Position numbers and translations under genes: made by a program
Shown: piece by piece, positions 1-42,046 of the stretch
Numbering within the stretch: position 1 is the first letter of the stretch
How the letters are laid out: every line of letters starts with the position of its first letter
The notes under the pieces: generated by a model
The model's input: only the letters and a program-made list of their open reading frames with translations
What the model was told of the DNA's origin: nothing
Databases searched by the model: none
Assembly: GCA_001816455.1 (NCBI GenBank)
Contig: MHCB01000039.1
Span: 1-42,046, forward strand
Source: Candidatus Blackburnbacteria bacterium RIFCSPHIGHO2_12_FULL_44_25
Lineage (GTDB): Bacteria > Patescibacteriota > Microgenomatia > UBA8517 > UBA10165
Length of the DNA: 42,046 nt
Direction: 5' to 3'

Positions 1-192
1 ATACGCACCTACATCAACATAAAAACCAGTCTTTTTATTTCCAAGTAAACGGTCGATCAAAACATCTTCCGAGTTCTGGCTATATGAATTTTGTAAGGGG
101 CCTCGCTTTAGCATCCGAAGCTCACCCACCACATTTTCCCAAAAACGCTTAGGGCCATAAATCCTCCAATAGCTATACAGTTTGGTAATCAT
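1..192 (-). CDS. FkbM-family methyltransferase, N-terminal part (runs off left edge)
   Basis: Not in the ORF track because it is truncated. Reverse-complement translation from ATG at 192: MITKLYSYWRIYGPKRFWENVVGELRMLKRGPLQNSYSQNSEDVLIDRLLGNKKTGFYVDVGAY; SQNSEDVL..GFYVDVGA is typical of FkbM methyltransferases. The start overlaps the stop of the 189..1601 gene (ATGA). Confidence 0.85.
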   Translation of the reverse strand, partial: MITKLYSYWRIYGPKRFWENVVGELRMLKRGPLQNSYSQNSEDVLIDRLLGNKKTGFYVDVGAY

Positions 193-1601
193 TTCCTAAG
201 TTTTTTAAGAACTTCTTTAGCAATGCGCGAAGCATTGGCCATCATTGTTAGTGCAAGCGGTTTTCCGGGAAGCGCACGCCAAGTCGAAGAGTCGGCAACA
301 TAAATCCGCTTTGATTTTTTTAATCTACCGTTAATATCAGTAGCCAATTTTCCACGCCCTCCAATGGGTACACCTCCCCCATAGTGAGAAGTAACAGGAT
401 CACTCACAACCTTAAGAGGAAAAAGACCAATAGACCTCAACGTTTTAGAAACAACCTCTAGTTCTCGTCGCTGTGTTTTTACCTCCTTCTGAGTCAACCT
501 AAATGCAATCTCCAAAATATCACCACCATTTTTCTCGCGCCTTAGTTGGCAAAACTTATTCTTAGTCTCAAAAGCCGGGAAACGAACGTCGGCAATTACC
601 AGGGAAGGCATAAATAGAGAAAGCAACATTGTCGCGATGGGTCTTGGCAGCGGAACGTATTGAACCGCGCTTGAAAGCATAAATGGATTTGCCCTATAGA
701 GCTGTACAAATGCCCCCAGTTTCTGCCCCAAATCGTTGCTTATAATCCCCAACTGTCCAGGATTTATCAAAACTTTCTCACCACTTTTAAAAAACACCTG
801 CGGGTGGAAACAAACAATCATTGAGTGGTTTTTGGTTAAAAACGTTGTTTTGTGGTTATACAAATTTTTGCTTCGCAGTAAAATCCGCGTTGTATTAATA
901 GCCCCAGCGGCCAGGACTACATATTTCCCTCGGACACTCTTTGTACGGCCGTGTAATAATTGTCTCGGGTTGGAATCCGGTTGTATTGGTCTGATTCCGA
1001 CTTCAACCATCCTGTTCCGTTCTTTTACGGTTAATACTAATTGGCCTGGAAGATAAGTAAAGTTCCTGTGATGCTTTAACTTGTTAACAACCTCGCTAGT
1101 TCTATAGGGATAGGTCACTGGCAACCGATATACCCCATGCGGCGATCTCTTTAAAAGCAGTTTGCCGTGGACATCAAGCTCTGGACTTGTGTCCAGGTTT
1201 ACTAACTTCGAAACAACTTTATACTCCTCTTTTATTTGGTCCGGAGAGAGTCCTGCTTGGACAAGCTCGTCGTCGGTCAAAAAATCTGAAAGTCCATGCC
1301 AAAACTCAGAAAGTCCGCCTTTTGCCAAAGTCTGAATTATCTCTATATTGCTTTTTACACTTAAGAGCTCGTAAGTCTTGTTAAAAGCAAAACTTCCTTT
1401 CATTAAAATATCCAAAGCGTTGCTTTTTGCACCAATTACGCGAGGCGCTTTCTCTACACCATCTCTTTTATTGGCATCCAAACCCCCATCAATCATCGCA
1501 ACCCTGAGGCCTGCTTCGACCAAAGGATATGTAGCATGAACCCCCGAAAGTCCCGAACCGACAACTAACACGTCATATATGGTATTGCTCACTTGTGCCA
1601 C
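189..1601 (-). CDS. GMC-like / FAD-dependent oxidoreductase
   Basis: N-terminal dinucleotide-binding motif DVLVVGSGLSGVHATYPLVEAGLRVAMIDGG; C-terminal HYGGGVPIGG...VADSSTWRALPGKPLALTMMANASRIA resembles the GMC C-terminal domain. Confidence 0.8.
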   Translation of the reverse strand: MAQVSNTIYDVLVVGSGLSGVHATYPLVEAGLRVAMIDGGLDANKRDGVEKAPRVIGAKSNALDILMKGSFAFNKTYELLSVKSNIEIIQTLAKGGLSEFWHGLSDFLTDDELVQAGLSPDQIKEEYKVVSKLVNLDTSPELDVHGKLLLKRSPHGVYRLPVTYPYRTSEVVNKLKHHRNFTYLPGQLVLTVKERNRMVEVGIRPIQPDSNPRQLLHGRTKSVRGKYVVLAAGAINTTRILLRSKNLYNHKTTFLTKNHSMIVCFHPQVFFKSGEKVLINPGQLGIISNDLGQKLGAFVQLYRANPFMLSSAVQYVPLPRPIATMLLSLFMPSLVIADVRFPAFETKNKFCQLRREKNGGDILEIAFRLTQKEVKTQRRELEVVSKTLRSIGLFPLKVVSDPVTSHYGGGVPIGGRGKLATDINGRLKKSKRIYVADSSTWRALPGKPLALTMMANASRIAKEVLKKLRK

Positions 1602-1632
1602 AATAATATACCATTTAGAAAATTTAAACCAA

Positions 1633-2700
1633 GTGAAAAAGCCTCTTAAGATTCTCTACCAAATTCCAAGTCTCGAAACAGTTTATGCGGCAAGATTTAT
1701 TTATAAAGGTTACAAAGACGCGTTTACTGACCTGGGATACAAATTTAGACCACTGACGTCAAACGACGACTCAAAAAAAGTATTGGAAGACTACAAGCCA
1801 GATATTTTTATTTCTTCTCTCACACACTATAACCACAAGTTTTTAGATCTGGAAGCTGTTTGGAAGCAGAGAAAGAGAGGTTTGGTTTTTTTCACCCAAA
1901 TATATACTTGGAAGAAAGTTAACAATCAGTATGGAGGAGGGGATCTTGAGTCAGATAACAAATTAGTTTCGTTAATAAAGCAAGGAAAAGCAGGCGACAT
2001 CTTTTTTAGCTGGATACAGCAAGGCGACCCTTTAATAAACGGCTTTACAAAAACAACTGGATATTCACACCAAACCATACTCTTAGCTGCGAACAAGAAA
2101 ACATACTTCGATAATTATGATAAAAGTTTTGCTGCTAATATTGCTTTTGTTGGAAATAATCTTCCTGACAAGCAAGAGATTTTTCGCCAATACTTATTTC
2201 CTCTCAAGAAAAAATACGATGTCAGAATATACGGAAATGATTGGAATTTTTCAAGCAAAATCAAAGGCTATGTTCAAAAAGCTGGTCAATACTTTAATAT
2301 CGAACCTCTGAAACATGTTCGCAAAACTGTGCTTAGAGAAAATGATGAACGGAAGGTCTATTCTTCTTCGACGATCTCCCTCAACATTCACGAAGAGCAC
2401 CAAAGGAGATTGGGATGCGATTTCAACGAAAGAACCTTTAAAATTATCGCCTCCGGCGGATTTGAGATTTGCGACAACGTAGGTGTGCTTCGTAAATACT
2501 TTACTGAAAAAGAACTGGTAATCGGTGAAAACACAAAAGACTGGTTTGATAAGATTGATTACTATATTAAAAATCCTGAAAAAAGATTGCCGATTATAAA
2601 AGCTGGAAAAAAGAAAGTTTTAGCAAAACACACATATCACAACAGGGCAAGACAGTTTGTTAACCTTTACCAGAAATTCAACAGAGGAAAAATGGGATGA
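1633..2700 (+). CDS. CgeB-like glycosyltransferase (GT-B fold)
   Basis: C-terminal SLNIHEEHQRRLGCDFNERTFKIIASGGFEICDNVGVLRKYFTEKELVIG is typical of CgeB/YkvP-like glycosyltransferases. The track start (1579) overlaps the divergent gene; GTG at 1633 (VKKPLKILYQIPSLE) is the more natural start. Confidence 0.75.
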   Translation: MKKPLKILYQIPSLETVYAARFIYKGYKDAFTDLGYKFRPLTSNDDSKKVLEDYKPDIFISSLTHYNHKFLDLEAVWKQRKRGLVFFTQIYTWKKVNNQYGGGDLESDNKLVSLIKQGKAGDIFFSWIQQGDPLINGFTKTTGYSHQTILLAANKKTYFDNYDKSFAANIAFVGNNLPDKQEIFRQYLFPLKKKYDVRIYGNDWNFSSKIKGYVQKAGQYFNIEPLKHVRKTVLRENDERKVYSSSTISLNIHEEHQRRLGCDFNERTFKIIASGGFEICDNVGVLRKYFTEKELVIGENTKDWFDKIDYYIKNPEKRLPIIKAGKKKVLAKHTYHNRARQFVNLYQKFNRGKMG

Positions 2701-3590
2701 AGTGTCCTGTTTGTTCAAATAAACAAGGATTCAAACCTCTCAGTCCAGAGGTTTGTATCGCTCCCAACTTCTTGTGTCCAACCTGTGGTCTGGTTTTTAT
2801 TTCACGAAATGAGGGTGCCGCAGAACAGTACTACAAGAACGATGGATACTTCAAAAAATCTCTTAACTTTGCCTATAGAAAAAAACTCATAAGTAAGTCC
2901 CTTCTTGTTAAGGAGGCCGGTGAGCGGGTGGCTAACGCGCTCAGTATGTTGTCCGCGGACCTAGGGAACAAAAATGTTCTAGATGTCGGCTGTGGCTATG
3001 GAGAAATTCTTTATTGCTTTGAAAAGAACCACGGTTGCCAAGTTCAAGGCGTCGAGGCGTCAAGAGAAGCCAGCCAGCATGGCAAGAAACTTTTCGATAT
3101 TCCCATCCATACAACAACCCTGGAAGAATTTGATACCCGCGAAAAATTCGACATCGTTTGGTGCAGCCACGTCTTGGAACACACAAGCGATCCCAAGACT
3201 TTCCTTAAAAAAGTCAAAGCAGTGCTTAAAAAAGGCGGACAGCTCTACCTAGAGGTTCCAAATATCCTAAAACCCTCCGGCAATTTTGATCTGGATATGT
3301 TTCTACACAAAGAACACCTGCAAACCTTTTCCGTGTACAATCTATGTTTACTTTTGAGCAAAACCGGATTTAAAGTCATGACCTACTCAGATTCCACTTT
3401 CTTAAAATTTTGGTGCAGACCGTCTAGAAATCAGTCGATACAAATCCCAAAAATAACTTCCAGAGAAACCTTCGCTTTCTTAAAAAAATACAAAAAAGAA
3501 TACAATCTGGCGAGTCACACAAAAGTCTATCTTCAGAAGGCACTCTATGGCGCCAAGTTAATTCTATACAAGACGAGAGATGTTTTTTGA
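2697..3590 (+). CDS. Class I SAM-dependent methyltransferase with N-terminal zinc-ribbon-like motif
   Basis: CPVC...CPTC at the N-terminus; VLDVGCGYGEILYCFE SAM motif; VWCSHVLEHTSDP..FLKKVKAVLKKGGQLYLEVPN. ATGA overlap with the upstream gene. Confidence 0.88.
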   Translation: MKCPVCSNKQGFKPLSPEVCIAPNFLCPTCGLVFISRNEGAAEQYYKNDGYFKKSLNFAYRKKLISKSLLVKEAGERVANALSMLSADLGNKNVLDVGCGYGEILYCFEKNHGCQVQGVEASREASQHGKKLFDIPIHTTTLEEFDTREKFDIVWCSHVLEHTSDPKTFLKKVKAVLKKGGQLYLEVPNILKPSGNFDLDMFLHKEHLQTFSVYNLCLLLSKTGFKVMTYSDSTFLKFWCRPSRNQSIQIPKITSRETFAFLKKYKKEYNLASHTKVYLQKALYGAKLILYKTRDVF

Positions 3591-4727
3591 AAAAAGATTA
3601 TTCCAATCAAACTGCTGGACATAGGAAAGGGCATTCTTGTGGTACCGAGACCACAGTCTTTTACTCGACAAAAGCCTAACTACTGCGTTTGCCAATGACT
3701 CTGGGTCATAGTCAACAATAATTCCACACTTTTTCTTCGAGATTGTGCTTGCATTTAAGCTAGCATTGGTCATCACAACCGGTAGACCAAGAGCCATATA
3801 GTCCTTTATTTTTGCCGGATCCGCGTTCTTTATTTTCTCGTCAACATCAGTATTAAACGGCGCAAGTCCAACCGCCCCATCCGAGAGTAGTTTCTCTGCG
3901 TCCTTTTTTTCTTTCCATCCATAAAACTTTATACAATCAGATACCTTGAGAGTATCTGCCAGTTTCTCGAGTTCCTCGTGTTGTTCCCCACTCCCGATGA
4001 TCTCGAGTTTTATTTTAGGAATCACTTTTTTAATAAAAGGTAAGGCACGAACGGCCAAGTCAACGCCATAAAGAGCCTTCAAGTGCCCAACATACACAAT
4101 CTTTGTCATTTTTACTTTGTCCTCCGCGACCCTATCCATTTCGTCAAACCATATCCCAATTGGCACAGTAAACTGCCTAGAATAGTCATACCCTCTCATG
4201 CCTTTTCTCTCTCTGTATTCGACGAGAAAAGGAGAGACGTTCCAAGTTTCGTCACTGTTCTTAACACAAAATTTATCAAGTTTGTGATACACCCAGTTTA
4301 TAAACCTATTACCAAATCTTTTCGGATAAAGGTCGATCGTGTAATAAACTACTTTTTCTACCTTTCCGAGCTTTTTAAGTACCAAACCAGCAAACGCATT
4401 CAAATTGTTTATCCCAAAAAACACACCATATTTTTGTCCAGTCGAAAGCGTCCAAAAAACGGTATAAATAAAGTCTTTTATATAAAGAATGGGCTCCGGA
4501 GCTCTCCAGTGAAATGCCTTAAAATTCCTAAAAGAACTGCCAACGCTATAAACTTCTGCCTCAGATTGCAGTTTGTAGGACTCCTCAAGTAAAAGAAGGG
4601 GATGGGTAATATATAGTAAGTCCTTACACCCATGCGCAAGCAGAAATCTTTTTAAGTCGCCCGCGGGTATACAAGGCATTATCGACCTATGAGTAACGAT
4701 AACTATTTTTTTGCCTTCCAAGTTCAT
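3564..4727 (-). CDS. GT4-family glycosyltransferase (group 1)
   Basis: KIVYVGHLKALYGVDLAVRALPFIKKVIPKIKLEIIGSGEQHEELEKLADTL...FYGWKEKKDAEKLLSDGAVGLAPF...KIKDYMALGLPVVMTNA. Confidence 0.88.
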   Translation of the reverse strand: MNLEGKKIVIVTHRSIMPCIPAGDLKRFLLAHGCKDLLYITHPLLLLEESYKLQSEAEVYSVGSSFRNFKAFHWRAPEPILYIKDFIYTVFWTLSTGQKYGVFFGINNLNAFAGLVLKKLGKVEKVVYYTIDLYPKRFGNRFINWVYHKLDKFCVKNSDETWNVSPFLVEYRERKGMRGYDYSRQFTVPIGIWFDEMDRVAEDKVKMTKIVYVGHLKALYGVDLAVRALPFIKKVIPKIKLEIIGSGEQHEELEKLADTLKVSDCIKFYGWKEKKDAEKLLSDGAVGLAPFNTDVDEKIKNADPAKIKDYMALGLPVVMTNASLNASTISKKKCGIIVDYDPESLANAVVRLLSSKRLWSRYHKNALSYVQQFDWNNLFSKNISRLV

Positions 4728-4781
4728 AGAATATAGTTGATATTACCTGAATTCTGGTGAAAATGTTAGAATTCTCACAAT

Positions 4782-5603
4782 GTGAGCAAAGTTAAAATAT
4801 CGGTTTTGATGCCTGTGTATAACGGAGAAAAGTACTTAGATGAAGCAATTACTAGTATTTTGAGTCAAACGTTTAAAGATTTCGAGTTTGTTATCGTAGA
4901 CGATTGTTCTACAGATGGAAGCTGGAAAATAATCCAAAAGTATGCTCAACAAGATAGACGGATTGTTTCTAAACGGAACGGAGAAAACCTAAGAACGACT
5001 AAAACCCTAAATGAGGGCCTGAGAATAACTCGCGGGAAATATATTGCTCGTATGGACGCAGACGACTGGAGTTATCCGGATCGACTTGAAAAACAATATG
5101 AGTTTATGGAAAAACATCCTGAAGTTGGAGTTAGCGGCGGAGCCATAGAAATCTGCAATAAAGACCTGAAGGTATTAAACGTGCGAAAGTATCCGCTTGC
5201 AGACAGTGAAGCGAGGAAAATTATTTTTCGGTATAGTCCTTTTGCTCACCCAGCCACAATTTGGAGGAAAAGTGATGTTGAGAAAGTTGGCGGATACAAT
5301 GAGCGAATTCCGCTAAGTCAAGATCTTGACCTTTACTTCAGAATTGGAAATGTTTGTAAGTTTGCAAATATGTCAGCCATTTTACTGAAGCTCAGAACGC
5401 ACAATGACTCAAGCTCAATTATCAAAGGAAAATACCAGGAACAATTTGCCCTATATACTCGCATAAAAGCGTTTCTTGAGATCGGGGGGTATGAGATGAC
5501 TACTACAGACAAGCTTTATAATTTTTTACAAATGGTTAGTATGGTCATAATTCCACCAAAGATTAAATTTTGGCTTTTCAATTTACTTCGGAGGATTATC
5601 TAA
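4782..5603 (+). CDS. GT2-family glycosyltransferase (GTG start)
   Basis: ISVLMPVYNGEKYLDEAITSILSQTFKDFEFVIVDDCSTDGSWKI...ARMDADDWSYPDRLEKQ. Confidence 0.93.
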   Translation: MSKVKISVLMPVYNGEKYLDEAITSILSQTFKDFEFVIVDDCSTDGSWKIIQKYAQQDRRIVSKRNGENLRTTKTLNEGLRITRGKYIARMDADDWSYPDRLEKQYEFMEKHPEVGVSGGAIEICNKDLKVLNVRKYPLADSEARKIIFRYSPFAHPATIWRKSDVEKVGGYNERIPLSQDLDLYFRIGNVCKFANMSAILLKLRTHNDSSSIIKGKYQEQFALYTRIKAFLEIGGYEMTTTDKLYNFLQMVSMVIIPPKIKFWLFNLLRRII

Positions 5604-5607
5604 AAAT

Positions 5608-7359
5608 ATGTGCGCCATCGCAGGCTATTGGGGTAACGGAGATAAAACACGCCTTCAAAAAATGCTTCAGGTTTTAAACCACAGAGGACCAGACGATAAC
5701 GGAGTGTATGTCGACAGTAATGCTGGACTAGGAAGTAACCGACTCGCAATAATTGATCTTTCTCCAAAAGGTCATCAACCAATGTTCAACGAAGATAAAA
5801 CTGTTTGTATTGTTTATAACGGTGAGATTTACAACTTCCAGGAGATTCGCAAAAAACTTGCAGGCAAACATAAATTTAGTTCTCACACAGACACAGAAGT
5901 GATTCTCCATGCATACGAAGAGTGGGGTTCCGAATGTGTTAAAAAACTAAACGGAATGTTTGCGTTTGTTATCTTTGATAAAAGAAAAGACCTTCTTTTT
6001 GGCGCCAGAGACAGGCTCGGTGAAAAACCACTAAAGTATTATTGGGACGGAAAGAACTTTGCCTTTGCCTCTGAGATAAAAGGGTTGCTCCCCATCCTCC
6101 CGGAAAAACCCGAACCCGACCCGGAGGCAATCAATGCCTTTCTTACCTTTCAATATGTACCGGCCCCAAAAACCGGATTCAAAAACGTTTTTAAACTTCC
6201 CCCGGGATCTTTCTTTGTCTTTAAGAAAGGAGAACTGAAAATTACTAAGTATTGGGAACTAGATTTCTCGAAAAAATTAAATCTATCAGAAGATGAGTGG
6301 GAAGAGAGAGTTTTCAAAAAGATTGCAGATTCCGTTAAAGGCAGAATGGTCTCAGATGTTCCCATCGGCGCGCTGCTATCGGGGGGCATTGATTCAAGTT
6401 GTATCGTTGCTTTGATGGCAAACTTTTCCAAAGATAGAATAAAAACATTCAGTATCGGCTTCGATGAAGAAGAATTCGACGAAACAAAGTACGCCCAAAC
6501 AGTCTCCGAGATTTATAAAACCGATCACACCTCCTTAAAAGTCAGCCAAAATCTAATGCAAGACACACTGCATAGTTTCTACGACTACTACGACGAGCCT
6601 TTTGCCGACAACTCACTCATCCCAACTCTGCTGTTGGCGCAAATGACTGGCAAAAAAGTAAAGGTGGCTCTAAGCGGGGACGGGGGAGACGAAAACTTTG
6701 CGGGCTACGAACGATATAAAGTGGTCAACTTCGGTGAGTTTTATAAAAACATCCACCCAATTTTAAGAGGTATGGCAAAATTTCCAGCTCAGCTTTTTGA
6801 AAAATCAAGGCTCTTTGCAAACACATTTGATCTTCCGTTTCAGGAAAAATATGGTCATTACAATCCATACTTTGAAAGAAGAAATAAAATATCACTCTGG
6901 GGATACAACAGTAAACTTTCCGATCTAGATAATGCATTAAACTTTGATATAAACTCATATTTGCCTGAGGATCTTTTATACAAAGTAGATATAGCATCTA
7001 TGAGTGCCTCTTTAGAAGTTCGTGCGCCGCTATTAAACCACGAGCTGTTAGAGCTAACTGCCCAAATGCCCCAGTCTTTAAAGATAAGAAATTTTAAAAC
7101 AAAACATATTTTCAAGCAGATCCTAAAAAACAAAAAACTACTGCCAGACGAAATAATAAACCGCAAAAAAAGAGGCTTTATAATGCCGATCAATAAGTGG
7201 CTTAAGGGCAGCATGAAAACTTTTGTAAACGAGCAGCTATCAACAAAAAAGTTCCGTGACTTGGGTATTTTTGATAATGTTAAAGCAGTAGACAAAGTAA
7301 ACAGCAATGAACTTTTTTCAATGCTTTCGCTTTCATTATGGTTAGAAAAATATCACTAA
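5608..7359 (+). CDS. asnB: Asparagine synthase (glutamine-hydrolysing) / AsnB-type amidotransferase
   Basis: Ntn-hydrolase start MCAIAGYWG (Cys2), LNHRGPDDNG, VYNGEIYNFQE, and synthase-domain motif GALLSGGIDSSCIVALM. Confidence 0.95.
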   Translation: MCAIAGYWGNGDKTRLQKMLQVLNHRGPDDNGVYVDSNAGLGSNRLAIIDLSPKGHQPMFNEDKTVCIVYNGEIYNFQEIRKKLAGKHKFSSHTDTEVILHAYEEWGSECVKKLNGMFAFVIFDKRKDLLFGARDRLGEKPLKYYWDGKNFAFASEIKGLLPILPEKPEPDPEAINAFLTFQYVPAPKTGFKNVFKLPPGSFFVFKKGELKITKYWELDFSKKLNLSEDEWEERVFKKIADSVKGRMVSDVPIGALLSGGIDSSCIVALMANFSKDRIKTFSIGFDEEEFDETKYAQTVSEIYKTDHTSLKVSQNLMQDTLHSFYDYYDEPFADNSLIPTLLLAQMTGKKVKVALSGDGGDENFAGYERYKVVNFGEFYKNIHPILRGMAKFPAQLFEKSRLFANTFDLPFQEKYGHYNPYFERRNKISLWGYNSKLSDLDNALNFDINSYLPEDLLYKVDIASMSASLEVRAPLLNHELLELTAQMPQSLKIRNFKTKHIFKQILKNKKLLPDEIINRKKRGFIMPINKWLKGSMKTFVNEQLSTKKFRDLGIFDNVKAVDKVNSNELFSMLSLSLWLEKYH

Positions 7360-8993
7360 ACAAAAACATACTGGCTTTTTTGATTCTTACGAGTGTAATT
7401 CTCGTCGTTTTTTATAAGCTTACCCAAACTTTTTACCAGCAGGATGAATGGAACGGAATGGGACTTGTTTACTCAGAGGGTATAAAATCGGTTTTTCCTG
7501 AGACCTTCAAACCAATTGACATTCTTATTGTTAAAGGCCGGTTCGTTTCAAGTTTTATCTTTTACTTATTTGCAAAATTTTATCCCCTTCAAAACCTCCC
7601 AATAGCAATATTTGCACTGGTTTTACACATTATTGCGACAATGTTGGTCTTTTTTCTTATTAGGAAATATAACAATAACTACACTGCCGCGATCCTGGGT
7701 TCGTCGCTTTTTGCTTTAAATAGTGTTGCCCATGGCACTGTGACCTGGTCTGTTATTGCGATAAGTACGGTCGGATCTAGCATTTTTATCTTTTGGTCTA
7801 TTTTGACTTTCTTTAAATTCATTGAAACTAGCAAGTCGAAATGGTTACTTATAACTGGACTTTTGCTCTATATTTCGCTCTGGTTTAAAGAAACAGGCAT
7901 ATATCTGTTTCTTTTCTTTCCTCTAGTGTCTTTATTTCTTAAGAAGTATAAGTTCTCCCCAAGTGCGATGCTCTCATATTTCAAACAATTCTGGATGTTC
8001 TTATTACCCTTTTTGTTGATTGTTGGCTATAGAATTCTGGAACTTAGACTTAGAACAACAACTTCCAATCTCTATCTGACCGGCGCAGACGAAAACTTTT
8101 TCTTGACGTTATTCATCCGTGCAATTTTGTATCCCTTAACATCGTTTTCCCTAATGTATGTACCTGGAAACTACTTTATACAATTTGCAAGAGTTGTAAT
8201 TCATGACAATTACCCTTTCTTTGCCGATGCTCCAAACTTTCTCTTGATTGCACAATCTGTAGCTCTAGATGTCCTTGCCTTAGTTTTAACTATCTTTATT
8301 ATTTTTCTGACCCTTTTATTATTAAGAAAAGAGGAAAAGGAGAAAGCAAAAATTGTTTTGTTCTGGTTGGCATTTTCCCTCTTTAGTTTTGTTCCCTATA
8401 TTGTTCTTGCCAAAGACTTTTCGTATCTGGAGTCAAGATATTACTATGTTCCAGTTGCGGGAGGGGCAGTCTTGCTGGCATGGTTTCTTCTTAGGCTTAG
8501 ACAAATTATTGGCAAGCTAGGATTTTTAGTTTTTATCGTGCCCCTCTCCTCGCTTTTCATCTTGTGGCATACTAACACAATAGAAGCGGCTATCGAAGAG
8601 CAGGTCAAGCTAAGCAACACAAGGAAAAGCTTGATGTTCCAGTTGGCAGAGCAGCTCCCCACATTGAGCAGTCAAAAGAACGTTTTTTATATTACTAGTG
8701 ATAAAAACTATTGGGCAGATACAAACATGCTTCCTTTTCAGCAAGGTTCGGGATATACCCTAATGGTTTTGTACTACAATTCCGGAAAAATACCTAAAAG
8801 TTTTTTGAAAGATGGATTCTTATTTGAAATCGGGAGCCAAGGCTATAAAGAGTCAGATAATATGGGTTTTGGTTTTTTTACCGACAAAAAGGAGCTTGAA
8901 AAAGCAGTAACAAACTACAACTTGCCGCCAAGTTCCATATTGCACCTGCAATATCTCTGGCAAGACAATAAGCTTGTCAGAGTGGGTGATTGA
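7338..8993 (+). CDS. Multi-spanning membrane protein, GT-C glycosyltransferase-like
   Basis: About 11 hydrophobic segments; acidic motif FYQQDEWNG in the first loop; soluble C-terminal tail (QLAEQLPTLSSQKNVFYIT) resembling the tails of the 20376, 23627 and 26158 ORFs. Confidence 0.65.
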   Translation: MVRKISLNKNILAFLILTSVILVVFYKLTQTFYQQDEWNGMGLVYSEGIKSVFPETFKPIDILIVKGRFVSSFIFYLFAKFYPLQNLPIAIFALVLHIIATMLVFFLIRKYNNNYTAAILGSSLFALNSVAHGTVTWSVIAISTVGSSIFIFWSILTFFKFIETSKSKWLLITGLLLYISLWFKETGIYLFLFFPLVSLFLKKYKFSPSAMLSYFKQFWMFLLPFLLIVGYRILELRLRTTTSNLYLTGADENFFLTLFIRAILYPLTSFSLMYVPGNYFIQFARVVIHDNYPFFADAPNFLLIAQSVALDVLALVLTIFIIFLTLLLLRKEEKEKAKIVLFWLAFSLFSFVPYIVLAKDFSYLESRYYYVPVAGGAVLLAWFLLRLRQIIGKLGFLVFIVPLSSLFILWHTNTIEAAIEEQVKLSNTRKSLMFQLAEQLPTLSSQKNVFYITSDKNYWADTNMLPFQQGSGYTLMVLYYNSGKIPKSFLKDGFLFEIGSQGYKESDNMGFGFFTDKKELEKAVTNYNLPPSSILHLQYLWQDNKLVRVGD

Positions 8994-8999
8994 TCTTTT

Positions 9000-9872
9000 C
9001 TACCAGGCATGAAGCATGATTGGGTTGCCATGTCTCCAGTCAATTCCCCGAAGACTAAAGTTATAACTGGGATTCATTTTTTTAAGTGAGTTCATTATTT
9101 TTATATGGTCATCTTTTTTGTGGTATGTCGTAATGGCAATTTTCGGTTTGTATTCTCTGATCGTTTTTGATGCGCCTTTCAGCATCTCTATTTCGGAGCC
9201 TTCTAAGTCTGCTTTTAGATAAGTTATTCTTTTGCCTTGGTCGTAGAAAAGTTTATCGATTGTTGTAACGGAGACGCAAGAACCTCCGTCGGGAGAATTT
9301 TGTAAGCCTCCTCCAAAAACCTCTCCTCCCATATAAGCTTTCCCGGTTTTGGCGCCGACGGCGATGGGCAGTATGGTGACTCTTTTATTATTCTTAAAAG
9401 TAAGTCTTAGAAGTTGCAGGGACTCCCCAAAAGGTTCGATAGCATATACTTTTTTTGCTTTTTTAGAAGCGGACAGAGTGAAAGTTCCGATCCCCGCGCC
9501 GCAATCTGCGACGATATCATTTTTGGAAATCGGTGTTTGAGGCGTTTCATAGTAGTGCCAACTAATGGGTGAGAAATTCTCACCCAAAATATAAAGCATT
9601 GTCCAATAGTTTTTCTTCCGAAAGTGGAAAGGGTTTGAGTAAGTATCCAGGTAAATTTTTAGGCAATCACCTGATTCAAGAACTTTTCTTATTTGAGAAG
9701 AACCCAGGGAACATCTATTTGTCAAAAAAATGATTCTTGCCAGCTCGGACAGAGTTACTCTGTAACGTTTTCCGGAGACCCACCTGTAGGTAATCGCCAG
9801 TTTGTATACCAGTTCGCTTGCAACCAGCCAAAACATATTGTAGGGTGTTTCGTATTTCAATACCGGGAACAT
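9000..9872 (-). CDS. FkbM-family methyltransferase
   Basis: DIVADCGAGIGTFTLSASKKAKKVYAIEPFGESLQLLRLTFKNN...ITYLKADLEGSEIEMLKGA. Confidence 0.9.
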   Translation of the reverse strand: MFPVLKYETPYNMFWLVASELVYKLAITYRWVSGKRYRVTLSELARIIFLTNRCSLGSSQIRKVLESGDCLKIYLDTYSNPFHFRKKNYWTMLYILGENFSPISWHYYETPQTPISKNDIVADCGAGIGTFTLSASKKAKKVYAIEPFGESLQLLRLTFKNNKRVTILPIAVGAKTGKAYMGGEVFGGGLQNSPDGGSCVSVTTIDKLFYDQGKRITYLKADLEGSEIEMLKGASKTIREYKPKIAITTYHKKDDHIKIMNSLKKMNPSYNFSLRGIDWRHGNPIMLHAW

Positions 9873-9886
9873 AATGGTATATTAGT

Positions 9887-9915
9887 AGCATATTTGTGAG
9901 GAGTATATATGTCAA
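9887..9915 (-). promoter_or_regulatory. Predicted sigma70-like promoter for the FkbM gene
   Basis: On the minus strand: TTGACA (9910-9915), 17-bp spacer, TATGCT (9887-9892), upstream of the ATG at 9872. Confidence 0.5.
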
Positions 9916-9948
9916 TAGCCTGCAACTTACTCCCAAAGTAATTAAAAA

Positions 9949-10560
9949 ATGATCAAAGCAATAATTTTTGACTTAGACGGAGTTTTAGTTGACGCAACCG
10001 ACTGGCATTACGAAGCGCTGAATGACGCACTTGGACTCTTTGGTTTTGAGATAACAAGGGAAGAACACATGGGTTTTTACAACGGGTTACCCACAGCCGA
10101 AAAATTAAAAGTGCTTTCCGAGAAGAAAAGACTCCCGCTAGAACTCCACGAAATAATCAAGAGAATGAAAAGAAAGTATACCGACGAAAAGGTCGCACAA
10201 CTTTGCAGACCAAGCCACGAAAAACAAATTATGCTTACGCAACTAAAAACAAAAGGATATAAACTAGCCTGTTGCTCAAATGCACAAAAATACTCTGTCG
10301 TAAACATGCTAAGATATGCTGGAATTATGGATTTTTTCGACTTAGTGATAGGCAATGACGAAGGGTTTGCGGCCAAGCCCGCCCCGGATATTTATCTGGC
10401 AGCATTCAAACAGCTAGAAATTTCCCCCAAAGAAGCAATCATCGTTGAGGATGCCCCGCACGGCATTCAGGCCGCAAAGTCTTCTGGTGCAAAGGTAATA
10501 CCAGTCAAGGGCTACCACGAAGTCGATTTGTCTCTTTTTACAAAGTCAAGAATTATCTAA
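9949..10560 (+). CDS. HAD-superfamily hydrolase (beta-phosphoglucomutase/phosphatase-like)
   Basis: IIFDLDGVLVDATDWHYEALN; CCSNA; GNDEGFAAKPAPDIYLAAFKQL; IIVEDAPHGIQAAKSSGAKVI. Confidence 0.92.
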   Translation: MIKAIIFDLDGVLVDATDWHYEALNDALGLFGFEITREEHMGFYNGLPTAEKLKVLSEKKRLPLELHEIIKRMKRKYTDEKVAQLCRPSHEKQIMLTQLKTKGYKLACCSNAQKYSVVNMLRYAGIMDFFDLVIGNDEGFAAKPAPDIYLAAFKQLEISPKEAIIVEDAPHGIQAAKSSGAKVIPVKGYHEVDLSLFTKSRII

Positions 10561-11292
10561 ATGGCAAAAACACTAAACATTGTAGTTCCTCTTGCCGGCG
10601 CAGGCACTAGTTTTATAAAGGCCGGATATAGTTTCCCGAAGCCATTAATTGATATTAACGGCAGCCCAATGATTCAGGCAGTTATAGAAAACCTAAAGCC
10701 AAAGTTGGGCCACAAATTCATTCTTATTTGCCGGCAGGAACATTACGAAAAATTTGGTCTCTATCAAATTTTTTCTAATGCAACCAGTAATAACTATGAA
10801 TGTGTCCAACTTACCACCCCCACAAAAGGCGCAGCCTGTACGGTACTAACGGCAGTTGATTTTATAAACAACGACAACGAATTGCTTATTGCCAATGCAG
10901 ACCAGTTAGTTGATACAAAAGTAGATGCATTCATCAGATTTGCGAGGAAAAACAAACTCGACGGTGCTATCATGACTTTTGAATCAAACCACCCAAGATG
11001 GAGCTACGCTTTGGCAGACAAAAAAGGAAATGTAATGCAGGTTGCGGAAAAACGAGTAATCTCAGACAACGCAACAGTTGGTCTTTATTATTTTAAAACA
11101 GGCAAGTCGTTTGTTGAAGCTGCGGGAAGTATGATAGAAAAAGACGTTAAAGTGAATGACGAATTTTTTGTAAGTCCCGTTTATAATGAGTTGATATTAT
11201 CAAACAAAAAAATTATGATCTATCCCATAGATAAGGAGAAGATGCGCAGCTTGGGTACGCCGGAAGATCTGCGCGAATTTTTAGAAAAATGA
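10561..11292 (+). CDS. Sugar-phosphate nucleotidyltransferase-like protein (paralog 1)
   Basis: NIVVPLAGAGTSFIKAGYSFPKPLIDINGSPMIQAVIENL; LLIANADQLVD. Adjoins the HAD stop codon directly (TAA ATG). Confidence 0.8.
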   Translation: MAKTLNIVVPLAGAGTSFIKAGYSFPKPLIDINGSPMIQAVIENLKPKLGHKFILICRQEHYEKFGLYQIFSNATSNNYECVQLTTPTKGAACTVLTAVDFINNDNELLIANADQLVDTKVDAFIRFARKNKLDGAIMTFESNHPRWSYALADKKGNVMQVAEKRVISDNATVGLYYFKTGKSFVEAAGSMIEKDVKVNDEFFVSPVYNELILSNKKIMIYPIDKEKMRSLGTPEDLREFLEK

Positions 11293-12059
11293 TTGTAGTT
11301 ATCCCGATGGCCGGTCGAGGTTCAAGATTTTTAGAAGCAGCCGATCAAAATCCAGAATACTTGAACCCAAAACCTCTTATTTCCATCCTCGGGAAACCCA
11401 TGGTAAAGTGGGCACTAGATTCCCTGTCTTCGCTTCAAGTGCCTTCAAGTAAACTTATTTTTATATGCAGACGAGACCACGAAGAGGAATTTAATATCTC
11501 AACGGAACTTAAAAAAATCTTCGCAGAAGATATAAATGTCTTATTTGTTGACCAGATAACTCGAGGCGCCGCAGAAACAGTGCTTATTGCCAAAGAATTT
11601 ATAAACACAGACGAAGACATTATAGTCTCCGACTCAGACCACTACTTTGACGGAACTCCGCTGTATGAAGCAATTAAAAACAGAAATCCCGAGACTGCAG
11701 GTATAATCCCAGTCTTTGAACCGCCAGACAACGAACCTAAATGGAGCTACACATTGTTTGACGAGAATAATGTAGCCTCAGCAGTCGGTGAAAAAGACGC
11801 AGCCCTGGCTGCTCAAGGTGCGTACGCAAACATAGGCGGATACTATTTCTCAAAAGGAAGTGTTTTTGTTGCAGAGGCCGAGGAGATGATTGAAAAAGGA
11901 GAAATGTACGGAGCAGAAGGGAAGAAAGAATTTTATATGGCCCCCGTCTACGATCGATTAATTAAAAAAGGCCACAGAGTCGAAGTAGCAATTATTCCCC
12001 AAGTCTGGGGCCTTGGTACTCCGAAAGATTTGGAGTATTTTGAAAAGAACTTCAGCTAA
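11289..12059 (+). CDS. Sugar-phosphate nucleotidyltransferase-like protein (paralog 2)
   Basis: VVIPMAGRGSRFLEA...NPKPLISILGKPMVKWALDSL; IIVSDSDHYFDGTPL. Start overlaps the upstream gene (ATGA). Confidence 0.82.
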   Translation: MIVVIPMAGRGSRFLEAADQNPEYLNPKPLISILGKPMVKWALDSLSSLQVPSSKLIFICRRDHEEEFNISTELKKIFAEDINVLFVDQITRGAAETVLIAKEFINTDEDIIVSDSDHYFDGTPLYEAIKNRNPETAGIIPVFEPPDNEPKWSYTLFDENNVASAVGEKDAALAAQGAYANIGGYYFSKGSVFVAEAEEMIEKGEMYGAEGKKEFYMAPVYDRLIKKGHRVEVAIIPQVWGLGTPKDLEYFEKNFS

Positions 12060-12073
12060 TTACCCAGTAAACA

Positions 12074-12505
12074 ATGTATCGCACGACGTCAAAGGAAGTA
12101 ACCTATCAAAACTCTAGAAAAACCGAGGAGGGGTGCTATTTTTGCAACCCTATCCCAGAATCAATTGTTAAAACATTTAAAAACTTCTATGTTGCTAAAA
12201 ATAATTATCCTTATGACATTTGGGATTATCTTGAAGTTTCAGAACACCTGCTTCTTGTTCCAAAAGCGCATATGACCGGTTTCAAAGGGATGGATAAAGA
12301 TTCGCGTGAGGAGTATTTCAACGTAATAACCGACTATTCAGAACAAGGGTATGATGTCTTCACTCGCGCGACTAACTCGCTTATTAAAACACAACCTCAT
12401 CTTCATACACATTTGATCAAACGTACCCAAAAAAGAATTAAAAATCTGAAATATCAAAAAGATCCATATAATTTAGATATTGACTTTGTTGAGCCTGAAG
12501 CGTAA
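12074..12505 (+). CDS. HIT-family (histidine triad) protein
   Basis: CYFCNPIPES...NYPYDIWDYLEVSEHLLLVPKAH; histidine triad QPHLHTHLIKR. Confidence 0.85.
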   Translation: MYRTTSKEVTYQNSRKTEEGCYFCNPIPESIVKTFKNFYVAKNNYPYDIWDYLEVSEHLLLVPKAHMTGFKGMDKDSREEYFNVITDYSEQGYDVFTRATNSLIKTQPHLHTHLIKRTQKRIKNLKYQKDPYNLDIDFVEPEA

Positions 12506-12515
12506 CTTTTAAGCC

Positions 12516-12860
12516 ATGGATGTTTTTAAATTAAATACATTTACCAAAGGTTGGTTTGTGGGGGATTTTGAACCAACTATTATCAAAACTAAAGATTGCG
12601 AAGTGGCAGTCAAGATTTATAAAAAAGGGGACAATGAAGGGGCTCATTACCATAAAATTGCCGACGAGCTAACAATCGTTGTTTCTGGTGAGTGCAAGCT
12701 AAATGGTCAAACCTTTAAGGCGGGGGATATTGTTTGGATAAAACCTGGAGAGGTAGCAGAATTTGAAGCAACTGAGGATTGTGTCCATACAGTCGTAAAA
12801 ATCCCCTCAGTCAAAGGCGACAAATATATCGTAGAAGAATCAAGCGGCAATACGAAGTAA
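12516..12860 (+). CDS. Cupin-domain protein
   Basis: EGAHYHKIADELTIVVSGECKLNGQTFKAGDIVWIKPGEVAEFEATEDCVHTVVKIP is the double cupin motif pattern. Confidence 0.8.
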   Translation: MDVFKLNTFTKGWFVGDFEPTIIKTKDCEVAVKIYKKGDNEGAHYHKIADELTIVVSGECKLNGQTFKAGDIVWIKPGEVAEFEATEDCVHTVVKIPSVKGDKYIVEESSGNTK

Positions 12861-13541
12861 CTCCAACGGAGGAACAGTAGACACAGCTCCAACTTCAAGT
12901 ATAAGTGGACTTGCTGATATACTGTGTCTTAAGTCCCTAGCCATTTTCCTATAAGCCTGGAAAGCTTTGATTTTTTCTTCTTTGTCTCCTTCTGGCAAAC
13001 GTGTCATCCGAGCAACAGTTATATGAAGTATATTGTCCATACTCAAAGGTTTTAACCCATGAGTTCGATACACATCATTAAGTTGAGCTCGAGCTGCTAG
13101 TACCCATTCTGGGATATTTACAGCTGTCAGTACCGTGTTGCCTCCAATTAAAAGGTACTGAAATTCGATCTTTTTGCCTACCAAGAGGTCAAGTTTGCCG
13201 ATCGCTTCCGCAGAGTGAATTTGTCCGAACAAAGCCTGTTTTACTGCCTGATCCTCCCCTTCCCACGCGCCCTCAAGGAGTGTGGAGTGAACACAAAAAT
13301 CTCTTGAGGCAAGATAAAGCCCAATGCCAGCTTGATCTGCAATCGCTGCGAGTGGTTGTGCGACTCTTTCTTCAAATTGAGCAGTTGAGTTTGGGGTGAA
13401 TACAAATGAAGCATTGTAGCGATTGTTTAAGCTATCAGGGAAACCAGAAAATTCAGGAATAGTACCTTCTCGAAGCGCTTTAAGGCCACTAAGTTGAATG
13501 CCTGCATATTTTCTCTCAACAGGGGTAATTAATTCTGCCAT
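12840..13541 (-). CDS. 2H-phosphoesterase-like protein (2'-5' RNA ligase/LigT-like fold)
   Basis: Two HxTx-type motifs about 80-90 aa apart: CVHSTLLEG and ILHITVARM. Overall similarity not tested. Confidence 0.55.
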   Translation of the reverse strand: MAELITPVERKYAGIQLSGLKALREGTIPEFSGFPDSLNNRYNASFVFTPNSTAQFEERVAQPLAAIADQAGIGLYLASRDFCVHSTLLEGAWEGEDQAVKQALFGQIHSAEAIGKLDLLVGKKIEFQYLLIGGNTVLTAVNIPEWVLAARAQLNDVYRTHGLKPLSMDNILHITVARMTRLPEGDKEEKIKAFQAYRKMARDLRHSISASPLILEVGAVSTVPPLELLRIAA

Positions 13542-13547
13542 GTGTGT

Positions 13548-13576
13548 ATTATGGGACTTTTTTGTGTCTTAGTCAA
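13548..13576 (-). promoter_or_regulatory. Predicted promoter for the 2H-phosphoesterase-like gene (probably leaderless)
   Basis: Minus strand TTGACT (13571-13576), 17-bp spacer, CATAAT (13548-13553), then acacac and ATG at 13541. Confidence 0.6.
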
Positions 13577-13618
13577 GTCATTGAAATGCGCCCCGCTCGA
13601 ACATAGTCTCCAGTCATG

Positions 13619-13653
13619 TGGACAAACATATAACGATCGTGATATAAATGTCC
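13619..13653 (+). promoter_or_regulatory. Palindromic operator-like element overlapping a predicted promoter
   Basis: GACAAACATATAACGATCGTGATATAAATGTCC (13621-13653); 12 of 16 base pairs symmetric over 13621-13652. Contains -35-like TGGACA (13619-13624) and -10-like TATAAA (13643-13648) with an 18-bp spacer. Confidence 0.55.
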
Positions 13654-13662
13654 TAGCTTCAT

Positions 13663-14181
13663 ATGCCTAACTTGCCTGAGAAAAAGCGCAGTAAGGTCAC
13701 AAACTTAATTCTTTTGACCTTGGAAAAGTCTATTGACGGGCTCGTAAGACTCGAGGATTTAATGTCCAAACGAAACCACTACGCGTATGGCTACGGCTGG
13801 GATTATCCTTTGAAAAAAGCATCATTGGCCAAGGCTTTGCAAAGGCTACGTGAGGGCGGATTTGTGGATTTGATCGAAGACGAAGAATTGATCTTAAGAT
13901 TAACGGATAAAGGAAGAAAGAAAGCAGTAATTGCCGAGCTCCAAAGCCCGGGGGAAAAATGGGATCGTAAATGGAGAGTCGTGATATTTGACATACCAGA
14001 GAAAAGAAGAGCGGCCAGAGATTTGTTGAGACATAACCTAAAATCCTGGGGTTTTACTTCTTGGCAGAAAAGCGTTTGGGTTAGCAAAAAGGATTGCACA
14101 AAAGCCCTAAGAAAATATATTTCCAGTATTGGAATAGAGGAATGGGTATTGATTTTGGAAACTGATAATATTGGTCGGTAG
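13663..14181 (+). CDS. PaaX-like regulator / Cas2-like fold protein with N-terminal winged-helix-like region
   Basis: N-terminal SLAKALQRLREGGFVDLIEDEELILRLTDKGRKKA is winged-helix-like; C-terminal WDRKWRVVIFDIPEKRRAARDLLRHNLKSWGFTSWQKSVWVSKKDC...EEWVLILETDN matches the PaaX C-terminal / Cas2-like ferredoxin fold pattern. Not part of a CRISPR locus. Confidence 0.75.
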   Translation: MPNLPEKKRSKVTNLILLTLEKSIDGLVRLEDLMSKRNHYAYGYGWDYPLKKASLAKALQRLREGGFVDLIEDEELILRLTDKGRKKAVIAELQSPGEKWDRKWRVVIFDIPEKRRAARDLLRHNLKSWGFTSWQKSVWVSKKDCTKALRKYISSIGIEEWVLILETDNIGR

Positions 14182-14212
14182 ACAAACATTGCACGATCGT
14201 GCAATGTTTGTC
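14181..14212. repeat. 32-bp perfect palindrome at the 3' end of the PaaX/Cas2-like gene
   Basis: GACAAACATTGCACGATCGTGCAATGTTTGTC equals its own reverse complement. The first G is the last base of the TAG stop codon (14179-14181). Confidence 0.97.
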
Positions 14213-14319
14213 CTCGTAAAATAAAGCAAACCCCGGGCGGGAATATGGTGGTAATGTAGGCGGTGTGGATGAGGAGTCTCGAGAGAATTGAAGTGTTGGC
14301 GACAACCGATCCTGAAGAC

Positions 14320-15207
14320 TTAAAGCAAAGCAACCTGTTCGGGGTAGTCGGTACAGAAATAATCTGCTCCAGCGGCTTTTATTTCTCTGATACGTGCCAT
14401 TAGTGTAGGTACATCTTTGGCATCCGGATGCGACTCTCCTCCATAAAGGCCAGGGGAAGTGCCATGGAGCTCTGGCGTGACCAAGGCTACAAAAAGTCCT
14501 GCATCGTGCATTTTCTTAAAAAAGTCAGGGGTATAAAGAAGTTTTGAAGTTCCGTTTTCTCCTGTTTTGTCCCATTCATCTCCCCAAACGCCGTCAATCA
14601 AGCCCTCGGCTCTCAATGCTAGTGCTTCTTCAACACTCCAAAGTGTTCCACCTACAACTTCGTTATAACGAGCAATGTCATGCGGATGCGCAACAGAAGG
14701 GGCAAGCCGAATCGCGGGGAACCTTGCTTTTAATGTTCTAACAGTCTCCGGCTTCACATCAAAGACAATGAATTTGTCAAACATATCCGTATATTTACGC
14801 AACGCAGCCATGATTCTTTCTAGGGTTTCTGGCGTCTGAAACCTAGCCTTCAAGTGGAGAGCACTGACTGTGGACACGCTATTTCTTATAAGATCCATCA
14901 CCTCATCAAAAGTCGGGATTCTGCCATTTACAAGGGGAATGCGAAGTACTTCTTCTATCATCAAATCAGCAACACTTCGCTCATCCCGGCCTTCTGTGGG
15001 GCGCTTAAGGTTGGCATCATGCATAACAATAATGCCGTCCCTTGTGGGGTTCGGATCAAACTCAATGCCGCCAAACCCACGAGCCAACTGGCCTCGAAAA
15101 GCTTCATAACTGCTCTCGCTTGGGGCATTAGGCATTGCAGGCTCAAGCCCTCTGTGGGTAATTATTCGACCTTTGCCAATCTGCTCCTTAATACTGCTAT
15201 CCTGCAT
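14320..15207 (-). CDS. Glycerophosphodiester phosphodiesterase (GDPD) family protein
   Basis: ITHRGLEPAMPNAPSESSYEAFRGQLARGFGGIEFDPNPTRDGIIVMHDANLKRPTEG; C-terminal AAGADYFCTDYPEQV. Confidence 0.88.
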   Translation of the reverse strand: MQDSSIKEQIGKGRIITHRGLEPAMPNAPSESSYEAFRGQLARGFGGIEFDPNPTRDGIIVMHDANLKRPTEGRDERSVADLMIEEVLRIPLVNGRIPTFDEVMDLIRNSVSTVSALHLKARFQTPETLERIMAALRKYTDMFDKFIVFDVKPETVRTLKARFPAIRLAPSVAHPHDIARYNEVVGGTLWSVEEALALRAEGLIDGVWGDEWDKTGENGTSKLLYTPDFFKKMHDAGLFVALVTPELHGTSPGLYGGESHPDAKDVPTLMARIREIKAAGADYFCTDYPEQVALL

Positions 15208-15243
15208 TAAATTGTTTTACAGCATTGCATTATTTTAAGCAAT

Positions 15244-15286
15244 GAAAAACCCGCGGTCTCCGTCGTATTGACGAATTCCGCGGGTT
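15244..15286 (-). terminator. Predicted rho-independent terminator of the IMPase-family gene
   Basis: Inverted repeat AACCCGCGG (15248-15256) / CCGCGGGTT (15278-15286). On the minus strand the stem is followed by a T-run (CCGCGGGTTTTTC), just past the 15308 stop. Confidence 0.75.
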
Positions 15287-15307
15287 GCGGTTGGTCTGAA
15301 GGGAATG

Positions 15308-16231
15308 TTACTTGAAACCGGCGTAGCCGCGGTAACATTCCTGGACGATCGGCAGGACTTGGTCAACGAGCCCGCTGGGCCCACCAATGGCGACCTGGGT
15401 CTGTTCGGTAACGGGTCCTCCCGTTTGACCATCAACCATCTTTCCGCCGGCCTCCCGGAGGATCAAGGCGCCGGCGGCCAGATCGTAGAAGCCCCCGACG
15501 GCGTCGGTGATCGTAAGCTGGCCACGCCCCGCAGCAACCTGCCGCTGCTGGTCAATGTTGCTTCCGGTCATCCGGAAACCCAGGTTGTCACCTGAGAGCT
15601 CCGTGAGCCTCCCCATGAGATCCAGCTTTCGGGAAGCGGTCTTCCCATTGAACAAGGCGTCCAAATAGACGCACCCGCCGGCAAGGCTAGCCTCGGCAGG
15701 CAGACGCAGTCGCATTGGAAGACTCGGGTCAGAAAAGGTCAGGAAAATTGCCTGTCCCCATGCTCTGTCTTCTCTCTTGAGAGGGAACAGGAAAGCACCC
15801 TTTCCGGCCTCGGCGACCAAGAGCTCCAGCTCGAAGGGGTGGAGGATTACCACCGACTGAGCACGATCCGCCTTGTGGACAGCCACGCCAATGGTTGAGT
15901 AGCGCTGCCCAGCAGCATAGCTGGACGTCCCGTCGAGGGGGTCAACATGCCAAGTGCAGCCGGTTCCTTCCTCGAAGCCACTCTCCTCCTCGTTGATAGC
16001 ATCCTCCGGAGCGCTGATGCGGATGATCCGCTTCATAGCCTCTCCGGACCGGAGATCTGCGACCGTGCGCGGTGTCATCCCTGCCTCGGCTTTGAACTCA
16101 ATTTGCAGGCGTTCCGGGGAGGCGCCGTGGATTCCAAGCAGGAGGCGTGCTCCTTCCAAGGCAGCCTCAGCTGCTATGAAAGTTGTGCCTTGCTCAAACC
16201 CGTTTTCCATAAGAGGGCCCAACGTCAACAT
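15308..16231 (-). CDS. Inositol-monophosphatase-family (IMPase/CysQ-like) phosphatase
   Basis: CTWHVDPLDGTSSYAAGQRYSTIGVAV; C-terminal ITDAVGGFYDLAAGALILREAGGKMVDGQTG. SD-like AGGAAAGGA six bases before the ATG at 16231 favours this start over the TTG at 16237. Confidence 0.88.
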   Translation of the reverse strand: MLTLGPLMENGFEQGTTFIAAEAALEGARLLLGIHGASPERLQIEFKAEAGMTPRTVADLRSGEAMKRIIRISAPEDAINEEESGFEEGTGCTWHVDPLDGTSSYAAGQRYSTIGVAVHKADRAQSVVILHPFELELLVAEAGKGAFLFPLKREDRAWGQAIFLTFSDPSLPMRLRLPAEASLAGGCVYLDALFNGKTASRKLDLMGRLTELSGDNLGFRMTGSNIDQQRQVAAGRGQLTITDAVGGFYDLAAGALILREAGGKMVDGQTGGPVTEQTQVAIGGPSGLVDQVLPIVQECYRGYAGFK

Positions 16232-16291
16232 AACCAATCCTTTCCTGTGCCTAAACTAAGTGTAAATGTGCAGACCAACTCTGCAGCCTAC

Positions 16292-16320
16292 ATTATACTA
16301 TAAGACACACAAAAAAGCAA
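16292..16320 (-). promoter_or_regulatory. Predicted sigma70-like promoter for the IMPase-family gene
   Basis: Minus strand TTGCTT (16315-16320), 17-bp spacer, TATAAT (16292-16297). Confidence 0.7.
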
Positions 16321-16322
16321 GT

Positions 16323-16352
16323 TTGCAATAATTATCCGAATATCTTTATACT
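16323..16352 (+). promoter_or_regulatory. Predicted promoter for the 16422 membrane-protein gene
   Basis: TTGCAA (16323-16328), 18-bp spacer, TATACT (16347-16352). Confidence 0.45.
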
Positions 16353-16421
16353 CTTCATTGTGCTAGATCTATCTACAAAGCCCCGAGTAAAAATGGGTTA
16401 ATTTTTTAACCAATTTAGCTT

Positions 16422-18374
16422 ATGAAAATGGAAAAGGGCCTTCTGCTCATCATCACCATATACACGATCGTGATTCTGCTTATGTTGCCCTTAAGGGAGG
16501 TCGGTTATCATATGGACTTTGGCTATCATCACGCAGTTCGTGATTTTCTTCAATCAGGCATTCTTAAAAACCACACAGCCGTCGTACCAAGCTTCATTTT
16601 ACAAGAATTGTGGGGAGCCCTATTTAGTTATTTGTTGGGATTTTCATACAAAACTCTTCATATATCAGTTATAGTTTTATTTTTCTTCGGAATCATAGCC
16701 TTTTACAAAACATTAAGAGAACTAAACGTAAGTCAAACTAAGTCAGTAATTTTTACCACCACGTTGTTGGTTTTTCCCCATCTTCTGCGTTTTGTATTCA
16801 CTTTCATGACCAATATTCCTCATCTTTCTCTCGAATTGATTTCTTTGCTTTTTGGAATTTGGGCTATAAAAAGAAACTCTTGGCGGGATGCCTTTTGCTC
16901 GAGTGCGTTCGGCATGTTTGCGTTTTTAATTAGAAACTTTGGTATTGTCATGCCAATCTCTTTATTTATCGTGTTTGTCATAAAATCGTATTATGATAGG
17001 AAGTTTTATTTTAAGCATTTGCTCGCAATTGCTATTCCAGCACTGTTTATTTTTTCTGCCTATTATTACTGGCTGATTGTTGGGGACAACATTACCTCAG
17101 GACAATATTACTATGTGTATAACCACTTAGTAGAAACCAAGCGCCACCTATTTCCTCCAAACATAAAATATGTGGCAACTTATTATCATTCATATATTGG
17201 CTATTATTACCGTGTTTGTCTTTTTGTACTTCTACTCTTCACAATTCTTTTACCACTTGTCATGATGCTTAAAGTTCCATCCTTAGAAACTATCAAAAAA
17301 AGCAAAGGCTTCCTATTGCGCACCTTATTTATAGGCTCAGTGCTTTTTGCACTCATCTATATAAAGATAATTCAAGATCATGGATGGAGACTTGAAGGGG
17401 TATACTGGCGGATTTATCTGCCGTTAATTGGACCACTCTCTTGGGGTCATGTCCTATATCGTTATGTTAGTGGCAATAGTTACTTTCTTAGAGTGATTCT
17501 GTATTTTTTATCCTACGCGACGATTCCATTAGCAATTTTTGCAGGAGGGGTAATGATTTATAAATCACACTTAATGTTTTTCGAGCTTAAAAAAATTAAG
17601 AATTTTTTTAACAATAAACTGTTGATTGGCGCTCTTGTAGTTGCGGGTTTCATATTTCAAAAACAACTCGCAGCATACTTTTTTCTTTATCACGAGTCAG
17701 CACATGACGCCTTCGGACTTTGGGTCTTCTGGGCTATAGTTCTGGCTGTTTTTATACATACTTTTGTATTTCGGCACAGGGAAAAATTAGTATCACTTGA
17801 CGCTTATTTTTCTTTGTTTTTCTGGCTATCTCTCATTTTTCAATTATTTATGTTAATGATATACGACACCGGGTTAGATTTTGAGTATATGTTTGCTCTA
17901 TTTCCACTAGCAATCCTTATTTTTGCTATCGTTTTTAGAGAAGCGCCACTTAGCCCGTTTCGCACACTGGCCATTACGCTAACGCTTGTTTTGATCGGGC
18001 TACACTGGGCAAGAAAAGACTATCAGAGTATAGGTTGGGCTTGGGAAAGATCAGCTCAACAAGTTAACCGTGGACTAATTGAGCCCCGGCAAGTGGGTAT
18101 AAATACATGGGCATGGATGCCGTATTGGTATTATGAAGCAGGTTACCCGATAGAGTTGGCAAAGCAAGGTGGAGACAGAAGAAAGGTATACATCCATACA
18201 TGGACGGAGGTACCCTCTCTTGAACAAGATCATACTAAGCCGTATCTGGGTATTGGGGAGTGCAATACGCTAGAGTGGTCCGAACGTGATATAAAGATTA
18301 TTGACCGTTTTTATGAAAGACAATTGTTGTTCATCAAAAAAGAATTTTGTGCTTACTTATGGCAAGCAAAATGA
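16422..18374 (+). CDS. Multi-spanning membrane protein, GT-C/PMT-like
   Basis: Many hydrophobic segments; early loop REVGYHMDFGYHHAVRDFLQSG; long C-terminal soluble tail. Confidence 0.6.
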   Translation: MKMEKGLLLIITIYTIVILLMLPLREVGYHMDFGYHHAVRDFLQSGILKNHTAVVPSFILQELWGALFSYLLGFSYKTLHISVIVLFFFGIIAFYKTLRELNVSQTKSVIFTTTLLVFPHLLRFVFTFMTNIPHLSLELISLLFGIWAIKRNSWRDAFCSSAFGMFAFLIRNFGIVMPISLFIVFVIKSYYDRKFYFKHLLAIAIPALFIFSAYYYWLIVGDNITSGQYYYVYNHLVETKRHLFPPNIKYVATYYHSYIGYYYRVCLFVLLLFTILLPLVMMLKVPSLETIKKSKGFLLRTLFIGSVLFALIYIKIIQDHGWRLEGVYWRIYLPLIGPLSWGHVLYRYVSGNSYFLRVILYFLSYATIPLAIFAGGVMIYKSHLMFFELKKIKNFFNNKLLIGALVVAGFIFQKQLAAYFFLYHESAHDAFGLWVFWAIVLAVFIHTFVFRHREKLVSLDAYFSLFFWLSLIFQLFMLMIYDTGLDFEYMFALFPLAILIFAIVFREAPLSPFRTLAITLTLVLIGLHWARKDYQSIGWAWERSAQQVNRGLIEPRQVGINTWAWMPYWYYEAGYPIELAKQGGDRRKVYIHTWTEVPSLEQDHTKPYLGIGECNTLEWSERDIKIIDRFYERQLLFIKKEFCAYLWQAK

Positions 18375-18426
18375 TATTACTTCCAAGATAATAGTTAATT
18401 CCCCAAAGTCTTTTGATATGAGCTAG

Positions 18427-18449
18427 TGCTTCTAAATTATTTAGAAGCA
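18427..18449. repeat. Intergenic inverted repeat (11-bp arms, 1-nt centre)
   Basis: TGCTTCTAAAT-T-ATTTAGAAGCA, 29 nt upstream of the GTG at 18478. Confidence 0.9.
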
Positions 18450-18477
18450 GCTCTAGGATGTTACAATTCTAGCTAGT

Positions 18478-19056
18478 GTGGTGAAAAATATTTTTCGTTT
18501 TAGCGCTTATAGTACTACTCAAGAATTCAGAGGCTCGCTGATTGTAGAAACCTACAAAAACTGGTTAACAAAAAATGACCGAGTATTGGATGTAGGTTGC
18601 GGGACAGGCATAGTGTCAAAGCAACTGGCCGATTACTTTAAAATAAAAATAGTTGGGTGTGACATAAAAAACTACCTGAAAAGAGACATAAAGTTTGTGA
18701 AGATGGCATATAAAGATAAACTACCGTTACCCAAAAACAGCTTTGATACCGCTATGCTTAATGATGTTCTGCACCACGCAGATTGGGATGATCAAGAAAT
18801 ACTATTAAGAGAAGCGCTTAGAGTAAGCAAGAAGGTACTGCTATTTGAAGTGCAACCAACTCTTGTGGGTAAATTATGTGATTATATTCTTGGTAAAATT
18901 TACTATAAAAATATGTTGATACCATTCACATTCAGAACATCTTCTCAGTGGGAGACATTATTTAAAAGGTTACCAATCAGGAGGTGGAAAACCAAAAAAG
19001 TTAAAAGACCCTTTTTCTATCCTTTTTCTCATATTGCGTTTTGCTTAGAAAAATAG
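18478..19056 (+). CDS. Class I SAM-dependent methyltransferase (GTG start)
   Basis: RVLDVGCGTGIVSKQLADYF; LPLPKNSFDTAMLNDVLHHADWDDQEILLREALRVSKKVLLFE. Confidence 0.88.
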   Translation: MVKNIFRFSAYSTTQEFRGSLIVETYKNWLTKNDRVLDVGCGTGIVSKQLADYFKIKIVGCDIKNYLKRDIKFVKMAYKDKLPLPKNSFDTAMLNDVLHHADWDDQEILLREALRVSKKVLLFEVQPTLVGKLCDYILGKIYYKNMLIPFTFRTSSQWETLFKRLPIRRWKTKKVKRPFFYPFSHIAFCLEK

Positions 19057-19082
19057 CTATTCTTTGTATTGAGTTAGAAAAT

Positions 19083-20348
19083 ATGCAAATTCTAGACCTA
19101 TCTTTAAAACCCCAAATAAAAGGTGCCAAGCATTGGTATCAAGAAATCAATCAGTTATATCACCCAACCGGAGAGTTTGAACAGGATTCTCAAGAGTTAG
19201 TTTATTCTTATGGAAATTTAAACTCCACAAAGTTTGTTCCGATCCTTCTTAAGGAGTGGCTTTACCTGGTTAAAAAAGATGGTTATTTAGTAATAGATTA
19301 TCAACCAAATAAAGAGTGTAACTTGAAAAAACTAGAAGAACAGATGTGGTGGTTGTGGATGGGTAAGTACGACATAGTCTTCCATGGACCTATAAAAACT
19401 AAAGAACTGAAGAACTTAAGAACAAAAGAACTCGAGAGGTTTGTAAAAAACGCCCCGAGCCAACCGGTAATGCCAAAAGGCGACGAGGAGGGAATCTTTA
19501 GATTTGTCTGCAAAAAGATTGAATCAACTAAGACCCCTGGTGACTCAATAGACAAGTGGACATTTGGGATGATCACAAAGGGCGAAAGAAATGATTGGAT
19601 AGAGGAAATAATTGCCGCAATCCACAAACAGAAAATTCCCAATTACGAAATAATCGTTTGCGGAACATACTTTGACCGAAAAGAAAAAAACTTTACCTAC
19701 ATTCCATTCAAAGAAAGAGACGACAAGGGATGGATAACTAAAAAAAAGAATCTAATTGTCCAAAAAGCAAAATACGAAAACCTATGCATCATGCACGACA
19801 GGATAGTGCTTGGTAACAATTGGTTTTCAGGGGTTAAAAAGTATGGCAATTGTTTTGAGCTTATGTGTGTTAAACAAACTCTTCGTGGTAGCGGCCTAAG
19901 AACAGGCGATTGGATTACTTATGGCGGGAAGACTCTGGACGTGCCTTACGGGATCGCAAAGTTAGACTACGAAGATTGGGATGAATATATTTATGTTGGC
20001 GGAATGCTCACAACTCTTAAAAAACAGATAGCAGTTAAAGCTCCATGGAATGAAATTCGTTATTGGGGGGAAGAAGATGTTGAATTGACTTTTAGACAAA
20101 GAGATTTGGGATACATTGCAAGGTACAATCCATACTCTTCAGTTGAGGCCCTTACTTGGAGATTTGGAGATTTGCCCTCAAAGTATTATCCCTCAGAAGG
20201 TTTTTTGCCGAAAGACATGTTGGTCCGAAGACTCCTGCGCCAAATAAACAAAGCCGTCTTTTCTGTGCCATTATTGAAAAAAATCACATCCCCCTTTGTT
20301 ACAATGCTTGTTAAATCACGGGTTTATAAATTTATAACAACACATTAA
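19083..20348 (+). CDS. Partial-methyltransferase-like N-terminus fused to GT2-like glycosyltransferase domain
   Basis: N-terminal STKFVPILLKEWLYLVKKDGYLVIDYQPNKEC resembles the C-terminal half of class I methyltransferases; C-terminal NYEIIVCGTYFDRK...LCIMHDRIVLGNNWF...RYWGEEDVELTFRQRDLG resembles GT2/galactosyltransferase-like. ATG at 19083 preferred over TTG at 19041. Confidence 0.6.
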   Translation: MQILDLSLKPQIKGAKHWYQEINQLYHPTGEFEQDSQELVYSYGNLNSTKFVPILLKEWLYLVKKDGYLVIDYQPNKECNLKKLEEQMWWLWMGKYDIVFHGPIKTKELKNLRTKELERFVKNAPSQPVMPKGDEEGIFRFVCKKIESTKTPGDSIDKWTFGMITKGERNDWIEEIIAAIHKQKIPNYEIIVCGTYFDRKEKNFTYIPFKERDDKGWITKKKNLIVQKAKYENLCIMHDRIVLGNNWFSGVKKYGNCFELMCVKQTLRGSGLRTGDWITYGGKTLDVPYGIAKLDYEDWDEYIYVGGMLTTLKKQIAVKAPWNEIRYWGEEDVELTFRQRDLGYIARYNPYSSVEALTWRFGDLPSKYYPSEGFLPKDMLVRRLLRQINKAVFSVPLLKKITSPFVTMLVKSRVYKFITTH

Positions 20349-20375
20349 GCTCAAGAGTAAAGTATGATTCTTTAA

Positions 20376-22805
20376 ATGGCCCCGGTGAAAATTCTACGAC
20401 CAATTAATAAATACGGTCTATGGCTTTTGGAAAAACGGTGGTTTATCGTATGCGTCATTTTAATATTTTTAGTAACATTTTTAGCATTTGAACAAACGCT
20501 AAAAATGTATTTATGGACTGATATTTATTCATTGATTTACAAAGTAAATCATCCCCATGAGCAAGCTGGAGTTTATGGAACAGGTATCTTAGGCCGCGAT
20601 GGCCCGTATAGATGGACCGCTGTATTTTTCTTGCCGTTTTATCTTCTTTTTGGCCTAGAGCCGAAAGGATATTACCTAGTTGGGATTATTTTCTATTTCC
20701 TTGCATCAATGACTGTTTATTTTTTCGCAAAGATCTTAACAGAGAATAAGAAAATTGCCCTAGGCGCCTCACTAATTTTTGCTTCTGGTTATGTTGGATC
20801 AAGCTCGCTTTATGAAATCGACGACAGCTATCATAACTTAATCTCCGCGATACTGCTGACTCTAACTGCAGCTTTTTACTATAAATTTATAAAATCGAAG
20901 CGATGGCTTTTTTACATTATAACCCTGCTTTTGTATTTCACTACAATGGAGGTAGCGTATATCAGAGCCCACGGCATTTTTCTGTTTATATTATGCATGG
21001 AGGTACTGTTTAACCTCAATATTACAAAGTCCTCGCTTCGAATGGCACCATTTTTAATAGGTTACCTGTTTAACTACGTATTTTCCACGGGAAACTATTT
21101 ATCACTAACAGGCAATACAGGCAATACCTCATTAATCCAAAGTTTTATAAGGGTTGTGTTTATAGACCGAAACTTTACGTATCTTTTGACTCCGTTTCAA
21201 ACACTAGAAAATATATTTATTCCAGATAAATTTAACTTACCATTGTGGATTTTTATAGTCATTCTCTCGGGTGTCCTAATTTGGAAAAAAAACAAGATCC
21301 TGCTTTACTCTTTAATATTTACAGTTTCGAACTTTTTAGTTTATTTTTTATATTACCCACAAGGAGTACAGCAAACAGCACATCGCTACCTTAACCCCTC
21401 GTTTGTAGGAAGCTCAATCTTTTTAAGCAGCCTGATGTATTTTTTGTTTCAAAGGAAGTATAAATATTTATACTTCCTTCTCGTAGGTTTTGTTGTTGTT
21501 TTCAATTTAACCCAGGTAAGAGGATACCAGGAGTCCCTGGTACTGGGAATTAGCCAACCATCGAGGAAATTTTGGGAATCACTTAAAAGCCAAATACCTT
21601 CACTTCCAAAAGGTTCAGCTCTGTACTTTGATATTAAAAACGAAGGAAGTAGTAAACCTGCATATGTTAATGCGATTACTGTTGGTGCCATGCCTGGTCT
21701 GGTTTCATTTGCTACTCATTACGATCTAAACCAAAAGGAGTTATTCCTGCCAGAAACTTTTGATGAACTTTTGGAGTTACTTCACAAAAACAAGGTTAGT
21801 ACCAACAATTTTTACACCTTCTTTTATAGCCTAGACACTGGAATTGTTAACACTACAGAAACCACAAGAAATGCTCTCTTTAGCAACCCATCAAAATTTC
21901 TTATCAAAGATCTTTCTAATGTTAATATTAAGCACACCTCACCGGCAATATTAGATTTTACTTTGAGTGTAAAGTTAGATTTTCAAGAGCCTGAGCTGCG
22001 CGAAGCCAGCTCGGGTATCCTTATGCAATATCTTCCCTACCTATCGTCTAAACAGAATTTTTACAAGACAGCCACCTTCACTGCTTCCTCTCAAGCAAAA
22101 TACACCGAAATTTCCAATATACACGACCAAAATCCGAGTACTAGCTGGAGAGCTTTTAATGATTTTATTCACAATAGTGAGCCAATAGAAGTTACAGTTG
22201 ATTTAGGCGTTATTAAAAGAATAGGCGGGGTGAAAATTGTACCGGCTGCATTTGGCAGGATACCAACCAAATACACCTACGAATGCTCCCAAGACGGAGA
22301 AAAATGGGGAAACCCCGTCAATTTTGAGAAGAAAGTAGATAAAGTAACCACTTACGTAGATAAATTCAGTGAAACTCTATGCCAATTTATCAAACTTAGG
22401 ATTTACGATACTGTTTTACATGACTCGCCACAGATATCAGAAATGGAAGTATTAGAGAATAACTTTGAGGATCTAAACTTCGAACTTGCTGATAAAGTGA
22501 ACAAGAACCCATTTTTATACGCAGCCTCACCAGATCAGCGGGAACTGTTAATAAAGTATATTATCAAAAATGGATACGAGGGGGATATATGTGTTCTGAC
22601 TGATAAGTTCAAACCTACAGAGCCTCAATGTCAGAAATATAAATTTCAACTGGGTACTCTCAACGGATCGCTACAAGTTAGACAAGGAGGCACAGTAATA
22701 CAAAAAATCAAGTTTGTTACCCCTCCTGAAATTCGAGTTAATGTAATGAAATTAACTCTCGAACACTTGACATATAAACAACTTGAAAAAGTTGAAAACC
22801 AATAA
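20376..22805 (+). CDS. GT-C-like membrane protein with F5/8 type C (discoidin)-like domain and an extra C-terminal domain
   Basis: Multi-TM N-terminal half; TASSQAKYTEISNIHDQNPSTSWRAF...IEVTVDLGVIKRIGGVKIVPA..PTKYTYECSQDGEKW...CQFIKLRI is the discoidin pattern. Clear paralog of 23627..26050. Confidence 0.75.
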   Translation: MAPVKILRPINKYGLWLLEKRWFIVCVILIFLVTFLAFEQTLKMYLWTDIYSLIYKVNHPHEQAGVYGTGILGRDGPYRWTAVFFLPFYLLFGLEPKGYYLVGIIFYFLASMTVYFFAKILTENKKIALGASLIFASGYVGSSSLYEIDDSYHNLISAILLTLTAAFYYKFIKSKRWLFYIITLLLYFTTMEVAYIRAHGIFLFILCMEVLFNLNITKSSLRMAPFLIGYLFNYVFSTGNYLSLTGNTGNTSLIQSFIRVVFIDRNFTYLLTPFQTLENIFIPDKFNLPLWIFIVILSGVLIWKKNKILLYSLIFTVSNFLVYFLYYPQGVQQTAHRYLNPSFVGSSIFLSSLMYFLFQRKYKYLYFLLVGFVVVFNLTQVRGYQESLVLGISQPSRKFWESLKSQIPSLPKGSALYFDIKNEGSSKPAYVNAITVGAMPGLVSFATHYDLNQKELFLPETFDELLELLHKNKVSTNNFYTFFYSLDTGIVNTTETTRNALFSNPSKFLIKDLSNVNIKHTSPAILDFTLSVKLDFQEPELREASSGILMQYLPYLSSKQNFYKTATFTASSQAKYTEISNIHDQNPSTSWRAFNDFIHNSEPIEVTVDLGVIKRIGGVKIVPAAFGRIPTKYTYECSQDGEKWGNPVNFEKKVDKVTTYVDKFSETLCQFIKLRIYDTVLHDSPQISEMEVLENNFEDLNFELADKVNKNPFLYAASPDQRELLIKYIIKNGYEGDICVLTDKFKPTEPQCQKYKFQLGTLNGSLQVRQGGTVIQKIKFVTPPEIRVNVMKLTLEHLTYKQLEKVENQ
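21452..21479. repeat. 28-bp perfect palindrome inside a coding sequence
   Basis: AAGGAAGTATAAATATTTATACTTCCTT equals its own reverse complement. Confidence 0.98.
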
Positions 22806-23640
22806 CCTTATGGAATTAAGAAAGACAACTCTCCATAAAAAATACAAACTGAAAGATCAAGGGGATATGCCCAAATATACAGTCTTAGAATTTAGGCCAA
22901 AAAAAACACCATACTGCTTATGTATACCTGTGATTAACGAGGGCCAAAGAATAAAACGCCAACTTGAAAAGCTACGAAAATATACGAATGTTGTAGATGT
23001 CTTATTATTAGACGGAGGTAGCATAGACGGATCAACAACTCCAGAGTTTCTCAAAAAAAACAAAGTTCGCGCACTGCTTGTTAAAAAAAGTAAAGGTTGG
23101 CAAGCAACCCAGCTTAGGATGGGTTTTGGGTATGCAATTAAACAAGGATACAGCGGCATAATACAAATAGATGGAAACAATAAAGATAGTGTTTCAAGTA
23201 TTCCACTTTTTATTAAAGCTCTTGAGCAAGGTTTCGACTACGTACAAGGGTCACGCTTTATTAACGGCGGTAGGGGTATAAATACCCCCCTTTCCAGAGA
23301 ATTAGGAATCCGTTTGTTAATGTCTCCACTATTAAGCCTTGCCGCAGGCCATAGATATACTGATGTAACAAACGGCTTTAGGGCCTACAGCGCTCGTTAT
23401 CTCGCGCACCCTAAAGTTCGACCATTCAGAAAGATATTTCAAAAATACTCACTTAACTTTTACTTATGTGTCCGTGCTAATCAGATAGGGCTATCAACAA
23501 AAGAGGTGCCAGTAGGGAGGCGATATCCAGCTGGGAAAGTACCAACAAAAATAACTGGTATCAGAAAAAACTTTGATATTTTCCTAGAAGCGCTTAAGGC
23601 AGCACTCGGAATTTATAACCCAGAACATGAAAGTTTTTAA
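22783..23640 (+). CDS. GT2-family glycosyltransferase, DPM1-like
   Basis: YCLCIPVINEGQRIKRQLEKLRKYTNVVDVLLLDGGSIDGSTTPEFL...IIQIDGNNKDSVSSIPLFI...QGSRFINGGRG...DVTNGFRAYSARYL. Confidence 0.88.
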   Translation: MKKLKTNNLMELRKTTLHKKYKLKDQGDMPKYTVLEFRPKKTPYCLCIPVINEGQRIKRQLEKLRKYTNVVDVLLLDGGSIDGSTTPEFLKKNKVRALLVKKSKGWQATQLRMGFGYAIKQGYSGIIQIDGNNKDSVSSIPLFIKALEQGFDYVQGSRFINGGRGINTPLSRELGIRLLMSPLLSLAAGHRYTDVTNGFRAYSARYLAHPKVRPFRKIFQKYSLNFYLCVRANQIGLSTKEVPVGRRYPAGKVPTKITGIRKNFDIFLEALKAALGIYNPEHESF

Positions 23641-26050
23641 TCGAGTTGTGAAAAAAATTAAAGAAAAAAGACTCCAGTTGCCATTGGGCATTTTTACAAT
23701 TGTACTTATTGTAATTCTAGGGTTTTGGCAGACAACCAATATGTATTTTAGGCATGACGACTATACAATTCTTTATAAAATTCAAAATCCCGACGAAACT
23801 ACAGGTGCTCTTGGTAGCGGAATTTTGGGCCGGGACAGTCCTTATCGTTATGCAGCCATCCCCTGGGTTTTTTTATACCCCTTTATAGGCATTCAGTCAA
23901 CGGGTTATTATGTTGCTTTGTTGGTCCTTTATGCCGTTTCGGCTATACCAGTTTATTTGCTTGCCAAATCTTTGACAAAAAATAGGGCGACAGCGTTTAT
24001 ATCTACTTTAATATTTGTGTCCGGCTATGTTGGTTCGGACAAAATGTACCATCTCGCAACCGGTTTCCAAAGTATATTAGGAGTAATTTTTTTGGCCACC
24101 TCAGTGTTTTTTTATAACGAATTCATACAAAAGAAAAAGTCAGTTATGTATATCGTTTCGCTGGTCGCTTTTTTCCTCTCGATAGAAGTGGTCTTCATAC
24201 GATCACACGGAATTTTGTTTTTAATTTTGGGACTTGAATTGATATTCAATTTTAATCGTCTTAAGTCATTTATTAGAATGATTCCATTTATAAGTATATG
24301 GTGCTGGGTGTATTTGATAAATCCTCCTTCTTTACTAAACATTTATCCAGTAGAGGGCGAATACTCGGGCTATTTCTTAAACAAAGTATTCAATCTAGTA
24401 AACAATGACAAGAGCTTCGGGGAAAATATAATTGTTTTTAAGTCGCTCTTGAACACGCTTCAAAATGTGTTTATTCCAAACAAACTTACTTTTCCACTCC
24501 CCCTTTTCCTCATTAGTTTGTCATTATTATTTCTATGGAAGAAATCAAAGCTAATTTTGTACCTAATGTTGTTTATATTTTTCAATTACTTTGTTTACTT
24601 TCTCTACAACCCTGAGCAAATTCTTACAACCCATCGGTATTTAACAAACAGTTTTATTGGCGCATCTATTTTGATTGCAGTTATTTTAAAAGAAATACTT
24701 AACGACAATAGAAGGCAGATCGTAGTCTGTTTTGGAATCGTTGCGCTTGCAGTGTTCAATTTAAACCTTGACCAGTCCCGCTTTATTAAGAATCGAAGCA
24801 GTATCGCAAAAAATTTATATGCAGATTTGTCAACTGACCTTCCAAGATTAAACAAAAATTCAGCAGTATATATTGACGTAAAGGTAGACGGCAAAAGCAA
24901 ACCAGCTTTCGATGATGCAACAGCTACTGCATCAATGGGTGCTACAGCAATCCTAGCAGTTCGCTATAAACTCAAGGCAGATGAAGTGTATTTGCCTGCA
25001 ACTTTTGATGAACTTATAGGGCTTATTAAGGAAGATAAAGTAGGTAAAAACAGCACATACACGTTCTTCTACAGTATAGACACTGGTTTAGTTGACACAA
25101 CACAAGTCACAAAACAAGCCCTTTCTGGAGGCAAAAGCAATGTTAAAATTCAAGATCTCACCAATATTGGGCTCCCCTCGTCCTCTCCAAGCGTTCTGAT
25201 GTTTAATAGTAAAATTAGATTTATAGAAATAGAAAAAGAAGACAAGCCAAGCGAAGAACCATCAATCGAGAACCTTTCTCAATATCTATCTTATCTTCGG
25301 TCCCAAGATGAATACTACAATGAAGTTTCAGCTACAGCCTCCTCTGAACTTAGACTGTCAGAAGTAGATAATTTAATTGACAGAAACATAAAAACCTCAT
25401 GGAGAGGCTTATCATTCCCCTGGGAACACACGGGTAGCGCAAGTGTGATACTTGATCTAGGGAGACCAGTCAATGTTGGCGCAATTAAAATGCAGTTGGC
25501 AACAGCAGAGAGAATACCTACGAAATACCATTACGAATGCTCAAATAACGCTTCAAATTGGGACACCATACAGAACGTATCTCGAAAAGAAGCAAAAAGC
25601 TACCTTATGGTAATCGACAAACTTCCCCCTGCGAGTTGTAGATTTATAAAGTTTGTAATCGAGAACACCTATTCAAACTGGGACCCCCAAATTTCTGATA
25701 TGGAAGTTGTCCAGGACAAATTCAGAGAACTCGACCTCTTGTTGGCGAATAGAATCAGAGAAAATCCACGAGCCTATACAAAAACACATCAAGAAAGACT
25801 TCTTCTACTTGATCATCTTCAAGCTAACGGCATTGATGGGAAAATCTGTGTGTATACAGACAAAAATAAACAAACTCAGCCAGACTGCAAAAGCCACAAA
25901 TTTTACATGAGTGAAAGTAAGATAAATTCATTTAAGATTGAACCAGCCGGCACTCAATTGAGTAAAATAGAGTTTGAAATGCCTCCTCAAACTAAGATAG
26001 AGATTAGAAATACCACACTGGAATATCTATCGCTTGATGAACTGGATTAG
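23627..26050 (+). CDS. GT-C-like membrane protein with F5/8 type C (discoidin)-like domain, paralog of 20376..22805
   Basis: Shares GILGRDSPYRYAA, FVSGYVGS, LPATFDELIGLI, TFFYSIDTGLVDTTQVTKQAL, TASSELRLSEVDNLIDRNIKTSWRG and KICVYTDKNKQTQPDC with the paralog. Confidence 0.75.
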   Translation: MKVFNRVVKKIKEKRLQLPLGIFTIVLIVILGFWQTTNMYFRHDDYTILYKIQNPDETTGALGSGILGRDSPYRYAAIPWVFLYPFIGIQSTGYYVALLVLYAVSAIPVYLLAKSLTKNRATAFISTLIFVSGYVGSDKMYHLATGFQSILGVIFLATSVFFYNEFIQKKKSVMYIVSLVAFFLSIEVVFIRSHGILFLILGLELIFNFNRLKSFIRMIPFISIWCWVYLINPPSLLNIYPVEGEYSGYFLNKVFNLVNNDKSFGENIIVFKSLLNTLQNVFIPNKLTFPLPLFLISLSLLFLWKKSKLILYLMLFIFFNYFVYFLYNPEQILTTHRYLTNSFIGASILIAVILKEILNDNRRQIVVCFGIVALAVFNLNLDQSRFIKNRSSIAKNLYADLSTDLPRLNKNSAVYIDVKVDGKSKPAFDDATATASMGATAILAVRYKLKADEVYLPATFDELIGLIKEDKVGKNSTYTFFYSIDTGLVDTTQVTKQALSGGKSNVKIQDLTNIGLPSSSPSVLMFNSKIRFIEIEKEDKPSEEPSIENLSQYLSYLRSQDEYYNEVSATASSELRLSEVDNLIDRNIKTSWRGLSFPWEHTGSASVILDLGRPVNVGAIKMQLATAERIPTKYHYECSNNASNWDTIQNVSRKEAKSYLMVIDKLPPASCRFIKFVIENTYSNWDPQISDMEVVQDKFRELDLLLANRIRENPRAYTKTHQERLLLLDHLQANGIDGKICVYTDKNKQTQPDCKSHKFYMSESKINSFKIEPAGTQLSKIEFEMPPQTKIEIRNTTLEYLSLDELD

Positions 26051-26091
26051 TTTAGTACATCGGCTGCAAGCCGAATTCCCCAAGTCTTCAT

Positions 26092-26120
26092 TTGACAGAT
26101 AACCAACATACAGTTATTCT
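26092..26120 (+). promoter_or_regulatory. Predicted promoter for the 26158 gene
   Basis: TTGACA (26092-26097), 17-bp spacer, TATTCT (26115-26120), 38 nt upstream of the ATG with SD-like AAAGG. Confidence 0.5.
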
Positions 26121-26157
26121 AGTTAGATCGATAATTACCCAATAAAGGTCAACACTA

Positions 26158-27741
26158 ATGCTAAAACGAATATTTAACAATACCCCATTAAACCTCACAA
26201 TTGTTTTGGCTGCAGCAATTCTTACTTTTCTTCCAACACTTAAAATGTACTTTTACATGGACGAGTGGGGGAATCTATATGAATGGACACATGGTTATCA
26301 ATATAGATATTCGGTTTTTCCAGGAGAGATTTTTCATTTCCTCTTTGAAACTTTTGGCCTTAATGCAACAGGATATTACGCAACGGGTCTTGTAGGATAT
26401 GCGCTTTCTGTTGTTATTTTTTATCTCCTTGTCAGCCGTACTTTAAAAAGTAAATTGCTTGGGCTTATTGCAGGCTTGGTTTATGCAACATGTCCTATCG
26501 GGATAAATACTGTACAAATGGTGTGGACATATGTAGCCGAAGGTGGCTATCCCCTTACAGTCGCACTTCTAATTCTACTTTATTTAGTTGTTGGGTATTT
26601 TCAGGAAAAAAAGATCTACTATTTTATTTTAGCCGCCGTATGTTTTTTGCTTTTTTTGGAACTAGAACCAAGACGCGTTTTCCTGTTTCTCCCGCTCCTA
26701 TTTCTCTTTGACTACTTTTACAACTTCAAAAACATCATTCCGAATATCGGATTCTTTTTGAGGCAAGCAACCTTTCTTCTTATTTTTATTGCTTATTACA
26801 GATACAATGTTACGTTATCAAATATAATTCTCCATAGTGGTGTTGTGTTTTTGTCTGGTCCATCGACTTTTGATTGGCAGACTAAGGCAAACTTCAGTAA
26901 GGTGGCGCTCACAAGCGCAGAGCCCCTGATAAGCTTAACTAACATACTTCTTGCAGGACCATGGATATTGCTTAGCGAACGCCTTAAAGGACATGTTGAT
27001 CTCGTCGACATAAAACAAGTGTATCAAGTAGTAATTGCAACACTTTCTCTCGCAGGTTTGATAGTCGTTCTGGCTCTGAAAACTAAAAAACAGTGGGGAT
27101 TATTACTATTGTTCTCCTTAGGATGGATATACGCAAACATCTTAGGTTTTTACATCTTCAGCTCACCCGGGGTGAATGATGCTCCACATAGGTATTTGTC
27201 TCTTGCGGCCCCAGGCTATGCTCTCTTTGTCACGCTTTCCATCGCCTCTTTATATACATTTTTTGTAAGGAGGAACAAAAAAGCCAAACCAATGCTTAAA
27301 AGGATGTTCGCTGGATTATTGTTGGGCATCATAGCCATTAACTTTTTGTCAGTAAAAATCAATTTCGACAAATTTAATGATTTTCATGGCAAACCAGCTC
27401 GAGCTTTTTATAAATCATTGAAAGAATACTACCCCACGTTGCCCCCAGACTCTATTCTTTATTTCCAGACTCCGCCAAGTCCTGCTGTTAAATATAAACT
27501 AAGCAGGATTTATGGGGGAAGTAACTATGGCGTGCCAGCAACGATTGCGGTTTTTTACCCGGAGCGCAAAAAAGAAGAACTTGTTTGGGCAACTGACCTT
27601 GTAAAAGTTGAGGAATTTATCAAAAGCGACAAGACTCGCATAGACCGCGTATTCGCATTCTACTACGATGATAATGGACTATGGGACAAGACCGAAGAAG
27701 TAAGAAAAAAACTAGCAGCTGATTTGGGAACTAAGTTGTAA
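26158..27741 (+). CDS. GT-C-like multi-spanning membrane protein lacking the discoidin domain
   Basis: FLPTLKMYFYMDEWGNLYEW; tail YPTLPPDSILYFQTPPSPAVKY...VFAFYYDDNGLWDKTEEVRKKL parallels the tails of the 20376 and 23627 ORFs. Confidence 0.68.
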   Translation: MLKRIFNNTPLNLTIVLAAAILTFLPTLKMYFYMDEWGNLYEWTHGYQYRYSVFPGEIFHFLFETFGLNATGYYATGLVGYALSVVIFYLLVSRTLKSKLLGLIAGLVYATCPIGINTVQMVWTYVAEGGYPLTVALLILLYLVVGYFQEKKIYYFILAAVCFLLFLELEPRRVFLFLPLLFLFDYFYNFKNIIPNIGFFLRQATFLLIFIAYYRYNVTLSNIILHSGVVFLSGPSTFDWQTKANFSKVALTSAEPLISLTNILLAGPWILLSERLKGHVDLVDIKQVYQVVIATLSLAGLIVVLALKTKKQWGLLLLFSLGWIYANILGFYIFSSPGVNDAPHRYLSLAAPGYALFVTLSIASLYTFFVRRNKKAKPMLKRMFAGLLLGIIAINFLSVKINFDKFNDFHGKPARAFYKSLKEYYPTLPPDSILYFQTPPSPAVKYKLSRIYGGSNYGVPATIAVFYPERKKEELVWATDLVKVEEFIKSDKTRIDRVFAFYYDDNGLWDKTEEVRKKLAADLGTKL

Positions 27742-28855
27742 TACCCCGCTTTCTTAGTTCATCTACCGCAAAACTGAATTTGTCTTCCGCGTTTTCCTCC
27801 TTGCTCCATTCAACCAGGTTTTTTATGCCTTCTTTTAGCTTTATATCGGGACTCCATCCTAAAAGTTTCTTTGCTTTTTTAATATCTGCAAAACAATGTC
27901 TTACATCTCCACTTCTAAATTGTTCAGTAATATCTGGGATTATCTTAACTTTCAATATTTCAGCCAACATTAAAGCAACGTCACCAATTGCAACGCCCTT
28001 GCCTCCACCTAAATTAAAGACTTGGTGATAAGATTTTGGATTGCCCAAAGCCAAAACGTTAGCTCTGGCGATATCATAAACAGAAACAAAGTCTCTGGTT
28101 TGTTCACCGTCTTCATAAATAACCGGGGATTGGTTATTTTTCAATCGACTTAAGAAAATAGCTGCGACTCCAGTATAAGGATTGGAAAGTGATTGCCGTG
28201 GACCATAAACGTTGAAGTACCTGAAGGCAGTAGCGGGAATATTGTATGCTCTCCCAAAAATTAACATCATTTCTTCCTGGGTTTGTTTCGTCAGTGCGTA
28301 TATCGAATTACTTGCGAACTTTTCTGTTTCTGGAGTTGGCACAGGGGCAAGATATCTGTTACAAGACTGGCAGTGAAGTTCCCAATCCTTCTTTTTCATT
28401 TGAGTGCTGCCTCGAAGAGGCGGGCGAACTAGTCCGCACTTTTGGCACTCATACAAACCTTCTCCATAGGCACTCATTGAAGAGGCAACTATAAGATGCT
28501 TAACGTTATGCTTATTATTTGCTAAAAAATCTAGTAATTTAGCAGTACCTTGAACATTCGTATTAAAATAATGATCAATCTGATACATACTTTGTCCAAC
28601 ACCAACAGCCGAGGCTTCATGGTATATGGCGTCAACATTTTTTATTGCTTTTCTCAGATCAGCAGTATTAGTGACGTCTCCAAGAATGAATTTTACAGAC
28701 TTATTTAAATACTTGGGCTTCATGCCTTTGTGAACCTGATCAACCAGATTATCAAGAACCACAACCTGATACCGTTTTCTGACAAGCTCGTCAACGATAA
28801 ATGATCCTATGAATCCCGCACCGCCAGTAACTAAGACCCTTTTTATTTTTTTCAA
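27731..28855 (-). CDS. NAD-dependent epimerase/dehydratase (extended SDR) with Cys-rich insertion
   Basis: RVLVTGGAGFIGSFIVDELV; SSMSAYGEG; YALTKQTQE (YxxxK); insertion YECQKCGLVRPPLRGSTQMKKKDWELHCQSCNRYLAPVPTPE, as I recall for dTDP-L-rhamnose 4-epimerase-type proteins. Confidence 0.88.
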   Translation of the reverse strand: MKKIKRVLVTGGAGFIGSFIVDELVRKRYQVVVLDNLVDQVHKGMKPKYLNKSVKFILGDVTNTADLRKAIKNVDAIYHEASAVGVGQSMYQIDHYFNTNVQGTAKLLDFLANNKHNVKHLIVASSMSAYGEGLYECQKCGLVRPPLRGSTQMKKKDWELHCQSCNRYLAPVPTPETEKFASNSIYALTKQTQEEMMLIFGRAYNIPATAFRYFNVYGPRQSLSNPYTGVAAIFLSRLKNNQSPVIYEDGEQTRDFVSVYDIARANVLALGNPKSYHQVFNLGGGKGVAIGDVALMLAEILKVKIIPDITEQFRSGDVRHCFADIKKAKKLLGWSPDIKLKEGIKNLVEWSKEENAEDKFSFAVDELRKRGITT

Positions 28856-30075
28856 ATTTTGTACCCCATCTTTCTCAAAGCATTCTTATATGTGTTTTCC
28901 CAAGTATTGTTTCTTGCACGTTTAATGGCATTTATTCTCATTTTTTTGTAAAGGACCTTGTTTTTCAAAAGTTTTGTGATCGCAATAGCTTGTGAAGTAG
29001 GTGTGTCGTCGGCTATTATTCCTGCTCCATCTCGTTCAATCTCTTTTCCCAACGGGGGGACCTGAGTAGTAATAACGGGCAATCCTGCCGCCAGATAAAG
29101 CCTGGTTTTTGTGGCATCTGCCCACCATCGTGGCGATCCGGGGGTCGCAAGATATGGAGCAAGACCCAGCATATATTTTGCTGTTTCTTGGGACAACTTA
29201 ACCTGATCCGACACAAAACCATGGAATACGACTTTCTCACCAAGCTTAAGTTTCCCGGTCAACCTCTTTAATCTCGTCATGTCGGGTTCGCCGCTACCAT
29301 AAACATGAAGAGTCGCACCGGGGACAGATTTCAAAACTATTTTTAATGCCTTTATTGCCAAGTCCGGCCCGTTTATCCATCCCAAAGTACCAACAAACAC
29401 CAAACTATTTGGAACCACCCTAGAATAAGGCAAATAGCTTATCTGTTTTGGAAATAACGCGTTTGGCACATGTATAAGTGGCGCAGCTTTTTGGGGATCA
29501 AGCCCTACCTTGATTCTTGCCGGCATCATGGCAAGCGATACGTCCCAAACAAAGTCGGAATGTTTTGCGGCAAATCTATCTAAGAATAAATATAAATCAT
29601 TAACCCACTTCGGTTTATATCTATCTGGAGAATAATCCGAAACATAATAAACAACAGTTTTAACAAGACCCAGCTTCCTTAAAAGTATACCAGCTATGGC
29701 ATTTACTGCCTCAAGTCCAATGAATAAGTCGTATCTTCTATTTCCAAAAAAAACAAATTCTACTACGGATAAAAAATCTCGAATTTTAAAAATAGGGGAA
29801 GTACTTTGATCATGCACAAGTTTCAGAAGTGGGTACAAAAGAAACGAGCTTAAAAAGAACCTTGAACACCCAACCCGTCTTGCTCCCTTGTACGCCTCAA
29901 GATATGGAATAACAGAATCACCTCCGGGATGGGGTTGTTCGATGAGGGTAAACCTTTTTGACCTTTTGGTAAAAAAATAGGTCATGGGCTCTATCATTCC
30001 ATTCGTAGCAGTCCTTTGGCCGTGGCTTCTGACCGCGAATGTTGCAAATACGATTGAATTTAACTTCCTAGTCAT
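28852..30075 (-). CDS. GT4-family glycosyltransferase (group 1), paralog of 3564..4727
   Basis: LVFVGTLGWINGPDLAIKALKIVLKSVPGATLHVYGSGEPDMTRLKRLTGKL...FHGFVSD...GLAPYLATPGS...KTRLYLAAGLPVITT. Confidence 0.88.
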   Translation of the reverse strand: MTRKLNSIVFATFAVRSHGQRTATNGMIEPMTYFFTKRSKRFTLIEQPHPGGDSVIPYLEAYKGARRVGCSRFFLSSFLLYPLLKLVHDQSTSPIFKIRDFLSVVEFVFFGNRRYDLFIGLEAVNAIAGILLRKLGLVKTVVYYVSDYSPDRYKPKWVNDLYLFLDRFAAKHSDFVWDVSLAMMPARIKVGLDPQKAAPLIHVPNALFPKQISYLPYSRVVPNSLVFVGTLGWINGPDLAIKALKIVLKSVPGATLHVYGSGEPDMTRLKRLTGKLKLGEKVVFHGFVSDQVKLSQETAKYMLGLAPYLATPGSPRWWADATKTRLYLAAGLPVITTQVPPLGKEIERDGAGIIADDTPTSQAIAITKLLKNKVLYKKMRINAIKRARNNTWENTYKNALRKMGYKI

Positions 30076-30128
30076 TTAAACTCCAATTAGTATATAAAAC
30101 ACAGAGAAGAGTATACGACTAAGCGCTG

Positions 30129-33100
30129 ATGCTATTCAAGATAAAAAAGATAATTTTTAAAGACAAGTTCCTCTTGGCTGTTTTTGTCTATGCCTTTTTT
30201 GCATTATTAGGGATACTTGCCCTCTCGTATTATTGGCTACCCCCGGGTTTTGCGATCGTCGGACACGACTCAGGGTTGCCGCTAGATGCTAAAACTTTTT
30301 TGCAAACCAGACTTTATGCTTGGGATGATCGTATAGACTTTGGACTAGACAACTCGGTTAATTTTGGAAGCTTAACAATTCACTTTTTTGACTGGATGAC
30401 TTCGCTTATTGGAGGAGTCCCATATGCAGGAAATTTCACAAGTCCCTTTTTTTGGCTAGGCGTGGTTTTTGTATCGGCACTTTACTTTTCATATCAGTTT
30501 AAAAACATTTTCGGTAAACCCTTTGTTTTCTTGCTTCCTGTCTTTTTAACATTTAACTTTTACATCTTCCAATCAGTATTTATGTTGGAAAGGGGAAAGT
30601 TTGGTGTTTTTTCAGCAATGCTAATTGCATTGGGCACATATTTTCGAAGCAAGGAAGGAAAAATTGGACTTATCAAAGCTTCAATTTTATCTGCCATAAC
30701 TTTTTCTATATTTAATGGTGGTGGCCTATTTGCAATTACGCTATTTGGGGGTGTTGTAATAGTATTTGGAGCACTCATTTTTCTCGAATTACTGAAGGGT
30801 TTGATAGAGCTGAACTTTAAGGATTTCAGGAAAGTACTAGGATTTATTGTTCTTACTGCTATTTTGTTTTTCTTCATCAACGCGTATGCGTACCTCCCCT
30901 ACCTGACCCATTTTCTGTCAGATACTCCGGCTGAACTCACCCAAGAATCCCTATACAAGGGCAACTTGGAATGGCTCCGCTATGTAAGCAGGCCAACCTC
31001 ATTTTTGAATCTTTTCAGACTCTTGGGCGTTCCAGAATGGTATGGATCATATTCTGACTTCGATAAGGCAAATGACACTCATCCATATGCACCGCTCTAT
31101 TTAAACAATCCACTACTTTCTGCCATAAGCTTTATTTTCCCCATATTAGCCTTTCTCAGTTTCATTATTGCCAAGAAAGGAACACAGAAAAAAACAATTT
31201 CTTATTTTGGAGTGATTGCGCTTTTTGGACTTGTCTTTGCCGCAGGTTCCCATGAACCACTGGGATTTGTTTATGAACTCTTCATGAGATATATCCCCGG
31301 CTTTGTTCTCTTTCGTTCGGGTTTCTATAAGTTTGATATTTTTTATATCTTTGGGATGGCGGTTTTAATAGCTTTCACGATAAGCTACTTAATAGAAAAA
31401 AGCGCAAGTTTTTTGCGTTTTAAACTTGGAAAAGTTTTAATTTTTCTATCAACACTCGTATTTATAGGTCTTTGGGCTTCCTATCATTGGGTATTGTTTG
31501 ACCCATCAAAAATTTTTGCCTGGAAAGCAGATCAGTCAACAAAGGTTAAACCCCCGCAGTATATTTTTGATTTTGCCTATTGGACGCAAAAAACCGATTT
31601 GCAAGGGAAGCGAATTCTTCTCCTGCCTCCGCTAAACAAAGACTGGCAAAATGATGCATATAACTGGGGATACTGGAGTCTCTCACCCCTACAATACGCC
31701 CTGAGCACCGCAAACGTGTTGTCAAACTGGCACGCACTCAACTCAAATGAACAAAAGCATCTTGAGCGTCTTTATGAAGAGTTAAGGGAAAGCGATGAAG
31801 AAAGTTTTATAAAGCAGGTTGAAAAACTCAACGTCGGGTATCTTTTGGTAAGACACGACGCCCTCACAAATTCCAGCTGGTCAGCAGCAGACAAAAACGA
31901 CAGCTACCAGGAGGCAATAAGCACTTTAAAAAGAATACAAATGGTCAAACAGTTTGGTGAGTGGGATCTTTATGAAATATCAAAAAGTAAAAGCTCAAAA
32001 GTTTTTACCATCTCCACAATAAACAACGCACCAGATAAGTATGTCTCCTTAGCAAACGAATTCTTTCCCGAAGGAAATATTGTGGGAACGTCAGTCTCAA
32101 AGCTTTATAAAGAATTAGAAGACTTAAGCATTGGGGAAATGGAGGTTTTTGATTGCATATCCTGCCCACTTGAAAAGAAAGCTAATATCCAGGACTTTCC
32201 AGATGTAAACGTACTACCAAGCTCAATCTTTTACAAGCTAAAAGAGAGGCAAGAAACAGCCCTGCTTTTAAGTCCCAAGAATAGTACAAGCAGAATCGGC
32301 GACTATCTAGGATTAATCTTAAGAAGGTCCTCAGAGCAACAAAAGATGATCGACTTATTGGTAGATGAAAGGTTCTTGATAAAAAATGCTGCCGTTATCA
32401 GGTCATACTTGGATAGATTGTATTCTGAATTCGAAGCTATACCATCAAGTTCTCAGGACTTTGAGATGACAAGTCAGGTTTCAGATTACTTGGGAACGTC
32501 ACAGCGGGTGTTTGCGAGATATGCCGCTACGAATGAATTTAAAAGGAGTGGTCGAGAGAATATAGACGAAAACCTGGGCGTCATCTGGGGTTTTAACAAG
32601 ATCATGAATTTCTTTGCTCCACTGTTGGAACACCCAGAAGTATGGTCTAACCGTAAAGTTTACCGCGTCAATATACCTCAGAGGACGGAGTACAACCTAT
32701 ATTTTCCTACGGCCTCGTTTCCACTCAAGAAAGACGGAAGTCTCCTTATGCCCAAATCGATTGAGATTAAAAGAAACAACGAGACACGTGTTTTGGAAGT
32801 GGAAAAACACAAAAATGGCTGGCTTAAAGCACATATACCGAACGACTTTGATGGACCAGGAGAACTTGTTATCAACTTTGAAGAACTACCAAACATTCTT
32901 ACAATCGAGGGTTCTGGTCTGGAACAGTTCTCACACGGAAAATCCGCTTGTCACAGAGGTGAAATAAGCAATTTTGACAGAGCACGAGCATACGAGGTTA
33001 GGGTTTGGAAATCAGACAAGTCCAGTATCGCGAATGTCATTTTTAGTGATAGAAGCTTTCAGTACTCAGAAAAGCACGGATTTTTATCAGGAGAGGACAA

Positions 33101-33635
33101 TTTTGAAATACCAGCAAGCTCTGAGGGGGACTTTTCGAGGTATGTGTTTTTTCCATCCGCATCTGCCAATATTATTTCTCTATATGTTTGTAGCAATAGC
33201 AGGGAGCTCCCCAAAATAGACAAAATTGAAGTACGAGAGTATTTCGCCCCACCCGTTATTGGAGTGGGTGGCGGCAATAAAAAAGACGAAGAGGAAAAAT
33301 TACAAAACTTCACACGCCTCAACCCAACCAGATATGATATAAACATTCAGGAACTGTCAAGTAGCGAGATTTTGGTTTTTAATGAGAGATTTAATCCTTC
33401 CTGGAAGTTATTTGCAGTAAAATCTGATGGGACAAACCAGTTGGTTAGTAAACACTTTTCAGTGGACGGTTATAGTAACGGCTGGCTGGTTACAAAAAAT
33501 GACGGAACAAAATTTAAGCTAGAGTATGCACCACAAAGCGTTTTTTACAAGGCTAGCATTTTTTCTATAACAACAATTTTAACTGCATTGGTTTGGCTTG
33601 TTGGTTCTAGGACCAGAAAGAAAACATCTAGTTAG
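30129..33635 (+). CDS. Very large GT-C-like membrane protein with a long soluble region
   Basis: About 11 TM segments in the first ~470 aa; ~650 aa mostly soluble region; C-terminal TM (SIFSITTILTALVWLVGSRTRKK). Architecture resembles AftD/DUF3367- or YfhO-type proteins. Confidence 0.6.
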   Translation: MLFKIKKIIFKDKFLLAVFVYAFFALLGILALSYYWLPPGFAIVGHDSGLPLDAKTFLQTRLYAWDDRIDFGLDNSVNFGSLTIHFFDWMTSLIGGVPYAGNFTSPFFWLGVVFVSALYFSYQFKNIFGKPFVFLLPVFLTFNFYIFQSVFMLERGKFGVFSAMLIALGTYFRSKEGKIGLIKASILSAITFSIFNGGGLFAITLFGGVVIVFGALIFLELLKGLIELNFKDFRKVLGFIVLTAILFFFINAYAYLPYLTHFLSDTPAELTQESLYKGNLEWLRYVSRPTSFLNLFRLLGVPEWYGSYSDFDKANDTHPYAPLYLNNPLLSAISFIFPILAFLSFIIAKKGTQKKTISYFGVIALFGLVFAAGSHEPLGFVYELFMRYIPGFVLFRSGFYKFDIFYIFGMAVLIAFTISYLIEKSASFLRFKLGKVLIFLSTLVFIGLWASYHWVLFDPSKIFAWKADQSTKVKPPQYIFDFAYWTQKTDLQGKRILLLPPLNKDWQNDAYNWGYWSLSPLQYALSTANVLSNWHALNSNEQKHLERLYEELRESDEESFIKQVEKLNVGYLLVRHDALTNSSWSAADKNDSYQEAISTLKRIQMVKQFGEWDLYEISKSKSSKVFTISTINNAPDKYVSLANEFFPEGNIVGTSVSKLYKELEDLSIGEMEVFDCISCPLEKKANIQDFPDVNVLPSSIFYKLKERQETALLLSPKNSTSRIGDYLGLILRRSSEQQKMIDLLVDERFLIKNAAVIRSYLDRLYSEFEAIPSSSQDFEMTSQVSDYLGTSQRVFARYAATNEFKRSGRENIDENLGVIWGFNKIMNFFAPLLEHPEVWSNRKVYRVNIPQRTEYNLYFPTASFPLKKDGSLLMPKSIEIKRNNETRVLEVEKHKNGWLKAHIPNDFDGPGELVINFEELPNILTIEGSGLEQFSHGKSACHRGEISNFDRARAYEVRVWKSDKSSIANVIFSDRSFQYSEKHGFLSGEDNFEIPASSEGDFSRYVFFPSASANIISLYVCSNSRELPKIDKIEVREYFAPPVIGVGGGNKKDEEEKLQNFTRLNPTRYDINIQELSSSEILVFNERFNPSWKLFAVKSDGTNQLVSKHFSVDGYSNGWLVTKNDGTKFKLEYAPQSVFYKASIFSITTILTALVWLVGSRTRKKTSS

Positions 33636-33642
33636 ATAAAAA

Positions 33643-34014
33643 ATGAAATTCAAATCGCATAAAATACCAAGTACAAAACAAATGCAAAAATCCATCGATG
33701 ATTGGATTTTCCAAAGAAGGTATAGGCTTTTGATTTTTGTTTGTGTCATCCTTTTCGGCTTCGCAGCAAATTATATTCCATATATAAGCCTGTTATTGTC
33801 AAAGCCATATCTCTCTATCTTAATTCTTGTATGTCTTGCTCCTTTTATTCTTAAAGTAGAAGCGAAAATTTTATTCACTCTGGCGATAGGCGGTTTCTTA
33901 CTTGTGTTTCTTTTTTGGTTTTTGGGTCAAACGGAAGAAGCTGAAGTTTTAATAGAATATATTTTTATTCTTCTTCTTGCAGGCACAATTAGATCCTTTG
34001 TCGCCTCGGGGTAA
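33643..34014 (+). CDS. Small membrane protein of unknown function
   Basis: Hydrophobic segments LLIFVCVILFGFAANYI, YLSILILVCLAPFIL and ILFTLAIGGFLLVFLFWFLG; 7 nt after the upstream gene. Confidence 0.6.
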   Translation: MKFKSHKIPSTKQMQKSIDDWIFQRRYRLLIFVCVILFGFAANYIPYISLLLSKPYLSILILVCLAPFILKVEAKILFTLAIGGFLLVFLFWFLGQTEEAEVLIEYIFILLLAGTIRSFVASG

Positions 34015-35953
34015 GACAATCAAGCGCAAAGTATGACAACACTGCCAAGGCGAGTATGCCAACAGCTTTGCCCAATCTGTAGCTTTCGGGGTAATAGTAC
34101 AACTCCACAAATTGAGTATTTGGCTCAACCTTAACCTTCATCAACTTATTTCCAGCTTCCTCAATCTCAAGTCTTTTCCCATCAGCCCTTGCTTTCCAAC
34201 CAGAGCTCCGTGTTTCAGCAAAAACAATTTCTCCCGCCTTGTGTTTTGAAGCGTCGATAACAACATTGCCTGGCCTGTATTTAAGAATTGGAGCTTCAAT
34301 CTCCTTCGTAGCCCCGGCAACATAAAAGTAGGCCCTAGTTCTGAACTTTGTATTCTCAAAAATCAAATATTTTTCAAATTGAGCGACCTTGGTAAACTGC
34401 GGATCATTGAGCGTATATGGAGAAATAACATATTTGACGTTGGCCTCTCCAAGTATTGTGGCGATAGGTTGAATCTCTTGAAATTTATAGACTGAAGAAG
34501 GAGGAAGTGTCGAAGAATATTTATCCCAGAAAACCTGTGAAAGGGAGATGAAATTATCATAGTAATTTTTCTGATAAACAGTTGCATATCCCTCAATGGT
34601 TTGAAGGTTGTAGAGTGCAACATTCTTTTGAGAGAGACACCTCGTTGTGCAAAAGACACGAAAAAGCTCTGTGTCGCTTTTTAAAAACTCGTAAACTTTT
34701 TGCGGAACTTCTTCGTTCTTTATGATCGGTCGTTCAAGGCGTAACCAGGAGAGAATAAAGAGCTCTATTAAAGAGAGACTTCCTAGAGTTAACACAAGAT
34801 TCTTTCGTTTTGTTTTGCCAATTTTTTCAAGCCCAAAACCCGCTAGGAATACCACAACTAAAGCAATAACAAACCAGTTCCGTGTGGTTACACGGCTTAG
34901 GACATACCAATCGGAGGCCAAAAGTAAAGAATGAAACGGAGAAATATTGTTAAGACTTACAAAAACGATAATCACCACAAGCAAAGCCACAAGTGCTTTT
35001 AGCTTTTTCTCAAGTTTTAAAAATCCAACAAAAGCAAGGACTGTTATGAAAATTCCACACGCAATCCACTTCTCAGAATCAAGTGAGAAGATGAAATCTC
35101 TTCCCCCAAACACATGCGGGTAAACAGCCCTCACAAATTCGGTAATCCCCCGCCATATTGGATAGACATCCCTGTCTTTCAGAAGAATAAATCGGGTGGT
35201 TTGGGGAAGCCATTCAAGTTGCGGAAAAAGTGTTATAGCAATAAGTCCAATAGTTGCAAAGAGACCAAAGAATACGAACTTGAAGGTTCTCAAGCTCCGA
35301 GCTCGAGAATAAAACCAACACACAACAACAAACAAAAGCGATGTGGCAAGGGAGGGTGCAAATATAGTTGGGAACAAAAAGAAAAGCATGGATAGACTAA
35401 AAGACCAGACCAGCATCCAGTAGAAGTTGGGGGACTTAGCCAGCTTTGCACTAGCAAGTAAAACGAATGGAAGCCAAGCTATAGATGCAGCAAGGGTGAT
35501 ATGTCCAGCTTCAGCAAATCCTGCTGCTCTTGGAAAAGTAATATAAAAGAGTGCTGTGAAAATACTAGAAACCCTTGAGAAACCGAAACCCTTTCTAGCC
35601 GCCAAGTAAGCACCAACACCGGCTAGGAAAGTGTGAACCATAAACCATACAATAAACGCTGGATCGGTGGGTAAGACAAGAAAAATAGCATTTATTGGAT
35701 AAAAAAGAAGAGATTGGGGATCGGGCAAAAGGGGTGTCCCGGAAAAAAACATACTATTCCAAAAAGGTAAGGTACGGTCGCTAATCAAATGCTCGCTCTC
35801 AAAAAAGGCAATCGGCCAATAATACTCCTCAAGATCGTTTCCGCGACTAAGTAACACCGAAGGGTTTTTGATAACCGGAAGATATAAGAGCAGAGTTGCC
35901 AGAAAAATAAAAATAGCGATCCTAAAGTTGCCTTGACGCAAAAGCTTAAGCAT
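33989..35953 (-). CDS. YfhO-like GT-C membrane protein
   Basis: GNDLEEYYWPIAFFESEHLISDRTLPFWNSMFFSGTPLLPDPQSLLFYPINAIFLVLP and C-terminal ETRSSGWKARADGKRLEI...VELYYYPESYRLGKAVGILAL are characteristic of YfhO-type proteins. Confidence 0.75.
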   Translation of the reverse strand: MLKLLRQGNFRIAIFIFLATLLLYLPVIKNPSVLLSRGNDLEEYYWPIAFFESEHLISDRTLPFWNSMFFSGTPLLPDPQSLLFYPINAIFLVLPTDPAFIVWFMVHTFLAGVGAYLAARKGFGFSRVSSIFTALFYITFPRAAGFAEAGHITLAASIAWLPFVLLASAKLAKSPNFYWMLVWSFSLSMLFFLFPTIFAPSLATSLLFVVVCWFYSRARSLRTFKFVFFGLFATIGLIAITLFPQLEWLPQTTRFILLKDRDVYPIWRGITEFVRAVYPHVFGGRDFIFSLDSEKWIACGIFITVLAFVGFLKLEKKLKALVALLVVIIVFVSLNNISPFHSLLLASDWYVLSRVTTRNWFVIALVVVFLAGFGLEKIGKTKRKNLVLTLGSLSLIELFILSWLRLERPIIKNEEVPQKVYEFLKSDTELFRVFCTTRCLSQKNVALYNLQTIEGYATVYQKNYYDNFISLSQVFWDKYSSTLPPSSVYKFQEIQPIATILGEANVKYVISPYTLNDPQFTKVAQFEKYLIFENTKFRTRAYFYVAGATKEIEAPILKYRPGNVVIDASKHKAGEIVFAETRSSGWKARADGKRLEIEEAGNKLMKVKVEPNTQFVELYYYPESYRLGKAVGILALAVLSYFALDCLTPRRQRI

Positions 35954-35972
35954 GTTAGCCTAATCATAACCA

Positions 35973-36464
35973 ATGCCCAGAAAGCTTTCCACAGCACTAG
36001 CTATTTGTCTGGTCCTAATTGGAACAACTTTTGCAAAAGCCCAAGCAACCGATGTTCAAAAGGAAAACACCAACCCAGGTGATGGGTTTGGTTTCATCGG
36101 AAAAAGGATCGGAGAAAAGTTTAAACTTTTCATCTATTCTCCATTCCCGAAAGCCAAAGAAAACCTTTATGAGGATTTAGTGAAAAGACGCCTGGCTGAA
36201 TTAAAATATGTCATCGAAAAGCCCGATATGGCGAATTTTGAAAAGGCTACGATTAGATATTCAACAACAGTCGGAACATGGGCTGAATACATCCAAAAAA
36301 AGAAACTTAACGACCAAAAACAATCCGCAGTAGAAACTCTATCAAGCCACCTCGGGGTTGTTGAAAAACTGATGACTAAATATGACCCAACAACAGCAGA
36401 GTGGAGATTTGTCAAGCACGATTTCGACTTTCTCAATATCTATATCTCCAAACTCGCCCAATAG
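35973..36464 (+). CDS. Secreted protein, DUF5667-like
   Basis: Signal peptide MPRKLSTALAICLVLIGTTFAKAQA; helical ENLYEDLVKRRLAELKYVIEKPDMANFEKATIRYSTTVGTWAEYI. Confidence 0.6.
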   Translation: MPRKLSTALAICLVLIGTTFAKAQATDVQKENTNPGDGFGFIGKRIGEKFKLFIYSPFPKAKENLYEDLVKRRLAELKYVIEKPDMANFEKATIRYSTTVGTWAEYIQKKKLNDQKQSAVETLSSHLGVVEKLMTKYDPTTAEWRFVKHDFDFLNIYISKLAQ

Positions 36465-36504
36465 CTTGTGCCACGATTTGTGAAGCTATACACTGGGAGA
36501 AACA

Positions 36505-36672
36505 GTGATTACAAGAGTATTGCTTACCACCTTCTTTTCTGGTCTCATTGTTGTTTCCACCCTGCTCCTAACAGACCATTACGGTTTTACAATAAAAATC
36601 AGCAACTACTTGTTCTGGGTTATCACTCTAGCTGTTACCCTAAAACTTCTAACGCATGAAAAAGATATTTAA
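36505..36672 (+). CDS. 55-aa two-TM small membrane protein (GTG start; not in supplied track)
   Basis: VITRVLLTTFFSGLIVVSTLLLTDHYGFTIKISNYLFWVITLAVTLKLLTHEKDI*; SD-like GGGAGA upstream; two hydrophobic segments; overlaps the start of the next gene. Confidence 0.65.
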   Translation: MITRVLLTTFFSGLIVVSTLLLTDHYGFTIKISNYLFWVITLAVTLKLLTHEKDI

Positions 36673-39307
36673 AAAATTCCCCTCAAACGCAGATCTAGTG
36701 TTCTGGCTGGGACTTCTGGTTCCTACGGCGATAGTGTTCAAAGCGTTTTTCTTACCCGGCCCCTTGGCTCGGAACGATGCACCATACTTTTTCCCTGAGT
36801 ATCTAAGGACTTTTGTAGATATTCCTTATATTTGGACTTCATGGGGGGAGGAACTCGGACGGGTATCAAACGTCCTATGGATACACCCTCTAATGTTTTT
36901 AATGGGCGTGTTGTCAAACCTGGGTTTAGAAAGCGACGCTATCGTACGTATCCTTTTTTACTTCCCAGGGGTCATTCTTTCTTTAATTTCCCCCCTCATA
37001 TTTACTAGATACTTGGGCTACGGAAAGATCGTGCAGTTCTTTACAAGTCTTCTTTATGTGATAAACACCTACTTTGTTCTACTGGTGGACGGTGGACAGG
37101 TGGGTGTACTTCTTGCTTACGGGCTGTTTCCCTTATCGCTTCTTACTTTGTACAACCTATTCGCCAAACCCCAAACCTCTTCTTTTTACCAAGCACTGGT
37201 AACCTTTACCGTTATCGGTGCCGCAGATATGCGTATTGCCATAATCTCCTTGTTTGTAGCTCTCCTGTGGATCAGCGCAGAGTATCTAACAGGCCAAAGA
37301 ACATTAGAAAAGAAAGGTTATATTACCGCGCTCTTATTTGGCTTAGCAGTTTTGGGGATCAATATGTACTGGCTTTTACCGACCTTTACCCTTCTATCAC
37401 AAGACGGCCCCAGTGGAGGCGGTGCTCTTCAACTGAATTCTCTTCTAAACAGCCTTTTCTTGTTTCAACCGCACTGGTATCTTAATCAATTTGGGAAAGT
37501 TTCACCGCCATATTTCTATTTCATAGGCCTTCCATTGCTAATTTTCGGAGGCCTCTGGCGCACGCAAAAAGACAAAAGACCATACATATACACTTTCTGT
37601 TTTTTAGTTGTTGCCTTTCTGGCAAAAGGCGAAGCACCCCCTTTGGGTTTCTTTTACGAATGGGCCACCAGTCACCTTCCGCTTGGAGTGGCCTTCCGAG
37701 ACTCAACGAAATTTTTCATCCCACTTATTCTTTTTGGGGGAATTCTTCTGGGGCTAAACGTTGAAAGGCTGAGGCTCAAGAAAATAGCTGTGGGACTAGT
37801 ATATCTCTATGTGATCGCGCTTATTTGGCCTCCCATTTTCGGAAAGCTAAACGGAGTCTTAGCCGGCCACAGAATAGACCCAAGTTTTCAAAAAATTAAC
37901 AACCTTATAAGAAACCAGCCGGGCTTTTTCAGAACTGCCTACTTCCCCGAGCATGATCCATACTCTATTCACACGACAGAGAAGCAAATAGTAGATGCTA
38001 AAATACTAGCAAACAAAAGACCATTTGCGAGTTTAAACGCTGGAACATTTGACCGATTTAATTTTCTCCATGACACAGAATATCTAGACTGGCTTGATGT
38101 TTTTGGTATACGATACCTCGTTCTATCTGGAGATCCCAGAAAGCCTTTTCTGACCCAAGAAGAACAATATGATTGGGATAGTCTCAAAAATCTTTTAGAT
38201 TCGACCAAAGAACTCCAGAAGGTCGATATAGGCACAAACATTAACATATACCAGTCCCCGAATAATATGCCACGCATTTTTGGAGCCAAGAAGTTGTTTG
38301 TCGTTGTGGGAGGAGACGACATATACACTTCTCTTAAGAAAAAGGAGGAAAGGTTCTCACCCAAAAATCAACCGTTTATTTTTACAGAAGACGGCAAATG
38401 GGACCCGGAAAGATTAACTGAAGTAAAACCGGAGTCGGTTGTTTTGATTTTAAACAACAAAAAAGAACAGGACTTTGTCTTGTCTCTTCTACAACGATAT
38501 TTCATTTCGCCTGAGCAAGAAAATAACCAGTGGGCCCTACGATCCTCAAGCGAATATCTGGAATGGAAATATGAATTGTTAAAAAACGGTATCGAAACAA
38601 AAGAATTTGATTACAATCTGGGGGTCGCTTTTTCAACCAACAAAGGAGAGAAACTTATATTTAGTATGGACCTACCATCCGGGGAATATGTTCTGGCAGT
38701 AAGAAGTTTGGTAAAATCCACGGACGATTCCCTGAATGGCACACTCGGTGACATTACAGTCGAAATAAAACACGCGTCTCCAGGAAAATTCAACTGGACC
38801 ATAAAAGAAAACATGAACCTTTTGAAAGGCAAACACACGTTGACCCTAGAAAACACCGGCGGAACCCATGTTGTCAATGCGGTAGCCTTAATACCCAAAG
38901 CCGAATGGAATAATGCCTGGAATTTAGAAAAAAGTATGACGGATAAAATTTCAACTGTTTCAGTAGAAGGAGGCACGTGGGATAACCAAGAGGATATAGC
39001 CGATTCTCCGTGGGTACCGGTGAACCTCAACTTTAAAAATCCCACAGAATATACTGTGGGAATCCCAACGGATGTCAACTGGATCACTTTTACCGACAGC
39101 TTCAATGCGGGATGGAGTATAAACGAAGACACTAAAACAGCAGCATACCCATTCTACTCAACCTTTAACGGTTTTTATGTTCCGAAGGAAGGATTTGTGA
39201 CACTTAAATTTGAAGGACAAAAATTTGTTCAGCGAGGGCTGTACTTCTCCGCAGGAACCATGCTCTTATTGGCAGGTCTATACACATGGAAAAGATTAAG
39301 AAAATAA
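36656..39307 (+). CDS. Large GT-C-like/YfhO-like membrane protein with C-terminal soluble domain and TM anchor
   Basis: LARNDAPYFFPEYL...multi-TM...NPTEYTVGIPTDVNWITFTDSFNAGWSI...FEGQKFVQRGLYFSAGTMLLLAGLYTWKRLRK. Confidence 0.65.
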   Translation: MKKIFKKFPSNADLVFWLGLLVPTAIVFKAFFLPGPLARNDAPYFFPEYLRTFVDIPYIWTSWGEELGRVSNVLWIHPLMFLMGVLSNLGLESDAIVRILFYFPGVILSLISPLIFTRYLGYGKIVQFFTSLLYVINTYFVLLVDGGQVGVLLAYGLFPLSLLTLYNLFAKPQTSSFYQALVTFTVIGAADMRIAIISLFVALLWISAEYLTGQRTLEKKGYITALLFGLAVLGINMYWLLPTFTLLSQDGPSGGGALQLNSLLNSLFLFQPHWYLNQFGKVSPPYFYFIGLPLLIFGGLWRTQKDKRPYIYTFCFLVVAFLAKGEAPPLGFFYEWATSHLPLGVAFRDSTKFFIPLILFGGILLGLNVERLRLKKIAVGLVYLYVIALIWPPIFGKLNGVLAGHRIDPSFQKINNLIRNQPGFFRTAYFPEHDPYSIHTTEKQIVDAKILANKRPFASLNAGTFDRFNFLHDTEYLDWLDVFGIRYLVLSGDPRKPFLTQEEQYDWDSLKNLLDSTKELQKVDIGTNINIYQSPNNMPRIFGAKKLFVVVGGDDIYTSLKKKEERFSPKNQPFIFTEDGKWDPERLTEVKPESVVLILNNKKEQDFVLSLLQRYFISPEQENNQWALRSSSEYLEWKYELLKNGIETKEFDYNLGVAFSTNKGEKLIFSMDLPSGEYVLAVRSLVKSTDDSLNGTLGDITVEIKHASPGKFNWTIKENMNLLKGKHTLTLENTGGTHVVNAVALIPKAEWNNAWNLEKSMTDKISTVSVEGGTWDNQEDIADSPWVPVNLNFKNPTEYTVGIPTDVNWITFTDSFNAGWSINEDTKTAAYPFYSTFNGFYVPKEGFVTLKFEGQKFVQRGLYFSAGTMLLLAGLYTWKRLRK

Positions 39308-40554
39308 TTTTCTCAAGCACTCTAAAAAATACCTCAGTCTTACTGCTAGGTAATGTTGTAACGTCGGTCTTGGCCATTATTTTTACCTTGTTTACGGCAC
39401 GTGGCCTAGAACCGGCAGGATGGGGGATAGTCGCCGCGGCCATTAGCGTAATAACAATCGGAGAGGCAATTGGAGATTTGGGTCTGACCTCAAGTCTTTA
39501 CCATTTTGTCACTCGGAACATAGCCAAAGGAAAAAAAAGAACTGCGCAGAATTTCAAACAAGCTCTATTTTGGATCAGACTAGCGTCAGTAAGCCTGATC
39601 CTACTCATATTTACATTATTCGCTCCGCTTATTTCTCCACTCCTCTTTAAGGAAAGTGATTGGTTTTTAAGCTTCAGTAGTGGTTTAGGAATCGCGGCCT
39701 ATCTACTACTTGAGTTCCAAACAACAATTTTCCAGGCTGAACATAAATGGAAACTAGCAGCATCTTTTATTGCATTTGTTAACCTTATACGGTTAATTGG
39801 AGTACTTGCCCTCTATTTCTCCTCAAAGTTGACAATAGGCACCTCCCTTTGGATGTGTTCTCTAGCTCCCTTAATAACACTCGGTCTCACGCTTTACTGG
39901 GAACCAATTCGATTCACTTCCGTAAAAAATTGGCAAAAAGTGGTTAAAAGTGTATTTCGGTTCTCAGGCTGGCTTGGCTTAAACCGCGCAGCGGGGGCAA
40001 CGGCAGCTCGACTTGATATTCTCATAATCCTCTCCTTAGTGGGAGCCTATGAAGCAGGTCTTTTTAGTGCGGCCAAACAACTTGCAGTGGGAGTACCGAT
40101 GATAATTGGAAGTATTGCAGCAGTATTGGCGCCCCGATTCTCCACGCTAACTGAGAAGAGTTTACTCGATTATTTCAAAAAAACCATTTTTCTTAGTCTC
40201 GGCTTAAGTTTTGGCATCTTACTGGGAATCTTCATTTCTCCCTTTGTAATTTCTTTGTTCGGACCAAAATACCAGGAATCGACCTTAATTCTACAATGGC
40301 TACTAGTAGGGTTTATTCCATTTGCTATCGCAACCCCAGCAGTTAATCTCTTAATCTATGCATTCCACAAACCCAAAATTATTGGTCTTCTCTCCCTCTT
40401 CCAAATCCCGATAGTATGGGCACTTAACGTGTTCTTAATTCCCCAGATCGGTGCATGGGGCGCGGTAGTGGTGCACATAATCTGGAACCTCTCCACACTT
40501 ATTGTCGCCTATCTTTTTGTCGGCTATTATCTTAGCAAATGGAAAAAACATTAA
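39286..40554 (+). CDS. Oligosaccharide flippase / polysaccharide biosynthesis protein (Wzx/MATE-like)
   Basis: VLLLGNVVTSVLAIIFTLFTARGLEPAGWGIVAAAISVITIGEAIGDLGLTSSLYHF; about 12 TM segments. Confidence 0.85.
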   Translation: MEKIKKIIFSSTLKNTSVLLLGNVVTSVLAIIFTLFTARGLEPAGWGIVAAAISVITIGEAIGDLGLTSSLYHFVTRNIAKGKKRTAQNFKQALFWIRLASVSLILLIFTLFAPLISPLLFKESDWFLSFSSGLGIAAYLLLEFQTTIFQAEHKWKLAASFIAFVNLIRLIGVLALYFSSKLTIGTSLWMCSLAPLITLGLTLYWEPIRFTSVKNWQKVVKSVFRFSGWLGLNRAAGATAARLDILIILSLVGAYEAGLFSAAKQLAVGVPMIIGSIAAVLAPRFSTLTEKSLLDYFKKTIFLSLGLSFGILLGIFISPFVISLFGPKYQESTLILQWLLVGFIPFAIATPAVNLLIYAFHKPKIIGLLSLFQIPIVWALNVFLIPQIGAWGAVVVHIIWNLSTLIVAYLFVGYYLSKWKKH

Positions 40555-41399
40555 CAAAAAAAACCATCACAGCCCACACATTAGTCAAAAATGAGGCCAG
40601 ATACGTTTGGTTTGCTGTTATGTCGGTAATCCAGCACGTTGATCAGGTTTTGCTGTGGGACACGGGCAGTACTGATGAAACTCTTGAGATTATAAATGAG
40701 ATTCGTAAATCCCCCGAAGGGAAGAAAGTATGCATTAAAAAGGTTAAGGAGGTTACAGCCGAAACATTTCCCCAAGTTCGGCAATGTATGCTCGATGAAA
40801 CAAAAACAGACTGGATATTAATGGTAGATGGAGACGAGGTCTGGTGGGAGGACTCAGTTTTAAAGGTTGTCGATCTCATAAACAGCAAAGGTAGCTCGAT
40901 TGAATCAATCGTAGTCCCAACTGTTAATTTAGTGGGAGACATCTACCACTATCAAGACAACACCTCTGGGATGTATGAGTTGGCTGGAAGAAAAGGACAC
41001 CTCAACTTACGTGGAGTAAACAGGAAAATACCCGGCCTTCATTCCTCTGGCGTGCACGGTCAATGGGGATGGGCAGATGGGGATAACAAGATGATTCAAA
41101 ATAGAAACCCCCAAAGGATAGTCTACACAGAGGCACCATATTTACATGCCACAAATGTACCGCGAGCCGGCAGTTTCGAAAAGGAAGCCGATGTCCCCAA
41201 GCGTTCCCTGAAGAAAAAGTATGAACTGGGAAACGAATTTCCATTAGATTATTACTACCCCGAAGTTTTTTTTAGACCAAAACCAGAAATAGTCCCCACG
41301 CCTTGGGTAACAGTTGGTTCTAAATTCAAGTTTATGGCCACCATCCAAACCCCCCTAAGGAGGATTAAAAGAAAGTTTGTCAAAAAGGTGGGATATTGA
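40539..41399 (+). CDS. GT2-like glycosyltransferase
   Basis: ITAHTLVKNEARYVWFAVMSVIQHVDQVLLWDTGSTDETLEIINEI...TDWILMVDGDEVWW. Confidence 0.85.
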   Translation: MEKTLTKKTITAHTLVKNEARYVWFAVMSVIQHVDQVLLWDTGSTDETLEIINEIRKSPEGKKVCIKKVKEVTAETFPQVRQCMLDETKTDWILMVDGDEVWWEDSVLKVVDLINSKGSSIESIVVPTVNLVGDIYHYQDNTSGMYELAGRKGHLNLRGVNRKIPGLHSSGVHGQWGWADGDNKMIQNRNPQRIVYTEAPYLHATNVPRAGSFEKEADVPKRSLKKKYELGNEFPLDYYYPEVFFRPKPEIVPTPWVTVGSKFKFMATIQTPLRRIKRKFVKKVGY

Positions 41400-42046
41400 T
41401 GACACAAGCAAAAAGCTACCACAGGGACGAGGTTTACCTTAGGAATCAAGAATTATTCGAAAATATTTTTAAGGTTACTTTTAAAAGAGTTTTAAAATAC
41501 AAGAAAAAAGGGAAAGTACTAGAGATTGGATCATCAACAGGGGTCTTGCTAAATTTATTCCGTAGGGATGGCTGGATTGCTCAAGGTGTCGAGCCATCGG
41601 ACAAGTCTGCCGCTTACGCGATAAAGATTGGCATTCCAACCATCAAAGAAAAATTTGAAAATGCCAAAATTAAAGAAAAATTTGATGTTGTAATTCTGAA
41701 CCACGTACTTGAACACCTCGAGCAGCCAGAAAAAGTTTTACAGAAAATACATAGCCTGCTTAATAAGAGGGGAATTATTGCAATTAATGTTCCCAACGCA
41801 GGTAGCCTTTCTGCCAAAATTTACGGAGCTTCTTGGAAATATGTCTTACCAGATGAACATCTTTGGCAATTTACTGAAAAAGCCCTAAAGTCTTTATTGG
41901 AGAAAAACGGGTTCTCTGTGCTTTCTTGGGAGGCAAAATCTGGAATTTGGGAATTTGACAACCCAATCCTAGAACTTTGGCAAAGTTTTTTTGGTATAAA
42001 AAAACGATTTCTTACAAACATCATAACAGCCCTACCCACCCTTATT
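41399..42046 (+). CDS. Class I SAM-dependent methyltransferase, truncated by right edge
   Basis: Not in the track as an open-ended ORF. Translation from 41399: MTQAKSYHRDEVYLRNQELFENIFKVTFKRVLKYKKKGKVLEIGSSTGVLLNLFRRDGWIAQGVEPSDKSA...FDVVILNHVLEHLEQPEKVLQKIHSLLNKRGIIAINVPN; TGATG overlap with the upstream stop. Confidence 0.9.
   Translation, partial: MTQAKSYHRDEVYLRNQELFENIFKVTFKRVLKYKKKGKVLEIGSSTGVLLNLFRRDGWIAQGVEPSDKSAAYAIKIGIPTIKEKFENAKIKEKFDVVILNHVLEHLEQPEKVLQKIHSLLNKRGIIAINVPNAGSLSAKIYGASWKYVLPDEHLWQFTEKALKSLLEKNGFSVLSWEAKSGIWEFDNPILELWQSFFGIKKRFLTNIITALPTLI

Follow-up and report, generated by a model that had tools for sequence, protein, structure and literature searches.

The window, the whole stretch of 42,046 nucleotides that was analysed, contained a gene (13663-14181, forward strand) encoding a PaaX/Cas2-like protein of 172 amino acids that was bracketed by two palindromes of 34 bp. 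The left palindrome (L, 13620-13653; halves GGACAAACATATAACGA and TCGTGATATAAATGTCC, split at the centre) had 13 of 17 symmetric pairs, and the right palindrome (R, 14180-14213; halves AGACAAACATTGCACGA and TCGTGCAATGTTTGTCC) had 16 of 17 and was perfectly symmetric over 32 bp (14181-14212). Both had the core CGATCG, located at 13634-13639 in L and at 14194-14199 in R. The two palindromes aligned without gaps as direct-repeat partners, with 25 of the 34 positions identical, and the TAG stop codon of the gene (14179-14181) shared two bases with R. The bracket score of the pair was 58, whereas the highest score among 400 block-shuffled controls was 37. A promoter-like sequence on the forward strand (13619-13648), TGGACA (13619-13624) followed after 18 nucleotides by TATAAA (13643-13648), was embedded in L. 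The two-hexamer fit was 10/12 in L versus 8/12 in R, and the asymmetries of L fell mainly at this sequence. A preliminary description had proposed both the related, gapless pair of palindromes and a promoter lying across the upstream one where its symmetry is imperfect, and both proposals were borne out.

The whole unit measured approximately 595 bp (13619-14213, forward strand). Its neighbours in the window were HIT, cupin, LigT-like, GDPD and inositol-phosphatase genes, and R adjoined a convergent gene. A role of R as an intrinsic terminator was rejected, since no terminator-like hit was found in the window.

The protein consists of an N-terminal winged-helix part followed, at the C-terminus, by a Cas2-like ferredoxin part that contains D110 and Q135/S137; the C-terminal PaaX domain is missing. 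The match to Pfam PaaX_M (PF20803; 4e-22) exceeded the curated cut-off (78.5 bits versus 24), while that to Pfam Cas2 was weak (7.9e-4) and below its cut-off (20 bits versus 23.8), as was the match to NCBIfam Cas2 (23.3 bits versus 24.5). The score for TIGR02277, the full-length PaaX equivalog, fell far short (33.1 bits versus 264.55). A structure search with an AlphaFold model of the protein (pLDDT 78.8) returned E. coli PaaX (8a39) at the top and Cas2 chains lower down. The TM score of the model to full-length PaaX was low (0.39), and the fold was therefore placed by its E-value and domain order together with the sequence profiles.

D110, which occupies the position of the Cas2 metal-binding aspartate at the end of strand 1, was present together with R119 and S137 in all 127 aligned proteins that reach those columns, and Q135 in 126 of the 127. 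There is no aspartate at the D110 position in E. coli PaaX. The conservation of these four residues suggests, without proving it, that the PaaX/Cas2-like protein carries out metal-dependent chemistry. An N-terminal loop (approximately residues 33-50, window protein numbering) occurred in a few exchangeable versions, such as YHHYRYHYGIPELKK, NPLLERPVKK and HHSYSYAWGSGW, that tracked neither the rest of the protein nor the type of palindrome, a pattern that suggests mosaic recombination.

Palindrome pairs around PaaX-like genes in Patescibacteria

PaaX_M genes were found in 164 of the 374 genomes of the class to which the window belongs, with up to 11 per genome; the genome of the window (841 kb, 39 contigs) has a single one. 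A similar palindrome pair with the core CG(A/G)(C/T)CG, or CGRYCG, lay around 47 of the 58 loci examined in the class. In the set of GTDB genomes, which overlaps the class set in some genomes, 68 of the 80 homologous loci from across the Patescibacteria had the bracket at a threshold score of 47. Thus, the palindromes accompany the gene in relatives, a co-occurrence that the preliminary description had put forward as a check of its reading. The carriers included Daviesbacteria, Curtissbacteria, Blackburnbacteria, Uhrbacteria, Yanofskybacteria and one Parcubacteria MAG. The palindromes had the core in common and were alike within a locus and unlike between loci. Some loci (L221, L227 and L230) had paired palindromes with cores other than CGRYCG (TTGCAA, CTATAG, CTTAAG).

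On a contig of a Daviesbacteria genome (G113) that served as a control, only one of the 591 ORFs of at least 140 amino acids reached the threshold, and this ORF was its PaaX gene. The motif by itself, searched for in G113, led to a PaaX-like gene that was bracketed in the same way and had 41% identity to the gene of the window. The bracket score at E. coli paaX was 30, indicating that the gene has no palindrome bracket.

A scan of viral contigs at the protein level gave no relative. A phage origin was rejected, and the pattern matches in IMG/VR (L007 and L008) were chance matches in unrelated phage genes. An exact scan of the genome collection for the R half gave no match. The literature search, whose coverage excluded most subscription journals, found no report that links palindromes to PaaX genes in these bacteria, nor any on PaaX with Cas2 and a palindrome or on PaaX in the candidate phyla radiation; given this limited coverage, the novelty of the arrangement is provisional.

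Geometry and joint change of the two palindromes

The start codon was typically 17-20 nucleotides downstream of the centre of L. The stop codon lay at R, often ending 15 nucleotides short of its centre; it is thus either part of R or directly adjacent to it. A promoter-like pair (at least 10 of 12 matches) was present in L at 38 of 68 loci, in R at 8 of 68 and at 0.6% of random places, which supports the assignment of a sigma-70-like promoter-like sequence to the L palindromes. The symmetry of the palindromes at the class loci peaked at the core and 12-15 bp from the centre. This profile appears to resemble that of a winged-helix dimer on duplex DNA and not that of a hairpin.

L and R were more similar in the direct (mean 26.0/34) than in the inverted orientation (mean 23.8/34). 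The direct similarity was the greater in 44 loci, the inverted in 8, and the two were equal in 16 (p = 2e-7). Moreover, the two palindromes changed jointly. At seven Daviesbacteria loci occupying one syntenic place, the palindromes differed strongly between species, with L and R agreeing within each. For instance, the palindromes of two syntenic orthologues (L041 and L067) matched at 11/34 and 9/34 positions between the loci and at 26 and 29 of 34 within them. Such joint change needs either one protein that reads both sites or conversion between the sites.

One explanation is an autorepressor of the PaaX type, in which L shuts off the promoter of the gene, R is an auxiliary site that acts by looping or as a roadblock, and lone palindromes elsewhere in the genome are further sites of the regulon. 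The PaaX fold, the promoter-like sequence within L and the joint change of L and R, which fits a single protein reading both, are consistent with this explanation. E. coli PaaX, a known repressor that is also annotated as one, provides a precedent. However, R is difficult to reconcile with such a role. In the window, as in 21 of 64 loci, the gene next to R was convergent, and the spacing between L and R showed no helical phasing. Looping over a fixed length was rejected for lack of helical periodicity, and R as the operator of a downstream gene was rejected because of the convergent genes that face it, both in the window and at one third of the loci. In addition, the bracket is absent at E. 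coli PaaX itself. A plain autorepressor accounts for L and not for R or for the insertions described below, thereby explaining half of the arrangement, and as a complete explanation we consider it rather unlikely. The preliminary description had read the pair as an autoregulatory operator with a second site at the end of the gene; the first half of that reading is supported by the promoter-like sequences in L, while the second half does not account for R, given the convergent genes beside it, the lack of phasing and the lone palindromes.

Whole units and lone palindromes

At this place, the window was homologous to each of two Daviesbacteria loci from one palindrome edge to the other. With L151, the homology block found by blastn was 13621-14212 and the flanks had no homology. 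With L152, the block was 13619-14213, accompanied by a separate block at 9940-12265. The latter consists of sugar-nucleotide genes, 66% identical to those of L152, that are 123 bp from the unit in L152 and 1354 bp from it in the window. These were the only two pairs in which both edges of the homology fell within 1 bp of the outer edges of the palindromes; in most pairs of loci the homology ended inside the unit. In 304 pairs without flank homology, the overrun was at most 6 bp past R and at most 10 bp past L (four cases). Homology ending at the edges of the palindromes indicates that the unit behaves as a self-contained cassette. The alternative in the preliminary description, a cassette of approximately 590 bp with palindromic ends, is therefore the better fit, also in view of the insertions in an Uhrbacteria genome considered below. 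Among the loci compared, there were no identical or near-identical complete units at two unrelated places. The Daviesbacteria units were mostly syntenic and old, which implies that movement of the gene as such is rare. In G113, the tRNA-Leu/aminopeptidase locus was empty of the gene unit, at a divergence too great for the ends to be placed.

The palindrome was also found alone. Two more exact occurrences of the half-site ACAAACAT-N3-ACGATCGT were located in the 841-kb genome of the window by the genome search that the preliminary description had outlined. One, on contig 37, was intergenic and near-symmetric (14/17 pairs). The other, on contig 33, lay inside the leuS reading frame, where it encodes GQTLHDRDKNVQ in a loop of LeuRS whose length varies widely among relatives. 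The nearest relative (G002) lacks this palindrome, which fits an in-frame insertion, although the hypervariability of the loop makes the case merely supportive. The same loop in another genome (L141, G003 leuS) holds a different in-frame repeat-like insert (KFEIRNSK...LKFKIEN), and the loop thus seems to collect repeats. As a gauge of horizontal transfer, LeuRS gave no usable orthologue from G113. The preliminary description had named the occurrence of the motif at unrelated loci as a finding that would speak against it. Such loci were found, and they argue against a simple operator and for a mobile palindrome.

Palindrome symmetry on a 744-kb contig of G113 was bimodal: two strong sites formed the unit, and five more, together with a weaker sixth, stood alone. 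Three of these six matched the unit types of other species and not that of G113 itself, and three of the six lay between convergent ORFs. No flanks common to the lone palindromes and to units elsewhere were found, and orthology between them was rejected on this basis. A 4.4-Mb bin that is probably mixed (G388) contained 11 palindromes of related types, compared to none for a reversed-pattern control, and PaaX-like genes at two places among the sites read. In another genome (G242, contig 9, 46390-46470, within L121), two lone palindromes of different types were 46 bp apart in one intergenic region; candidates on the same contig at 46958 and 46997 were rejected as coding sequence for a membrane helix.

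The clearest spread was observed in the Uhrbacteria genome G387. The palindrome was present in 11 copies, 10 of them identical, with one PaaX-like gene between two and the other nine alone. In an alpha/beta hydrolase gene the palindrome formed an in-frame insert of 17 amino acids that was absent from six of six homologues, the closest of which was 72% identical, and another copy lay inside a peptidase-like ORF. The palindrome has thus been shown to act as an insertion-competent sequence in this genome. There was no consistent target-site duplication around the G387 copies. At one place (L280 3368, contig 9), the inserted palindrome was extended on either side by seven bases in symmetry (GTGTCGT/ACGACAC), a hint that a pre-existing dyad was the insertion target. 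Beside the PaaX unit on contig 6 (44042-46961; L275 6042-8961), two non-homologous genes were each bounded by the same palindrome. They had a common stretch of approximately 105 bp, 93% identical, on the promoter side and similar terminator-like ends, an arrangement reminiscent of arrayed cassettes.

Lone palindromes thus occur in genomes with and without a cognate gene. Further regulon sites of an autorepressor would have to include palindromes within ORFs and between convergent genes, palindromes that insert as a unit and, in G113, types for which the genome has no cognate gene; each of these observations counts against that explanation. The lone sites might also be scars of recombination between L and R, comparable to solo LTRs, left by an old gene in direct repeats that now has no dedicated mover. 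L and R are indeed direct repeats and the lone sites resemble known unit types, but the ten identical copies in G387, one of them in frame in a gene whose homologues never held the unit, make such an origin very doubtful.

Alternatively, the palindromes could be a miniature element of another enzyme, for example an IS200/IS605 or RAYT-type Y1 transposase, with the PaaX-like gene captured between two copies, one of which came to be used as promoter or operator. The palindromes are competent for insertion, and Y1 transposases were found in the genome of the window (6), G113 (3), G242 (8) and G388 (18). However, there was no Y1 (PF01797) hit in G387, the genome with the clearest spread, although this is a draft from which a transposase could be missing. 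Moreover, the palindromes co-occur and co-vary with one gene family across the phylum, and repeated capture at both ends in dozens of loci is unlikely. Mobilization by another enzyme is accordingly an improbable account, to which we give little weight.

Comparison with known systems and a proposed mechanism

Small mobile repeats have been reviewed (PMC2229807). Among known systems, RAYTs (REP-associated tyrosine transposases) with their REP palindromes offer a close parallel. In both, the gene lies between two copies of a palindrome (here at 68 of 80 loci) and the same palindrome is scattered through the genome (here in that of the window, G113, G387 and G388). RAYT orthologues retain their genomic position even as the palindromes on either side change in concert (PMC2817692), and the genes and flanks of the Daviesbacteria loci do likewise. 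In contrast, the window protein is PaaX/Cas2-like, matching PaaX_M and only weakly Cas2 in Pfam, without an HUH Y1 domain. The flanks are closer in direct orientation, while those of REPs are inverted, and the 34-bp site is centred on a CGRYCG core and lacks a GTAG head. There are 2-10 lone copies per genome, compared to more than 100 REPs. The lack of a Y1 domain and the direct flanks exclude the unit from the RAYT family.

E. coli PaaX (PDB 8a39), the best structural match, likewise combines a winged helix with a Cas2-like middle domain and belongs to PaaX_M in Pfam. The window protein differs in being 172 amino acids long without the C-terminal domain, in having no paa operon, in keeping the Cas2 aspartate and in being encoded within a palindrome bracket. 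With the Cas2 of CRISPR-Cas it has in common the ferredoxin domain, the conserved aspartate and a Q-S-V motif. Unlike Cas2, it is fused to a winged helix and scores under the Pfam and NCBIfam cut-offs for that family, and neither cas1 nor a CRISPR array was found among the neighbouring genes examined.

Rickettsia palindromic elements are short palindromes inserted in frame within coding genes. We know of no protein associated with them, whereas the palindrome described here brackets members of one gene family.

On balance, we lean towards a unit that resembles RAYT/REP but is based on an unrelated Cas2/PaaX protein, which would both repress its own promoter and handle the palindromes. Such a unit would consist of two directly oriented copies of the palindrome flanking one gene, whose product, a winged-helix and Cas2-like protein, most likely recognizes the palindrome as a dimer. 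Since the left copy appears to hold the promoter, the protein probably represses its own gene upon binding, and the right copy would mark the other end of the unit. The palindrome itself is a short mobile sequence, with lone copies in spacers and in frame inside genes. By analogy with RAYT/REP, the Cas2-like protein most likely mobilizes or copies the palindrome, and only seldom the complete unit, acting at the CG(A/G)(C/T)CG core, possibly by cleavage. Several observations point to the protein as the mover, 1) the association of the gene with the palindrome, 2) their joint variation, 3) the lack of a Y1 hit in G387 and 4) the conserved aspartate. Against the RAYT/REP-like reading, there was no repeated near-identical unit, no exact empty site and no clean target-site duplication, the lone palindromes are few in comparison with REPs, and the palindrome looks like a dimer site on double-stranded DNA, as expected for a repressor.

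The layout, found in dozens of tiny genomes of uncultured Patescibacteria, has the appearance of a minimal mobile-DNA system of a kind not described before. More tentatively, it may represent a new class of mobile DNA in which a free-standing Cas2-like nuclease fused to a winged helix recognizes a palindrome of approximately 34 bp with a CGRYCG core on both sides of the gene that encodes it and disperses copies of this palindrome through the genome, a functional counterpart of RAYT/REP on the Cas2 fold that is possibly linked to the Cas2-like handling of CRISPR direct repeats.

If this reading is correct, the system would be among the commoner repeat-handling systems of Patescibacteria, given the proportion of class genomes with PaaX_M-type genes and the palindromes at most of the homologous loci checked. 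These small genomes would gain a mobile palindrome able to insert inside genes, and a protein of the Cas2 fold would have its own cognate direct repeats outside CRISPR. The diversity of the units would also offer many natural pairs of protein and site for studies of specificity.
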